Assembly: GCA_025062275.1 (NCBI GenBank)
Contig: JANXAP010000032.1
Location: 1-53,954, forward strand
Origin: Dehalococcoidia bacterium
GTDB taxonomy: Bacteria; Chloroflexota; Dehalococcoidia; SM23-28-2; HRBIN24
Direction: 5' to 3'
Length of the DNA: 53,954 nucleotides
The position numbers and the translations under genes are program-made. Below, in pieces: positions 1 through 53,954 of the stretch. A model generated the notes under the pieces. That model was not told where the DNA came from, ran no database searches, and saw only the letters and a program-made list of their open reading frames with translations. Within the stretch, counting starts at the first letter, position 1. Each line of letters begins with the position of its first letter.

Positions 1-1
1 G

Positions 2-181
2 ATGCTGGACCTGCTGGGGGTGCCGGGGCAGTTCGAGGCGGGGGCCCTGGGCTACGCCCTGTTCACCAACCTGAAGTGGGACGACGAGGAGTACAACTTC
101 CTGAAGATGCGCAACCAGCTGGGGCTGCGGGAGGCCTTCGCTCAGCGGGACCGCCTCTGGGCCGAGCTGGGCTTCGAGTAA
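2..181 (+). CDS. C-terminal end of an unidentified protein (partial)
   Basis: An open frame enters from the left edge and stops with TAA at 179-181, leaving the last 59 residues. The visible tail is acidic and aromatic (KWDDEEYNFLKMRNQLGLRE and on to WAELGFE) and lacks a motif I can place. The codon use, with strong G/C third positions, is that of a real gene. Its start lies outside the window. It is followed after 17 bases by a CoA-transferase stub with its own ribosome-binding site, so it may be the upstream gene of a former acyl-CoA or aromatic-acid operon, but that is inference. Function unknown. Confidence 0.6.
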   Translation: MLDLLGVPGQFEAGALGYALFTNLKWDDEEYNFLKMRNQLGLREAFAQRDRLWAELGFE

Positions 182-198
182 AAAAGGGGGGTGCCACC

Positions 199-252
199 GT
201 GGGCCCACTAGAGGGCATCCGCGTCATCAACTGGAGCCAGTTCACGCCGTAG
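199..252 (+). pseudogene. N-terminal stub of a CaiB/BaiF (family III) CoA-transferase
   Basis: A GTG start preceded by a good Shine-Dalgarno run (AAAAAGGGGGG, 180-190) opens a 17-residue frame reading VGPLEGIRVINWSQFTP before TAG. The first fourteen residues match the conserved opening of family III CoA-transferases (GPLxGIRVIDxSQF). The next expected element (AGP followed by LGDLGADVIKVE) is absent in all frames downstream, because larB and its promoter follow within 60 bases. The start region survives but the rest has been deleted, so this is a decayed gene remnant and not a functional peptide as far as can be seen. Confidence 0.6.
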
Positions 253-273
253 AGCAACCCCCGATAGGCAGAG

Positions 274-303
274 TTGGCTGCCGCGGCGCTCCTCCCTTAC
301 AAT
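274..303 (+). promoter_or_regulatory. Sigma-70 promoter of larB-larC, nearly leaderless
   Basis: TTGGCT (274-279), 18-base spacer, TACAAT (298-303). The larB ATG follows 10 bases after the -10 box, so the expected transcript start lies 2 to 4 bases before the ATG and no Shine-Dalgarno fits. Confidence 0.6.
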
Positions 304-313
304 ACGCCTGCCC

Positions 314-1078
314 ATGGACGAGGATGCGCTGCGGCGGCTGCTTCTTTCGGTGCAGCGGGGCGACACGGCCATCGACGAGGCCCTGGAGCGGCTGCGCCGC
401 CTCCCCTACGAAACCCTAGGCTTCGCCACCCTCGACCATCACCGCGCCCTGCGCAAGGGCTTCCCCGAGGTGGTGCTGGCTCAGGGCAAGACCCCGGAGC
501 AGGTGGCCGAGATATCCGCCCGCCTGGCCGGCAACGGGCCCTTGCTGGTGACCCGCGCCTCGCCGGAGCACTATCGGGCCGTGAGACAGCTCCTGCCCGA
601 GGCCACCTATCACGAGGTGGCCCGCTGCATCACCCTGGGCAGCGGCCAGCAGCCTTTGCGCCCCGGGGTGACGGTGGTATGCGCTGGCACCGCCGACCTG
701 CCCGTGGCCGAGGAGGCCCGCATCGCCGCCGAGATGCTCGGGTCCCGGGCGGCGACCCTCTACGACGTGGGGGTGGCGGGCGTCCACCGCCTGCTGGACA
801 GGCTGGACGCCCTCGTGTCCTCCCACGTCATCGTGGCGGTGGCGGGGATGGAGGGCGCCCTGCCCGGGCTGGTGGCCGGGCTGGTGCCCTGTCCCGTCAT
901 CGCCGTGCCCACCTCGGTGGGATACGGCGCTAACCTGGGCGGGCTGTCGGCCCTCCTCACCATGCTGAACGCCTGCGCCCCCGGACTGGCGGTGGTCAAC
1001 ATCGACAACGGCTTCGGCGCTGGGTACCTGGCTGGGGTTATCAACCGCATGCTCTGGGAGGCCAGGGAGGGCCGCTGA
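314..1078 (+). CDS. larB: LarB, pyridinium-3,5-biscarboxylic acid mononucleotide synthase
   Basis: 254 residues, the usual LarB length. LarB carboxylates the nicotinate ring of NaAD and hydrolyses its phosphoanhydride, the first step to the nickel-pincer nucleotide cofactor used by lactate racemase and relatives. The C-terminal half is the AIR-carboxylase (PurE-like) fold: VVCAGTADLPVAEEA near residue 118, VGVAGVHRLL, VAGMEGALPGLVAGLV and the glycine-rich VPTSVGYGANLGGLSALL, then VNIDNGFGAG close to the end. The N-terminal part (LRRLPYETLGFATLDHHRAL) is the family's own domain, the segment that presents D-H-H-R. larC starts 3 bases after its stop, so the two form one operon. The sulfur insertion enzyme LarE and the racemase LarA are not in this window. 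Confidence 0.93.
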   Translation: MDEDALRRLLLSVQRGDTAIDEALERLRRLPYETLGFATLDHHRALRKGFPEVVLAQGKTPEQVAEISARLAGNGPLLVTRASPEHYRAVRQLLPEATYHEVARCITLGSGQQPLRPGVTVVCAGTADLPVAEEARIAAEMLGSRAATLYDVGVAGVHRLLDRLDALVSSHVIVAVAGMEGALPGLVAGLVPCPVIAVPTSVGYGANLGGLSALLTMLNACAPGLAVVNIDNGFGAGYLAGVINRMLWEAREGR

Positions 1079-1081
1079 GCC

Positions 1082-2332
1082 GTGGCCAGGGTCGCCTTCC
1101 TGGACTGCTTCTCGGGCATCGCTGGCGACATGCTGCTGGGGGCCATGCTGGACGCGGGCCTGCCCCTGGAGGCCCTGGTCGCCGAGCTGTCGCGCCTGCC
1201 CCTATCGGGGTACCGTTTGCAGGCCCTGGAGGTTCGAAGGGCCGGTCTGCGGGCTACTCGCGTGACTGTGGAGGTGGAGGGTCATCAGCCGCCCCGGCAG
1301 GTGTCGGACATCCTGTCCCTCATCGACGCCTCGTCGCTGCCCGAGGAGGACAAGGAAAGGGGGAAGCGCATCTTTCGGCTACTGGCCGAGGCCGAAGGGC
1401 GGGTGCACGGCCTGCCTTCCGGGGAGGTGCATTTGCACGAGGTGGGAGCGGCCGATGCCATCGTGGACGTGATGGGCGCTGTGGTCGGGCTGCGGCTGCT
1501 GGGCGTCCAGAGGCTCTATGCCTCGCCCCTGCCCATGCCCGTAGGGGAGCGAGAGGGGATGCCGCTGCCTGCCCCGGCCGTCCTGCAGGTCCTGGCCGCC
1601 GTCCATGCTCCCCTGCGGCCGTGCGGGGGCGGGCCGGGTGAACTGGTGACGCCCACCGGGGCCGCCATCGTGGCTGCCCTGGCCGAATTCCGCCAGCCGG
1701 CCCTGAGGCTTCGAGCGGTAGGGTACGGAGCCGGCGCTGCCGACCCGGCAGACCGTCCCAACGTGCTGCGCCTCTGGCTGGGGGACCAAGACGAAGGCGG
1801 AACGTCGTCGCTGGTGCTGCTGGAGACCAACCTGGACGACATGACGGGTGAGCTGATGGCCCACGTCCTGGAGCGTCTGCGCGCCCTGGGCGTCAACGAC
1901 GCCTGGCTGACGCCAGTGCAGATGAAGAAGGGGCGACCGGGGGCCGTGCTCTCGGTCCTCTGCCCCGAGTCCCTGGAGGAGGCGGCAGTGCGCCTCTTGC
2001 TGCGGGAGACCACCACCCTGGGGGTACGCAGGCAGCCGGTGGGACGCTGGGAGGCGGAGCGGGAGGCCCTCAGCTTCCAGAGCAGCCTGGGCCCGGCCAC
2101 CGTCAAGGTGAAGCGCCTGCCCGGGGAGCCTCCGCGGGCGGAGCCGGAGTTCGAGGCCTGCCGTAGCCTGGCCGAGGTATCGGGTCTGCCGTTGCTGGAG
2201 GTCTACCGCATCGTCCAGCAGGAGGGGGAGGAGCTGCTCAGGGGAAGGAGGTCGCCGTCGCCTGGCCACGAGGCCCGTAGAGGGCCTTCCAGCGCTGGAA
2301 GCCCTCGGCAGGGTCGCCCCAGCGGGCCATGA
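1082..2332 (+). CDS. larC: LarC, nickel-pincer cofactor nickel insertase
   Basis: 416 residues from a GTG. LarC inserts nickel into the pyridinium bisthiocarboxylate nucleotide in a CTP-dependent reaction. The opening VAFLDCFSGIAGDMLLGAML is the family signature; VHLHEVGAADAIVDVMG follows near residue 120, GGPGELVTPTGAA near 180, and LETNLDDMTGELMAHVLERL with WLTPVQMKKGRPG in the second half. In Lactobacillus plantarum the protein is made by a programmed frameshift joining LarC1 and LarC2; here both halves lie in one uninterrupted frame. Homology seems to end near EGEELLRG; the last ~25 residues (Ser/Pro/Arg-rich) are read from sequence antisense to the 3' end of the convergent patatin gene, a 95-base tail-to-tail overlap. 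The start is fixed by the 3-base gap to larB. Confidence 0.92.
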   Translation: MARVAFLDCFSGIAGDMLLGAMLDAGLPLEALVAELSRLPLSGYRLQALEVRRAGLRATRVTVEVEGHQPPRQVSDILSLIDASSLPEEDKERGKRIFRLLAEAEGRVHGLPSGEVHLHEVGAADAIVDVMGAVVGLRLLGVQRLYASPLPMPVGEREGMPLPAPAVLQVLAAVHAPLRPCGGGPGELVTPTGAAIVAALAEFRQPALRLRAVGYGAGAADPADRPNVLRLWLGDQDEGGTSSLVLLETNLDDMTGELMAHVLERLRALGVNDAWLTPVQMKKGRPGAVLSVLCPESLEEAAVRLLLRETTTLGVRRQPVGRWEAEREALSFQSSLGPATVKVKRLPGEPPRAEPEFEACRSLAEVSGLPLLEVYRIVQQEGEELLRGRRSPSPGHEARRGPSSAGSPRQGRPSGP

Positions 2333-3422
2333 AGCGCCTGGCCGCCTCGGCGCCAGCCTGCCACAGCCGTTCCTTCTCCTGGGGTCTTAGGTCGAAGCGG
2401 ATAGGGGGCAGCTCCACCGTGTCGATGGCCACCGTCCGCTCCCAGTGCCCTTGCGAGAGATAGGCACGGTCGAGGGCCGAGGCCATGCTGTGCCAGAGGG
2501 CCTCCAGGAACTGGCCCACGTCCCGCACCTCGTGCACATCGCCGGGCAGGGTAGCGCAGTCATCGGGGGCACGGGGGCAGATGGTCAGGCCCAGGGCTGG
2601 CCAGGCCGGTTCCTCCCCCGCGGGCGGGTCCAGCAGCCACAGGGGGTAATTGCTGAGGACGCTCCCGTCCACGATGAGGTGGGTGCGGCCGCTCTCCCGG
2701 TCCACCAGGGGCACCGGCGTGAACAGGACGGGCACGCTGGCGCTCATGCGCAGGGCCAGGGCGATGGGCATCTGGTCCGGGTCGTAGCCGAAGCTGGCGA
2801 CGTCCTGGGGCAGCACCAGCAGGCTGTGGGCGGTGATGTCGGCGGCTACCACCTGAAGGCGGTAGCGACGACGCGCACCGGGGCCTGTCTTGGGCGCCGT
2901 GGGGTCGTAGAGAAGGTCGCCGAAGGTGCGCACCCCCGGCGGGAGGTTGCCCTCCACCAGCTCCACCAGCCGACGTCCGCTGTAGATGCCGAACTCCAGG
3001 AAGAAGCCCAGAGGGTTGTGGGCCACCAGCGAAAGGCCCGCGGTGGCACGCCTCAGGGGCGGCAGCGCCCGCAGGGGAGAGAGGGCCAAGCGCACCAGTC
3101 GTGACGTCCAGCGCTCCAGCGGCCCCTCCCAGCGCAGGTCCGTCAACTCGCCCAGATGCACCCGCTCCAGCACCTCCCGCACCTCCTGCGCCGACATCCC
3201 CGCTGCCACGAAGGCGGCCACGATGGCCCCGCCCGAGGTGCCGGCCACCCGCTCCCACCGCCAGTAGCGCTCCAGCTCGGCCAGCGCCCCCAGCAGGGCG
3301 ATGCACTTGACGCCGCCGCCGCTGAAGGTGGCATCGGCCCTTTGTCTGCCGTCCCCGTCCATCGCCTCGTGCAGGACCATCCTCCACTGGGATACGTACG
3401 AGGCCCAAGGGAGGATCGGCAC
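2238..3422 (-). CDS. Patatin-like phospholipase
   Basis: 394 residues from GTG at 3422; an ATG at 3362 (MDGDGRQRADATF) is an equally possible start, removing 20 residues that do not look conserved. Patatin acyl hydrolases use a Ser-Asp dyad on lipid esters. Visible are the oxyanion-hole loop FSGGGVKCIALLGAL, the nucleophile elbow GTSGG (GxSxG) about 25 residues later, and the DGS turn with the catalytic Asp in VDGSVLSNYPLWLL. A segment near the middle (SLLVLPQDVASFGYDPDQM, then SASVPVLFTPVPL) is typical of bacterial members. No signal peptide or membrane helix, so a cytosolic or membrane-associated lipase is likely. Convergent with larC, overlapping it by 95 bases; the substrate cannot be deduced. 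Confidence 0.85.
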   Translation of the reverse strand: MPILPWASYVSQWRMVLHEAMDGDGRQRADATFSGGGVKCIALLGALAELERYWRWERVAGTSGGAIVAAFVAAGMSAQEVREVLERVHLGELTDLRWEGPLERWTSRLVRLALSPLRALPPLRRATAGLSLVAHNPLGFFLEFGIYSGRRLVELVEGNLPPGVRTFGDLLYDPTAPKTGPGARRRYRLQVVAADITAHSLLVLPQDVASFGYDPDQMPIALALRMSASVPVLFTPVPLVDRESGRTHLIVDGSVLSNYPLWLLDPPAGEEPAWPALGLTICPRAPDDCATLPGDVHEVRDVGQFLEALWHSMASALDRAYLSQGHWERTVAIDTVELPPIRFDLRPQEKERLWQAGAEAARRFMARWGDPAEGFQRWKALYGPRGQATATSFP

Positions 3423-3479
3423 CCTCTGGTCGGGGAAAGGACGGAGAGCGGGAGGCCCTGTCGGTGGGGCCTCAGGCGG

Positions 3480-4184
3480 TCAGGCGGAGAATCCTAGGCC
3501 CCGTTCGCGCAGGCTGACATAGCCGCCGCGGGCCAGTACCAGGTGGTCCAGCACCTCGATGCCCAGCAGCTCTCCGGCCAGCACCATCTGGCGGGTGACC
3601 TCCACATCTTCGCGGCTGGGCTCGGGATCGCCCGAGGGGTGGTTGTGGACTACGACGATGGCCGGGCAGCCCTCTCTCACCGCCTCGCGGAAGACGTCGG
3701 CCACACGCACCTGGGCGCTGTTGACGGTGCCCTTATAGACCTCCGGCACCCCCAATACGTGGTTGCGGGTGTTGAGGAGGACCACCCGCAGGTGCTCCTG
3801 CTCCAGGAGGGCCATGTCGGCCAGTAGCAGGTTGGCCACGTCCTTGGGCGAACGGACCACTGGACGCTCCTCGGGGGAGGCGGCTAGCAACCGCCTGCCC
3901 AGCTCCAGGGCCGCCTTCACCTGGGCGGCCTTGGCCTCGCCCATACCGTGCTCGGCGCACAGCTCCCCGAAGGAGGCCCGCGCCAGGCCCGCCAGCCCTC
4001 CCCAGCGGGCCAGCAGGCGGGTAGCGAGGGCGATGGCGCTCTCGCGGCCGGAGCCCACCCGCAAGACGATGGCCAGCAGCTCGGAGTTGGAGAGGCCGCC
4101 GGCGCCCAGTTGGCGCAACCGCTCGCGAGGGCGTTCGCTGGCGGGCAGGTCGCGGATGCGCAGGTGATATTCGAGGCCCGCCAT
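3480..4184 (-). CDS. radC: RadC family JAB-domain protein
   Basis: 234 residues. The frame remains open far upstream, but homology begins at [20 protein letters not shown] (ATG at 4184), two bases after the preceding LysM gene, so this start is preferred. The N-terminal helix-hairpin-helix part has [20 protein letters not shown] and [20 protein letters not shown]. The C-terminal half is a JAB/MPN metalloprotease-like domain with the EVYKGTVN strand and zinc motif [20 protein letters not shown] (HxH-x7-D). RadC proteins were named from an E. coli repair phenotype that did not hold up, and the true role is unresolved. It is cotranscribed with the LysM gene. Confidence 0.93.
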
Positions 4185-4186
4185 GC

Positions 4187-4759
4187 CTACTGGGGTATCT
4201 TCAGACGGTCGCCCGGCCTGATATTGGGGTTGTAGAAGTCGACGTTGTTCCAGAAGGCGATGGCCTGGGCCTGTTCGAGGGTGCTGACCCCGGGCCGCGG
4301 GAATCTCTCGGCGATGCCCAGCAGAGTGTCGCCGGGCTGCACCTCGTAGTCCACAAACCTGGGCAGGGCGGGAGTGGGAGTCGGCGTCGGCGTCGGCGAC
4401 GGCGTCGGCGTGGGTGCAGGCGTGAGGGTGGGCGTCGGCGTGGGCGAAGGCGCAGGCGACGGCGAAGGCTGCGCACCTACGGATGCCGGCGGCGGCCGCA
4501 TCTGCCCCATCAGCGGCTCTCCCGGCTCCAGCTCCCCGGGCAGGGCTGGCGGGCTCACCAGCAGCCAGATGGCTATCCCCGCCCCCGTCAGCAGGGCGAG
4601 CAGGGAGCCTCGATATACAGCCCCCGAGGGGGCGGCCCGCGCCGGGCTGAGGCACTCGCGACAGAAGGGGCGGGCACCGCCGCCGTGGGCCTGGCAATAG
4701 GGACGATGGCAGCGGACGCAACGACGCTCCGCCGCCCGCCCGCAGGAGTAACACTCCAT
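4187..4759 (-). CDS. Membrane-anchored LysM protein with N-terminal zinc ribbon
   Basis: 190 residues. An N-terminal B-box-like zinc ribbon ([20 protein letters not shown], then YCQAHGG and FCRECL, residues 1-40) is followed by one membrane helix ([16 protein letters not shown], about 53-68), a Pro/Thr/Ser linker of about 35 residues coded by a degenerate tandem repeat, and a C-terminal LysM domain ([16 protein letters not shown] to GDRLKIPQ). The layout predicts a cytosolic zinc finger joined through the membrane to a peptidoglycan-binding module outside. Partner and role are unknown. A TATACT box at 4771-4776 sits 11 bases before the ATG. radC follows with a 2-base gap. Confidence 0.8.
4369..4470 (-). 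repeat. Degenerate 6-base tandem repeat coding a Pro-Thr linker
   Basis: About 17 imperfect copies of a hexamer (plus strand GGCGTC/GGCGAC/GGCGTG) read on the minus strand as alternating Pro and Thr/Ser/Ala codons. It forms the wall-spanning linker between membrane helix and LysM in the gene covering it, and its copy number could vary by slippage. Confidence 0.75.
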
Positions 4760-4770
4760 CGGTCAGGGAG

Positions 4771-4776
4771 AGTATA
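4771..4776 (-). promoter_or_regulatory. Putative -10 box of the LysM-radC unit
   Basis: TATACT on the minus strand, 11 bases before the ATG at 4759. A TTCCCG hexamer 17 bases further up (4794-4799) is a weak -35. The position implies a leader of about 5 bases. Confidence 0.4.
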
Positions 4777-4805
4777 GCCGCCCCGGGCCAGGGCGGGAAG
4801 CCGCC

Positions 4806-5228
4806 TCACTTCAGCTCGACGACAGCCCCTGCCTCCTGCAGCTTCTTGGCGATGACCTCCGCCTCCTCCTTGGAGACCCCTTCCTTGATGTTGGTGGGGG
4901 CGCTCTCTACCAGGTCCTTGGCCTCCTTGAGGCCGAGGCCCGGCACAGCCTCCCGCACCGCCTTGATGACGTTGATCTTGTTGGGGCCGATCTCCTTCAG
5001 GAAGACGGTCCACTCCGTCTTCTCCTCGGCCGGGGCAGGGGCCTCAGCCGGGGCAGCGGCGGGCGCAGGCCCGGCGGCCACCGGAGCGCCGGCCACGGCC
5101 ACCGGGGCCACGGGCGAGATGCCGAACTCCTCCTGTAGCCGCTTGTTCAGATCCCGCAGCTCCAGCAGGTTCATCTGCTTGATGAGCTCCAGGACCTGCT
5201 CCACGCGTTCGGAACTGGTGGTGACCAT
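4806..5228 (-). CDS. rplL: 50S ribosomal protein L7/L12
   Basis: 140 residues. L7/L12 forms the multimeric ribosomal stalk that recruits and activates translational GTPases. The N-terminal dimerisation helix region ([20 protein letters not shown]) is followed by an extended Ala/Pro hinge (about residues 40-70) and the compact C-terminal domain with [32 protein letters not shown] and the last strand GAVVELK. The hinge is longer than in E. coli, making the protein about 20 residues larger. The GGAGGTGCGAGC Shine-Dalgarno region lies in the 18-base gap after rplJ. It is the second gene of rplJ-rplL. Confidence 0.97.
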
Positions 5229-5246
5229 GCTCGCACCTCCTGCGTT

Positions 5247-5810
5247 CTAGGCCTTTCCTTCTTCCAGCTGACGGGCGCGGGCCTCGATGAGGGACGGCAG
5301 CTCCGCCAGCAGCGACTGCAAGTTGAGGGCCAGCTCCTGCAGCGGCGCCTCCAGCAGCCCCACCAGGGTGGCCAGGGGGGATTGCAGGCGGCCTGCCACC
5401 TCGGCCAGGAGCTGGGGCCGCGGCGGCAGGGAGACCAGCTCCTTCAGGTCCTGGGGGGCCAGCACGGAGCCGTCCAGCACCGCCCCCCTCACCACGAAGG
5501 CGGGCGGGGCGGTGCGGGCATACTCGTCCAGCGCCTTGGCCCCCTCCACCGGGTCGCCGTAGGCGAAGACGATGGCTGTGGGCCCCTCCACCACCTGAAC
5601 CACCTGGGGACGCCCTGCCTGCTCGGCTGCCAGCCGCAGGAGGGTGTTCTTGACCACCTTCAGCTCCAGGCCGGCCTGCCGCAGCCGACGGCGAAGCTCG
5701 TTCATCTCGGCCACCGTCATGCCGGTGAAGCCGGTGCTGATGGCCAGCGTGGCCCGCTGGAGGCGCTCCTTCAGCTCCTCCACGGCCCGCACCTTCTCCG
5801 GCCTGGGCAT
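5247..5810 (-). CDS. rplJ: 50S ribosomal protein L10
   Basis: 187 residues from ATG 5810 (MPRPEKVRAVEELKERLQRA), preceded by a strong GGAGGGTAGGAGAC site; the frame is open 30 codons further upstream but that part is leader RNA. L10 anchors L7/L12 dimers to 23S rRNA. Recognisable are TGFTGMTVAEMNELRRRLRQ, LKVVKNTLLRLA and the C-terminal stalk-binding helix rich in Leu (LALNLQSLLAELPSLIEARA). rplK and rplA, which usually precede it, are absent here; a divergent acyl-CoA dehydrogenase operon lies upstream instead. Probably feedback-regulated by an L10 leader. Confidence 0.96.
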   Translation of the reverse strand: MPRPEKVRAVEELKERLQRATLAISTGFTGMTVAEMNELRRRLRQAGLELKVVKNTLLRLAAEQAGRPQVVQVVEGPTAIVFAYGDPVEGAKALDEYARTAPPAFVVRGAVLDGSVLAPQDLKELVSLPPRPQLLAEVAGRLQSPLATLVGLLEAPLQELALNLQSLLAELPSLIEARARQLEEGKA

Positions 5811-5965
5811 GTCTCCTACCCTCCTGAAACGGCTGGCGGCGCCCCCGCCGTCGAGGCAAAGGACGCCGCCCTGGTCGCTAGCCAGGTCTGTCCCTAGCAT
5901 GGCCTCGACGGGCCCCCGCCGGGGCGGGGATTAAGCCACCGGGGCACCCGTTTTCTCCGGCGTAT
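5811..5965 (-). promoter_or_regulatory. L10(L12)4 ribosomal protein leader RNA
   Basis: The transcribed 170-base leader before rplJ contains, on the minus strand, GGGTGCCCCGGTGGCTTAAT followed by a GC-rich stem and CCCGTCGAGG (5905-5955). This fits the conserved kink-turn core of bacterial L10 leaders (GGUGC, GGCUUAAU, CCGAGG). Closer to the gene, GGCGGCG and CGCCGCC (about 5837-5877) can pair and might act as attenuator or antiterminator, though no U-run follows. Established role in the family: excess L10-L12 complex binds the leader and represses the operon. Confidence 0.65.
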
Positions 5966-5978
5966 GGCAGCAAGAGTA

Positions 5979-6007
5979 ATTGTAGAGTCCCCATCGCCCA
6001 TGTTCAA
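5979..6007 (-). promoter_or_regulatory. Strong sigma-70 promoter of rplJ-rplL
   Basis: On the minus strand TTGAAC (6002-6007), 17-base spacer, TACAAT (5979-5984). It is one of the best consensus matches in the window and gives a leader of about 160 bases that includes the L10 element. Confidence 0.8.
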
Positions 6008-6034
6008 TGGCCGAAGCCGTCCCGGCGCGGGAGG

Positions 6035-6064
6035 TTGCCCCTAACGCACAGGTTATGGTATGCT
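6035..6064 (+). promoter_or_regulatory. Promoter of the acyl-CoA dehydrogenase pair
   Basis: TTGCCC (6035-6040), 18-base spacer, TATGCT (6059-6064), about 45 bases before the ATG at 6109. Divergent from the rplJ promoter, with 28 bases between the two -35 boxes. Confidence 0.5.
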
Positions 6065-6108
6065 CCTAGCGGTCGCGCCCCCGACGCAGCGGCCACCAGC
6101 CAGCGATC

Positions 6109-7281
6109 ATGGACTTTCGCCTGTCGCCCGAGGACGAGGCCTTCCGCCAGGAGGTGCGCTCCTGGCTGCGCGAGAACCTCCCCCGCGACTGGGAGGACCA
6201 GGTGCCCGAGGGGGAGGCGTGGGAATTCACCCGCCACTTCACCCGCAAGCTGGCCGAGAAGGGCTGGGTGGTTCCCCACTGGCCCAAGGAGTACGGCGGC
6301 CTGGGCCTCTCCCTGTGGCGTCAGCTCATCTTCCGGGAGGAGATGGCCTACCACCGGGCGCCGCTGGGCTACATCTCCATCGGCGCCGACTGGGCCGGCC
6401 CCACCATCATCGTCTACGGGACCGAAGAGCAGAAGCGTGAGCACCTGCCCCGCATCGCCCGTGCCGAGGTGATGTGGTGTCAGGGCTTCTCGGAGCCCAA
6501 CGCCGGCTCCGACCTGGCCAACCTGGAGACGCGGGCCGTCCGCGACGGCGATGAGTACGTGGTCAACGGGCAGAAGATCTGGACGTCGGGCGCCCACCGC
6601 GCCGACTGGATGATCCTGCTGGCCCGCACCGACCCCGAGGCGCCCAAGCACAAAGGCATCTCCTACTTCCTGGTGGACATGAAAAGCCCGGGCATCACCG
6701 TCCGGCCCCTCATCGACATGATGAACAACCATGGCTTCAACCAGGTCTTCTTCGAGAACGTGCGGGTGCCGGCCCGCAACCTGCTGGGGGAGGAGAACCG
6801 CGGCTGGTACATGGCCACCACCACCCTCAACTTCGAGCGCTCGTCCATCGGCGGGGCGGCGGCGTCGCGGCGCCTGCTGGAAGACCTGGTGGAATACGTG
6901 CGGGACTCGTCCCTGCCCGAGGGCAGGCGCCTGGACGACCCCCGCGTCCGCTACCAGATGGGCGAGGCGGCGGTGGAGCTGGAGATAGGCCGGCTCCTCT
7001 CCTACCGGGTGGTCTCCCTGCAGGAGCGAGGGCAGGTGCCCAGCTACGAGGCCTCCATCGCCAAGCTCTACAACACGGAGATGGGGCTGCGGCTGGCCCG
7101 CAGAGGGCTGGCCATCCTGGGGCTCTACGGGCAGCTGCAACCCAAGTCCCGCTGGGCGCGGCTGCGAGGCCGCTTCGAGCGCCAGTACCAGTGGATGACA
7201 GCCATGGTGGTGGGCGGCGGCACCTCCGAGATACAGCGGAACCTGATAGCCATCCGCGGGCTGGGCCTGCCCAGGGACTGA
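6109..7281 (+). CDS. Acyl-CoA dehydrogenase family protein, subunit 1
   Basis: 390 residues, full length for the family, which oxidises acyl-CoA at C2-C3 with FAD. Present are the N-terminal helical domain (MDFRLSPEDEAFRQEVRSWL), the beta-domain signature WCQGFSEPNAGSDLANLETR, GQKIWTSGAHRADWM, and the C-terminal GGGTSEIQRNLIAIRGLGLP. In medium-chain enzymes the catalytic Glu is the residue before the second Gly of YEGTxEI; here that place reads GGG, so the base must sit elsewhere (as in isovaleryl- or steroid-type enzymes) or be missing. The second dehydrogenase follows after 63 bases. Adjacent unequal pairs of this kind often form alpha2-beta2 enzymes acting on branched, steroid or large acyl-CoAs; that assignment is inference. 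Confidence 0.92.
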   Translation: MDFRLSPEDEAFRQEVRSWLRENLPRDWEDQVPEGEAWEFTRHFTRKLAEKGWVVPHWPKEYGGLGLSLWRQLIFREEMAYHRAPLGYISIGADWAGPTIIVYGTEEQKREHLPRIARAEVMWCQGFSEPNAGSDLANLETRAVRDGDEYVVNGQKIWTSGAHRADWMILLARTDPEAPKHKGISYFLVDMKSPGITVRPLIDMMNNHGFNQVFFENVRVPARNLLGEENRGWYMATTTLNFERSSIGGAAASRRLLEDLVEYVRDSSLPEGRRLDDPRVRYQMGEAAVELEIGRLLSYRVVSLQERGQVPSYEASIAKLYNTEMGLRLARRGLAILGLYGQLQPKSRWARLRGRFERQYQWMTAMVVGGGTSEIQRNLIAIRGLGLPRD

Positions 7282-7344
7282 AATCGGGGGGCCCGAGAGG
7301 CGGCGGATGCCTGTCCGAGGCCAAAACGACGTGGAGGTGTAACG

Positions 7345-8481
7345 ATGGACCTGGGCCTGGATGAGCAGCAGGAGATGCTGCGCAACTTTGCTCGGGACTT
7401 CCTGGAGAAGGAGTGCCCGGAGCAGCTGGTCCGCCAGATGGAGGAGGACGAGAAGGGCTACTCGCCCGACCTCTGGCGCAAGATGGCCGAGCAGGGATGG
7501 ATGGGCCTGATCATCCCCGAGCAGTACGGCGGGGCGGGCATGCGCATCACCGACCTGGCGGTGCTGCTGGAGGAGTTCGGGCGGTTCCTGGTGCCGGGGC
7601 CGTTCATCCCCACGGTGGTGCTGGGGGCCTACCCCATCATGCTGGCGGGCAGCGAGGAGCAGAAGCAGCGCTTCCTGCCCCGCATCGCTGCCGGCGAGCT
7701 GATCATGACCATGGCCCTCACCGAGCCCTCGGCCAAGTGGGACGCCGACGGCATCCAGATGGAGGCCCGCCAGGAGGGCAGCGACTGGGTCCTCAACGGG
7801 ACCAAGCTCTTCGTGCAGGACGCCCACGTGACCGACTACATGGTGGTGGCCGCCCGCACCGCCAAAGGCGCCAACCCCGAGGAGGGGATCACCCTCTTCC
7901 TGGTGGACTCGCGGTCGCCCGGCATCAAGTTCGAGCTGCTGCGCACCATCGCCTCCGACAAGCAGTGCGAGGTGACCTTCGAGGACGTCCGGGTGCCGGG
8001 CGAGAACGTGCTGGGTGAGGTGGGCAAGGGCTGGCCTGTCGTCCACCGCACCAAGCTGCTGGCGGCGGTGGCCGCCTGCTCCTACCTGGTGGGGCTGGCC
8101 CAGCAGGACTTCGACATCACCCTCAACTACGCCAAGGAGCGGGTCCAGTTCGGGCGGCCCATCGGCTCCTTCCAGGCCATCCAGCACAAGCTGGCCGACG
8201 CCGTCATCGACGTGGACGGCTGCCGCTTCATCACCTACAAGGCGGCCTGGAGCCTGCAGGAGAACGAGCCCGACGCCGAGCTGATGGTGTCCATGGCCAA
8301 GGCCTGGTGCAGCGAGGCCTCGCGGCGGGTGGTGGCCCACGGCCAGCAGATCCACGGCGGCATCGGCTTCACCAAGGACTACAAGATCCAGCTCTACTTC
8401 CGCCGCCAGAAGTGGATGGAGCTGATGTGGGGCGACGCCGATTACCATCGCGAGCTGGTGGCCCAGAAGCTGGCTATCTGA
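7345..8481 (+). CDS. Acyl-CoA dehydrogenase family protein, subunit 2
   Basis: 378 residues. It starts MDLGLDEQQEMLRNFARDFL after a GGAGGTGTAACG site. The flavin/substrate beta-domain segment is present in altered form (MTMALTEPSAKWDADGIQME, with SAKWD in place of NAGSD), as is GTKLFVQDAHVTDYMVVAAR. The C-terminal helices read YAKERVQFGRPIGSFQAIQH and HGGIGFTKDYKIQLYFRRQK; the GTSEIQ element is absent and replaced by a tail with KWMELMWGDADYHRELVAQK. Such degenerate members are usually the partner subunit of a heteromeric acyl-CoA dehydrogenase, sharing FAD and active sites with the neighbour. Cotranscribed with the preceding gene and closed by a clear terminator hairpin. Confidence 0.9.
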   Translation: MDLGLDEQQEMLRNFARDFLEKECPEQLVRQMEEDEKGYSPDLWRKMAEQGWMGLIIPEQYGGAGMRITDLAVLLEEFGRFLVPGPFIPTVVLGAYPIMLAGSEEQKQRFLPRIAAGELIMTMALTEPSAKWDADGIQMEARQEGSDWVLNGTKLFVQDAHVTDYMVVAARTAKGANPEEGITLFLVDSRSPGIKFELLRTIASDKQCEVTFEDVRVPGENVLGEVGKGWPVVHRTKLLAAVAACSYLVGLAQQDFDITLNYAKERVQFGRPIGSFQAIQHKLADAVIDVDGCRFITYKAAWSLQENEPDAELMVSMAKAWCSEASRRVVAHGQQIHGGIGFTKDYKIQLYFRRQKWMELMWGDADYHRELVAQKLAI

Positions 8482-8506
8482 CGCCCTCGCCACGGCCACG
8501 AATAAG

Positions 8507-8538
8507 GGGGCAGCGACGCCGCGACGTGTCGCTGCCCC
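8507..8538 (+). terminator. Terminator hairpin after the acyl-CoA dehydrogenase pair
   Basis: Perfect 11-base inverted repeat GGGGCAGCGAC (8507-8517) / GTCGCTGCCCC (8528-8538) with a 10-base loop, followed by TTGCCTTTGTTG, a weak T-tract. Confidence 0.7.
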
Positions 8539-8551
8539 TTGCCTTTGTTGC

Positions 8552-8557
8552 TATAAT
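8552..8557 (+). promoter_or_regulatory. -10 box of the HIT gene
   Basis: Consensus TATAAT, 35 bases before the ATG at 8593 and 14 bases after the terminator stem. No good -35 is seen 16-18 bases upstream, because that stretch is the right arm of the hairpin. Confidence 0.5.
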
Positions 8558-8592
8558 GGCCGACTGCCGAACCCCAAGGTGGAGGTCGCCGC

Positions 8593-8934
8593 ATGGAGGG
8601 GTGCCTCTTCTGCGACTTCGCCCAGGGCCGTCGTCCCGTGGACAAGCTCCACGATGACGACCTGGTCTACGCCATTCGCGATATAAACCCGCGGGCGCCA
8701 GTGCACATCCTGGTCATCCCCAAGGAGCACATCCCCAGCGCCCGCGAGGTAGAGGACGGTCACGCCCCCCTGTTGGCCCGCATGTTCACCGTGGCCCACA
8801 GCCTTGCCCAGAGGGAGGGCATAGCCGAGCGGGGCTATCGCCTGGCCATCAACGTGGGGACCGAGGGAGGACAGACCATCTACCACCTGCACATGCACCT
8901 CCTGGGCGGGCGGCGGATGGGCAAGGAAGGCTGA
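8593..8934 (+). CDS. HIT family nucleotide hydrolase/transferase (HinT-like)
   Basis: 113 residues, the size of HinT. HIT proteins hydrolyse nucleoside phosphoramidates or related nucleotides using the histidine triad. The C-terminal motif HLHMHLLGG (HxHxHxx form) contains the catalytic His; the N-terminal GCLFCDF element is the common CxxC start, and DLVYAIRDINPRAPVHILVI with PKEHI are family hallmarks. Start ATG with GGTGGAGGTCGCCGC upstream. Single gene with its own promoter; the next gene, from the holin-like island, starts 78 bases on. Confidence 0.93.
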   Translation: MEGCLFCDFAQGRRPVDKLHDDDLVYAIRDINPRAPVHILVIPKEHIPSAREVEDGHAPLLARMFTVAHSLAQREGIAERGYRLAINVGTEGGQTIYHLHMHLLGGRRMGKEG

Positions 8935-8974
8935 GGCGCCCCCGGTGACGAGGGACCATTAGAGCATCGAAGAG

Positions 8975-9008
8975 GGCAGGCTATCCTGCCTCCGCGACAG
9001 GAGGCAGG
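8975..9008 (+). promoter_or_regulatory. Two mutually exclusive hairpins over the ribosome-binding site
   Basis: Hairpin A: GGCAGG (8975-8980) / CCTGCC (8985-8990). Hairpin B: CCTGCCTCC (8985-8993) / GGAGGCAGG (9000-9008). They share CCTGCC, so only one can form. B buries the GGAGG Shine-Dalgarno of the gene at 9013; A frees it. A switch at the level of translation is possible but untested. Confidence 0.45.
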
Positions 9009-9012
9009 GAAG

Positions 9013-9327
9013 ATGGGCCTGGCCCCCGACGCTGCGTTGCCCCTGGCCGTGGACACCCTGGCGGGAGTCTGCGGCCTCTTCAACGCCCTCTACTTCCTGG
9101 CCTACCTGCTGGCCAGGGGGCGGGGGCCTACCTACCGGGTGGCAGCGGGCGCCCTGGCCCTCGTCTCAGCGGCGGTGGCGGCCGAGAGCGCCGTCCTGCT
9201 GGCCTGGCGGGGCGGTGCCGGGGAGGCCCTGGACGGCGCCTGGGGCACGTCGCGGCTGCTGTCGGCCCTGGGAGCTGTCGCTGTTACCCTGCTGGTGCTG
9301 AGGCGGATGATCGCCCTGAGCGACTGA
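9013..9327 (+). CDS. Small three-helix membrane protein, holin-like
   Basis: 104 residues, start ATG with GGAGG 8 bases upstream. Three hydrophobic segments are visible: about 12-37 (LAVDTLAGVCGLFNALYFLA), 45-66 (AAGALALVSAAVAAESAVLL) and 84-98 (LSALGAVAVTLLVLRR), with a short charged tail. No enzyme motif. It opens a run of four tiny genes with tight or overlapping junctions (9013-10036) ending in an XhlA-like coiled-coil/TM protein, which is how phage lysis modules look. A holin role is inference from size, topology and context; an uncharacterised membrane protein is the safe call. Confidence 0.55.
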   Translation: MGLAPDAALPLAVDTLAGVCGLFNALYFLAYLLARGRGPTYRVAAGALALVSAAVAAESAVLLAWRGGAGEALDGAWGTSRLLSALGAVAVTLLVLRRMIALSD

Positions 9328-9341
9328 GGAGGTGTCGGGAG

Positions 9342-9515
9342 ATGGCCGCAACGCTGGCCGTGGCGCTGGAGAGGGGACGCTGGGACGTGGCCGCCCTCTG
9401 CCTGGCCCTGGGGGTCGTGGAGGCGGCCTCCCGCCTGCCCCCAGACTCCCTGCAGGCCCTGCTGGCCCTGCTCCAGGAGGACACGACCCGGAGGAGGGGG
9501 CGGCTTGGCCGCTAG
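9342..9515 (+). CDS. 57-residue hypothetical protein
   Basis: ATG with GAGGAGGTGTCGGGAG upstream, 14 bases after the previous stop. The sequence is short and mostly helical (ATLAVALERGRWDVAALCLA, LGVVEAASRLPPDSLQALLA), ending in an Arg-rich tail TRRRGRLGR. No recognisable family. It overlaps the next gene by 11 bases in another frame, which supports translation coupling and its reality. Seen in the same small-gene island as the holin-like proteins; function unknown. Confidence 0.5.
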   Translation: MAATLAVALERGRWDVAALCLALGVVEAASRLPPDSLQALLALLQEDTTRRRGRLGR

Positions 9516-9849
9516 CCGCCGCGTGCGCCGCCGCGGCGGCCGCCTGCGCAGCTTCTACGAGGAAGCCCTCAGCGAGGCCGAACGGCTGGAGCTGGAGCAG
9601 GCGCGGGAGGTGGAGGGGCTGGACGAGGAGATCGCGGTCCTGAGGGTGCGGCTGAAGCGCGCCCTCCGGGAGCACCCTCAGGACCTGGCCCTCATCGCCA
9701 AGGGCGTAGACATGCTGGTGAAGGCGGTGGCGGCCCGCTACCGACTGTCGCCCAAGGCCCGCCGCGACCTGGCCGACAACCTGGCGGGCCTCATCGAGGG
9801 CATCGACAACCTGCTGGGGAGGGAGGAAGGTGGCCAGGGGCAAGCTTGA
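9505..9849 (+). CDS. 114-residue helical, highly charged protein of unknown function
   Basis: TTG start at 9505 behind GGAGGAGGGGGC. The protein begins with a basic stretch (RRVRRRGGRLRSFYEEAL) and continues as amphipathic helix (EAERLELEQAREVEGLDEEI, LRVRLKRALREHPQDLALI). The end, YRLSPKARRDLADNLAGLIE, resembles the DNA-binding or oligomerising helices of small phage packaging proteins, but I cannot assign it. It overlaps both neighbours (11 and 20 bases). In phage gene order a charged helical protein like this could be a terminase small subunit or regulator; that is only a possibility. Confidence 0.55.
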   Translation: MAASRRVRRRGGRLRSFYEEALSEAERLELEQAREVEGLDEEIAVLRVRLKRALREHPQDLALIAKGVDMLVKAVAARYRLSPKARRDLADNLAGLIEGIDNLLGREEGGQGQA

Positions 9850-10036
9850 AGGGGCCATCAAGCGGCTGGCCCGCCGCTGGCCAAGGGGGCCCACGCGCCC
9901 CTCTCGGGAGGCCATCGAAGTGCGACTGGCAGCGGTGGAGCGGGACCTGGCCGAGCTGAAGGCGCGGGTCAACGGCCTCATATTCGTCGTCCTGGGGGCC
10001 GTGGTCACGCAGGTGGTCCTGAAGCTCGTGCAGTAG
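9830..10036 (+). CDS. XhlA-like coiled-coil protein with C-terminal membrane helix
   Basis: 68 residues from GTG, with GGGAGGGAGGAAG upstream, overlapping the previous gene by 20 bases. A basic N-terminus is followed by an amphipathic heptad segment (EVRLAAVERDLAELKARVNG) and one membrane helix at the end (LIFVVLGAVVTQVVLKLV). This topology, coiled coil then terminal TM in under 80 residues, matches haemolysin XhlA-type proteins that accompany holins in phage lysis modules. Sequence similarity is to the pattern rather than to particular residues, so the family call is tentative. Confidence 0.55.
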   Translation: MARGKLEGAIKRLARRWPRGPTRPSREAIEVRLAAVERDLAELKARVNGLIFVVLGAVVTQVVLKLVQ

Positions 10037-10073
10037 GGCAGGGTGCCGCTATCATGGCCTGGGAGCGCCGTCC

Positions 10074-10610
10074 ATGGACGTGCCGGAAGGTGCGCTGCGC
10101 GAGCTGCAACAGGTAGGGCGCATGCTGTGGGAGGCGGGACTGGTCTCCTCCCACGGTGGCAACCTGAGCCTGCACCTGCCCGACGGGGCGGTGGTCATCA
10201 CCGCTCACGGGGCCATGCTGGGCCGCCTGGAGGCGGACTCCCTGGTCGTCCTGGGGCGCGAAGGGGGCCGACAGCCGTCGTCGGACACCGATATACACCG
10301 CGCGATATACGACGCCACCGCTGCCGGCGCCGTAGCCCACGCCCATCCCCGCCATGCCATCGCCCTGTCGCTGCTGGGCGAGGGCGACCTGGAGCCGCTG
10401 GACCTGGAGGGCCGGCACTACCTGGGCAAGCGCGTGCCGGTGGTGCAGGGCCGGGAGCATGTGGCAGAGGCCCTGGGCGACTTCCCCATCGTGGTGGTTC
10501 GGGGCCACGGCTCCTATGCCCGCGGCCGAGACCTTCGGGAGGCCCTCCTCTACACCAGCGTGCTGGAGGAGAGCGCCCACGTCTTGTGGCTCCTGCGCTC
10601 CCTGCGCTGA
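10074..10610 (+). CDS. Class II aldolase/adducin family protein
   Basis: 178 residues. Zn-dependent class II aldolases such as fuculose-phosphate aldolase cleave sugar phosphates or isomerise them. Recognisable: LVSSHGGNLSLHLPDGAVVI (substrate loop, SxGNxS), SDTDIHRAIYDATAAGAVAH, the zinc pair in AHAHPRHAIAL, and the third His in VVVRGHGSYARG. It lacks the extended C-terminal part of E. coli FucA and is somewhat short. A TATCAT box at 10050-10055 may be its -10. Convergent with the metallopeptidase gene. The true substrate is not predictable. Confidence 0.85.
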   Translation: MDVPEGALRELQQVGRMLWEAGLVSSHGGNLSLHLPDGAVVITAHGAMLGRLEADSLVVLGREGGRQPSSDTDIHRAIYDATAAGAVAHAHPRHAIALSLLGEGDLEPLDLEGRHYLGKRVPVVQGREHVAEALGDFPIVVVRGHGSYARGRDLREALLYTSVLEESAHVLWLLRSLR

Positions 10611-10617
10611 GGGCCGG

Positions 10618-11001
10618 TCAGCCCAGCCCCAGCTCCTCCAGACGCTCCTCGTCTAGCCCCAGGTAGTGACCTATCTCGTGCATGAGGGTCACCCGCACCT
10701 GCTGCACCAGCTCCTCCAGGCTTCTGCAGTAGCGCTGGTGCGGCTCCTGGTAAATGACGATGCGGTCGGGCAAGGCCATGGTGTAGCCGCTGCCGCGGTG
10801 GGGCAGGGGTACGCCCAGGTAAAGGCCGAAGAGGGGTTCGCCAGGGCGGACGCCGGCCTGACGGCGCTCCCAGGAGGACGGTCGCCAGCGCACCTCCACG
10901 TCCACATTGTGGAGCATCGCTCGCAGGCGCGGCGGCAGGCCCTCGATGGCCTCCCGCACCAGGCGCTGGAACTGGCCACGAGTGAGGCGGGGCATAGGCA
11001 T
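10618..11001 (-). CDS. Zincin-like metallopeptidase
   Basis: 127 residues from ATG 11001 (MPMPRLTRGQFQRLVREAIE), 5 bases after the stop of the transpeptidase gene; the frame is open beyond that only as a shadow. The motif VTLMHEIGHYLGLDEERLEE carries HExxH plus the GLDEE extension typical of the small zincin family (Zincin_1). Upstream are LPPRLRAMLHNVDVEVRWRP and IVIYQEPHQR, both regular for this family. The family's biological role is not established; in many bacteria it is a stand-alone cytosolic protein. Likely cotranscribed with the penicillin-binding protein. Confidence 0.88.
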   Translation of the reverse strand: MPMPRLTRGQFQRLVREAIEGLPPRLRAMLHNVDVEVRWRPSSWERRQAGVRPGEPLFGLYLGVPLPHRGSGYTMALPDRIVIYQEPHQRYCRSLEELVQQVRVTLMHEIGHYLGLDEERLEELGLG

Positions 11002-11006
11002 GTTCG

Positions 11007-13148
11007 CTACTGTCCCGGCAGGGCCTGCACCAGGCCGGGCGTACGCGCCAGCCGCACCAGCAGGTCGCGGGCCAGGACCGTGGAGCGCACGGATCCCTGA
11101 GTTCCCCCCTCGTTGAACACGAGCGTCAGCCAGGTCGGGCTGGTGCGGGGGGCGTAGGCCACGAAGAAGCCGTGATAGGGGCCGACGCCGCCGGCCGCCT
11201 CGGGCGTGCCCGACTTGCCGGCTGCATCCAGGCCGGTGCCCGAGAAGGCAGCATAGGCCGTACCGCCGGGGCTCTGGGTCACCAGCCGAAGCCCCTCCCG
11301 TATGGCGTCCAGGGTGGCCTGCGAGACGGGCAGACGGCCGATGGCCTCGGTGCGGAACTCTCTGACCACGTTGCCCTGGGCATCGGTTATCTTGCGCACC
11401 AGGAGGGGCCTGTCCAGCTCGCCGCCGCGGGCGATGGCGGCGTAGGCATTGGCGATCTGGATGGGCGTCACCAACAGGTAGCCCTGCCCGATGCCCAGCA
11501 CTACAGAGTCGCCCGAGAACCAGGGGTTGGGATCTCCCACCGCCTTCTCCTTCCAGTCGGGATCGCGGGGGTCGGGCACCAGCCCCGCCGCCTCCGGCAG
11601 GCCGATGCCCGTGGGCTGTCCGAAACCGAAGCCCCGGGCCATATCGGGCAACAGGCCAGGGTCGCGGGCGTCCAGTCGGTAGGCGATCTCGTAGAAGACG
11701 GGGTTGCAGGAGGCCATGAGGCCCTCGGCAGGGGTCATGGGGCCTCTGTCTATCGACTGCCAGTTGCGCAGGGGGAAGTTGGGGAAGCGCGTCCACACCG
11801 GCGGGCAGGGGAGGCGTGTGGTGGGGGAGACGACCCCGTTCTCGATGCCCGCCGCGGCCGTCACCACCTTGAAGGTGGAGCCGGGCGGATAGGTCCCCTC
11901 CAGCGCCCGGTTCATGGTGGGGCGCTGGGGGCTGTTGAACAGCCGGTCCACTTCCTGCTGGCTCAGGCCACGGATGAAGTCGTTGGGGTTGTAGCGGGGC
12001 GCCGATGCCAGGGCCAGCACCGAGTTGTCCCGCGGGTCCATGACCACCACCGCCCCCGGCCCGCTGCCCAGCACCTCTTCGGCGGCCCTCTGCACGTCCA
12101 GGTCTATGGTGAGATGCACGTCGTGGCCGGGCACCGGGGCCTTGCGGGCGATGACCTGGGCTATTTCCCCCTCGGGGGTGACGGTGGCCAATATTCCCCC
12201 CTTCTGACCAGCCAGCTCCTGCTGATAGGCGGCCTCGATGCCGGCCCCGCCCACCCAGTCGTCCTCGCGGTACCCCTGCGGATAGAGCTGTTGCAGCTCC
12301 TCAGCGTTGATCTTGCGCATGAAGCCCAGCACATGAGCGGCCAGCTCGTTGTTGGGGTAGACCCTCTGCACCTCTTCCTTCACGAACACCCCCAGGTCAG
12401 CCAGGGCGTAAAAGGCCTGAAGGCGCTCGGGAGGGGTGTCGTGGGGCAGGCGCTGCACCTCCACGAAGTAGAATTCGGGCACGTTGGCATCCAGCCTGGG
12501 CCGCACCTGGGAGAAGGGCACGCCCAGGGCGCGGGCCAGGGCAGTGGCAGTGCGATCCTTGTCCGCGACCCTCCCGGGGATGACGCCCACCACAGGGATG
12601 GTGGCGTCCATCGCCAGCGGCCGCCCGCGGCGGTCGTAAATGGTGCCCCGTTTCGGATTTTCGATGAAGAGGTGTACCAGGGTGCGGTCGTCCAGCTCCT
12701 TGAATATGAGGGACGGGGCCCAGCGTACTCGCCACTCGCGCTTAGTGCCGCCCTCGGGCCTGGCTACCTCCTCCTGCACCAGGGGCAGGGCGTTCTCCTG
12801 GACGATATCGCCGAAAAACACGGTGTGGATGGTCACGCGGTAGGGATAGGACTCGACGTTCTGGGGCTGCAGCAGCTCGAAGTCGATGCCGACGATGGTG
12901 GCCTCCTCGGCGATGGCCTGATAGCGCTGCACGAAGCGCTCCTGCGGCATCTGGGCCTGCACATCGCTGCTCACCAGGGCATACATCCCCTGGTAGTCCT
13001 GGGCCTGCCAGCGGCGCAGGAATTCGTGGGCCACCTCTCGCGGCGTGTTGGGGTCCTCTATGACCTCGGGCGTGGAACCGCCGCCTCCTCCCAGGGAACA
13101 GGCCGTCAGCAGGGCCCAGGCCGCCAACAGCACCAGCAGCCGCACCAT
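11007..13148 (-). CDS. Class B penicillin-binding protein (MecA/PBP2-like) lipoprotein
   Basis: 713 residues. An N-terminal signal with lipobox (LVLLAAWALLTACSLGGGG; Cys about residue 17) predicts a lipid-anchored transpeptidase outside the membrane. An NTF2-like domain (PREVAHEFLRRWQAQDYQGM, about 35-145) as in MecA precedes the PBP dimerisation domain (KRGTIYDRRGRPLAMD near 163). The transpeptidase domain has SxxK in PPGSTFKVV (nucleophile Ser about 424), SCN in LMASCNPVFYEIA, and KSGT in AAGKSGTPEA. It cross-links peptidoglycan; low beta-lactam affinity as in MecA cannot be judged. A TACAAT box lies 11 bases before the ATG. Confidence 0.93.
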   Translation of the reverse strand: MVRLLVLLAAWALLTACSLGGGGGSTPEVIEDPNTPREVAHEFLRRWQAQDYQGMYALVSSDVQAQMPQERFVQRYQAIAEEATIVGIDFELLQPQNVESYPYRVTIHTVFFGDIVQENALPLVQEEVARPEGGTKREWRVRWAPSLIFKELDDRTLVHLFIENPKRGTIYDRRGRPLAMDATIPVVGVIPGRVADKDRTATALARALGVPFSQVRPRLDANVPEFYFVEVQRLPHDTPPERLQAFYALADLGVFVKEEVQRVYPNNELAAHVLGFMRKINAEELQQLYPQGYREDDWVGGAGIEAAYQQELAGQKGGILATVTPEGEIAQVIARKAPVPGHDVHLTIDLDVQRAAEEVLGSGPGAVVVMDPRDNSVLALASAPRYNPNDFIRGLSQQEVDRLFNSPQRPTMNRALEGTYPPGSTFKVVTAAAGIENGVVSPTTRLPCPPVWTRFPNFPLRNWQSIDRGPMTPAEGLMASCNPVFYEIAYRLDARDPGLLPDMARGFGFGQPTGIGLPEAAGLVPDPRDPDWKEKAVGDPNPWFSGDSVVLGIGQGYLLVTPIQIANAYAAIARGGELDRPLLVRKITDAQGNVVREFRTEAIGRLPVSQATLDAIREGLRLVTQSPGGTAYAAFSGTGLDAAGKSGTPEAAGGVGPYHGFFVAYAPRTSPTWLTLVFNEGGTQGSVRSTVLARDLLVRLARTPGLVQALPGQ

Positions 13149-13159
13149 CTCCGCTGCCC

Positions 13160-13165
13160 ATTGTA
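13160..13165 (-). promoter_or_regulatory. -10 box of the penicillin-binding protein gene
   Basis: TACAAT on the minus strand, 11 bases before ATG 13148, implying a leader of about 5 bases. No convincing -35. Confidence 0.4.
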
Positions 13166-13188
13166 TCGGAAGCAGGGGGACGGTGCCT

Positions 13189-13194
13189 TATAAT
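13189..13194 (+). promoter_or_regulatory. -10 box of the CBS-transporter operon
   Basis: Consensus TATAAT, 26 bases before ATG 13221 which has GGGAGGTAGAT as ribosome-binding site. -35 weak. Divergent from the penicillin-binding protein promoter. Confidence 0.5.
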
Positions 13195-13220
13195 CTGTCC
13201 TTGGGCCTTGGGAGGTAGAT

Positions 13221-13727
13221 ATGGAGTCTGAGAGGCCGATAGGGCGCAAAACGACGGTGCGAGAGGCCATGGAGAGGTTCGTAGGACCCTCGCCCTGCCT
13301 CGTGCGCCCCGACGACGATGTGATGGCCCTCGTGAACGAGGCCGTGCGCCACCCGGAGGTGGAGACCTTCGCTGTGGTGGACGAGGACGGCAAGCTGCTG
13401 GGCATCATCCCCCTGCGGCTGCTGCTGGACGAGCTCTTCCTGAGCGTGGTGCCCGAGGAGTTCCTGCTGACCATGCGCGACCTGGCCGATATCGAGGAAT
13501 TCGCGCGCATCGCCCGGGCCAAGCGCGCCCGCGACCTGATGCAGCCGCCGGCGTCGGTGAGGGCCGACGACACCATCGGCCGCGCCTTCGCCCTCCTGCA
13601 CGAGCGGGGCCTGCTGGGGATACCGGTGGTGGACGAGGAGGGGAGGGTCAGGGGCTATCTGGACAGCCTCCAGCTCATCGCCCTCTGGCTGGGAGCGGCC
13701 CCGTCACCGCAACAGGAACGGGAGTGA
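13221..13727 (+). CDS. CBS-domain pair protein
   Basis: 168 residues containing two CBS repeats: about 15-75 (VREAMERFVGPSPCLVRPDD, then FAVVDEDGKLLGIIPLRLLL) and 105-165 (ARDLMQPPASVRADDTIGRA, then GIPVVDEEGRVRGYLDSLQL). CBS pairs bind adenosyl ligands or act as ion-strength sensors and often regulate transporters. The ArsB/NhaD-type permease starts 6 bases after its stop, so a regulatory partnership with that transporter is a reasonable inference. The middle insert (LSVVPEEFLLTMRDLADIEE) joining the repeats is typical of CBS proteins linked to such permeases. Confidence 0.9.
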   Translation: MESERPIGRKTTVREAMERFVGPSPCLVRPDDDVMALVNEAVRHPEVETFAVVDEDGKLLGIIPLRLLLDELFLSVVPEEFLLTMRDLADIEEFARIARAKRARDLMQPPASVRADDTIGRAFALLHERGLLGIPVVDEEGRVRGYLDSLQLIALWLGAAPSPQQERE

Positions 13728-13733
13728 GGTGAC

Positions 13734-15017
13734 GTGGACGAGCGTGCGCTGGCGCTGGCCATCTTCGCCCTGGCCTACCTGGCCATCGTCACCGAGATCA
13801 TCCCCAAGACGGCGGCCGCCCTCCTGGGTGGCCTCGCCATGGTGGTGCTGGGGGTGGTGGACCAGGAACATGCCTTCGAGGCCATCGACCTCAACGTCAT
13901 CTTCCTGCTGGCGGGCATGATGATCATCGCCCACGAGTTGGGCCGCACCGGCGTCTTCCAGTGGTTGGCGGTGCGGACGGCCAAGGTAGCCCGGGGCGAC
14001 CCGACGCTGGTGCTGGTGCTGCTGTGCCTCATCACCGCTGTGGGGTCGGCCTTTCTGGACAACGTCACCACCGTGGTGCTGATGGTGCCCCTGACCCTAT
14101 TCCTGGCCCGCATCCTGTCGGTGGAGCCGGTGCCTTTCCTGATAGCCGAGGTGATGGCCTCCAACATCGGCGGGGTGGCCACGCTGGTGGGCGATCCGCC
14201 CAACGTCGTCATCGGCAGCGCCGCCGACATAGACTTCCTGGAGTTCATCGTCCACGCCACCCCCCTGGCAGTGGCGGTGCTGGCCCTTTTTCTCGTAGCC
14301 GTTTACCTGCTGTTCCGGCCCCGTCTGCGGGCCTCCAACCCTGTGCGGGAGTCGGTGCTGGAGATCGATGAGCGGGAGCTGGTGACGAACCCCCGGCTGT
14401 TACGGGTGGCGGGGCCGGTAGCCCTGGGCACCATCGTGGCCTTCCTGTTCCACGGGGCGCTGGGCCTGGAGCCGGCCACCATCGCCTTGGCAGGAGCGGC
14501 CTTGCTCATCGTCCTGGGCCGCGTCTCCATTGAGGAGGCGTTGCGGGAGGTGGAGTGGAACACACTGTTCTTTTTCGTGGGGCTGTTCATGATGGTGCAG
14601 GGGCTGGCGGAGGTGGGCCTCCTGTCCGATCTGGGACAGGCCCTCTCGGACGTGAGCGGCGACAGCGTGGGGCTGGCAGCCATGCTGGTGCTCTGGCCGG
14701 CGGTGCTTCTCTCCAGCGTCCTCAACCAGATACCCTATACGACGGTGATGGTGCCGGTGGTGGGGGAGATGTCGCGGACGCTGGGGGTAGGCGAGGGCGC
14801 CCAGAATCCCCTCTGGTGGGCCCTTGCCTTCGGCGTCGGCTTCGGCGCCAACCTGACGACGGTGGGCGCGGCCGCCAACGTCTACGTGGTGAACGTGGCC
14901 GCCCGTGCCGGCCACCGAATCGGCTTTCTCACCTTCCTGCGATACGGCACCCTGGTGACCCTGACATCGGCCGGCCTCTCTTCCCTCTACCTCTGGCTGC
15001 GCTACCTGGCCTTCTGA
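13734..15017 (+). CDS. ArsB/NhaD-type ion permease (IT superfamily)
   Basis: 427 residues from GTG, about 11-12 membrane helices. Hallmarks of the ArsB/NhaD/SLC13 fold: EIIPKTAAALLGGLAMVVLG, FLLAGMMIIAHELGRTGVFQ, the substrate hairpin FLDNVTTVVLMVPL, and MASNIGGVATLVGDPPNVVI with the SNIGG and DPPN signature. The second repeat carries WNTLFFFVGLFMMVQGL and SVLNQIPYTTVMVPV. Known members export arsenite or Na+ in exchange for H+. There is no arsR, arsC or other arsenic gene nearby, so the ion is open. It follows the CBS protein by 6 bases and precedes an MFS gene by 7. Confidence 0.92.
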   Translation: MDERALALAIFALAYLAIVTEIIPKTAAALLGGLAMVVLGVVDQEHAFEAIDLNVIFLLAGMMIIAHELGRTGVFQWLAVRTAKVARGDPTLVLVLLCLITAVGSAFLDNVTTVVLMVPLTLFLARILSVEPVPFLIAEVMASNIGGVATLVGDPPNVVIGSAADIDFLEFIVHATPLAVAVLALFLVAVYLLFRPRLRASNPVRESVLEIDERELVTNPRLLRVAGPVALGTIVAFLFHGALGLEPATIALAGAALLIVLGRVSIEEALREVEWNTLFFFVGLFMMVQGLAEVGLLSDLGQALSDVSGDSVGLAAMLVLWPAVLLSSVLNQIPYTTVMVPVVGEMSRTLGVGEGAQNPLWWALAFGVGFGANLTTVGAAANVYVVNVAARAGHRIGFLTFLRYGTLVTLTSAGLSSLYLWLRYLAF

Positions 15018-15024
15018 GGACGCC

Positions 15025-16317
15025 ATGACGGTGCGGGCGCAGGTGGCGGGGGAGCTGGGGCGTCTGCTGAGGGTGCGCGCCCTGGGACAGCTGGCCCAGA
15101 ATGCCCTCCTCTATGCCCTGCTCATCGCCGTGGTGGAGCGCACCGACTCCAGCTTCTACACGGGCCTGCTGGTGGCGGTGCTGACTCTGCCGTCCATCGT
15201 GCTGGGCGTGTTGGGCGGCACGCTGGCCGACCTGCTGCCCATCCGCGGCGTTCTGGTGGTGGGCTCCTGGCTGCGGGCGGGCATCGTGGCCCTGATGGCG
15301 GTCAACCGAGATGACCTGGGCGCCCTCTACTGGCTCTCCTTCCTGTTCATGGTGGTGAACCAGGTGACCGGCCCGGCCGAGTCGGCGGCGTTGCCGCGGC
15401 TGACGGCTGCCGAAGGGCTGCCGCGGGCCACCTCCCTCTTCGTGCTGGCGGGGATGGTGGGACAGGCGGGCGGGGCTATGCTTCTCGCCCCCCTGCTGCT
15501 CAAGGCCCTGGGGCCGGGTTCGGTTATGGTGCTTACAGTGGTGCTGCTGATGCTGACGTCGTACCTGGCGGCGCGACTGTCCCCCATGCCCAGGGCTGAG
15601 GCGGCGAGGCACGAGGCGCTGGGGCCGCGGCTGCTGGGGGCCGTGGCCCTGGGCTGGCGCATCGTCTCCAGTCAGCGCCCCGCCTTCCTGGCCATGGCCT
15701 ATCTCACCCTGGCCATGGCCCTCATGAAAGGGGTAGCTGTGCTGGCGCCCTACTACGTGAAGGACACCCTGGGCATCACTTCCGAGAACACGGTCTACAT
15801 CATGGCGCCAGCGGCCATCGGCGCTGGCCTGGCCCTGGCCCTGACTCCTTTCCTGGCCCGCTTCATACGGCTGGAGCGGCTCATGGCCGCGGCCCTGCTG
15901 TCGCTGCTGGCATCCCTGCTGGGCCTGGGCCTGGTGGTCCAGCTGAAGGGGGTCATCCTTTCCCACCTGGACCTGGGCATCAGCTTTGTGGAGGAGCGGC
16001 TGGGGGTGTCCTCGGTCATAACCCTGACCCTGCTCCTGGCAGTGCCCGCTGGGGCCGCCGCCACGGCGGTGCTGGTGGCGGCCCGCACTGTCCTCCACCG
16101 CTCGGCGCCCCTGGGCGCGCAGGCGCGGGTCTTCGCGACCCAGGCTGCCCTGGCCGACGCCTTCTCCCTGCCACCCACCCTGGTGATGGGCAGCATGGCC
16201 GACCTGGTAGGGCCGCGGTCGGTGCTGCTGGGGGCTACCCTGGTAGCAGCCTGGGCGGCGTATTACGTCTCGCGTTCGCGCCGCTTTCCCCAGCCTGCCC
16301 TTCAGCCCACCTCCTGA
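15025..16317 (+). CDS. MFS transporter
   Basis: 430 residues, about 12 membrane helices; the first opens with LGQLAQNALLYALLIAVVER. The second loop contains LGGTLADLLPIRGVLVVGSW, a variant of the MFS loop 2-3 motif (GxLaDrxgrr). A long helix pair follows FFEER-like text (LDLGISFVEERLGVSSVI). The layout resembles bacterial enterobactin-exporter-like or drug-efflux members, but the substrate cannot be told. Third gene of the CBS-permease-MFS run; its stop codon lies in the loop of a 9-base hairpin shared with the convergent gene. Confidence 0.88.
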   Translation: MTVRAQVAGELGRLLRVRALGQLAQNALLYALLIAVVERTDSSFYTGLLVAVLTLPSIVLGVLGGTLADLLPIRGVLVVGSWLRAGIVALMAVNRDDLGALYWLSFLFMVVNQVTGPAESAALPRLTAAEGLPRATSLFVLAGMVGQAGGAMLLAPLLLKALGPGSVMVLTVVLLMLTSYLAARLSPMPRAEAARHEALGPRLLGAVALGWRIVSSQRPAFLAMAYLTLAMALMKGVAVLAPYYVKDTLGITSENTVYIMAPAAIGAGLALALTPFLARFIRLERLMAAALLSLLASLLGLGLVVQLKGVILSHLDLGISFVEERLGVSSVITLTLLLAVPAGAAATAVLVAARTVLHRSAPLGAQARVFATQAALADAFSLPPTLVMGSMADLVGPRSVLLGATLVAAWAAYYVSRSRRFPQPALQPTS

Positions 16318-16326
16318 AGGTGGGCT
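16304..16326. terminator. Bidirectional hairpin between convergent genes
   Basis: Perfect inverted repeat AGCCCACCT (16304-16312) / AGGTGGGCT (16318-16326) with loop CCTGA, which contains the MFS stop. The minus-strand fragment gene stops at 16325-16327. No T-run on either side, so termination may need Rho. Confidence 0.5.
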
Positions 16327-16594
16327 AGTCGGGCCGACAGGGGACGCCATGGGCCTCGAGGCGCCGCAGCCACACCTCCACCGGCTCCCGACGGAACAGG
16401 GCCTCCAGCAGCTTTCCCAGCCGTCCTCGAGGTGGGGCGGCGGCCGCTACCTCCCAGGAGCCCGGGTAGGCCAGTTCGGGGCGCCCCAGACACTTGGCCA
16501 GGGCCTGCCACTCCTGGGGCGATCGCAGCTCCAGTCGCAGGTAGCCGTCGCGGCAGCGGTAGCGACGCCTGACGGGGGAGGGGGGCTGGCCCAT
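16325..16594 (-). CDS. Orphan C-terminal fragment of a CaiB/BaiF CoA-transferase
   Basis: 89 residues from ATG 16594 (MGQPPSPVRRRYRCRDGYLR), 8 bases after the glycosyltransferase stop; no strong Shine-Dalgarno. The segment YRCRDGYLRLELRSPQEWQA, LAKCLGRPEL, and EPVEVWLRRLEAHGVPCRPD matches the C-terminal small-domain region of family III CoA-transferases (yrtaDGyv, W..L...lgrpel, W...L...gVPcgpV). The catalytic Asp region and the whole N-terminal domain are missing. It may be a relic, or a domain reused alone; the intact frame and codon use speak against recent decay. No activity expected by itself. Confidence 0.6.
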   Translation of the reverse strand: MGQPPSPVRRRYRCRDGYLRLELRSPQEWQALAKCLGRPELAYPGSWEVAAAAPPRGRLGKLLEALFRREPVEVWLRRLEAHGVPCRPD

Positions 16595-16602
16595 GGGCCG
16601 GG

Positions 16603-17832
16603 TCAGCGACAGCCGCCGTGGGCTGTGAGCAGCCGGCGCGGCCCCAGCACCTGGCGGTAGATGGCCTCCACCCGCTCGGCTACCTGGGGCCATTGGTAGC
16701 CCAGGGCTGCCAGGCGTGCCCGACGGCCCAAGGCGTCGCGCAGGGCCGGATCGGACAGCAGCCTCTCCAGCCCGCGGGCGAAGGTGTCCGGCCGGGCAGG
16801 GGAGACCAGGAACCCTGTCTCCCCATCGCGCACCAGCTCCTGGAGGCCACCCACCCGAGAGGCCACTACGGGGGTGCCGCAGGCCATGCTCTCCAGGGCC
16901 ACCAGCCCGAAGCTCTCGTAGTGGGAGGGCACCGCGCACACATCGGCAGCGCTGTAGTATAGGGGCAACTCCTCGTGGGGAACCGCCGGCAGGAACATCA
17001 CCCGCTGGAGGGAGCTCAGGCGCCGCCCCAGGGAGCGCAGGCGAGAGCGGAGGGCCTCGTCCCGTTCGTCGCCGCCGACGATGACCAGCAGGGCCGGGGA
17101 CTGCAGGCGGGCATGGGCCCGCAGCAGCAGGTCGAGGCCCTTGAGCGGCTCCAGCCTCCCTACGAAGAGGACGATGGGCACGTCCCCGGGGAGTCCCAGC
17201 TCCGCCCGCGCACGCTGCCGCCCCAGGGGCCGGAAGAGGCCGGTGTCCACGCCGCAGGGCACCACCTCCACCCGCTGGGCGGGCACGCCGTATAGGCGAA
17301 CCAGGGCATCCCGCTCGCCGCGGCTGGCGCAGACGATGCGATCGGCGGCCAGGGCTATCTGCCGCTCGGCCTCAAGACGGTGGGGATGCTCCCGTTCCCC
17401 GGGGTGGAAGCGCAGCTTCACCTCCCCCAGGGTGTGGAACATGATGACGTGGGGCACGCCCCAGCGTTCCTTGAGCATCTGCCCGGCCCAGCCCGACAGC
17501 CAGTAGTGGCTGTGGACCAGGTCGTAGGCTATTCCCCGCGCCTCGGCATAGCTGGCCAGCCGACGCACGAACTCGGGCAGATAGGGATAGAGGTCTTCCT
17601 TGTCGGCCTCGTGAGGACCCGCGTCCAGCTGGACCAGGCGCACGTTGGGGGCCAGCTCCATCACCGACGGCGAGTCGGGGTCGGTGCGGCGGGTGAAGAT
17701 GTCCAGACAGTGGCCGCGCCGCCCCAGCTCGCGGCTGACGGCGCGCACATACACGTTCAGGCCGCCGCTGTGCCGCGTCCCCGGCAGGGCCAGGGGAGAC
17801 GTATGGAAGCTGAGGACAGCGATGCGGCACAC
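16603..17832 (-). CDS. GT4-family glycosyltransferase (MshA-like)
   Basis: 409 residues from GTG with AGGGAG upstream overlapping the preceding stop. GT-B fold retaining glycosyltransferase: N-terminal GTRHSGGLNVYVRAVSRELG (acceptor domain GG loop), YDLVHSHYWLSGWAGQMLKE, nucleotide-sugar domain starting IVLFVGRLEPLKGLDLLL, and donor-binding SHYESFGLVALESMACGTPV with the ExxxxxxxE pattern. The order resembles D-inositol-3-phosphate glycosyltransferase and sucrose-phosphate synthases, but no other mycothiol gene is near. It sits downstream of a GNAT protein in the same operon, so cell-envelope or exopolysaccharide work is equally likely. Confidence 0.9.
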   Translation of the reverse strand: MCRIAVLSFHTSPLALPGTRHSGGLNVYVRAVSRELGRRGHCLDIFTRRTDPDSPSVMELAPNVRLVQLDAGPHEADKEDLYPYLPEFVRRLASYAEARGIAYDLVHSHYWLSGWAGQMLKERWGVPHVIMFHTLGEVKLRFHPGEREHPHRLEAERQIALAADRIVCASRGERDALVRLYGVPAQRVEVVPCGVDTGLFRPLGRQRARAELGLPGDVPIVLFVGRLEPLKGLDLLLRAHARLQSPALLVIVGGDERDEALRSRLRSLGRRLSSLQRVMFLPAVPHEELPLYYSAADVCAVPSHYESFGLVALESMACGTPVVASRVGGLQELVRDGETGFLVSPARPDTFARGLERLLSDPALRDALGRRARLAALGYQWPQVAERVEAIYRQVLGPRRLLTAHGGCR

Positions 17833-17839
17833 GGTCGGC

Positions 17840-18817
17840 CTACTCCCTGAGGAGTCGCAAGCGGTGGACGACCACGTCCCGGGCGCCCAGGTCGTACTTG
17901 TACGGTTCGGCGCCCCGCAGGAAGTCCAGCCTTCGGAAGCCGGCGGCGATGGCGTGCTCCACCAACATCGCCTTGGACAGCAGGCCCACCGACAGGTGGC
18001 CGTATTCAGGGTCGTAGCCGCTGTTGTAGAGCTGCAGGGTATCGCCGTCGACGAAGCATAGCAGGGCAGCGGCCCGCACCTGGCCCAGCCGCAGGAAGTA
18101 GAGACGCACCCATCCTTCCGCCGACAGATAGGAGACCATGCGCCGGAAGAAGCGGGCCATCTCGTCGGTCATGAAGCGGGCCTTGTCGGGCCGGCTGGTG
18201 CGGTGCAGGTGCAGGAAGTCCTCCACCGCTGCCGTCGCCTCCTCCGGGGCCGAAAGCACCTCCAGCGAGGGCTCCGCCACCCGGTAGAGACGCCTCAGCT
18301 TGCGCAGCAGCTCGTGCCTGTCCTTGCCTGGCAGCGACTCCAGGTATTCCTCCCAGGTAGCGGGCAGCTCCAGCAGCGGGCAGACGTCCTCCCGTTCCTG
18401 CAGGGGGGTAAGGCCCTTGCGGCGGGCCAGTTCGGGCAGCAGGCGCAGAGTGGGGGAGCCATCGGGCAGGCCCCACAGGACCAGCTCCCGCCATTCCAGG
18501 CGGAGGAGGGACTGCCAAAGCTCCTGGAGGGCCTGCTCGGCAGCTTCCTGGTCCAGGACCAGATCCATATAGTCGCAAACGTTGGGATCGCCGGCGAAGG
18601 CCAGGGCATCGCCTTGGCGCATGAAGGCGCCGATGCCAATGAGCCGCTCGCCACGGCGGGCGGTGACGACGGTGGGAGAGCCCCGGCCGAACTCCTCCCA
18701 CCAGGCCTGCAGCCAGGCCGGCGAGAGGAAGACGTGGCGCAGGGCAGCCCGACCCAGCAGGGCACGCCACTCCTCGGCCAGGGCCGCCGCGACGGGGCCC
18801 AGGGCCGCCTCGGTCAT
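17840..18817 (-). CDS. GNAT-superfamily acyltransferase (CelD/BcsL-like)
   Basis: 325 residues. Start ATG 18817 overlaps the folE stop by 4 bases (ATGA). The N-terminal half carries FLSPAWLQAWWEEFGRGSPT and RRGERLIGIGAFMRQGDALA, then PGKDRHELLRKLRRLYRVAE, a GKxRxxLRRxxR-type loop seen in Acetyltransf_6 proteins of cellulose and EPS loci. The C-terminal GNAT part has LRLGQVRAAALLCFVDGDTL, YDPEYGHLSVGLLSKAMLVE and FRRLDFLRGAEPYKYDLGAR. These enzymes acylate cell-surface or sugar substrates. It lies between folE and a glycosyltransferase. Confidence 0.85.
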   Translation of the reverse strand: MTEAALGPVAAALAEEWRALLGRAALRHVFLSPAWLQAWWEEFGRGSPTVVTARRGERLIGIGAFMRQGDALAFAGDPNVCDYMDLVLDQEAAEQALQELWQSLLRLEWRELVLWGLPDGSPTLRLLPELARRKGLTPLQEREDVCPLLELPATWEEYLESLPGKDRHELLRKLRRLYRVAEPSLEVLSAPEEATAAVEDFLHLHRTSRPDKARFMTDEMARFFRRMVSYLSAEGWVRLYFLRLGQVRAAALLCFVDGDTLQLYNSGYDPEYGHLSVGLLSKAMLVEHAIAAGFRRLDFLRGAEPYKYDLGARDVVVHRLRLLRE

Positions 18818-19452
18818 GGGCGCTCCCCCCGGACCAGGGCCAGGAATTCGGAGCGGGTGACGCCGTGACGACGGAAGACGCCGCGGACGGCGGAGGTGAC
18901 CATGATGGTGCCTGGCTTCTTGATGCCCCGCATGCTGATGCACAGGTGCTCCGCTTCCACCACCACCGCCGCGCCCTGGGGTTGCAGACCTTCCATGAGG
19001 CAGTCGGCTATCTGGCTGGTCAGCCGCTCCTGCACCTGGGGGCGGCGGGCCAGGATGTCCACCACCCGCGCTATCTTGCTGGCCCCCACGATGCGGCCGT
19101 CCGGAACGTAGCCCACGTGCACCTGCCCGAAGAAGGGCAGAAAGTGGTGCTCGCACAGGGAATAGAAGGGGATGCCCCGCAACACCACCATCTCCTGATG
19201 AGGCTCCGGGAAGGTGGTGGTCAGTACCGAAAGGGGGTCCTCCCGCAGGCCAGAGAACATCTCCGCATAGAGGCGGGCGATGCGGCGGGGCGTGTCGGCC
19301 AGGCCCGGACGCTGGGGGTCCTCGCCGATGGCCTCGATGATCTGCCGCACGGCCTGAGCCACCCGTTCCAGGTCGGGAGATTCCTGCCTTGGCCTGCCCT
19401 GCACTTGCGCTGTAGCCGCCGCAAAAGGCTCTCCCCTAGATTGTATCAGCAA
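18814..19452 (-). CDS. folE: GTP cyclohydrolase I
   Basis: Makes 7,8-dihydroneopterin triphosphate from GTP, entry to folate (and tetrahydrobiopterin or preQ0) synthesis. Motifs: DPQRPGLADTPRRIARLYAE, the zinc/active-site segment LCEHHFLPFFGQVHVGYVPD with Cys and two His, VVDILARRPQVQERLTSQIA, and VVEAEHLCISMRGIKKPGTI with the third ligand Cys. Conserved homology starts near DLERVAQAVRQI. The TTG at 19452 gives 212 residues but collides with a possible -10 box (TACAAT, 19440-19445); GTG at 19404 is an alternative giving 196 residues. Neither has a good ribosome-binding site. Sits between thrC and a GNAT gene in a long operon. Confidence 0.94.
   Translation of the reverse strand: MLIQSRGEPFAAATAQVQGRPRQESPDLERVAQAVRQIIEAIGEDPQRPGLADTPRRIARLYAEMFSGLREDPLSVLTTTFPEPHQEMVVLRGIPFYSLCEHHFLPFFGQVHVGYVPDGRIVGASKIARVVDILARRPQVQERLTSQIADCLMEGLQPQGAAVVVEAEHLCISMRGIKKPGTIMVTSAVRGVFRRHGVTRSEFLALVRGERP
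19440..19445 (-). promoter_or_regulatory. Possible internal promoter before folE
   Basis: TACAAT on the minus strand with TTCGAA 18 bases upstream (19464-19469). It falls within the 5' part of the longest folE frame and would fit the shorter start at 19404. Tentative. Confidence 0.35.
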
Positions 19453-19474
19453 ATGGGCGCCCGTTCGAACCGGC

Positions 19475-20548
19475 TCAGACCAGGGCCAGGGCGGCCTCCA
19501 CGGCCCGCAGGTCGGCGGCGGCCGGGACGATCTGGGCCGGGATGGTCTCGGCCGTTTCGGGGTCCTTCAGGCCGCTGCCGGTGATGATGCAGACTATCCT
19601 CTGTCGGCTCAGGTCCTGCTGGCTGGCCACCTTGATGAGGCCCGCCACCGCCGCCGCCGAGGCTGGCTCGGCGAATATGCCCTCCTCCTGGGCCAGCAGG
19701 CGGTAGGCCTCCAGTATCTCGTCGTCGCTGACGGCGGCGATGACGCCTCCCGATTCGTCGCGAGCGGCCACCGCCAGGTGCCAGGAAGCGGGGTTGCCGA
19801 TGCGGATGGCGGTAGCCACAGTCTGGGGGTCTTCCACTGGCTGGCCCCGCACGATGGGGGCCGCCCCCTCGGCCTGGAAGCCCATCATCCGTGGCAGCCG
19901 TCGCGCTCGCCCCAGGCGATGGTACTGGACGAAGCCCATCCAGTAGGCGCTGATGTTGCCGGCGTTGCCCACGGGTATGAAGACCATGTCGGGGGCATCC
20001 CCCAGCTCGTCCACGATCTCGAAGGCTGCCGTCTTCTGGCCTTCCAGACGGTGGGGATTGACCGAGTTGACGAGGGCGATGGGGTGGGCGGCAGCCACCT
20101 GCCGCGCCAGGCGCAGGGCGTCGTCGAAGTTGCCCTCCAGGGCGACGATGACGGCGCCGAAGGCGATGGCCTGGGCCAGCTTGCCCCGCGCCACGTAGCC
20201 TTGCGGTATGAAGATGTAGGAGCGGAGGCCGCAGTGGGCGGCGTAGGCGGCGGCCGAGGCGGCCGTGTTGCCGGTGGAGGCGCAGAGCACTGCCCGCTGT
20301 CCCTCCTCCAACGCCTTGGCCACCGCCACCACCATTCCCCGGTCCTTGAAGGAGCCGGTGGGGTTGCAAGATTCCAGCTTGAAGTAGAGGTCAGGGCAGC
20401 CCAGGCGCGGCCCCAGCCGCCGCGAGCGCACGAGAGGCGTGTCCCCTTCCCCGAGGGTGATGACGGGTGTGCGCTCCGTAAGGGGCAGCAGCTCGCGGTA
20501 GCGCAACAGCACGCCCCTGCCCTTATTGCTCCGTCTGTTCCATGCCAC
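19475..20548 (-). CDS. thrC: Threonine synthase
   Basis: 357 residues from GTG 20548 with CAGGAGATCC upstream; a second GTG at 20512 (LLRYRELLPLTERTPVI) matches the usual start of the family better and would avoid the 26-base overlap with the preceding gene. PLP-dependent conversion of O-phosphohomoserine to threonine. The Schiff-base Lys lies in NPTGSFKDRGMVVAVAKALE; the PLP phosphate loop is IPVGNAGNISAYWMG, and LCASTGNTAASAAAYAAHCG is characteristic. The C-terminus ends with SGLKDPETAETIPAQIVP. Together with hom and a coiled-coil gene between them it forms the threonine branch of a long operon. Confidence 0.95.
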   Translation of the reverse strand: MAWNRRSNKGRGVLLRYRELLPLTERTPVITLGEGDTPLVRSRRLGPRLGCPDLYFKLESCNPTGSFKDRGMVVAVAKALEEGQRAVLCASTGNTAASAAAYAAHCGLRSYIFIPQGYVARGKLAQAIAFGAVIVALEGNFDDALRLARQVAAAHPIALVNSVNPHRLEGQKTAAFEIVDELGDAPDMVFIPVGNAGNISAYWMGFVQYHRLGRARRLPRMMGFQAEGAAPIVRGQPVEDPQTVATAIRIGNPASWHLAVAARDESGGVIAAVSDDEILEAYRLLAQEEGIFAEPASAAAVAGLIKVASQQDLSRQRIVCIITGSGLKDPETAETIPAQIVPAAADLRAVEAALALV

Positions 20549-21500
20549 CGCGGATCTCCTGTATCTCCTGGCGAATGACGTCCTGCAGGCGCCGTCGCTG
20601 CCGCTCCAGCAGCTGCAGCACCTGCTTCATGGTCGCCCGCGTCCGCTGCCGGTGGTCCTCCATCTGCTGTTGCAGGACCAGGAGGCTCTGGGCCTGCTCC
20701 TGGACCCGCTGGGAGAGCAGCTCCAGGTGGCGCTGCTGCTCCTCCCGCTGGCCCTGCTGGCGCTCCATGTCGCCCTCCAGGGCGGCTAGCTGCTGGGCGA
20801 GGCGGTCGGCCAGCGAGCGGACCTGGCGCCACTCGTCCCGGCCGCCCTCGGCCTGTCCCAATCCCATCTCCAGCTTCTGGACCTGTTCCGAGAGCTGCTG
20901 GAGGGCACCCTGCTGCACCTGGAAGCGTCCCAGCAGGGCCTCGTGCCGCTCCTGAAGGAGGGCGAGGTCGGCAGTGGCCTTGGCCACCGCCTCTTCCATT
21001 GAGAGGAGGCGCTCCACCTGCTGGTGAACGCGGGCCAGGCCCTCCTGGAGGCGGGTGCCCGCTCCCTCCGACTCCCGCTGGAGGAGGGCCAGGGCCTCCT
21101 CCAGCCGACGCAGGGCGCCGTCCTGAGCGCGCACCTGCTCCTCCAGGGCGGCCGTCCTGGCCTCCAGCGCCTCCATCTGCTGGGCCAGGGCGGCACCCGT
21201 CTGGTGGAACTGTTCGAGGTCGGCCCGCCGCTGACGGAGGGCGTCGCTGGCTAGGCCCAGGGCCTGGTCGTGGCGACGCTCCATCTGGGCCAGGCGCGCC
21301 TGCAGGAGGCGCACCTCCTCCTGCAGGGCGGGAAGGGCGTGGGCCAGCCGCTGCAGTCCGTCCAGCACGTCGCGTGCCTGCTGGAGGGCAGCAGCGACCT
21401 GCCTGGTCTCCTCCTGGGTGCGGCGCAGGCTGCGCTCCATCTGCTGGAGCTGGCCCAGGAGGTAGGCCGGCTGGCCATTGGGCTGGCCCCTCTCCTCCAT
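20523..21500 (-). CDS. Long coiled-coil protein
   Basis: 325 residues, almost entirely heptad-repeat coiled coil rich in Gln, Leu, Arg and Glu (for example LQQMERSLRRTQEETRQVAA, then VQQGALQQLSEQVQKLEMGL). No signal peptide, membrane helix or catalytic motif. Start ATG 21500 directly abuts the stop of hom (21501); its 3' end overlaps thrC. A structural or scaffolding role is all that can be inferred. Its place between two threonine-pathway enzymes is unexpected: it could organise them, or may simply have been inserted. The composition is close to phage scaffold or tape-measure proteins and to SMC-like arms, but nothing specific links it to either. Confidence 0.75.
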   Translation of the reverse strand: MEERGQPNGQPAYLLGQLQQMERSLRRTQEETRQVAAALQQARDVLDGLQRLAHALPALQEEVRLLQARLAQMERRHDQALGLASDALRQRRADLEQFHQTGAALAQQMEALEARTAALEEQVRAQDGALRRLEEALALLQRESEGAGTRLQEGLARVHQQVERLLSMEEAVAKATADLALLQERHEALLGRFQVQQGALQQLSEQVQKLEMGLGQAEGGRDEWRQVRSLADRLAQQLAALEGDMERQQGQREEQQRHLELLSQRVQEQAQSLLVLQQQMEDHRQRTRATMKQVLQLLERQRRRLQDVIRQEIQEIRGGMEQTEQ

Positions 21501-22802
21501 TCAGCCCTCCACCCGCAGGAAGTTGCCCACGTTGCAGACCACCTCCAGCCGCTCCAGGTCGGCCATGGTGGCGCGGACATCGGCCTCGCGTGCGCTGTGG
21601 GTCATGATGACGATCTCGGCCGTCTGGGCGGCCTCGTTGGTCTCCTTCTGGATGACGGAGGCGATGCTGACCTGGTGGTCGCCGAAGCAGCGGGCGATCT
21701 GGGCCAGCACGCCCGGACGGTCGGCCACCTCCATGCGGATATAGTAGCGGCAGCGCAGCTCAGACATGGGGCGCAGGGGCAGGCTCTGGGCGCCCTGCCA
21801 AGGCGCAGGCGGGCGGCCGTGGGTGAGGGCCTGGGCGGCATCGAGGATATCGGCGATGACGGCGCTGGCGGTGGGCGCCGCTCCTGCGCCCGGCCCCTGA
21901 AAGACCACCCGCCCCAGCAGGTCGCCCTCCACCTCGATGGCGTTGAGGACGCCGTCCACCTTGGCCAGCAGCTCGTCCTGCGAGAGCAGCACCGGATGCA
22001 CCCGCGCCTCCACCGCCTCGCCGCCGTCGTCCGAGCTGCGGCGGGCGATGGCCAGCAGCTTGATGCAGTAGCCCAGCTCGCGCGCATAACGGAAGTCCCG
22101 CCCCTGCAGTCGGGCGATGCCCTCGCGGTAGATGGCCTCGGGCGGCACATAGGTGTGGAACGCTAGGCTGGCCAGAATGGCCAGCTTGTAGACCGCGTCG
22201 TGACCCTCCACGTCGTTGCTCGGGTCGGGCTCGGCGTAACCCAACTCCTGGGCCTGGGCCAGAGCGGTGGCGAAGTCCATCCCCTCCCGGTCCATGCGGG
22301 TGAGGATGTAGTTGGTGGTGCCGTTGATGATGGCCCGCAGGCCCCGTATCTCGTTGGCCGACAGGTCCCGCTTGAGGGGGGAGATGATGGGTATGCCGGC
22401 GCCCACGCTGGCCTCGTAGAGGATGTCGACCCCCCGGCGGTGGGCCAGGGCCAGGAGGTCCGGCCCGTGCTTGGCCATCACCTCTTTGTTGGCGGTGACG
22501 ACGTAGCGTCCCCGCTCCAGGGCGCGGCGAATGTAGTCCAGGGCAGGCCTCTCGCCACCCATCACCTCCACCACGATGTGCACCTCGTCGTCGTCCAGGA
22601 CCAGGTCGGCCTGGTCGGTCAACAGGGACGGGTCCAGGGGGAGCGGACGCTGTCGCTGAAGGTCGCGCACCAGGACGCGGCGCAGCCGGAGGGGGCGGCC
22701 CAGGCGGCGGGCATAGACCTCCCCTTTTTCCAGAAGGGCGCGGGCCACCCCGCTCCCCACCACCCCTAGCCCCAGGAGGGCCACGTTTACCGGCGCGGCC
22801 AT
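21501..22802 (-). CDS. hom: Homoserine dehydrogenase with ACT domain
   Basis: 433 residues. NAD(P)-dependent reduction of aspartate semialdehyde to homoserine. The Rossmann start VNVALLGLGVVGSGVARALL (GxGxVG) is followed by VTANKEVMAKHGPDLL, the catalytic-region YEASVGAGIPIISPLKRDL, and NGTTNYILTRMDREGMDFAT. EPDPSNDVEGHDAVYKLAIL is the family signature. The C-terminus is an ACT regulatory domain (YIRMEVADRPGVLAQIARCF onward), which normally carries threonine feedback. Gap of 10 bases from the upstream PPIase gene. Monofunctional: no aspartokinase fused. Confidence 0.96.
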   Translation of the reverse strand: MAAPVNVALLGLGVVGSGVARALLEKGEVYARRLGRPLRLRRVLVRDLQRQRPLPLDPSLLTDQADLVLDDDEVHIVVEVMGGERPALDYIRRALERGRYVVTANKEVMAKHGPDLLALAHRRGVDILYEASVGAGIPIISPLKRDLSANEIRGLRAIINGTTNYILTRMDREGMDFATALAQAQELGYAEPDPSNDVEGHDAVYKLAILASLAFHTYVPPEAIYREGIARLQGRDFRYARELGYCIKLLAIARRSSDDGGEAVEARVHPVLLSQDELLAKVDGVLNAIEVEGDLLGRVVFQGPGAGAAPTASAVIADILDAAQALTHGRPPAPWQGAQSLPLRPMSELRCRYYIRMEVADRPGVLAQIARCFGDHQVSIASVIQKETNEAAQTAEIVIMTHSAREADVRATMADLERLEVVCNVGNFLRVEG

Positions 22803-22812
22803 CGGCGCTACC

Positions 22813-23847
22813 TCAGACGCCGTAGACTTCCTTCAGCAGCCAATTCAGCTTCCTGGTATCCCCGGTGAGGGGGTCGACATAATTGCGGATCTCCACCTGG
22901 AGTCGCTTCTGGGCCAGCCAGTCGTCCAGGGCACGGCGGGCCAGCACCAGCTTCTGGGTGTCGTTGAGGGTGTGCTGGGGGTCCCGCTCCAGCACCTGGT
23001 AGACGTAGACCAGGGCCGACTCCGGGTCCTGGTACCGGGCCATCTCCCCCGGCTGGAGGCCGAAGAGGACCGTCTCGGCCCCTGCCGGCAGGGCGCCCCG
23101 GGGCATCCAGCCCACCTCACCCCCGTTCTGACGGGTGGTGCTGTCCAGGGACTCGGCCCTGGCCACGGCGGCGAAGTCCTCTCCCCCCCGGACGCGGGCG
23201 ATGATCTGGTCGGCCTGGGCGATGCTGCGCACCACTATCTGACGATAGCGGACTGCCTCGGCCTGGGCCGGCACCTGGGCCTGGAAGTGGTCCAGGGCCT
23301 TGTCCAGCAGCAGTTCCCCCTCCACCATCCAGCGATACTGCTGGTCGGTGAGGCCGCTGCGCTGCAGCTCCTGCTGGTACAGATTGGGGAAGGGGTCTTC
23401 CTGCCCTTCGGCAGGGGGCTGGGCGCCCACCCGCTGGCGCAGGGCGTCGTCCACCTCTTGGGGCTCCAGGGCCAGGCCCAGTTCGGCACCGAAGCGGTGC
23501 AGAAGCTCCTCCTGCACTATGCGCTGGGCCACGGCCGAGAGGGCGTTGGCGGGCTGGCCCAGGTTGCTGTTGGCGCCGCCCACGTCCTGGAGGTGCAGGC
23601 GCAGCCTCTGGGCGAAGTAGCGCAGGCTGTAGGTGTTCTCCCCCACCCGGATGGCGGCGCTGTTGGGGCGGTTGCGCTGCTCCCAGATGCCACGGGCCAC
23701 GGCGAAGGAGGCCAGCGCGGCCCCGGCCGCCAGCAGGACGAGCACGCCCAGGGTGGCCAGCAGGCGCCACGAGGTCTCCCCGGACCTCCGCACGGAGGCG
23801 TCCCAAGGTGGGGTGGGAACTCGGCTAGGCCGCCTCTGCTTGGGCAT
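22813..23847 (-). CDS. Membrane-anchored parvulin-type peptidyl-prolyl isomerase (SurA/PrsA-like)
   Basis: 344 residues. A basic N-terminus (MPKQRRPSRVPTPPWD) precedes one membrane helix (LLATLGVLVLLAAGAALASF, about 28-47), so the rest is outside. A SurA_N-like chaperone segment (YSLRYFAQRLRLHLQDV to LLDKALDHFQAQV) is followed by a rotamase domain at about 200-295 (RYRQIVVRSIAQADQIIARV, EDFAAVARAESLDSTTRQNG, GEVGWMPRGALP, PGEMARYQDPESALVYVYQV). Probably folds exported proteins. Position between rpsR and hom, 36 and 10 bases away, suggests cotranscription. Confidence 0.9.
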   Translation of the reverse strand: MPKQRRPSRVPTPPWDASVRRSGETSWRLLATLGVLVLLAAGAALASFAVARGIWEQRNRPNSAAIRVGENTYSLRYFAQRLRLHLQDVGGANSNLGQPANALSAVAQRIVQEELLHRFGAELGLALEPQEVDDALRQRVGAQPPAEGQEDPFPNLYQQELQRSGLTDQQYRWMVEGELLLDKALDHFQAQVPAQAEAVRYRQIVVRSIAQADQIIARVRGGEDFAAVARAESLDSTTRQNGGEVGWMPRGALPAGAETVLFGLQPGEMARYQDPESALVYVYQVLERDPQHTLNDTQKLVLARRALDDWLAQKRLQVEIRNYVDPLTGDTRKLNWLLKEVYGV

Positions 23848-23883
23848 GGCTGGGCGGATGGGGCGGACGCGGTCGCCCCACGC

Positions 23884-24213
23884 CTAGGAGACGGGCGTGG
23901 GTGCCGGCCAGCCCAGCTTGCGGATGTGTTCGGCGGTGAAGGGCAGCAGGGCCACGTGGCGGGCCCGCTTTATGGCCCGGGCCAGGGCCCGCTGGTGCTT
24001 GGCGCAGGTGTTGAGCTTGCGCCGCGACTCGATGCGCCCGCGATCGGTGAGGAAGCGGCGCAGGAAGGCCGTGTTCTTGTAGTCGATGTACTTTATCTGT
24101 TCGGCGCAGATGGGGCAGACCTTGCGGCGGCGGCCGTAGCGACGCTTCTTGGGGCGGGGGGCTTCGGCCACCTCCGCCGGCTGCTCCGGGGCCTTCTCTG
24201 GCTCCTCGACCAT
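23884..24213 (-). CDS. rpsR: 30S ribosomal protein S18
   Basis: 109 residues, longer than the usual 75-80 because of an N-terminal acidic/proline extension ([20 protein letters not shown]). The conserved core follows: [20 protein letters not shown] with a CxxC, then [20 protein letters not shown] and [16 protein letters not shown]. The two-Cys pair plus the later NTCAKHQ Cys forms the zinc-binding (C+) type. Third in rpsF-ssb-rpsR, the usual bacterial order, with GGAGGG 13 bases before the ATG. Confidence 0.96.
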
Positions 24214-24242
24214 GCTGCGGCTTCCCTCCTAGGTGGTGGACG

Positions 24243-24650
24243 TCAGTCCTCGGCCTCGAAGGGCAGCTCCTCCTCGGCCTCGGCAGCCTCCTCGCCGCCT
24301 TCCAACAGCGGCGCGGCGCCGGGGCGGTCGAGGAAGATGACCCGCTCGGCCAGGATCTCGTTGCGGAAACGGCGCTGGCCGTCGTTGCCCTCCCAGCTGC
24401 GGCTGCGCAGGCGGCCCTCCACGTAGACGCGGCGCCCCTTTTGCAGGTAGAGGTTGCACTGTTCGGCCAGGCGCCCCCAGGTGACCACCGAGAACCACTC
24501 CGTCTCCTCGCGGCGGTCGCCTTCCGGCGTGGTGTAGACGTAGTTGGTGGCGATGCGGAAGGTGGTCATGGCGTTGCCGGCGGCGGTGTAGCGCATCTCG
24601 GGGTCGGTGCCAGCGTTGCCGATGACCAGTATCTTGTTGAGGCCGGCCAC
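24243..24650 (-). CDS. ssb: Single-stranded DNA-binding protein
   Basis: 135 residues from GTG 24650 (VAGLNKILVIGNAGTDPEMR), 14 bases after the rpsF stop; the frame is open upstream only as a shadow of rpsF. The OB fold is clear: ILVIGNAGTDPEMRYTAAGN, FRIATNYVYT, ETEWFSVVTWGRLAEQCNLY, VYVEGRLRSRSW. The C-terminal acidic tail reads EEAAEAEEELPFEAED: the protein-interaction tip that normally ends DDIPF has its LPF four residues before the end. Between rpsF and rpsR as usual. A LexA-type site lies about 155 bases before rpsF, so SOS effect on this operon is possible but the site is better placed for terL. Confidence 0.95.
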   Translation of the reverse strand: MAGLNKILVIGNAGTDPEMRYTAAGNAMTTFRIATNYVYTTPEGDRREETEWFSVVTWGRLAEQCNLYLQKGRRVYVEGRLRSRSWEGNDGQRRFRNEILAERVIFLDRPGAAPLLEGGEEAAEAEEELPFEAED

Positions 24651-24664
24651 TAGCTGAGGCCCCC

Positions 24665-24964
24665 CTATTCCTCCTCGTCCTCGTCGGTGCGCACCACCAG
24701 GTGCCTGAGGACAGGCTCGCTCACTTCCAGGCTGCGGTTGAGCTCGCGCACGGCCGAGCCGTCCAGGCGGAACTGGGCCAGGACGTAGTGGCCCTCGGTG
24801 AAGCGCTTGATGGGGTAGGCCAGGCGGCGCCGACCCCAGTGGTCCAGCTTCGTCACCTCGCCGCCCCGCTCGCTGATGAAGCGCTGGACACGCTCCACCG
24901 TGGCCGAGACCTCCTCCTCGGCCAGCTCGGGGCTGATGACCATCATCAACTCGTAGCTGCGCAT
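24665..24964 (-). CDS. rpsF: 30S ribosomal protein S6
   Basis: 99 residues from ATG 24964 (MRSYELMMVISPELAEEEVS), the standard S6 opening; a GTG two codons upstream (24970) is an alternative. Core elements: VERVQRFISERGGEVTKLDH, WGRRRLAYPIKRFTEGHYVL, and REL-NRSLEVSEPVLRHLVV. Ends with an acidic tail DEDEEE, typical of S6. S6 binds S18 on the 30S platform. Transcribed from a good promoter 45-80 bases upstream whose leader contains a 16-base inverted repeat. Confidence 0.95.
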   Translation of the reverse strand: MRSYELMMVISPELAEEEVSATVERVQRFISERGGEVTKLDHWGRRRLAYPIKRFTEGHYVLAQFRLDGSAVRELNRSLEVSEPVLRHLVVRTDEDEEE

Positions 24965-24990
24965 GTCCACCCTGGGGAAAAGATATGTGG

Positions 24991-25006
24991 CAGGACAGAT
25001 GTCCTG
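24991..25006 (-). promoter_or_regulatory. Inverted repeat in the rpsF leader
   Basis: CAGGACA-GA-TGTCCTG, a perfect 7+7 palindrome with a 2-base centre, between the rpsF -10 box and its start. It may be an operator; the loop is too small for a stable RNA hairpin in full, and it does not show the CCG bulge expected of the S6:S18 autoregulatory leader. Function unknown. Confidence 0.45.
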
Positions 25007-25020
25007 TCCTATCGTCGCCG

Positions 25021-25049
25021 ATTATAACACCTGCCCCATCGGCCCACAA
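25021..25049 (-). promoter_or_regulatory. Promoter of the rpsF-ssb-rpsR operon
   Basis: On the minus strand TTGTGG (25044-25049), 17-base spacer, consensus TATAAT (25021-25026). Confidence 0.7.
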
Positions 25050-25106
25050 GGCCACGCCCCGTCCCGTGCACGCCTCGCAGGCACGGCCCCCGCTGCCGCG
25101 AGGCCC

Positions 25107-25136
25107 TTGACGCTTTTGGAACATATGTTCTAGCAT
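25107..25136 (+). promoter_or_regulatory. terL promoter with LexA/SOS box in the spacer
   Basis: TTGACG (25107-25112) and TAGCAT (25131-25136), spacer 18. The spacer contains GAACATATGTTC (25119-25130), a perfect 12-base palindrome that fits the Gram-positive/Chloroflexota-type LexA consensus GAAC-RNRY-GTTC. Repressor binding there would occlude RNA polymerase directly. A second copy of the same type precedes the capsid segment at 30161. Confidence 0.7.
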
Positions 25137-25161
25137 GGGGCCACCGAAAGGGGGTCAGGCG

Positions 25162-26547
25162 GTGGCTAGGGTGTTCCCCCTCCGCAACGTGCTGCGGCCC
25201 TACCAGCTGGAGGTGGCCAGGGCCGTCCTGGAGAGCGTGCGTCGGCGCCTGGGCCTCACCTTCACGGTGATGATGAGCCGCCAGGCGGGCAAGAACGAGC
25301 TGTCGGCCCAGATGGAGCTCTATTTGCTGGCCCGCCACCTGCACCGGCCCGAGGAGCTGGTCAAGTGCGCCCCCACCTTCGACCCTCAGGCCCGCATCAG
25401 CCTGCGCCGGCTGTGGCAGCGGCTGGAGGAGGCGGGACTGGGGGAGCTGGCCTCCCTGGAGGAGGGGCGAGCGGTGCGCCTGGGCCGGGCCCGCCAGCTC
25501 TTCCTCTCGGCCGAGCCGGGGGCGCACGTGGTGGGCCACACCGCCACCCTGCTGCTGGAGGTGGACGAGGCCCAGGAGGTGGAGCGGGAGAAGTTCCAGC
25601 GCGATTTCCTGCCCATGGTGGCCGCCACCGGCGCCACCGTCGTCCTCTACGGCACTCCCTGGGACGGCTCCACCCTGCTGGAGGAGATGGCCGAGCACCA
25701 TCGCGAGCTGGAGCGGCGGGACGGGGTGCGCCGCCACTTCCAGTGGGACTGGCAGGAGGTGGCCCGCCACAATCCGGCTTACGCCCGCTTCGTGGAGGCC
25801 GAGCGGCTGCGCCTGGGCGAGGAGCACCCCCTCTTCCGCACCCAGTACGCCCTGCGGCCCATCGGCGGCGGAGGGAGGCTCTTCTCCCCCTCCCAGCTGG
25901 CCCAGCTGCGGGGTGAGCACCCGCGGCAGGCAGCCCCGCGGCCGGGCGAGTGCTACGTGGCCGGCCTGGACCTGGGCGGCCAGGACTGGGATGGCGGCAG
26001 CCGCAGCCACGACGCCACCGTCCTGACCATCGCCCGTGTCCTCTTCCCTCCGCCCGAGGCTGTCGTGCAGGAGCCTCTGCTGGAAGTGGTGGAGCAGCGG
26101 GCCTTCGTGGGCACCCCCCACGACGAGCTGTATGCCGTCCTGGCCGACCTGCTGGGCCGCGTCTGGCGGGTGCGGCGGGTGGCGGTGGACGCCACCGGCC
26201 TGGGGGAGACGCTGGCGCGGCTCCTCGCCCGCTCCCTGGGAGAGGGTGCGGTGCTCCCCCTGCGCTTCAGCGCCGAGGCCAAGTCTCGCCTGGGCTATGG
26301 CCTGCTGGCGGCCGTCAACGGCGGCCGCCTGCGCCTATACGCCCAAGACGGCTCCGCCGAGTGGCGGGAGGCCTGGCGGGAGCTGGAGGCGGCGCGGGCC
26401 GTCTACCGCCCCGGTCGGGCCATGTCCTTCTACGTGCCCGAGGGCCAGGGGCACGACGACTATCTGGTGAGTCTGGCCCTGACGGTGGCAGCGGCAGCGG
26501 GCCTGTCCGGCCCCCGGGTGGCCCGCGGCCGCCCGACGAGGGGGTGA
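25162..26547 (+). CDS. Phage terminase large subunit (packaging ATPase-nuclease)
   Basis: 461 residues from GTG 25162 with AAAGGGGGTCAGGCG upstream; an in-frame ATG at 25135 overlaps the -10 box and is less likely. TerL pumps DNA into proheads and cuts it. ATPase motifs: Walker A SRQAGKNE (about 39-46), Walker B LLLEVDEAQE (about 130-139), coupling motif VVLYGTPWDGSTL. Nuclease domain acidic residues: AGLDLGGQDWDG, RRVAVDATGLGETLARLL and GQGHDDYLVSLALTV, all three catalytic Asp present. It looks intact and functional. No terS is recognisable upstream; a small HTH gene follows with a TGATG overlap. GC content equals that of host genes. Confidence 0.93.
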   Translation: MARVFPLRNVLRPYQLEVARAVLESVRRRLGLTFTVMMSRQAGKNELSAQMELYLLARHLHRPEELVKCAPTFDPQARISLRRLWQRLEEAGLGELASLEEGRAVRLGRARQLFLSAEPGAHVVGHTATLLLEVDEAQEVEREKFQRDFLPMVAATGATVVLYGTPWDGSTLLEEMAEHHRELERRDGVRRHFQWDWQEVARHNPAYARFVEAERLRLGEEHPLFRTQYALRPIGGGGRLFSPSQLAQLRGEHPRQAAPRPGECYVAGLDLGGQDWDGGSRSHDATVLTIARVLFPPPEAVVQEPLLEVVEQRAFVGTPHDELYAVLADLLGRVWRVRRVAVDATGLGETLARLLARSLGEGAVLPLRFSAEAKSRLGYGLLAAVNGGRLRLYAQDGSAEWREAWRELEAARAVYRPGRAMSFYVPEGQGHDDYLVSLALTVAAAAGLSGPRVARGRPTRG

Positions 26548-26888
26548 TGAAGGTGCAGAGCCCGGCCCTGGATGAGCAGCGCGCGGGGGCCGTCCGCACC
26601 CTGCAGCGGGTGCGAGAGGACGCCCTGCCCGAGCATACCGAGTACCGCGATACGGGCTGCGACATCCATCCTTCCTGTCTCTCCTGTCCCCTGCCCCGCT
26701 GTCGCTACGACGAGCCCGGAGGCATAAGGGCGCTGCTGGGCGCCCGTCGCGACCGCCAGATCGTGGCCCTGCGTCGCCAGGGGCTGACCATCGAAGAGCT
26801 GTCGCGGCGCTTCGGCGTCTCGCGGCGGACCGTCTTCCGCGCCCTGGAGAAGGCCCGCGCCCAGGACCGCCCCGAGGAGGAGCCATGA
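26547..26888 (+). CDS. Small Cys-motif/HTH protein between terminase and portal
   Basis: 113 residues, start ATG sharing one base with the terL stop (TGATG); its own stop overlaps the portal start (ATGA). The N-terminal half has a Cys cluster GCDIHPSCLSCPLPRC (C-x5-C-x2-C-x4-C), likely zinc or iron-sulfur. The C-terminal half is a helix-turn-helix RDRQIVALRRQGLTIEELSR followed by RFGVSRRTVFRALEKA, close in form to Hin/sigma-region-4 HTH. In position and with a DNA-binding domain it may be the terminase small subunit, or a regulator of the locus. I do not recognise an existing family. Confidence 0.75.
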   Translation: MKVQSPALDEQRAGAVRTLQRVREDALPEHTEYRDTGCDIHPSCLSCPLPRCRYDEPGGIRALLGARRDRQIVALRRQGLTIEELSRRFGVSRRTVFRALEKARAQDRPEEEP

Positions 26889-28258
26889 GCACTACCCTCG
26901 CCCAGCCCCTTCCCCAACAGCTGGCCCGCCTGGACCTGGCGCGGCTCCAGGCCTACCGCGACAACCTGGATTTCTACCGCGGCATCCAGTGGAGCGGCCC
27001 GCCCCGGCGGCGGGAGCGTCGCCTCACCTTCAACTACGCCAAGGCGGTCATCGACAAGACCGCCTCCTACGTGATGAACGGGCTAGAGGTGCACCTGCTG
27101 CCCCGGGAGCCCTCGCCCCAGGCGGAGGCCCTGGCCCGCGAGGCGGAGGAGGCCCTGCGGGAAGTCCACCAGGCCAACGCCCTGGACCAGATAGACCTGG
27201 ACAACGAGATCGACTGCTCGGTGCTGGGGGACGCCTGCTATAAGGTGACCTGGGACCCGCGGGAGCGGAGGGTGCGCGTCTCGGCGCCCGACGTCCAGGG
27301 CCTCTTCGCCTGGTGGGAACCCGACGACATGGCCCGCGTCTGGCGGGTGGCCCTGCGCTACCAGCTGACAGGAGAGGAGCTGGCCCTGGCCCATCCCCAG
27401 CTGATGCCGGGAGGCAACGGCAGCCGCCCGGGCCGCCTGGACGCTGACCAGCGCACGGTGGTGGAGGTCTGGACGGCCCGCCGATTCCAGCTCTGGGTGG
27501 ACTCGGCCCTGGCCGATGAGCGTCCCAACCCCTACGGCTTCATCCCCTTCGTCATCTACCCTAACCTGCGAGAGCCGAAGCAGTTCTGGGGCGTTTCCGA
27601 TATCCCGCCTATCCGCGAGGCCGTCCAGGAACTGAACCGGGCCATGAGCCAGCTCTCCCTCATCTTGGAGCTTTCGGGGAACCCCATCGCCGTGCTGGAG
27701 AACGTCAGCGAAGCGAGGGACATCGCCGTGCAGCCCGGGGCCGTGTGGGAGCTGCCGGAGCGGGCGCGGGCCTACCTGCTGGACCTGCTGCAAGGGGGTG
27801 GCGTGGGGCTGCACGTGGACTACGTGAACCTTCTTTTCCGCGTCCTGCACGACCTGGCCGAGGTGCCCCGGGCCGCCTTCGGCGAGGGTCGCCAGGCCGT
27901 TTCGGGCGTGGCCCTGGAGATGGAGCTGGACCCCCTGGTCAAGAAGGTGCAGCGCAAGCGGCTGCTGCGCACCGCCGCCATCAAGCACCGCACCGAGATG
28001 GTGCTGCGGCTGCTGGAGCAGCACCGCCGCCGCCCCTACTCTTCCCTTCGGGTCGAGGTGAGCTGGGGGCCGGTGCTGCCCCAGGACCGTTCCCGCCTGG
28101 CCCAGGACGAGGCGCGGCTGGTGGCGGCGGGCATCCACAGCCGGCGCACGGCAGCCCTGGCCCTGGGGACTCCCGACGCCCTGGGCGAGTTCGGGCGCTG
28201 GCTGGAGGAGCAGAGGGCCCTGGCGACGGGCGGCCCCCCAGGGGAGGCCGAGTGCTAG
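26885..28258 (+). CDS. Phage portal protein (SPP1 gp6-like)
   Basis: 457 residues. Portals form the dodecameric DNA channel at one capsid vertex. The N-terminal region RLQAYRDNLDFYRGIQWSGP and RRLTFNYAKAVIDKTASYVM is the typical SPP1-type start (Y..Y..y.G.., N....vvd....y..G). Then DQIDLDNEIDCSVLGDACYK with VTWDPRERRVRVSAPDV, and FWGVSDIPPIREAVQELNRA before the long clip/stem helices LNRAMSQLSLILE. The C-terminal crown helices include VQRKRLLRTAAIKHRTEMVL. Full length. The next phage gene in usual order (protease/scaffold) is displaced 1.9 kb downstream by two cellular genes. Confidence 0.9.
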   Translation: MSTTLAQPLPQQLARLDLARLQAYRDNLDFYRGIQWSGPPRRRERRLTFNYAKAVIDKTASYVMNGLEVHLLPREPSPQAEALAREAEEALREVHQANALDQIDLDNEIDCSVLGDACYKVTWDPRERRVRVSAPDVQGLFAWWEPDDMARVWRVALRYQLTGEELALAHPQLMPGGNGSRPGRLDADQRTVVEVWTARRFQLWVDSALADERPNPYGFIPFVIYPNLREPKQFWGVSDIPPIREAVQELNRAMSQLSLILELSGNPIAVLENVSEARDIAVQPGAVWELPERARAYLLDLLQGGGVGLHVDYVNLLFRVLHDLAEVPRAAFGEGRQAVSGVALEMELDPLVKKVQRKRLLRTAAIKHRTEMVLRLLEQHRRRPYSSLRVEVSWGPVLPQDRSRLAQDEARLVAAGIHSRRTAALALGTPDALGEFGRWLEEQRALATGGPPGEAEC

Positions 28259-28971
28259 GGCAGAGCTGGCCGGCTCCCCTCCCACCAGGGGGGAGTCTCC
28301 TGCCTCAGCACCTGCAGAAAGACGTCCACCACGTCGGGGTCGAACTGGCTGCCGGCGTTGCGCACCAGCTCCCGCGCTGCCTGCTCGGGGGGAATGGCCC
28401 GGCGATAGGGGCGGTCGGTGGTCATGGCATCGAAGGCATCGGTGACGGCCAGCACACGGGCGGCCAGGGGTATCTCGTCCCCCTTCAGGCCGTAGGGATA
28501 GCCGCGGCCGTCGTAGCGCTCGTGGTGATGGAGGACGGCCTCCTTGACCTCTGCCAGCCCGGGCAGGGACGAAAGGACGTCGCCCCCCAGCTCCGGATGG
28601 CGGCGCATGAGCTGCCACTGGCGCTCCGTCAGGGGGCCCGGCTTGAGAAGGACGCTGGGAGGGACCCACAGCTTGCCCAGGTCGTGGAGCACGGCGGCGG
28701 CCCGCACCACCCAGACGAAGCGCGGGGGCAGGGGCAGGGCCTGGGCCACGGCAGTGGCCAGCCAGGCGCAACGGCCGGCATGGACCAGGGTGCCCAGGTC
28801 CCGCAGGCCCAGGTCTATCAGCAGCGACTCCAAAGAGGCGGGGCGGGCCGCGGAGTGGGGGTCCCCCTGCAGGGCCAGGCTCTGGGCAGTCTGCACCACC
28901 CGCAGGGCGCGACGCACCAGCAGGGCCACGTCGGCCGGAGCATGGGTGTGGCCGTGACGGTCCCCGCCCAC
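28255..28971 (-). CDS. HD-GYP domain phosphodiesterase (probable c-di-GMP hydrolase)
   Basis: 238 residues from GTG with GAGGAGGGTAGG upstream. The HD-GYP domain is complete: AAAVLHDLGKLWVP (HD), RHPELGGDVL, the HHHERYDGRGYPYGLKGDEI segment with GYP, ARVLAVTDAFDAMTTDRPYR and the C-terminal GSQFDPDVVDVFLQVL. HD-GYP proteins cleave cyclic di-GMP. The N-terminal 90 residues are helical and without a known sensor. The stop shares CTAG with the portal stop (4 bases), so this gene abuts the phage genes end to end. It is a cellular gene lying inside the phage-like locus. Confidence 0.93.
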   Translation of the reverse strand: MGGDRHGHTHAPADVALLVRRALRVVQTAQSLALQGDPHSAARPASLESLLIDLGLRDLGTLVHAGRCAWLATAVAQALPLPPRFVWVVRAAAVLHDLGKLWVPPSVLLKPGPLTERQWQLMRRHPELGGDVLSSLPGLAEVKEAVLHHHERYDGRGYPYGLKGDEIPLAARVLAVTDAFDAMTTDRPYRRAIPPEQAARELVRNAGSQFDPDVVDVFLQVLRQETPPWWEGSRPALP

Positions 28972-29075
28972 CCTACCCTCCTCGCCTCGCTAGCCGCTGG
29001 TACCGCATGTCCAAATTAGGAGACGTTTCGGACGGAAGGCCGTGACAGGTCTCCGTCTGCCCTACCCGGCCCGCC

Positions 29076-29098
29076 TCGAGTACGCTCGATGCTATAAT
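29076..29098 (+). promoter_or_regulatory. Promoter of the phosphotriesterase gene with inverted repeat
   Basis: Consensus TATAAT (29093-29098), 35 bases before the ATG. The spacer carries TCGAG-TACG-CTCGA (29076-29089), a 5+5 inverted repeat where a repressor could sit. -35 weak. Confidence 0.45.
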
Positions 29099-29133
29099 CG
29101 CCCTAGCTCGCACGTCAACGTCGGGAGGCAGCC

Positions 29134-30102
29134 ATGCCGGTGGAGACAGTTCTCGGCCCCGTGGAGACATCCCAGCTCGGGCAGACCCTGATGCACGAGC
29201 ACATCTTCGTCCGCTCTGAGCCCGCCTACATGAGCTTCCCCCACCTGTGGGACGAGGAGCGCTGGGTGGCGGAAGCGGTGGCCAGGCTCCAGGAGGCGGC
29301 GGCCGAGGGGGTGCGGACCCTGGTGGACCTGACGGTCATGGGCCTCGGTCGGGACGTGCGACTGGTGCAGCGCATCGCCCGGCAGGTCCCCCAGCTGAAC
29401 ATCATCGTGGCCACCGGGATCTACATCTACAGCGACGACGAGATGCCCCGCGCCTTCCGCGCCCTGAACGCCGACCAGCTGGCGGAGCTGTTCGTTCGAG
29501 ACATCCGCCAGGGGATCCAGGGCACCGAGGTCAAGGCGGCCATCATCAAGTGCGTCACCGACGAGCCCGGCGTCACCCCCCAGGTGGAAAAGGTGCTGCG
29601 GGCAGCCGCCCGCGCCCACCTCCAGACGGGGGTCCCCATCTCCACCCACACCCACTCCTGGACACGGCGAGGGCTGGACCAGCAACGCATCTTCAAGGAA
29701 GAGGGGGTCGACCTGTCGCGGGTGGTCATCGGCCACTCGGGCGACACCGACGACTACGAGTACCTCGTCCAGCTCATGGAGAACGGGTCCTACATCGGCA
29801 TGGACCGCTTCGGCATCTACCCGGTGCCGGCGGCCTCCCACTTCCCCACCTTCGAGAAGCGGGTGGAGGTGGTGGCCGAGCTGTGCCGACGCGGCTACGC
29901 CGAGCGCATGGTCCTCTCTCACGACGCCTCGGTTTACATCGACTGGTTCCCCGCCGACCTGCTACGCATGGCCCAGCCCCGCTGGCACTACTGCCACATC
30001 CACCGAGAGGTGTTGCCTGCCCTGCGCGAGCGGGGAGTGACGGAGCGCCAGATAGAGCAGATGCTGGTAGAGAACCCCCGGCGCATCTTCGAAGGCCGCT
30101 GA
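29134..30102 (+). CDS. Phosphotriesterase-family amidohydrolase
   Basis: 322 residues, a TIM-barrel metal hydrolase of the PTE/PLL group. Metal ligands: the HxH in LMHEHIFVR near residue 20, the bridging (carbamylated) Lys in KAAIIKCVTDEPGVT (about 150), His in GVPISTHTHSWTRRGL, His in VVIGHSGDTDDYEYL, and Asp in MVLSHDASVYIDWFP. Family members act as lactonases or organophosphate hydrolases; the natural substrate here is unknown and lactones are the usual guess. It has its own promoter. It is a cellular gene lying between the two halves of the phage-like locus. Confidence 0.92.
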   Translation: MPVETVLGPVETSQLGQTLMHEHIFVRSEPAYMSFPHLWDEERWVAEAVARLQEAAAEGVRTLVDLTVMGLGRDVRLVQRIARQVPQLNIIVATGIYIYSDDEMPRAFRALNADQLAELFVRDIRQGIQGTEVKAAIIKCVTDEPGVTPQVEKVLRAAARAHLQTGVPISTHTHSWTRRGLDQQRIFKEEGVDLSRVVIGHSGDTDDYEYLVQLMENGSYIGMDRFGIYPVPAASHFPTFEKRVEVVAELCRRGYAERMVLSHDASVYIDWFPADLLRMAQPRWHYCHIHREVLPALRERGVTERQIEQMLVENPRRIFEGR

Positions 30103-30160
30103 ACCTCCCCCTCTCCTCGGCCCCGAGCCCGCAGGGTGCCAGCTCCTTCTTCGCTCAGGA

Positions 30161-30172
30161 GAACGCATGTTC
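30161..30172 (+). promoter_or_regulatory. LexA/SOS box before the capsid segment
   Basis: GAACGCATGTTC, perfect fit to GAAC-RNRY-GTTC. The two copies in the window share the longer core GAAC-NN-ATGTTCTA. It lies 45 bases before the scaffold-like ATG; TAACCT just after it (30173-30178) may be the -10 box, the -35 is weak. Confidence 0.7.
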
Positions 30173-30205
30173 TAACCTCGGCCCTGACCGAAGGAGGTGA
30201 TGGTC

Positions 30206-30697
30206 ATGGCCGAGAGCGAGCAGGAGGCGGCCCTGCCCGACGAGCTGGTCGAGGTCCGCCGCGAGCTGGAGGCCCTCCAGGGCCAGGTGGCCGACGCCGA
30301 GGCCCGGGCCGCCCACCACCGCCAGCAGGCTGCCCTGCTCCAGCAACAACTGGAGCAGGCCAGGCAGGAAGTGGCCCGCCTGCAGGGGGAGTTGGCCCAG
30401 GCCAGGGACGAGGCCGAGGCCCTGCGCCAGCGGCTGCGGGAAGCGGCCCTGCGTTACCGGGAGGCGCGCCTCGCCGCCCGCCCCGAGCTGCCCCCGGAGC
30501 TGGTGACGGGGGAGACGCTGGAGGAGATAGAGCAGCAGCTGCAGCAGGCCGAAGGCATCGTGGCCAGGCTGCGGGAGCGAATGGAGGAGCAGGCCCAGGG
30601 AGAAAGCTTCCCGGCCGGAGCGCCGCCCCGGCGGGGGCCTGACGTCTCGTCCCTCACCCCTCTGGAGAAGATACGCCGGGGGCTGCAGGGGCGCTAG
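30206..30697 (+). CDS. Coiled-coil protein, putative capsid scaffold
   Basis: 163 residues from ATG 30206 with AAGGAGG 8 bases upstream (30191-30197), preferred over two in-frame starts just before. Residues about 10-90 are continuous heptads (LVEVRRELEALQGQVADAEA, LLQQQLEQARQEVARLQGEL), then a second helical segment LEEIEQQLQQAEGIVARLRE and a short basic C-terminal tail (LTPLEKIRRGLQGR). A helical rod with a basic C-terminal end directly before a capsid gene is the standard form of a phage scaffold, whose tail contacts the coat protein. No protease motif. The assignment rests on position and structure, not on sequence similarity. Confidence 0.7.
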   Translation: MAESEQEAALPDELVEVRRELEALQGQVADAEARAAHHRQQAALLQQQLEQARQEVARLQGELAQARDEAEALRQRLREAALRYREARLAARPELPPELVTGETLEEIEQQLQQAEGIVARLRERMEEQAQGESFPAGAPPRRGPDVSSLTPLEKIRRGLQGR

Positions 30698-30727
30698 CCG
30701 CAGAGCGAACGAGGGAGGTGAAGGGAA

Positions 30728-31615
30728 ATGGCACTCACGCTGGCCGAGGCGGCCAAGCTCAGCAACGACATGCTGCTGGTGGGGGTCATCGAGACCATCG
30801 TCAAGGACTCGCCGGTGCTGCAGGTGCTCCCGTTCATCGAGATCCAGGGCAACGGCCTCACCTACAACCAGGAGGCCACCGCCCCTCAGGCAGCCTTCTT
30901 CGACGTGGGCGACACCTGGACCGAGTCCACTCCCACCTTCGAGCAGAAGACGGCCCAGCTCAAGATCATGGGTGGCGACGCCGACATCGACAACTTCCTG
31001 CTGGCCACCCGCTCCAACCTGCAGGACCTGGAGGCAGCGGTGGTCCAGCTCAAGGCCAAGGCGGTGCGCCAGCTCTTCGAGGACACCTTTATCAACGGCA
31101 ACAGCAGCACCAATCCCAAGGCCTTCGACGGCATCGACCGCCTGTGCGATTCCTCTCAGACCGTTTCCATGGGGGCCAACGGCGGCACCCTCACCCTGGA
31201 CAAGCTGGACGAGCTCATCGACCTGGTGAAGGGCGGCAAGCCCGACATGCTCCTCATGAGCCGCCGCAGCCGCCGCATCCTCAACCGCCTGGCGCGGCAG
31301 GCAGGCGGCTTTCTGGAGACGGACCGCAACGAGTTCGGGCAGATGGTCCAGTTCTACGACGGCATCCCCATCGGCGTGAGCGACTACATCCCCGACAACC
31401 AGACGGTGGGCACCAGCAACGACTGCTCCACCATCTACGCCCTCCAGTTCGGCGAGGGGGGCGTGGCGGGGCTGACGGCCCCCGGCGGCCTGCAGGTGGA
31501 GCGAGTGGGCAGCCTGGAGAGCAAGGACGCCACTCGCATCCGCATCAAGTGGTATGCGGCGGTGGCCCTGTTCAACAAGGTGAAGCTGGCCAGGCTGGTG
31601 GGCGTGCGGCCTTAG
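30728..31615 (+). CDS. Phage major capsid protein (HK97 fold, probable)
   Basis: 295 residues after a GGGAGGTGAAGGGAA site. The opening ALTLAEAAKLSNDMLLVGVI is followed by VLQVLPFIEIQGNGLTYNQE, DTWTESTPTFEQKTAQLKIM and a strong DNFLLATRSNLQDLEAAVVQ helix; KPDMLLMSRRSRRILNRLAR and FYDGIPIGVSDYIPDNQTVG are elements of the P domain and A domain in HK97-type coats (the IPigvsdyi stretch is widely conserved). The end IKWYAAVALFNKVKLARLVG forms the closing strand. No N-terminal delta domain is fused; that role would fall to the separate coiled-coil scaffold in front. Confidence 0.88.
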   Translation: MALTLAEAAKLSNDMLLVGVIETIVKDSPVLQVLPFIEIQGNGLTYNQEATAPQAAFFDVGDTWTESTPTFEQKTAQLKIMGGDADIDNFLLATRSNLQDLEAAVVQLKAKAVRQLFEDTFINGNSSTNPKAFDGIDRLCDSSQTVSMGANGGTLTLDKLDELIDLVKGGKPDMLLMSRRSRRILNRLARQAGGFLETDRNEFGQMVQFYDGIPIGVSDYIPDNQTVGTSNDCSTIYALQFGEGGVAGLTAPGGLQVERVGSLESKDATRIRIKWYAAVALFNKVKLARLVGVRP

Positions 31616-31633
31616 CCCCGGAAGAGGTGTGCC

Positions 31634-32032
31634 ATGCCCAACGTCAGGCTCGACGCGCAGGGGGTGCCCAAGGGGCCCGTCTACGAGGGGACGGCCCCGG
31701 TGCTGCACCGGGGCCCCCTCTCGGCCCCCGACGCCGCCGACCCCGCCGGCCCCGCCCAGGCCCTGGACTGCAGCGGCTACCGCATGGCCCGCTTCGACCT
31801 GGACACCACCGGCAGCAGCGGCCTGCAGTGGCTGGAGGTGCAGCTCCTGGTGTGGAACCCCACGGCCGGACGCTTCTTCGCCGGCGCCCGCCGTTACTTC
31901 GGGCCGGCCCAGCTCCAGGCCAGCCCCTGCCCCAGTTTGGAGGCGGAGGTGAGGGGGGCTACCGTCTTCCTGAAGGTGACGGGGGTCGGGGCCGCCTCTC
32001 TGTCGCTCCGGGTCTATGCCAGCCTGAGCTGA
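31634..32032 (+). CDS. Small beta-rich protein, possible capsid decoration
   Basis: 132 residues after GAAGAGGTGTGCC. Sequence alternates short beta strands and Gly/Pro turns (YRMARFDLDTTGSSGLQWLE, VQLLVWNPTAGRFFAGARRY, then VFLKVTGVGAASLSLRVYAS), suggesting a compact beta sandwich. No catalytic motif and no known family. In tailed phages the slot between major capsid and connector often codes for a decoration or head-fibre protein. That role is inferred from position only. Confidence 0.65.
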   Translation: MPNVRLDAQGVPKGPVYEGTAPVLHRGPLSAPDAADPAGPAQALDCSGYRMARFDLDTTGSSGLQWLEVQLLVWNPTAGRFFAGARRYFGPAQLQASPCPSLEAEVRGATVFLKVTGVGAASLSLRVYASLS

Positions 32033-32045
32033 GGGGGTGGGGACG

Positions 32046-32669
32046 GTGGACATTGTCCAGTTGCGGGCGCGCCTGCGTCGCGACCTGCGCGACGAGGACC
32101 CCGACGGGCAGCGCTGGAGCGACGCGGAGCTGGACCGCCACCTGCAGCGGGCGGCGCGCGAGCTCTCCCTGGCCGTCCCCCTGGAGGCGGTGGCCATCCT
32201 CACAGCCCCCGGAGCGAGTCGCGACCTGTCGCTGGCCTCCCTCGAGGGGCTGGTAGAGGTGGAGGCGGTGGAGTACCCCGTAGGCCTCTTCCCGCCCAAC
32301 TACGTCCCCTTCTCCCTGTGGGGCGACAGGCTGACGCTGCTGGGCGAGCGGGTGCCGGCAGCCGGAGAAGGGGTGCGGGTCTACTACACCCGCCTGCACA
32401 CCCTGGACGCCACCGTCTCCACTGTGCCCGCCGCCCTGGAGGACCTGCTGCTGACGGGGGCCGCCGCCTACGCTGCCCTGGAGTGGGCAGGGTATGCCGC
32501 CAACCGCATCAACGTGGGCGGCGAGGACGTGTGGCGCCGCTACCTGACCTGGGGCGAAAAGATGCTCTCCCTCTTCCAGCAGGGGCTCGAGCGCCACTCG
32601 CGCCGCAACAGCGTTCGCTCCCGCCGCCTCTACACCCCGGCCCGGCCGGCGAGCGAGCGTCGGGGCTGA
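32046..32669 (+). CDS. Head-tail connector/adaptor protein
   Basis: 207 residues from GTG 32046 with GAGGGGGTGGGGACG upstream; GTG 32037 is an alternative. Begins with helical text IVQLRARLRRDLRDEDPDGQ and WSDAELDRHLQRAARELSLA, which corresponds to the N-terminal helical bundle of gp6/gp15-type connectors (D...L...). Later helices LEDLLLTGAAAYAALEWAGY and EDVWRRYLTWGEKMLSLFQQ, then a basic tail. In SPP1 and HK97 such proteins ring the portal and close the head. The match is to the family pattern and place in the order. Confidence 0.75.
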   Translation: MDIVQLRARLRRDLRDEDPDGQRWSDAELDRHLQRAARELSLAVPLEAVAILTAPGASRDLSLASLEGLVEVEAVEYPVGLFPPNYVPFSLWGDRLTLLGERVPAAGEGVRVYYTRLHTLDATVSTVPAALEDLLLTGAAAYAALEWAGYAANRINVGGEDVWRRYLTWGEKMLSLFQQGLERHSRRNSVRSRRLYTPARPASERRG

Positions 32670-32679
32670 GGGGGCGGCC

Positions 32680-34623
32680 GTGCGCTTCCTGCCGCCAGCC
32701 CTGGCAGACGCCCAGCGCTCCCTCTCTGCCGTCCCGTACCTGGAGGTGACGCTGTCGCAACGGAGGGCTGGCGTGGCGAGGGCCGCCTTTCAGCGGCTGT
32801 ACAGCGGGGGCGAGCCGGCCGGCCCCCATGCAGCCGCCCTGGCCGGCGACGGCTCCCTGCTGCGGGCGCGCATAGCCGGCGGCCAGCTCTACTACCAACG
32901 GGTGCCTTCGCCGGGACCTGGCGCCCCCTTCGCGTCGTGGACGCCCCTGACAAGCGCCCAGCAATCGGTAGCCCTGGCGGCCCTGGGGTCGCAGGTCCTC
33001 CTGGCCTATGTGGCCGCCGACGGCTCGGTGGCGGTGCGCGAAAGCCAGGACTACGGGGCCAGCTTCGGAGCCGCCGTCGCGGTGCTGCCGTCGGCGGCCG
33101 GCGCCCGGCACCTGGCCCTGGCCCTCAAAGGGGGCGAGGCCCTTCTGGCCTACGCCAGTCCCTCCCAGGTGGCCGTCGTCAGGCGCACGGGCGGCTCCTG
33201 GGGCAGCCTCTCGGCCTGGCCCCACAGCCTCGGCAGCATCAGCGGCCTGGCCTGCCACTACGGCGGCGACTATGACCTGCTGGTGACGGGGGAGGAGGCA
33301 TCGGGACGGGCCGGTGTCTGGACCGTCGTCTTCGGCGACGGCTACCGACAGGCCTCCGGCACCTGGTCGCCCCTGCGAGAGGTGCAGCGGGCCGATGCCG
33401 GCTCCGGGGTGAGCTTCGCAGCCCCTTGCCTCTCGGCCCCCGACCTCTACCGCCTCGCCTTCGTCGAGTCCTACAGTGGCAGCCAGCCCTACGCCCGCCT
33501 GCAGCTATCGCACCTGGCCCCCGACATCGACTTCGCCGACAACTGGTGGAGAGAGCCGCTTCCCAGCGACATCACCGGCAGTTACGGGGTGGCCATGGCC
33601 TCCGCCCCGGGCGTCCTCTGGCTTTCGTCCACCGACGGCGTCTGGCGGGCCGACCTGTCGGCCGCCGTCCTGGACGTGAGCGGCAGCGTCCTGGCGCTTG
33701 AGATGGAGGAGGTGCCCTGGGGAGGGCGGCTCCGTCTCCAACTGGTCGACGACGCCGCCCTGTCGGGGCCCAACGGCCCCCTACAGCCCGGGGCCGAGGT
33801 GGCCGTCTCCCTGGGCTACCTGACGGCCGATGGCCCCCTCGCCTCGCCGGCTCCCCGCCACTGGCTGACGGCGGTGGAGGTGCGCAGCGAGGGCGGCCGC
33901 CGCACGGCGACGCTGGAGGCCGTCAGCGCCTGGGGCCTGCTGGGGGCCTGGCGGGCACGGCGCCAGTTCGCCTGGGCGGCGGGGGAGCGCAACGTCTTCG
34001 CCATCCTCTCGTTCCTGTGGGCGCGGGCGGGGATACCGTTCACCACCGTCAGCTACTCCCAGGCCGCCGTGGACCTGCGTCCCGCCTTTACTGTCCAGCC
34101 GGGCCAGTCGGGTCTGGAGGCGGTGCGGCGGCTGCTGGCCATGGTGCCCGACGTGGTGCTTCTCTCCCAGAACTACGCCCTCCTCAAGCACCCTCTGGAC
34201 ACGGAGACCCCCGTCTACACCTACGGCAACGACCATCCCGTCCTGGCGGCGGTGGCACGGCGTTCCCCGCCCGTCGCCAACCGGGTCCAGGTCTACGGGC
34301 AGGGGGCCTTCGCCGAGGCCTTCCTGTGGGAGGACGTAGACCGCTCGGGCGAACGCCTGCTCCAGGTGCACGACCTGAACGTGGCCAGCGCCGCCCAGGC
34401 AGCCGACCGCGCTTTGTGGGAGGCCCGCCGCCTGCGGCTCTCGCTGGTCAGCGAGGAGGTGACGGTGCCCACCAACTGCGCCCAGGAGCTGTACGACGTG
34501 GTCACGGTGACGGAGCCGTCCCTGGGCCTGACCGCGGCCAGGCGACGGGTGCTGTCCATCCGCACCAGCTACGACGCCCGCCGCGGCCTCTACCGCCAGC
34601 GCCTGGGCCTGGGGGCGCCCTAG
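32680..34623 (+). CDS. Beta-propeller / tail-hub fusion protein
   Basis: 647 residues from GTG with GAGGGGGCGGCC upstream. Residues about 50-330 form repeated beta blades with Asp-box-like turns (SQDYGASFGAAVAVL, GDYDLLVTGEEASGRAGVWT, LWLSSTDGVWRADLS), a propeller suited to receptor or glycan binding. Residues about 340-647 look like a tail-hub/gpD-gp27 domain: LRLQLVDDAALSGPNGPLQP, FTVQPGQSGLEAVRRLLAMV, ANRVQVYGQGAFAEAFLWED, ADRALWEARRLRLSLVSEEV, CAQELYDVVTVTEPSLGLTA and the final YDARRGLYRQRLGLG. It would attach at the tip and recognise the target cell. The fusion is unusual to my knowledge. Start and domain limits are approximate. Confidence 0.75.
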   Translation: MRFLPPALADAQRSLSAVPYLEVTLSQRRAGVARAAFQRLYSGGEPAGPHAAALAGDGSLLRARIAGGQLYYQRVPSPGPGAPFASWTPLTSAQQSVALAALGSQVLLAYVAADGSVAVRESQDYGASFGAAVAVLPSAAGARHLALALKGGEALLAYASPSQVAVVRRTGGSWGSLSAWPHSLGSISGLACHYGGDYDLLVTGEEASGRAGVWTVVFGDGYRQASGTWSPLREVQRADAGSGVSFAAPCLSAPDLYRLAFVESYSGSQPYARLQLSHLAPDIDFADNWWREPLPSDITGSYGVAMASAPGVLWLSSTDGVWRADLSAAVLDVSGSVLALEMEEVPWGGRLRLQLVDDAALSGPNGPLQPGAEVAVSLGYLTADGPLASPAPRHWLTAVEVRSEGGRRTATLEAVSAWGLLGAWRARRQFAWAAGERNVFAILSFLWARAGIPFTTVSYSQAAVDLRPAFTVQPGQSGLEAVRRLLAMVPDVVLLSQNYALLKHPLDTETPVYTYGNDHPVLAAVARRSPPVANRVQVYGQGAFAEAFLWEDVDRSGERLLQVHDLNVASAAQAADRALWEARRLRLSLVSEEVTVPTNCAQELYDVVTVTEPSLGLTAARRRVLSIRTSYDARRGLYRQRLGLGAP

Positions 34624-34637
34624 ATACGGGGGTCGAG

Positions 34638-34850
34638 ATGGAGCTGGTCAAGGGGGTGGTCAGGGGTTTCGACAGCGCCAGCTACCGGGCCACGGTCCAG
34701 CTGGCCGGCTCCCTGGCCGTCTGGCTGGAGGGGGTGCCGGTGGCCAGGAACATCCCTGCCGCCCAGGTGACGGTGGGACGGGGCTGCGTGGTGCTCTTCT
34801 TCGACGAGGCCAACCCGCGGGACGCTGTAGTGCTGGCCGTCTACGAATGA
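34638..34850 (+). CDS. OB-fold spike-like baseplate protein (gpV/gp5 N-terminal type)
   Basis: 70 residues from ATG after GGGGGTCGAG. VRGFDSASYRATVQLAGSLA, VWLEGVPVARNIPAAQVTVG and RGCVVLFFDEANPRDAVVLA make the five strands of a small OB fold like that in phage baseplate hubs (VxxFDxxxxRatV...vPvA..i...v..G..v.V.f). No trimeric beta-helix spike follows, so it caps the hub only. It sits 14 bases after the tail-hub gene, as in typical baseplate order. Confidence 0.65.
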   Translation: MELVKGVVRGFDSASYRATVQLAGSLAVWLEGVPVARNIPAAQVTVGRGCVVLFFDEANPRDAVVLAVYE

Positions 34851-34861
34851 GGGGGAGGACC

Positions 34862-35020
34862 GTGGACGGGAAACCCAGGCGTCAGACCAGGTGGCCCCGC
34901 GCCAGGCCGCCTCAGGGAAGGCCCCAGCCGCCGCTGGAGGCGCAGGAGGAGCCAGAGCTGGCCGGCGAGTTCAACGTGCGGGTGGGGGTGGAAGTGATGG
35001 CTGCCCTGTGGGAGGAGTGA
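34862..35020 (+). CDS. 52-residue basic/acidic hypothetical protein
   Basis: GTG with GAGGGGGAGGACC directly upstream, 11 bases after the OB-fold gene. A basic Pro-rich first half (GKPRRQTRWPRARPPQGRPQ) is followed by an acidic stretch and the hydrophobic end FNVRVGVEVMAALWEE. Too short for a call, but the good ribosome-binding site and the tight spacing support it as the last gene of the phage-like run. The convergent MerR gene ends 6 bases later. Confidence 0.5.
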   Translation: MDGKPRRQTRWPRARPPQGRPQPPLEAQEEPELAGEFNVRVGVEVMAALWEE

Positions 35021-35026
35021 GGGGCC

Positions 35027-35491
35027 TCAGCCCTGCTGGCCCTCTCGGGCCGCCTCCTGCTCCAGGGAACGGCGCCACCGCTCGAAAGTCCTGAGCCACT
35101 CCTCCAGCTGGGACTTCATCTCCAGCAGCTGGTCCACCTTGTGACGCACGATCTCGTACTGGCGCTGGACCACCTCGGTGGCCCGCTGCAGCTGCTCCAG
35201 CTTCTCGGCCGGAGGGGCATCGGGCCGGAAGCGGGCGCGGATCTCCCTCAAGGTGTCTTGGGCCTCTACCATCTCCTTGATCTCGGCCAGGCTGACGCCC
35301 AGGAGCTGCTGCAGCTTCTTGATCTGCTTGACGCGACGGACGTCCTCCTCTGTATAGAGGCGGAAGCCCCCTTCCATGCGGGCCGGGGGACGCAACAGGC
35401 CTTTCTCCTCGTAAAAGCGCAGGGTCCGCTGGCTGACGCCCGCCTTCTCGGCCGCCTCGCCGATCTGCAGGAACTCCTTGATCTCCGCCAT
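35027..35491 (-). CDS. MerR-family transcriptional regulator
   Basis: 154 residues. Winged HTH at the N-terminus: LQIGEAAEKAGVSQRTLRFY EEKGLLRPP (residues 8-36), RLYTEEDVRRVKQIKKLQQL as wing 2, then a long dimerising coiled coil to the end (VEAQDTLREIRARF to WRRSLEQEAAREGQQG). No Cys pair or drug-binding domain follows, so the effector is unknown. Directly upstream is a 6+6 dyad (CTATAC-AGAGC-GTATAG) inside its own promoter region, where it may regulate itself. It is convergent with the phage-like genes, and divergent from yceI 275 bases away. Confidence 0.9.
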   Translation of the reverse strand: MAEIKEFLQIGEAAEKAGVSQRTLRFYEEKGLLRPPARMEGGFRLYTEEDVRRVKQIKKLQQLLGVSLAEIKEMVEAQDTLREIRARFRPDAPPAEKLEQLQRATEVVQRQYEIVRHKVDQLLEMKSQLEEWLRTFERWRRSLEQEAAREGQQG

Positions 35492-35505
35492 GCTCCGCCC
35501 CTTGA

Positions 35506-35542
35506 CTATACAGAGCGTATAGCGGCCTAACTCCTACGTCAA
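35506..35542 (-). promoter_or_regulatory. MerR promoter with dyad operator
   Basis: On the minus strand TTGACG (35537-35542); the perfect inverted repeat CTATAC-N5-GTATAG spans 35506-35522 and contains the -10 choices (TACGCT at 17 or TATACG at 15 bases). A plausible autoregulatory operator. Confidence 0.55.
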
Positions 35543-35691
35543 GGTGAACAGCCATCCGCCCCGCGCACTACTCACGCCCCCAGGGGCGCAGAGGCCCTGC
35601 CAGGGCCTGCCCCCGCCGCAGACACCCCTCAGCTATCCGGGCAGGCCGGGCGGAGTCGCCGGCCCGATATTACTATTCTTTGACTAGCAGC
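35543..35691. other. Intergenic stretch without recognised element
   Basis: Between the MerR promoter and the yceI promoter. GC-rich to 35665, then AT-richer (TATTACTATTCTTTGACTAG). I see no hairpin with T-run and no small gene with a convincing ribosome-binding site. Confidence 0.4.
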
Positions 35692-35721
35692 TTGACAAAG
35701 ATAAGCGCTGTGCCCTAGGCT
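35692..35721 (+). promoter_or_regulatory. Promoter of yceI
   Basis: Perfect -35 TTGACA (35692-35697), 18-base spacer, TAGGCT (35716-35721). Leader of about 38 bases to ATG 35766. Confidence 0.6.
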
Positions 35722-35765
35722 TACGGGTGAAGGCACCAACACAGGAGAAAAAGGAGGGAACGGGC

Positions 35766-36320
35766 ATGACCGCCGCACCTGCCCCTGCTGCCGTCAGCAC
35801 CTGGACCATCGATCCCAGCCACTCGCTGGTGGAGTTCTCGGTGCGTCACATGATGGTGGCCACCGTCAAGGGGCGCTTCCGCTCCTTCCGCGGCACCATC
35901 CGCCTGGACGAGGCCAACCCCGAGAACTCCTCGGTGGAGGCCGTCATCGACGCCGCCAGCATCGACACCAACGACGAGCAGCGCGACGCCCACCTGCGCT
36001 CCGACGACTTCCTGAACGTCGAGAAGTTCCCCCACATCACCTTCCGCAGCAAGCGGGTGGAGATGCTGGGCCAGGACCGCGCCCGCGTCATCGGCGACCT
36101 GACCATCCGCGATGTGACCAGGGAGGTGGCCCTGGAAGTGGAGTATCTGGGCCGCACCAGGGACCCCTGGGGCAAGGAGCGCATCGGCTTCAGCGCCCAC
36201 ACCAGCATCAACCGCCACGACTTCGGCGTCAGGTGGAACGCCGTTCTGGAGGCTGGCGGCGTGGTGGTGGCCGACACCGTGCGCATCAACCTGGAGATCG
36301 AGGCCGTCAAGCAGGACTAG
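35766..36320 (+). CDS. YceI-family polyisoprenoid-binding protein
   Basis: 184 residues from ATG 35766 with AAAAAGGAGGGAACGGGC upstream. YceI is a lipocalin-like barrel that binds polyisoprenoid chains. Conserved text: TWTIDPSHSLVEFSVRHMMV, TVKGRFRSFRGTIRLDEANP, SIDTNDEQRDAHLRSDDFLN, FPHITFRSKRVE, and GFSAHTSINRHDFGVRWN. No signal peptide, so unlike E. coli YceI this one appears cytosolic. Single gene with own promoter and terminator. A UbiA prenyltransferase, which handles isoprenoid quinones, is convergent next door; a functional link is possible. Confidence 0.94.
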   Translation: MTAAPAPAAVSTWTIDPSHSLVEFSVRHMMVATVKGRFRSFRGTIRLDEANPENSSVEAVIDAASIDTNDEQRDAHLRSDDFLNVEKFPHITFRSKRVEMLGQDRARVIGDLTIRDVTREVALEVEYLGRTRDPWGKERIGFSAHTSINRHDFGVRWNAVLEAGGVVVADTVRINLEIEAVKQD

Positions 36321-36340
36321 CTCCCGCAGCGGGGACTGCA

Positions 36341-36367
36341 GGCGGGGGAGGACTGACCTCCCCCGCC
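36341..36367. terminator. Bidirectional terminator between yceI and the UbiA gene
   Basis: Perfect 10-base inverted repeat GGCGGGGGAG (36341-36350) / CTCCCCCGCC (36358-36367), loop GACTGAC, then TTCGTTCA on the plus strand. Confidence 0.7.
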
Positions 36368-36377
36368 TTCGTTCAGG

Positions 36378-37397
36378 CTAGACGGCGTCCAGCAGACGCT
36401 CCACCGCCAGCTGCAGCGCCAGCCCCAGCACCAGGAAGGCCCCGAACTGCCGAGTGTGGTAGAAGGCGAAATTGACGAACCACAGGGGCCAGCCCGGCAC
36501 GGGCCTCCTCGGCTGGAGCGGCTTGGGGCGACCGAAGACGGCCAGCACCCGCCGGGCCACCGGGAGGCCGAGGGCCACCAGCAGCAGTCCTGGCAGTACC
36601 TGCCAGATGGCCACCGCCACCGTGGCCAGGTAGGCAGCCACGATGAGGCCCTGGGTGAACCGCCGCGCTCGCGCCTCCCCTAGCAGCCGCGGCATCGTCC
36701 AGACGCCACGGGCCGAGTCGAACTCCAGCTTGTCGATGTGCTTGCCCATGAGCACCGCCGTCACCGCCAGCCCGTAGGGCAGGGAGGCGACCCAGACGTG
36801 GGCAGGCACCGACTCGGCCATCACGTAGTACGTGCCCCCCACCATCAGCGGCCCCCACACCAGCAGCACCGACGGCTCCCCCAGGCCTATGTATTTCAGT
36901 GACCAGGGGAGGCCCGAGTAGAACAGCAGCACGAAGGCCCCGCCCAGGGCGAAGGCCAGCACCCAGGGGCCGGCCAGCAGCACCAGCCAGACTCCGATGG
37001 CGGTGGCCCCGGCGAGGACGAGGGCCGTGGCCAGGAAGAAGCCCCGCAGGGAGGCAGCGCCGTGGGCCAGCCCGTGGGGGCCGTACAGGGCCCTCGGCGA
37101 ATCGGGGGCGTCGATCCCTCGCAGGTAATCGCCCAGGTCGTTGGCCAGGTTGGATCCCAGGTGGGCCAGCACCAGCCCCACCAGCGCCAGGACGAAGCGG
37201 GGGCCATCGAAGACGCCGTCGAGGGCCGCCAGCAGACCGCCGAGGGCCGCCGAGGTAACGGTCATGGCCACCACCGCCGCCCGCGACAGCACCAGCCAGC
37301 GGGTGACGGGGTCGGCCCGCGTCAGGTCTACCTGGGGGACCGTATAGATGGCCTGCCACCAGAGCTTGGGCAGGCCCACAGCACCTGCCGTAGCCAT
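36378..37397 (-). CDS. UbiA-family prenyltransferase (MenA-like)
   Basis: 339 residues with about 8-9 membrane helices. Intramembrane aromatic prenyltransferases attach isoprenoid chains to quinone precursors. First Asp motif: SNLANDLGDYLRGIDAPDSP (NDxxDxxxD); second Asp-rich loop HIDKLEFDSARGVWTMPRLL, in which D-K-L-E-F-D-S-A-R-G is close to that of MenA (1,4-dihydroxy-2-naphthoate octaprenyltransferase). Further typical text: VFLLFYSGLPWSLKYIGLGE-like segment and MGKHIDKLE. No men genes are near to confirm the substrate. Start ATG with AAGGAGAGCGGACG upstream. Confidence 0.9.
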   Translation of the reverse strand: MATAGAVGLPKLWWQAIYTVPQVDLTRADPVTRWLVLSRAAVVAMTVTSAALGGLLAALDGVFDGPRFVLALVGLVLAHLGSNLANDLGDYLRGIDAPDSPRALYGPHGLAHGAASLRGFFLATALVLAGATAIGVWLVLLAGPWVLAFALGGAFVLLFYSGLPWSLKYIGLGEPSVLLVWGPLMVGGTYYVMAESVPAHVWVASLPYGLAVTAVLMGKHIDKLEFDSARGVWTMPRLLGEARARRFTQGLIVAAYLATVAVAIWQVLPGLLLVALGLPVARRVLAVFGRPKPLQPRRPVPGWPLWFVNFAFYHTRQFGAFLVLGLALQLAVERLLDAV

Positions 37398-37423
37398 CGT
37401 CCGCTCTCCTTCCTCAAATGGAC

Positions 37424-37429
37424 ATCATA
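37424..37429 (-). promoter_or_regulatory. -10 box of the UbiA-type gene
   Basis: TATGAT on the minus strand, 26 bases before the ATG at 37397. -35 weak. Confidence 0.4.
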
Positions 37430-37480
37430 GCACCCGAGGCTCACCGAGACACCTAGATACAGGACCGGTCGCTGAAGGGC

Positions 37481-37514
37481 GCAGGGGGCGGGACCCGGCA
37501 GCCCCGCCCCCTGC
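37481..37514 (-). terminator. Hairpin after dnaK
   Basis: Perfect 12-base inverted repeat GCAGGGGGCGGG (37481-37492) / CCCGCCCCCTGC (37503-37514), 10-base loop, 21 bases past the dnaK stop. No T-run follows on the minus strand, so efficiency is uncertain. Confidence 0.55.
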
Positions 37515-37535
37515 CATGGGCGGTGACAGGCCGGC

Positions 37536-39422
<1,887 letters not shown>

Positions 39423-39459
39423 GCTTCCCACCCCCACTGGGTCTCGCTGTCAACGCTGT

Positions 39460-40044
39460 TCATGACTGGGACCCCTCCTGTGGCTGAGGGCTGCCCTGCT
39501 GCCCTCCGCTGCTTTCGGCCAGGCGCTTGCCCACGATGACCAGGGCCGGGCGCAGGACGCGGTCGTGCAGGGTGTAGCCCTTCTGCACCACCGCCAGCAC
39601 CTTGCCCTCCTCGCCCTCGGCATAGTGGATGGCCTCGTGATAGCGGGGGTCGAAGGGCTGGCCCTCGGCCGGGATCTCCCTCACGCCGGCCGCCTCCAGG
39701 ACGGCCTGGAGCTTGCGGTAGATGAGGCGGATGCCGTCGAACCAGGTGAGGCCGGCCAGGCGGGCATCCAGGCTCTGCAGGGCCCGCTCCAGGTCGTCCA
39801 GCACCGGCAGGATGTTGATGATGAGGGAGGCGTTAGCGAAGCGACGCGTCTCCTCCCTCTCCTGCTCCACCCTCTTCTTGTAGTTGGCGAAGTCGGCCTC
39901 GGCCCGCCGCCAGTTGTCCAGGTAGCGCTGGGCCTCGCTACGGGCGGCGTCCAGCTGGGAGCGCAGGTCGTCCACTTCGTCCCTGGGCGCCTGAGCGCCC
40001 TGGGAGGGCTGCTGCTCCTGGAAGACCTTCTGCTCCTCGGCCAA
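39460..40044 (-). CDS. grpE: Nucleotide exchange factor GrpE
   Basis: 194 residues from TTG 40044 with GGGGGGTAGAGAGCC upstream. The N-terminal helix (RSQLDAARSEAQRYLDNWRR) and AEADFANYKKRVEQEREETR form the dimer stalk; LPVLDDLERALQSLDARLAG and the C-terminal beta domain PFDPRYHEAIHYAEGEEGKV, VLAVVQKGYTLHDRVLRPAL, VIVGKRLAESS are standard. It releases ADP from DnaK. Six bases after hrcA, 37 before dnaK. Confidence 0.95.
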   Translation of the reverse strand: MAEEQKVFQEQQPSQGAQAPRDEVDDLRSQLDAARSEAQRYLDNWRRAEADFANYKKRVEQEREETRRFANASLIINILPVLDDLERALQSLDARLAGLTWFDGIRLIYRKLQAVLEAAGVREIPAEGQPFDPRYHEAIHYAEGEEGKVLAVVQKGYTLHDRVLRPALVIVGKRLAESSGGQQGSPQPQEGSQS

Positions 40045-40050
40045 GGCTCT

Positions 40051-41067
40051 CTACCCCCCGAAACTGGCAGAGATGAGCTCGTCCAGGAGGGAGGCCACGA
40101 AGCGGACCATGCCCACGGCCCGACCGTAGCGCAGGCGGGTGGGCCCCACCAGGGCCACAGTGCCCGTAGCCGAGGGATGGCCGTAGGCGGCCGCCACCAC
40201 GCTGTAGTGGCGCAGGGAGGACTCGGGGTGCTCGCTGCCGATGATGACTTGCACCTGTCCCCGCGGCGGCGCCGGGAAAGGCAACAGACGGCCCAGGCCG
40301 CTCCCCTCCAGGAAGCCCAGCAGCTCCAGAACCCGCTCCCGCTCCTGGAACTCGGGCTGGCTGATGGCCTCCCTCAGCCCCTCGATGGCGGCAGGCTCGT
40401 GGCTGGAGCGGTCCTCGGCCTCCAGGATGGCCGCCACCGCCTCCATCACCGTCCGCTCCAGGGGCGACAGGCCCTCGAGGCGCGAACGCACGTCCTGAGC
40501 ATCCTGCCCGGCGAAGCGCTCGCTCAGGCTACGGCTGAGGACGGACAGGTCGTCCTGCTCCACAGGCTCGGGGAGGGGCAGCAGCTGCTGACGAACCTGG
40601 GCCTGCTGTAGCACCACCACCAGCAGGGCCAGCAGCTCCTGGAGCTTCACCAGTTCCAGCCAGCGCAGGCGTGCGGGGCGATTGCGGGGGGCGGTGACCA
40701 CCGCCAGGGCCTGGACGTGGGCGGCCAGCACCACCGCCGCCAGCCGCGCCCAGTCCTCCAGCCGCTCTTCCACCTGGTGGAACTGGTGGCGGACCATGAG
40801 GCCCATCTCCCGGGAAGGGGCCTCCTCCCGCATCAGCCGCTCCACGTAGTAGCGGTAGCCCTTGTCGGAGGGGACACGCCCGGCGGAGGTGTGGGGCTGG
40901 GATATGTAGCCCTCCTCCTCCAGCCGCACCATCTCGTTGCGGATGGTGGCCGGGGAGACGTGGCCCAGGTACTTGAGGGCCACCACGCGGGAGGCCACCG
41001 GCTGGGCCGAGTCCACGTATTCGTCGACGATGGAGCGCAGGATGGCGGCCCGCCGCTCCGTCAGCAT
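40051..41067 (-). CDS. hrcA: Heat-inducible repressor HrcA
   Basis: 338 residues. N-terminal winged HTH: LTERRAAILRSIVDEYVDSA, QPVASRVVALKYLGHVSPAT, IRNEMVRLEEEGYISQPHTS, AGRVPSDKGYRYYVERLM, all diagnostic. A GAF-like dimer domain follows, with QVQVIIGSEHPESSLRHYSV and GTVALVGPTRLRYGRAVGMV. HrcA represses heat-shock operons by binding CIRCE; GroEL supports its folding. First gene of hrcA-grpE-dnaK and therefore autoregulated through the CIRCE site just upstream. Confidence 0.96.
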   Translation of the reverse strand: MLTERRAAILRSIVDEYVDSAQPVASRVVALKYLGHVSPATIRNEMVRLEEEGYISQPHTSAGRVPSDKGYRYYVERLMREEAPSREMGLMVRHQFHQVEERLEDWARLAAVVLAAHVQALAVVTAPRNRPARLRWLELVKLQELLALLVVVLQQAQVRQQLLPLPEPVEQDDLSVLSRSLSERFAGQDAQDVRSRLEGLSPLERTVMEAVAAILEAEDRSSHEPAAIEGLREAISQPEFQERERVLELLGFLEGSGLGRLLPFPAPPRGQVQVIIGSEHPESSLRHYSVVAAAYGHPSATGTVALVGPTRLRYGRAVGMVRFVASLLDELISASFGG

Positions 41068-41089
41068 CGCCCTCTCGCTCCCTCCCGTT

Positions 41090-41116
41090 TTAGCACTCTC
41101 CTGCCGAGAGTGCTAA
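41090..41116 (-). promoter_or_regulatory. CIRCE element (HrcA operator)
   Basis: Perfect TTAGCACTC-N9-GAGTGCTAA, identical to the consensus. Lies between the hrcA transcription start and its ATG. Confidence 0.95.
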
Positions 41117-41126
41117 CCCGAATATG

Positions 41127-41156
41127 ACTTTAGCACCGCCGGCGGGGCGGCGTCAA
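41127..41156 (-). promoter_or_regulatory. Promoter of hrcA-grpE-dnaK
   Basis: On the minus strand TTGACG (41151-41156), 18-base spacer, TAAAGT (41127-41132). CIRCE overlaps the predicted start of the transcript. Confidence 0.6.
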
Positions 41157-41220
41157 GGACGGCTGCCGCCGGCAGCGTTCCGGCCCCCTGCTGCGTCACA
41201 CCTGGTGGTGTCGGGGCGGG

Positions 41221-41249
41221 TTGGCTGCTGGCCCTGGCCCTGCTATACT
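41221..41249 (+). promoter_or_regulatory. Promoter of rho
   Basis: TTGGCT (41221-41226), 17-base spacer, TATACT (41244-41249). Leader of about 70 bases to ATG 41325. Confidence 0.6.
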
Positions 41250-41324
41250 AAGGATGCCTCCGGGCGACGAGCCCCTCTTCCCCGAGCGGCACCATCCCGA
41301 GCAGCGCAGCAGAGCGAGGTCACC

Positions 41325-42620
41325 ATGAGCATAGCCGAGCTGGAGAGCAAGACCCGCGAGGAGCTTCTGGAGGAGGCCCGCGGCCTGGGCCTCAGCGGCA
41401 TCTCGGGCCTGCGCAAGCAAGACCTGATCCTGCGCATACTGCAGGCCCGGGCCCAGCGAGAGGGGAACTACTTCGCTGGCGGCATCCTGGAGATCACCTC
41501 CGATGGCTACGGCTTCCTGCGCACCAACGGCTACAAGCCCAGCCCCAGCGACGTCTACGTGTCCCAGTCGCAGATCAGGCGCTTCGGCCTGCGCACGGGC
41601 GACTACGTCATGGGGCAGGTACGCCCGCCCAAGGAGTCGGAGAAGTATTACGGCCTGCTGCGGGTGGAGGCCACCAACGGCATGGACCCGGAGGTGGCCA
41701 AGGGGCGCCCCGCCTTCGAACAGCTCACGCCCACCTTCCCCGACCGCTTCCTGCAGCTGGAGCGCGGCGACCCCAACCCCACCTGTCGCCTCATCGACCT
41801 GGTGGCGCCGGTAGGGCGCGGCCAGCGGGGGCTGGTGGTCTCGCCGCCCAAGGGCGGCAAGACCATGCTCCTCAAGTCCATCGCCCGCGCCGTCCTCAAC
41901 GGCCACGACGATATCCAGGTGATGGTGCTCCTCATCGGCGAACGGCCCGAGGAGGTGACCGACTGGCGCAAGTCGGTGGAGGGAGACGGGGCCGAGGTGG
42001 TGGCAGCCACCTTCGACGACCCGGAGGAGGTACAGACGCGGGTGGCCGAGCTGGCGGTGGAGCGGGCCAAGCGGCTGGTGGAGATGGGCCGCCACGTCAT
42101 GATCCTGCTGGACGGCATCACCCGCCTGACGCGGGCCTACAACCTGTCGCTGCCGCCCAGCGGCCGCACCCTCTCGGGCGGCATCGACCCGGTGGCCCTG
42201 CACCCGCCGAAGAAGCTGTTCGGCACCGCCCGCAACACCGAGGAGGGCGGCTCCCTGACCATCATCGCCACCTGCCTCATCGACACCGGCTCCCGCATGG
42301 ACGAGGTCATCTTCGAGGAGTTCAAGGGCACCGGCAACTGGGAGCTGTGGCTGGACCGCCGCCTGGCCGAGAAGCGCATCTTCCCGGCGGTGGACATCTT
42401 CAAGAGCGGCACCCGCCGGGAGGAGCTGATGCTGGACGAGAAGACATACCAGCGGCTGACCCTCTTCCGCCGTGCCCTGGCCCGCATGGCCGAGGACTTC
42501 CAGGCGGAGGCGCCCTACGCCCAGGACGCCTCCATCCGCGTCACCGAGCGGGTGCTGGAGCAGCTGCGGCGCACCAAGAGCAACGAGCAGTTGCTGAGCC
42601 AGATAGAGCTGGTGGCCTGA
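41325..42620 (+). CDS. rho: Transcription termination factor Rho
   Basis: 431 residues from ATG 41325; the frame upstream is open but non-conserved. Hexameric RNA helicase ending transcription. N-terminal Rho_N helices ([20 protein letters not shown]), the RNA-binding cold-shock domain [20 protein letters not shown] with [20 protein letters not shown], Walker [16 protein letters not shown], Walker [21 protein letters not shown], and the Q/R loops near [20 protein letters not shown]. No acidic or repeat insertion before the RNA-binding domain, unlike the Rho of many GC-rich Actinobacteria. Confidence 0.97.
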
Positions 42621-42644
42621 GGCGACAGGTTATTTGTGAAGGGC

Positions 42645-42673
42645 TTGACAAGCGCCGCCACCGCGGCCATAAT
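42645..42673 (+). promoter_or_regulatory. Strong promoter embedded in the rho terminator
   Basis: TTGACA (42645-42650), 17-base spacer, CATAAT (42668-42673). The -10 box lies in the hairpin loop, so a transcript would start near 42680 inside the right arm and escape the intact hairpin. Confidence 0.65.
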
Positions 42674-42688
42674 GGGCCGCGGTTTTTT
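42661..42688 (+). terminator. Intrinsic terminator of rho
   Basis: Perfect 8-base stem CCGCGGCC (42661-42668) / GGCCGCGG (42675-42682), 6-base loop ATAATG, followed by TTTTTT (42683-42688). The clearest intrinsic terminator in the window. Confidence 0.92.
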
Positions 42689-42884
42689 GTAGACCGAGAC
42701 CGGGCCTACCGGCGCAACTGGGGGTAGATGCGGTGAGGTGGCGGTGCCGATGGCGCTGGGGCCTCTATAACGGAGGCACGCCATTCCGACACCGGACTCA
42801 TCGGCCGGAGGCCGCGCCGAGGGCGGGCGGCAACCGGAGAACAGACGCCAAAGGCGGGGGCACCGATTCGGCCACCGCTTCCCC

Positions 42885-43985
42885 GTGCACCTGCTGGTGC
42901 TGGGGGCGGCCCTCGTCGGCGGCGTCATCGGGCTAGGCAGTACCCGCCTGCAGAGCAACGGATACCAGGCCCCTGTCGCTGCCACCGTCGCCTCCCCCGA
43001 GGCTGTCACCCGACAGGAGCCTGTCTATCTCAAGGCGCCCCTCATCGTCCGCACCAGCGAATCGCGCGTCCTGTCGGTAGCCAGCCCTCAGGACGCAGGC
43101 GCGCCACCGCCGCCGGCCCAGGAGGCCACTCCCTCGCCGACGCCCACCCCCACCCCACAGCCGACGCCGCCGCCCCGGCGGGAGCCGAAGTCCCTCTTCA
43201 GCACCTACGTCATCCAGCCGGGGGACACCATTTACGGCATAGCCGCGCGCCTGGGCATCGACCCCAATTACATCATCTGGAACAACCCTGAGGTGGGGGA
43301 GCACCCCGACGAGCTGTCGGTGGGCCAGACACTGGTGATCCCGGCGGCGCCGGGCATCCTCTACCGGGTGAAGCTGGGGGACACCCTGGCCGGCATCGCC
43401 CAGTTCTACGGCATAACGGTGGAGGCCATCATCAATTACGAGGACAACGGCATCGCCTCGCCCGACCAGCTGCGCGAGGGGACGTTGCTGCTGCTGCCGG
43501 GCGCTAAGCCGCCACCACCTCCACCGCCGCCACCTCCGCCCCCGCCGCCACCCAGGGCGCAGTCGCAGCCGGCCCAGGCCCCTGCGCCGGCGCCGCCCCC
43601 GCCTCCGCCTCCGCGGAGCGCCAGCGCCACCGGCTTCATCTGGCCCGTGTCGGGCAGCATAACCCAGTACTTCGGCGGCTCCCACAAGGGCATCGACATC
43701 GCCACCCGAGCGGGCACGCCCGTCGGTGCCGCCGCTGGCGGTACGGTGGTGCTGGTGGCTTACGGCTACTACGGATACGGCAACACCGTTATCATTCGCC
43801 ACCCGGACGGCAAGGAGACCCTCTACGCCCACCTGTCCCAGATCTACGTCCGCATGGGCCAGCAGGTGGACCAGGGCGAGGCCATAGGCGCGGTGGGCTG
43901 CACAGGCTGGTGCACCGGCCCCCACCTGCACTTCGAGGTGCGGGTGGGAGGCGTCCCCGTCAACCCGCTGAACTATCTGCCCTGA
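42885..43985 (+). CDS. Peptidoglycan hydrolase, two LysM plus M23 peptidase
   Basis: 366 residues from GTG 42885. One N-terminal membrane helix (HLLVLGAALVGGVIGLGS), a Pro/Thr linker, LysM 1 (YVIQPGDTIYGIAARLGIDP to GQTLVIPA), LysM 2 (YRVKLGDTLAGIAQFYGITV to GTLLLLPG), 15 consecutive Pro, and the M23/LytM domain with zinc site GSHKGIDIATRAGTPV (HxxxD), LYAHLSQIYVRMGQQVDQGE and GPHLHFEVRVGG (HxH). It cleaves peptide cross-links in the wall. The GTG has no Shine-Dalgarno; in frame upstream to 42771 an Arg-rich stretch begins at an ATT 6 bases after GGAGG, a possible rare start that would supply the cytosolic anchor. Confidence 0.92.
   Translation: MHLLVLGAALVGGVIGLGSTRLQSNGYQAPVAATVASPEAVTRQEPVYLKAPLIVRTSESRVLSVASPQDAGAPPPPAQEATPSPTPTPTPQPTPPPRREPKSLFSTYVIQPGDTIYGIAARLGIDPNYIIWNNPEVGEHPDELSVGQTLVIPAAPGILYRVKLGDTLAGIAQFYGITVEAIINYEDNGIASPDQLREGTLLLLPGAKPPPPPPPPPPPPPPPRAQSQPAQAPAPAPPPPPPPRSASATGFIWPVSGSITQYFGGSHKGIDIATRAGTPVGAAAGGTVVLVAYGYYGYGNTVIIRHPDGKETLYAHLSQIYVRMGQQVDQGEAIGAVGCTGWCTGPHLHFEVRVGGVPVNPLNYLP
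43509..43553 (+). repeat. 15-codon polyproline run
   Basis: Fifteen consecutive proline codons in the M23 gene, probably a rigid spacer. Such runs need EF-P for efficient translation (established for polyproline motifs). Confidence 0.9.
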
Positions 43986-43988
43986 GCG

Positions 43989-44627
43989 TCAGCGCTCGTA
44001 GTCCAGCACCACCACCTCGGTGGTCTCGGGCAGAGAGCCGGCCGTGAGGGAGAGCCGCTTCTGGGGCTCCACCGCGTCCACGTCCAGCTCCTTCAGGAAG
44101 CGGTCCAGGGGGTCCAGGGAGAGGCGGCAGGCCGGAGTGCGGTAGTGCATGGGGATGACCACCTTTGGCTCCAGGAGGCTCACCACCTCGGCCGCCTGGG
44201 CGCCGTCCAGGGTGGTGTGGCCCCCCACGGGGACGAAGAGGACGTCCACCCCGCTCAGCAGCTCCACCTGCTCCGGCGTGGGCAGGTGGCCCAGGTCGCC
44301 CAGGTGGCAGATGGTCAGGCCATCCATCTCCAGCACGAAGACCAGGTTGGGGCCGCGGACCGCCCCCTTGCGCCCGTCGTGATAGGTGGGGACGGCCGTT
44401 ACGAAGGTGCCGCCGATGTCGTATTCCCCCGGAGCATCCAGGACCTTGGGGTTGCCCGCCACCCCCTGCACGTAGCTGTGGTCTTCGTGCCGGTGGCTGA
44501 CGGTGACGATCTGGGCCGTCGGCCGACCCAGGTGATAGCCGGTGCTGGGCGGGCAGGGGTCTGTGACGACGGTGGTCTGACGTCCCCGCAGCCGGAAGCA
44601 GGAATGTCCCAGCCAGACGATCTCCAT
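43989..44627 (-). CDS. Metallo-beta-lactamase-fold hydrolase (UlaG/UPF0173-like)
   Basis: 212 residues. MEIVWLGHSCFRLRGRQTTV is the usual start; the metal motif is VSHRHEDHSYV (HxHxDH), followed by VLDAPGEYDIGGTFVTAVPT, a late His in CHLGDLGHLPTPEQVE, GVDVLFVPVGGHTTLDGAQA and KVVIPMHYRTPACRL. Members are general Zn-dependent hydrolases, and many of this subgroup have no known substrate. Gap of 22 bases from the small membrane gene upstream. It converges on the M23 gene with 3 bases between stops. Confidence 0.9.
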   Translation of the reverse strand: MEIVWLGHSCFRLRGRQTTVVTDPCPPSTGYHLGRPTAQIVTVSHRHEDHSYVQGVAGNPKVLDAPGEYDIGGTFVTAVPTYHDGRKGAVRGPNLVFVLEMDGLTICHLGDLGHLPTPEQVELLSGVDVLFVPVGGHTTLDGAQAAEVVSLLEPKVVIPMHYRTPACRLSLDPLDRFLKELDVDAVEPQKRLSLTAGSLPETTEVVVLDYER

Positions 44628-44649
44628 GATGCCGGACGGAGGACGAGGG

Positions 44650-44787
44650 CTAGCTGCCAGCGGTGCGGCGCCGCCGCCAGAAGGCCAGGGCAGCCACGGC
44701 GGCCCCCAAAGCGGCCAGCACCGCCATCAGTCGGCCCAGGCCTCCCTTGCGACGCTCTGGCTGCTGTTGCTGCTGCTGCTCGGTCAT
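44650..44787 (-). CDS. 45-residue single-pass membrane protein
   Basis: ATG 44787 with AGGAGGTGAAGCC directly upstream. A polar start with six consecutive Gln (MTEQQQQQQPERRKGGLGRL), one membrane helix (MAVLAALGAAVAALAFW) and a basic end RRRRTAGS. The Shine-Dalgarno sequence is one of the strongest in the window, supporting its reality. No family or function. Between a ParB-like gene and the metallo-beta-lactamase-fold gene on the same strand. Confidence 0.55.
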   Translation of the reverse strand: MTEQQQQQQPERRKGGLGRLMAVLAALGAAVAALAFWRRRRTAGS

Positions 44788-44884
44788 GGCTTCACCTCCT
44801 GTGACCCGGCGCCGTCTGCCGGGGCTGGCTGAGCAGGACGCGACCGGGAGGATACCCTCGCCTCCAATCATACAATACGGGCTC

Positions 44885-45169
44885 TCACGGCGGCCGCTGC
44901 CCATGAGCCATAATGGCCTCCAGCTCCTCGTCCGTCAGCCAGACCTTGGCCTTGATGGTGCGCCGCCCCAAGGCTCGGGCGGCCGCCACCCGGTGCCCGC
45001 CATCGGAGATGCGCCACCTGTATGGGGAGCCCTCGGGAAGGCGCGACAGCTTCACCGGCGGGAAGATGCGCCCCTCCTGCATCAGCCGAACGAACTCCTC
45101 CACCTTGGCACGGCTGACGCGGCGGGGCGCTATGTCGTCCAGGGGCACGTCGATGATGGCCCTGGGCAT
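44885..45169 (-). CDS. ParB/sulfiredoxin-like domain protein
   Basis: 94 residues with AGAAGGGG before the ATG. VPLDDIAPRRVSRAKVEEFV, MQEGRIFPPVKLSRL and the box II motif RISDGGHRVAAARALGRRTI identify a stand-alone ParB N-terminal (CTP-binding/nuclease-like) domain. It lacks the HTH and dimer domain of true chromosome-partition ParB. Small proteins of this type are often of unknown function; some are nucleases or redox proteins. The GxHR core is intact. Confidence 0.85.
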   Translation of the reverse strand: MPRAIIDVPLDDIAPRRVSRAKVEEFVRLMQEGRIFPPVKLSRLPEGSPYRWRISDGGHRVAAARALGRRTIKAKVWLTDEELEAIMAHGQRPP

Positions 45170-45254
45170 CCCCCTTCTGTGTAGGGCAGATGGCGGTCGG
45201 GGGCAAGGGGGCGGATATTGTTCAAACGTATCTCTCCCTTTCCATATCGTCCCC

Positions 45255-45284
45255 TTGACACCGGCGGGAAGGGGCGCCTACCAT
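45255..45284 (+). promoter_or_regulatory. Promoter of pyrG
   Basis: Perfect -35 TTGACA (45255-45260), 18-base spacer, TACCAT (45279-45284); ATG at 45324. No attenuator-like pyrimidine run as in Bacillus pyrG is evident. Confidence 0.55.
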
Positions 45285-45323
45285 GGACGAGGGCGGGAGC
45301 CCCCAACGAGGGGCTTATAGTTT

Positions 45324-46970
45324 ATGGGCACCAAGTACATATTCGTTACCGGCGGCGTGGTCAGCTCCGTGGGCAAGGGCATCACCACCGCCGCCATCGG
45401 TCGCCTCCTCAAGTCCCGCGGCTTCTCCGTCGTCATCCAGAAGCTGGACCCCTACCTGAACGTGGACCCCGGCACCATGTCCCCCTACCAGCACGGCGAG
45501 GTGTTCGTCACCGCTGACGGCGCCGAGACGGACCTGGACCTGGGCCACTATGAGCGCTTCCTCGACCAGGACCTGACGGGCCTCTCCTCCGTCACTGCCG
45601 GCCAGATCTACCAGGCGGTCATCGCCAGGGAGCGGCGGGGCGACTACCTGGGGCGCACCATCCAGGCCGTGCCCCACGTCACCAACGAGATCAAGGAGCG
45701 CATCCGGGCCGTGGGGCGGGCGGCCGGCGCCCAGATCGTGGTGGTGGAGGTGGGAGGCACCGTGGGCGACATCGAGGGCCAGCCCTTCCTGGAGGCCATC
45801 CGCCAGATGCGGAACGAGGAGGGCCGGGACGACACCCTCTCCATCCACGTCACCCTGCTGCCCTACCTGTCCACCACCGGCGAGCTGAAGACCAAGCCCA
45901 CCCAGCACAGCGTGCGCGAGCTGCGCAGCCTGGGCATCCAGCCTGACGTAATCGTCTGCCGCAGTGATCTGCCCGTAGGCGAGGACCTGCGGGAGAAGAT
46001 CTCCCTGTTCTGCGACGTGCCCCGTCGGGCGGTGGTGCCTCTCCTGACCATGCCCACCATCTACGAGGTGCCCCTGGTGCTGGAGGAGGCGGGCCTGGGC
46101 GACTACATCGGCGAGCGGCTGGGGCTGCCCCAGGCCCAGCGCGACCTCAGGGACTGGCAGGAGTGGGTGGAGCGCCTCAAGCAGCCCCAGGGCGAGGTGG
46201 AGGTGGCGGTGGTGGGCAAGTATGTGGAGCTGCCCGACGCCTACCTCTCGGTCAAGGAGGCCCTCATCCATGCCGGCGTGGCCCACCACGTGGCCGTCCG
46301 CCTGCGCTGGGTCCACTCCCAGGACCTGGAACACCACAGCCCCGATTCCCTGCTGGAGGGGGTGGACGGCATCGTGGTGCCCGGAGGCTTCGGCGAGCGC
46401 GGGGTGGAAGGGAAGATCGCTGCCGCCCGCCACGCTCGCCAGCGAGGAGTCCCCTACCTGGGCCTCTGCCTGGGCATGCAGGTGATGGTGATGGAGTATG
46501 CCCGCCACGTCCTGGGCTGGGAGGGGGCCCACTCCACCGAGTTCGACCCCGAGACGCCCTACCCCGTCATCTGCCTCATGGAGGAGCAGTTGGGGGTCAC
46601 GGAGAAGGGGGGCACCATGCGCCTGGGCAGCTACCCCTGCCAGCTACGGCCCGGCACCGTGGCCCGCCAGGTCTACGGAACCGACCTGGTCATGGAGCGT
46701 CACCGCCACCGTTACGAGTTCAACAACCGCTATCGCGACCAGCTGGAGAGGGCGGGGCTGATCTGCTCCGGCACCTCCCCCGACGGCGAGCTGGTGGAGG
46801 TTTGCGAGGTGCAGGGACACCCCTTCATGGTGGGATCCCAGTTCCATCCCGAGTTCCGCTCCAGGCCCGGACGTCCCCATCCCCTCTTCCTGGGGCTGAT
46901 AGGGGCCGCCCTGGAGCGCCGGCGCCAGCGGGCGGCCCTGTCCACCGCCACCACGCCCCTGTTACCCTGA
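45324..46970 (+). CDS. pyrG: CTP synthase
   Basis: 548 residues. Amination of UTP to CTP with glutamine. Synthetase domain: [80 protein letters not shown]. Glutaminase domain: [20 protein letters not shown], nucleophile Cys in [20 protein letters not shown], and His-Glu in [15 protein letters not shown]. Complete and canonical. LarC, further back in the window, uses CTP for nickel insertion. The DUF2269 gene follows 9 bases later. Confidence 0.98.
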
Positions 46971-46979
46971 GTCGGGCCG

Positions 46980-47453
46980 GTGCTCTCGGACGTCCTCCTC
47001 TTCCTGCACTTGCTGTCGGCCTTCTGGCTGGTAGCTGGCATTGTGGCCGTGTCGCTGCCCCTCCTGCGGGCCTATAGCGTCGATGCGCTGGAGGTGCAAC
47101 ACCTGGCAGTGGAAGAGGCCCACCACTATCAGGGCGTGCTCCTCTTGCCGGGGGCCATCCTCACCGGCGCCACCGGTGTCTTCTACTGGAGCGAGCGCGG
47201 CTACGACCTGTTCACCACCGGGTGGCTGCTGGCCCTGGGCCTGCTGTACCTGGTCCTGCTGCTGGTTTTCCTGCCCCTCATCAACCTGGGGCTACGGAGG
47301 GTGCGACTGGCGGTGCTGCAGGCGGTGAAAGAGGGTGGCCCCACGCCGGAGCTGGCCGAGGCCCTGGCTGAGCGGGTGCCCCTGGCCTTCGCTGCCCTTT
47401 CCGGCCTGTGGCTGATACCCCTGCTGGCCCTATCCCTCTTCGCACCCTCGTAG
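46980..47453 (+). CDS. DUF2269-like integral membrane protein
   Basis: 157 residues from GTG, four membrane helices: VLLFLHLLSAFWLVAGIVAV (1-22), GVLLLPGAILTGATGVFYWS (50-70), GWLLALGLLYLVLLLVFLPL (80-101) and the final LAFAALSGLWLIPLLALSLF. This layout (first helix FLH.lsa, A..G..LTG.tG) matches the DUF2269/predicted membrane family, of unknown role. It starts 9 bases after pyrG. Confidence 0.75.
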   Translation: MLSDVLLFLHLLSAFWLVAGIVAVSLPLLRAYSVDALEVQHLAVEEAHHYQGVLLLPGAILTGATGVFYWSERGYDLFTTGWLLALGLLYLVLLLVFLPLINLGLRRVRLAVLQAVKEGGPTPELAEALAERVPLAFAALSGLWLIPLLALSLFAPS

Positions 47454-47474
47454 CCGTTGCCTTCGAAACAGGCC

Positions 47475-48191
47475 ATGGAAGAGTCCACGGCGACCAACCG
47501 CGACCGCGGCATGCCCCAGGGCTCCGAGGCCGAGAGGCTCTTGGACCTCTACCGAAGGCTCTACGATGCCTACGGTCCCCAGGGGTGGTGGCCCGCCCAG
47601 TCGCCCTTCGAGGTGATGGTGGGCGCCATCCTCACCCAGGCGGCGGCCTGGAGCAACGTGGAGCGGGCCATCGAGCGGCTGCGGGCCGCGGGCGCCCTCT
47701 CCCCGCAGGCCATTCTGGCCCTGCCCCAGGAAGAGCTGGCGGCCCTGGTGCGGCCGGCTGGCTACTTCAACGCCAAGGCCCGCAAGCTGAAGGCCCTTTG
47801 CCGCCTCATCGTGGAGGGCTTCGGCGGCGATGTGACGGCCATGCTGGGCCACGACCCGGAGGAGCTGAGGAAGGTGCTGCTGGATACCTACGGGATCGGC
47901 CCCGAAACGGCCGATTCCATCCTCCTGTACGCCGCCGGGCGGCCCTACTTCGTGGTGGACGCCTACACGGTGCGCCTCTTTCGCCGATTAGGAATGGGGC
48001 CCCCCAGCGACCGCTACCATGACTGGCAGGCCTTCTTCGTGGCCCGCCTGCCCCGGGATGCCGCCCTGTACAACGAGTTCCACGCCCTGATAGTCCGACA
48101 TAGCAAGGAGAGGTGCCGCGCCCGGCCACGCTGCCTGGGCTGTCCGGTCCTGGAGATGTGTCCCACCGGCCAAGGCCAGCTCTCCACTTGA
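47475..48191 (+). CDS. Endonuclease III-family DNA glycosylase (MagIII-like)
   Basis: 238 residues from ATG 47475; a TTG at 47457 would add six. HhH-GPD fold with C-terminal 4Fe-4S cluster: VMVGAILTQAAAWSNVERAI, the hairpin DTYGIGPETADSILLYAAGR, Asp in YFVVDAYTVRLFRRLG, and CRARPRCLGCPVLEMC (C-x5-C-x2-C-x5-C). The Lys that makes Nth a lyase (LPGVGRKTA) is here Glu (GIGPETA), so it should be a monofunctional glycosylase; the pattern matches 3-methyladenine glycosylase III. It removes alkylated bases, probably. Confidence 0.9.
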   Translation: MEESTATNRDRGMPQGSEAERLLDLYRRLYDAYGPQGWWPAQSPFEVMVGAILTQAAAWSNVERAIERLRAAGALSPQAILALPQEELAALVRPAGYFNAKARKLKALCRLIVEGFGGDVTAMLGHDPEELRKVLLDTYGIGPETADSILLYAAGRPYFVVDAYTVRLFRRLGMGPPSDRYHDWQAFFVARLPRDAALYNEFHALIVRHSKERCRARPRCLGCPVLEMCPTGQGQLST

Positions 48192-48257
48192 CGCGTAACA
48201 GCGAGGGGAGGCAGGAAGTCCCATCGGTCGGGTCCAACCCTCCCTCCCCATTGGGCC

Positions 48258-48297
48258 CGGACGGGGCAGGCGGCGGCGGCCTGCCCCGTCCGTTTTT
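48258..48297 (+). terminator. Intrinsic terminator after the glycosylase gene
   Basis: Perfect 13-base stem CGGACGGGGCAGG (48258-48270) / CCTGCCCCGTCCG (48280-48292), loop CGGCGGCGG, then TTTTT (48293-48297). Confidence 0.9.
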
Positions 48298-48371
48298 CGG
48301 CATCGAGCGCTACCCCCTTTTCCGTCCCAGCCTGGTCGGGCATGCGCCGTCCGCTCACCCCTTGGGGGTGG

Positions 48372-48377
48372 GATAAT
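48372..48377 (+). promoter_or_regulatory. -10 box of the YchF-like gene, nearly leaderless
   Basis: GATAAT, 9 bases before ATG 48387. No clear -35. A transcript would start 1 to 3 bases before the ATG. Confidence 0.4.
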
Positions 48378-48386
48378 GGACGCAGC

Positions 48387-49463
48387 ATGGAAGTGGCCAT
48401 CGTCGGCCTGGAGAAGGCGGGCAAAAGCACCCTGCTGCGCGTCCTGGCCGGTCCCAGGGCCGTCGCCCAGGGCCGCCAGGAGCATGTGGCCACCGTCCAC
48501 CTGCCCGACCCCCGTCTGGACGCCCTGGCGTCCCTCCTCCGCCCCAAAAAGGTCACCTACCCCAACGTCACCTTCCACGATCTGCCCCCCTGGAACCTCC
48601 AGGGACGGGCCGTAGGGGGCGAGGCGGCCACCGCCCTGGCCCGGGCCGATGCCCTGTTGCTGGTGCTGAGGTCCTTCCAGCGCGAAGACGTGCCCCATCC
48701 CCTGGGCCGCGTGGACCCCGAGGACGACTACCGTACCCTGTCGCTGGAGCTGTGCTACCACGACCTGGCCATCCTCGAGCGGAGGCTGGAGAGGCTGCAG
48801 AAGGTTGCCTCCACCGGCCCCCCGTCCGAACGAGAGGCCGCCCAGCGAGAGGCCGCAGTCCTGGCACGCGCCCGCCAGGCGCTGGAGGCAGAACGACCCC
48901 TGCGCGAGGAGGAGCTGACGCCCGAGGAGGCCAAAGCCCTCTCCCCCTACGGCCTCCTCACTCTCAAGCCCCTGCTGGCCGTGGTCAATCTGGACGAGGG
49001 GCAGGCCCTCGAGGCCGAGGCCATAGCCCAGGGGCTAGAGGCCCGCTACGGGGGACGGCACACCGCCTTCTTCGCCCTCTGCGCTCGTGCCGAGGCCGAC
49101 CTGAGGGAGCTACCTCCCGAGGAGGCCGAGGCCTTCCGTCGGGAGCTGGGCCTTCCCGAGGACCCCCTGCCCGCCCTCTACCGCCGCCTGCTGGCCGCTG
49201 CCGGCCTGGTCACCTTCTACACGGTGGTGGGGGAGGAGTGCCGCGCCTGGCTCCTGCCCGCGGGAGCCACTGCCCTGGAGGCCGCCGCCAGGATCCACAC
49301 CGATATGGCCCGGGGCTTCATCCGTGCTGAGGTCATCGGCTGGGAGGCCCTCCTGGCCGCCGGCTCCCTGGCCGAGGCCAGGGCCAGGGGCCTGCTCCGC
49401 AGCGAGGGCAAGGGCTACCGCGTGCAGGACGGGGACGTCATCCACGTCCTGTTCCACCTCTAG
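48387..49463 (+). CDS. ychF: Divergent YchF/OBG-type P-loop nucleotidase
   Basis: 358 residues, the length of YchF/OLA1. G1 is VAIVGLEKAGKSTLLRVL (GLxxxGKST). The usual G3 DxAG is replaced by FHDLPPWNLQGRAVGGE, so the Walker B motif is altered. G4 is AVVNLDEG (N-x-D-E; YchF prefers ATP through an NxxE form). The coiled-coil domain follows (LERRLERLQKVASTGPPSER), and the C-terminal TGS-like domain is clear: GLVTFYTVVGEECRAWLLPA, AARIHTDMARGFIRAEVIGW and GKGYRVQDGDVIHVLFHL. Either a lineage-specific YchF or a paralogue; a second canonical copy elsewhere would decide. Overlaps trmO by 4 bases (CTAG). Confidence 0.88.
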   Translation: MEVAIVGLEKAGKSTLLRVLAGPRAVAQGRQEHVATVHLPDPRLDALASLLRPKKVTYPNVTFHDLPPWNLQGRAVGGEAATALARADALLLVLRSFQREDVPHPLGRVDPEDDYRTLSLELCYHDLAILERRLERLQKVASTGPPSEREAAQREAAVLARARQALEAERPLREEELTPEEAKALSPYGLLTLKPLLAVVNLDEGQALEAEAIAQGLEARYGGRHTAFFALCARAEADLRELPPEEAEAFRRELGLPEDPLPALYRRLLAAAGLVTFYTVVGEECRAWLLPAGATALEAAARIHTDMARGFIRAEVIGWEALLAAGSLAEARARGLLRSEGKGYRVQDGDVIHVLFHL

Positions 49464-49966
49464 CGGCGGAGCGAGCCCACCCAGCCGGGCACGGAGGCGT
49501 TGGGGACGGCGTCGTAGTAGGGGATGTAGGGCTTCAGGTCCAACACCGGCGTCCCGTCGATGGCGTCCAGTCCCACCACCCGCAGCACGTTGTCCCGCAC
49601 CGAAAGGAGGCGCACCACCGACAGGCCCAGCGGGTTGGGGCGGAGCTGGCTCCGGGTGGCGAAGAGGCCCTGCAGGGGCAGGTCCTCTCGGTCACGGGGA
49701 TGGAGCTGGAGACGGGAGCCGCGCAACTCGTCGGGGATCAGGTGCAGCCAGAAGAGGACATAGATATGGGAGTAGAGGTCCAGCCCCAACAGGGCCGGTG
49801 CCAGTTCGGGTCGGAGCACGATGCGCGACTCCACCGCCTCCCACCCCTCGGCCATGGGCCGCGACACGCGGTTGCGGACTACCCCGACGGGCTGCAGGGT
49901 CACCTCAGGCAATGCCCCTGGCTCCTCAGGCTGCGGCTCCAGCAACCTCCTGAGCCAGTCCAGCAT
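49460..49966 (-). CDS. trmO: tRNA t6A37 methyltransferase TrmO
   Basis: 168 residues. TrmO (YaeB, UPF0066) N6-methylates t6A37 in tRNA-Thr(GGU) with SAM. Motifs: LQPVGVVRNRVSRPMAEGWE, GLDLYSHIYVLFWLHLI, GLFATRSQLRPNPLGLSVVR (the R-x-RPNP-x-G signature) and GLDAIDGTPVLDLKPYIPYY (DxxDGTPxLDIKPY). Shorter than E. coli TrmO and lacking its C-terminal domain. Stop overlaps that of the YchF-like gene by 4 bases, a second example of a CTAG tail overlap in the window. Confidence 0.95.
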   Translation of the reverse strand: MLDWLRRLLEPQPEEPGALPEVTLQPVGVVRNRVSRPMAEGWEAVESRIVLRPELAPALLGLDLYSHIYVLFWLHLIPDELRGSRLQLHPRDREDLPLQGLFATRSQLRPNPLGLSVVRLLSVRDNVLRVVGLDAIDGTPVLDLKPYIPYYDAVPNASVPGWVGSLRR

Positions 49967-49985
49967 GGACCTTCACCTCTTGCCC

Positions 49986-50675
49986 TCACAGTCGGACGAC
50001 GATGGGGGAGTCGATGCTCACCTGGCTGGGGTCCACCCGACAGCGGTAGGCCAGCACCCGCACGCCGGCCTGGGCCGCGGCCGTCAGCGCACTGGCGAAG
50101 CGAGGGTCCGCCTGGCGATGAGGGGCGAAGGCGCAGGCGTCCTGCCTCTGGACGACGAAGACCACCGCTGCCCCCAGCCCCTCGGCCACCGCCTGGGCCA
50201 GGGCCTCCACGTGCCGCCTCCCCCGCTCGGTGGGGGCGTCCGGGAAGAGGCCCACTCCATCCTCCACCAGGGTCACCGACTTGGCCTCCACCAGCACAGG
50301 GCCGGAGGGGCACTCCAGCAACAGGTCGATGCGGACGCCCCGGTACAGGACCTCGCTGCGGGCCACGCGACAGCCGGCGAAGGCCACCAGCCTGCCCTGG
50401 GCCAGGGCCTCGCGCAGCAGGGCATTGGGCAGGCGGGCATCGGCCGAGACCCACACACCATCGATGCAGACCAGGGCCAGGTCGTAGGCTGTCTTGCGGC
50501 CCGGGCCGTCCCTGGGCACCAGCAGCACTGGCGCCCCGGGCACCATCAGCTCCTGCAGGCGGCCCGAGTTGGCCAGGTGGGCCTGGCACCTCCCCTCGGC
50601 CAGCTCCACCTCCACGGCGAAGCGGTTGAGGCGGCGCACCAGGACGGCGGATACTAGAGCCGAGGGCAGACGCAT
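49986..50675 (-). CDS. sfsA: SfsA family DNA/RNA-nuclease-like protein
   Basis: 229 residues from ATG 50675 (MRLPSALVSAVLVRRLNRFA); the open frame further up is not conserved. SfsA motifs: NRFAVEVELAEGRCQAHLAN, SGRLQELMVPGAPVLLV, VRIDLLLECPSGPVLVEAKS (D...E-x-K nuclease-like core) and VGLFPDAPTERGRRHVEALA, LAYRCRVDPSQVSID. In E. coli it was described as sugar fermentation stimulation protein A; the real activity is unclear. Its -10 (TACAAT, 50682-50687) is only 6 bases before the ATG, so the mRNA is probably leaderless. Confidence 0.92.
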   Translation of the reverse strand: MRLPSALVSAVLVRRLNRFAVEVELAEGRCQAHLANSGRLQELMVPGAPVLLVPRDGPGRKTAYDLALVCIDGVWVSADARLPNALLREALAQGRLVAFAGCRVARSEVLYRGVRIDLLLECPSGPVLVEAKSVTLVEDGVGLFPDAPTERGRRHVEALAQAVAEGLGAAVVFVVQRQDACAFAPHRQADPRFASALTAAAQAGVRVLAYRCRVDPSQVSIDSPIVVRL

Positions 50676-50681
50676 AGCCCC

Positions 50682-50687
50682 ATTGTA
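50682..50687 (-). promoter_or_regulatory. -10 box of sfsA, predicted leaderless
   Basis: TACAAT on the minus strand, 6 bases before the ATG; a weak TTATCT lies 18 bases further up. The predicted transcript start coincides with the A of ATG. Confidence 0.5.
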
Positions 50688-50700
50688 AGGGAAGCTGACG

Positions 50701-51939
50701 TTGGCAGATAAGGCCCCTCGCCGTGGCCCCTCGTCCCCCGCAGCCGGGGCCGCCATAGCCGCCACCGCCTTCCAGTTCGTGCTGTTGCTGGGGGCTGCCG
50801 ACCTGCTGGCCGACGCCACCTACGAGGGTGGGCGCAGCGTGGTGGGGCCCTTCCTGGGGGCGCTGGGGGCCAGCGCCGTGGCCATCTCCGTCCTCTCGGG
50901 CCTGGGGGAAATGGTGGGCCACGTGCTTCGGCTGGCCTCAGGCTATCTCTCCGACCGCACCCAGCGCCCGTGGGCCATCGCCCTCTGGGGGTACGCCCTG
51001 AACCTGCTGTCGGTGCCCGCCCTGGCCCTGGTGGGGCACTGGCAGGCGGGCGCCGCGCTGGTGGTGGCCGAAAGGGCCGGAAGGGGCGTCCGCGCCCCCG
51101 CCCGCGACCTGATGCTTTCCCACGCTGCCAGCCGGGTGGGCTTCGGCTGGGCCTTCGGCCTGCACGAGGCCCTGGACCAGATAGGGGCCGTGTCGGGGCC
51201 GCTCCTGGTCTCGCTGGTGCTCTACCTGGGCGGCGACTACCGGGACGCCTTCGCCACCCTGCTGCTGCCTGCCCTGGCCTGCCTCGCCCTCATGTTCGTG
51301 GCCAGCCTGCGGTATCCCCGCACCGCATTGCTGGAGGCGCCGTCGCCCGCCTCGGAGGGCGATGCCCGCCTGCCGCGCCTGTTCTGGCTCTATCTGGCTG
51401 GATCGGCGCTGGCGGCGGCAGGCTACGCCGACTTTCCCCTCCTCGCCCTGCACCTGGAGCGACAGGGGGATGTGGCCGCTTCCTGGCTGCCCGCTATCTA
51501 CGCCGTGGCTATGGCGATCGATGCCCTGGCCGCCCTGGCCCTGGGGCGGCTGTTCGATCGCCTAGGGCTGGCGTCGGTGGCCCTGGGCGCGGCCCTGGCA
51601 GCTCCGGCCGTGCCCCTCTTCCTGGCTGGCGGCGGGCTGCCGGTGCTGGTGCTGGCGGCGGCCCTCTGGGGCACGGGCCTCGCCGCCCAGGAATCGGTCA
51701 TGAGGGCAGCGGTAGCGGCCCTGGTGCCCAGGGCGCGGCGCGGCTCCGCCTTCGGCCTGTTCAATTCGGCCTACGGGGTGTCCTGGTTCGCCGGCAGCGC
51801 CCTGCTGGGGGTGCTCTACGGCCTCTCATTGCCCGCTCTGGCCGCCCTCAGCGCCTCCGCCCAAGCGCTGGCCGCCCTCGTCTTCCTGGGCGTATCGCGG
51901 CGGGCGGGGCCGGCATCCATGGCCCCCGCGAGCGAGTAG
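50701..51939 (+). CDS. MFS transporter
   Basis: 412 residues from TTG 50701 with AAGGGAAGC upstream, divergent from sfsA by 25 bases. About 12 membrane helices; the loop 2-3 motif is LRLASGYLSDRTQRPWAIAL (GyLSDRTxRpw), and ERAGRGVRAPARDLMLSHAA is the segment typical of a small MFS group (RxGRGvRxPARDalls), with FGWAFGLHEALDQIGAVSGP following. Substrate unknown; related proteins are annotated as metabolite or drug efflux. The second half opens with PRLFWLYLAGSALAAAGYAD. Confidence 0.88.
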   Translation: MADKAPRRGPSSPAAGAAIAATAFQFVLLLGAADLLADATYEGGRSVVGPFLGALGASAVAISVLSGLGEMVGHVLRLASGYLSDRTQRPWAIALWGYALNLLSVPALALVGHWQAGAALVVAERAGRGVRAPARDLMLSHAASRVGFGWAFGLHEALDQIGAVSGPLLVSLVLYLGGDYRDAFATLLLPALACLALMFVASLRYPRTALLEAPSPASEGDARLPRLFWLYLAGSALAAAGYADFPLLALHLERQGDVAASWLPAIYAVAMAIDALAALALGRLFDRLGLASVALGAALAAPAVPLFLAGGGLPVLVLAAALWGTGLAAQESVMRAAVAALVPRARRGSAFGLFNSAYGVSWFAGSALLGVLYGLSLPALAALSASAQALAALVFLGVSRRAGPASMAPASE

Positions 51940-51952
51940 AAAAGGCGAGCTT

Positions 51953-51998
51953 GCACCGGCTTTGCGACGGTGCGTGAGGCGCATGTTTGTGCTAAAAT
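51953..51998 (+). promoter_or_regulatory. Hairpin and gyrB -10 box
   Basis: GCACCG (51953-51958) / CGGTGC (51968-51973), 9-base loop, no T-run: a weak terminator of the MFS gene. Then TAAAAT (51993-51998) 35 bases before the gyrB ATG; the -35 region is poor. Confidence 0.45.
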
Positions 51999-52000
51999 GA

Positions 52001-53947
<1,947 letters not shown>

Positions 53948-53954
53948 CCTGCGG

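Follow-up and report, generated by a model that had tools for sequence, protein, structure and literature searches.

Two perfect LexA-type boxes in the window (the whole 53,954-nucleotide stretch of Dehalococcoidia DNA that was analysed) each precede a segment of phage-derived genes. Our preferred reading, to which we assign a probability of about 0.76, is that both are operators for the host LexA on a domesticated, vertically inherited GTA-like element, and that DNA damage would release the two units together. The motif, its genomic LexA context, its conservation, the promoter layout and the vertical inheritance could be established from the comparisons described below, while LexA binding, induction by damage, the participation of an activator, the making of particles and their transfer of host DNA are inferred. 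All operators, promoter elements and genes given window coordinates here lie on the + strand.

The first box, GAACATATGTTC (25119..25130), sits in the terL core promoter (25107..25136), within the 18-base spacer that separates TTGACG from TAGCAT, a layout shared by relatives. The second, GAACGCATGTTC (30161..30172), precedes the scaffold-capsid segment, in which the scaffold-like gene starts at 30197; it is followed by a weak -10 (TAACCT) and a good -35 is absent. Both boxes overlap the core promoter, as a LexA operator should, both contain GAAC-NN-ATGTTCTA, and TA lies directly 3′ of each. In these respects the sequence bears out the first-pass annotation, which had described two exact boxes with a common core, one in the terL promoter spacer and one before the scaffold-capsid run, and had found no further intergenic copy; GAAC-N4-GTTC occurs only twice in the entire window. 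By count alone, two sites are weak and only suggestive evidence, and the case is thus carried by position, genome context and comparative evidence. Shuffling the window gave a mean of 0.21 GAAC-N4-GTTC sites, and the fact that two sites were reached in 3 of 100 shuffles leaves some room for chance occurrence of both boxes. We consider this a negligible possibility, already ruled out by the comparative data, as place, layout and motif are repeated in dozens of genomes.

GAAC-N4-GTTC is the Gram-positive-type SOS box of Bacillus. The Dehalococcoidia boxes share its palindrome, its spacing and the autoregulation of lexA; they differ in that the host belongs to the Chloroflexota and in that, at the phage-gene promoters, the box falls between -35 and -10 and is joined by an upstream element. 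In this genome, GAACAGGCGTTC is found just before the lexA start, which rules out the possibility that the motif is foreign to the genome's own LexA, and the same motif occurs in lexA promoters of relatives at the level of both order and class. It had been proposed that the motif be derived from the recA and lexA promoters. This was feasible for lexA, but the recA promoter had to be rejected as a source because it has no box, and the recA box was likewise absent from nine other genomes of the order that were read. Overall, recA was boxed in 8 of 31 genomes, including some other families of the class. A recA box is common in SOS regulons, although it does not define a LexA operator. The recA loci sampled from the order (L007, L316, L320-L323, L327, L330, L332 and L333) are all unboxed, while lexA and the phage units are boxed.

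Genome-wide (1.8 Mb on 41 contigs) there are 13 GAAC-N4-GTTC sites, versus 5 for a reversed control pattern. Apart from lexA, the boxed SOS genes include a Y-family polymerase gene and radA on contig C40 (GAACGTGAGTTC). Two further boxes, 25 bases apart and lying in a strong promoter (TTGACA), were observed at positions 11818-11854 of contig C17 (G000; loci L002 and L003); the gene behind them encodes a small zinc-ribbon protein of unknown role and is likely to be another SOS gene. The names of these boxed genes, radA and the zinc-ribbon gene, were read from translated sequence.

Candidate sites were scored with a LexA matrix trained on 25 lexA-promoter boxes from other genomes, this genome being excluded. 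The terL and scaffold sites scored 20.5 and 19.2, and the next best site in the 54 kb scored 8.7. On 80 named contigs from relatives, 94 of 125 segment-upstream windows had a site scoring 12 or more, and the density of sites was 0.92 per kb within such windows versus 0.02 per kb elsewhere. Among the 256 possible X-N4-X′ palindromes, GAAC-N4-GTTC ranked first upstream of TerL, being found in 23 of 78 cases versus 0.4 expected. These counts were taken over sequences related by descent and do not represent independent events; TerL identity in the set extends down to about 50%. Within the order, an exact box was present within 1.5 kb at all 15 terL loci for which upstream sequence was available. 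In the class, a box followed by TA was found at 52 of 72 TerL loci, the other 20 having no box by the pattern used, and 14 loci were boxed at two or more segments. In two genomes, G002 and G013, the terL and capsid segments are on separate contigs and both are boxed; in G015 boxes precede terL, scaffold and capsid, and at locus L150 they precede TerS-terL, HTH-portal and scaffold-capsid. Where the gene set is broken up, its separate pieces usually carry a LexA-type box of their own in the core promoter. In genomes of family f4 (loci L102, L104-L107, L273 and L283), about three LexA-type boxes were observed clustered in a stretch of roughly 80 bases that lies some 300 bases ahead of terL.

An alternative is that the boxes are bound by a different LexA- or CI-like repressor that is dedicated to the phage genes. 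A precedent exists in the Caulobacter GTA, where RogA, a dedicated LexA-like repressor without key cleavage residues, acts through gafYZ (PMC9632790). That system resembles the present one in its control by a LexA-like repressor, there with a benefit for survival of DNA damage, and differs from it in that RogA is dedicated and works via gafYZ. A dedicated repressor would also accommodate the observation that many phage units in other orders of the class carry GAAC-N4-GTGC, whereas GTTC is found in those lexA promoters that were examined within the class, a difference which means that affinity for LexA may not be the same at the two kinds of site. In this genome, however, a single LexA was detected above the NCBIfam cut-off, with no second LexA-family repressor, both window boxes fit the lexA-promoter matrix and score like lexA sites, and the terL box has exactly the sequence of the one that precedes the Y-family polymerase gene. 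We therefore regard a dedicated repressor as quite improbable and retain the host LexA as the predicted ligand, in support of the earlier suggestion that the two segments could be induced together through host LexA, without any phage repressor.

When the phage promoters are aligned on the box they read GTGaCA, 19 or 20 bases, GAACatatGTtC, TAttaT; the TTGAC at -35 is variable. An upstream element, [TC]G[AC]CA, was present in 71 of 97 phage promoters versus 0 of 30 lexA promoters, and in 67 of 73 cases across the class a gap of 19 or 20 bases separated it from the box. The element was first noticed in the same promoters that were later used for its count. In the window, an exact copy (TGCCA, 30137..30141) is located 19 bases before the scaffold box, where the -35 is poor, and TGCCG (25094..25098), one base off the consensus, is located 20 bases before the terL box, where the -35 is good. 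The fixed spacing, together with loss of the -35 in some promoters, suggests an activator site at about -46. A dedicated activator may act in addition to LexA, and derepression alone would perhaps be insufficient. The HTH protein encoded after terL is the inferred candidate, on the strength of a weak likeness to phage late activators.

The gene set behind the boxes comprises genes for head, connector and hub. In the first segment, the TerL ORF as called spans 25135..26547, and the real start is probably a GTG near 25162, an inference drawn because the -10 and the ATG at 25135 share bases and homologues align from residue 13-20. It is followed by the small HTH protein (26547..26888; phrog_836, E 2e-6) and by a portal protein of SPP1 type (26885..28258). 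The second segment encodes a scaffold-like coiled-coil protein (30197..30697; phrog_1793), a major capsid protein of HK97/SU10 type (30728..31615), gp8, a conserved small structural gene (31634..32032), a head-tail adaptor of SU10 type (32037..32669), gp10 (32680..34623) and gpB, a small protein after the hub that is also conserved (34638..34850). In a structure model of gp10 (mean pLDDT 83), the matches are to Mu gp44/T4 gp27-type baseplate hubs in its C-terminal half and, more weakly, to propeller lectins in its strand-rich N-terminal half. A tape measure was not found in the genome (PF10145 is absent), and for this reason any particle that is produced is likely to be very short-tailed. Between the two segments lie an HD-GYP gene and a phosphotriesterase-family gene; rpsF borders the pair of segments at one end, a MerR-type regulator at the other. 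In HRbin24 and G002 the head segment is still followed by the MerR-type gene, the only one of these neighbours to be retained; as conserved neighbours of terL, rpsF, HD-GYP and phosphotriesterase were considered and rejected, being absent beside terL in the relatives read.

The distribution of these genes follows the host. Homologues of terL were present in 40 of 61 relatives and of capsid in 32 of 61, mostly as a single copy per genome. Among species-representative genomes, relatives were encoded on 285 contigs; the 80 that were kept were labelled Chloroflexi/Chloroflexota or Dehalococcoidia and subgroups, except for the hot-spring bins HRbin23 and HRbin24, the latter from the same genus as the host and with a TerL that is 89% identical. 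Pairwise distances for TerL correlated with those for RecA (r 0.86, 14 genomes), LexA (0.93, 11 genomes) and capsid (0.82, 17 genomes). The structural and packaging genes are inherited with the host lineage, as expected of a GTA. Judged by these comparisons, they do not constitute a recent prophage. A prophage in the usual sense, sporadic and with a contiguous genome and an integrase, was rejected, given the occurrence of terL in 40 of 61 relatives and the dispersal of the segments.

An active temperate phage that uses the host LexA as its repressor would nevertheless be conceivable, as host LexA is known to control some phages and related TerL proteins occur in IMG/VR contigs. It is made highly improbable by the absence of any integrase or replication gene between the segments read, the location of the segments on different contigs in relatives, distances that track the host, and the remoteness of the closest isolated phages (TerL 32%, capsid 41%). 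Phage integration or replication genes, or a repressor of its own, were not seen alongside the set in the stretches read, which do not cover the whole genome. Many contigs with a TerL of this kind are listed as viral in IMG/VR (loci L178-L257), and some of these may be pieces of Dehalococcoidia chromosome that carry the element.

It is also possible to accept the LexA sites as genuine and to view the genes as a prophage remnant, or as encoding a particle without any role in DNA transfer, for example a killing or tailless one. The missing tape measure, the interruption of the gene set by host genes and the splitting of gp10 into two ORF pieces in HRbin24 would be compatible with this. However, the frames are open, and terL and capsid are under purifying selection (dN/dS values lie mostly at 0.1-0.3, those of gp10 and gpB being higher); the ATPase and nuclease active-site residues of TerL are invariant over 17 genomes, and the promoters are conserved class-wide. 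We consider a remnant or non-transferring particle unlikely. A GTA-like product remains our preferred inference because the genes are vertically inherited and dispersed, the packaging enzyme is conserved and no phage replication genes were seen in the stretches read, although neither particles nor DNA transfer have been demonstrated.

Under the GTA-like reading, each box would lie in the core promoter of a separate transcription unit, and the two units together would provide phage functions for head, packaging and hub. By binding between -35 and -10, LexA would silence both. DNA damage would lead to self-cleavage of LexA and hence to joint release of the two units, even though 5 kb separates them and host genes surround them. 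The constant placing of the [TC]G[AC]CA element relative to the box, at about -46, suggests that a dedicated activator is needed as well, perhaps the HTH protein after terL. That LexA represses at the core promoter and that damage frees both units together are predictions from the established SOS pathway; neither binding nor induction was demonstrated here. A broader proposal, which we hold only tentatively and at somewhat less than even odds, is that this is an ancient Dehalococcoidia GTA, its separate blocks driven by two-key promoters that combine direct LexA repression with a GTGACA-type element activated by the phage-derived HTH protein. The phage units of the order would have kept LexA control where recA did not, so that the SOS response would count particle production among its core outputs.

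GTAs linked to DNA damage or to LexA have been described elsewhere. VSH-1 of Brachyspira hyodysenteriae is a GTA with a divided genome that is induced by DNA-damaging agents (PMC11409702, PMC5147047). It resembles the Dehalococcoidia element in the divided genome and the link to DNA damage; it belongs to another phylum and no sequence link has been established, whereas the Dehalococcoidia element has mapped LexA-type operators at separate units. For RcGTA of Rhodobacter capsulatus and the GTA of Dinoroseobacter shibae, LexA is reported to act via CckA/CtrA (PMC6363796, PMC6473078). Vertical inheritance, several loci and a link to LexA are common to these and the present element, but LexA acts indirectly there, whereas the Dehalococcoidia boxes are in the promoters of the structural genes themselves. 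No report of a GTA in Chloroflexota was found in the literature searched, which is weak evidence of absence since subscription papers were mostly outside the search. A class-wide element with direct LexA operators, if confirmed, would couple the exchange of DNA to its damage in a poorly cultured group, to which organohalide respirers and many bacteria of the deep ocean and the subsurface belong, and would point to a readily available protocol for induction.

The first-pass annotation had assigned one box to each phage segment. This holds for the terL and scaffold-capsid segments but not for a third phage-derived segment that it had missed, at 9013-10036, behind a HIT-family gene and 15 kb from terL, where there is no box within one mismatch. 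The third segment begins with a small membrane protein (9013..9327) and includes a helical ORF. A TerS-like protein follows (9505..9849), and a model of the relatives' TerS-like protein, which in those genomes is encoded upstream of terL, matches at 9526-9822; its identity as TerS is weak, resting on position and on profile matches that are themselves weak (phrog_1889, matched by 3 of 12 members). The last gene (9830..10036) encodes a coiled coil and a membrane helix, has no Pfam family, and is a lysis gene candidate, holin-like by shape only. The third segment is also unboxed in two relatives from the host's family, HRbin24 and G002. The homologous block in G009 is boxed (GCACGGTTGTTC) and has the full promoter layout. 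In the window, GGTGACG and CTATCCT occur at a similar spacing with a decayed box between them, possibly a relic of such a promoter.
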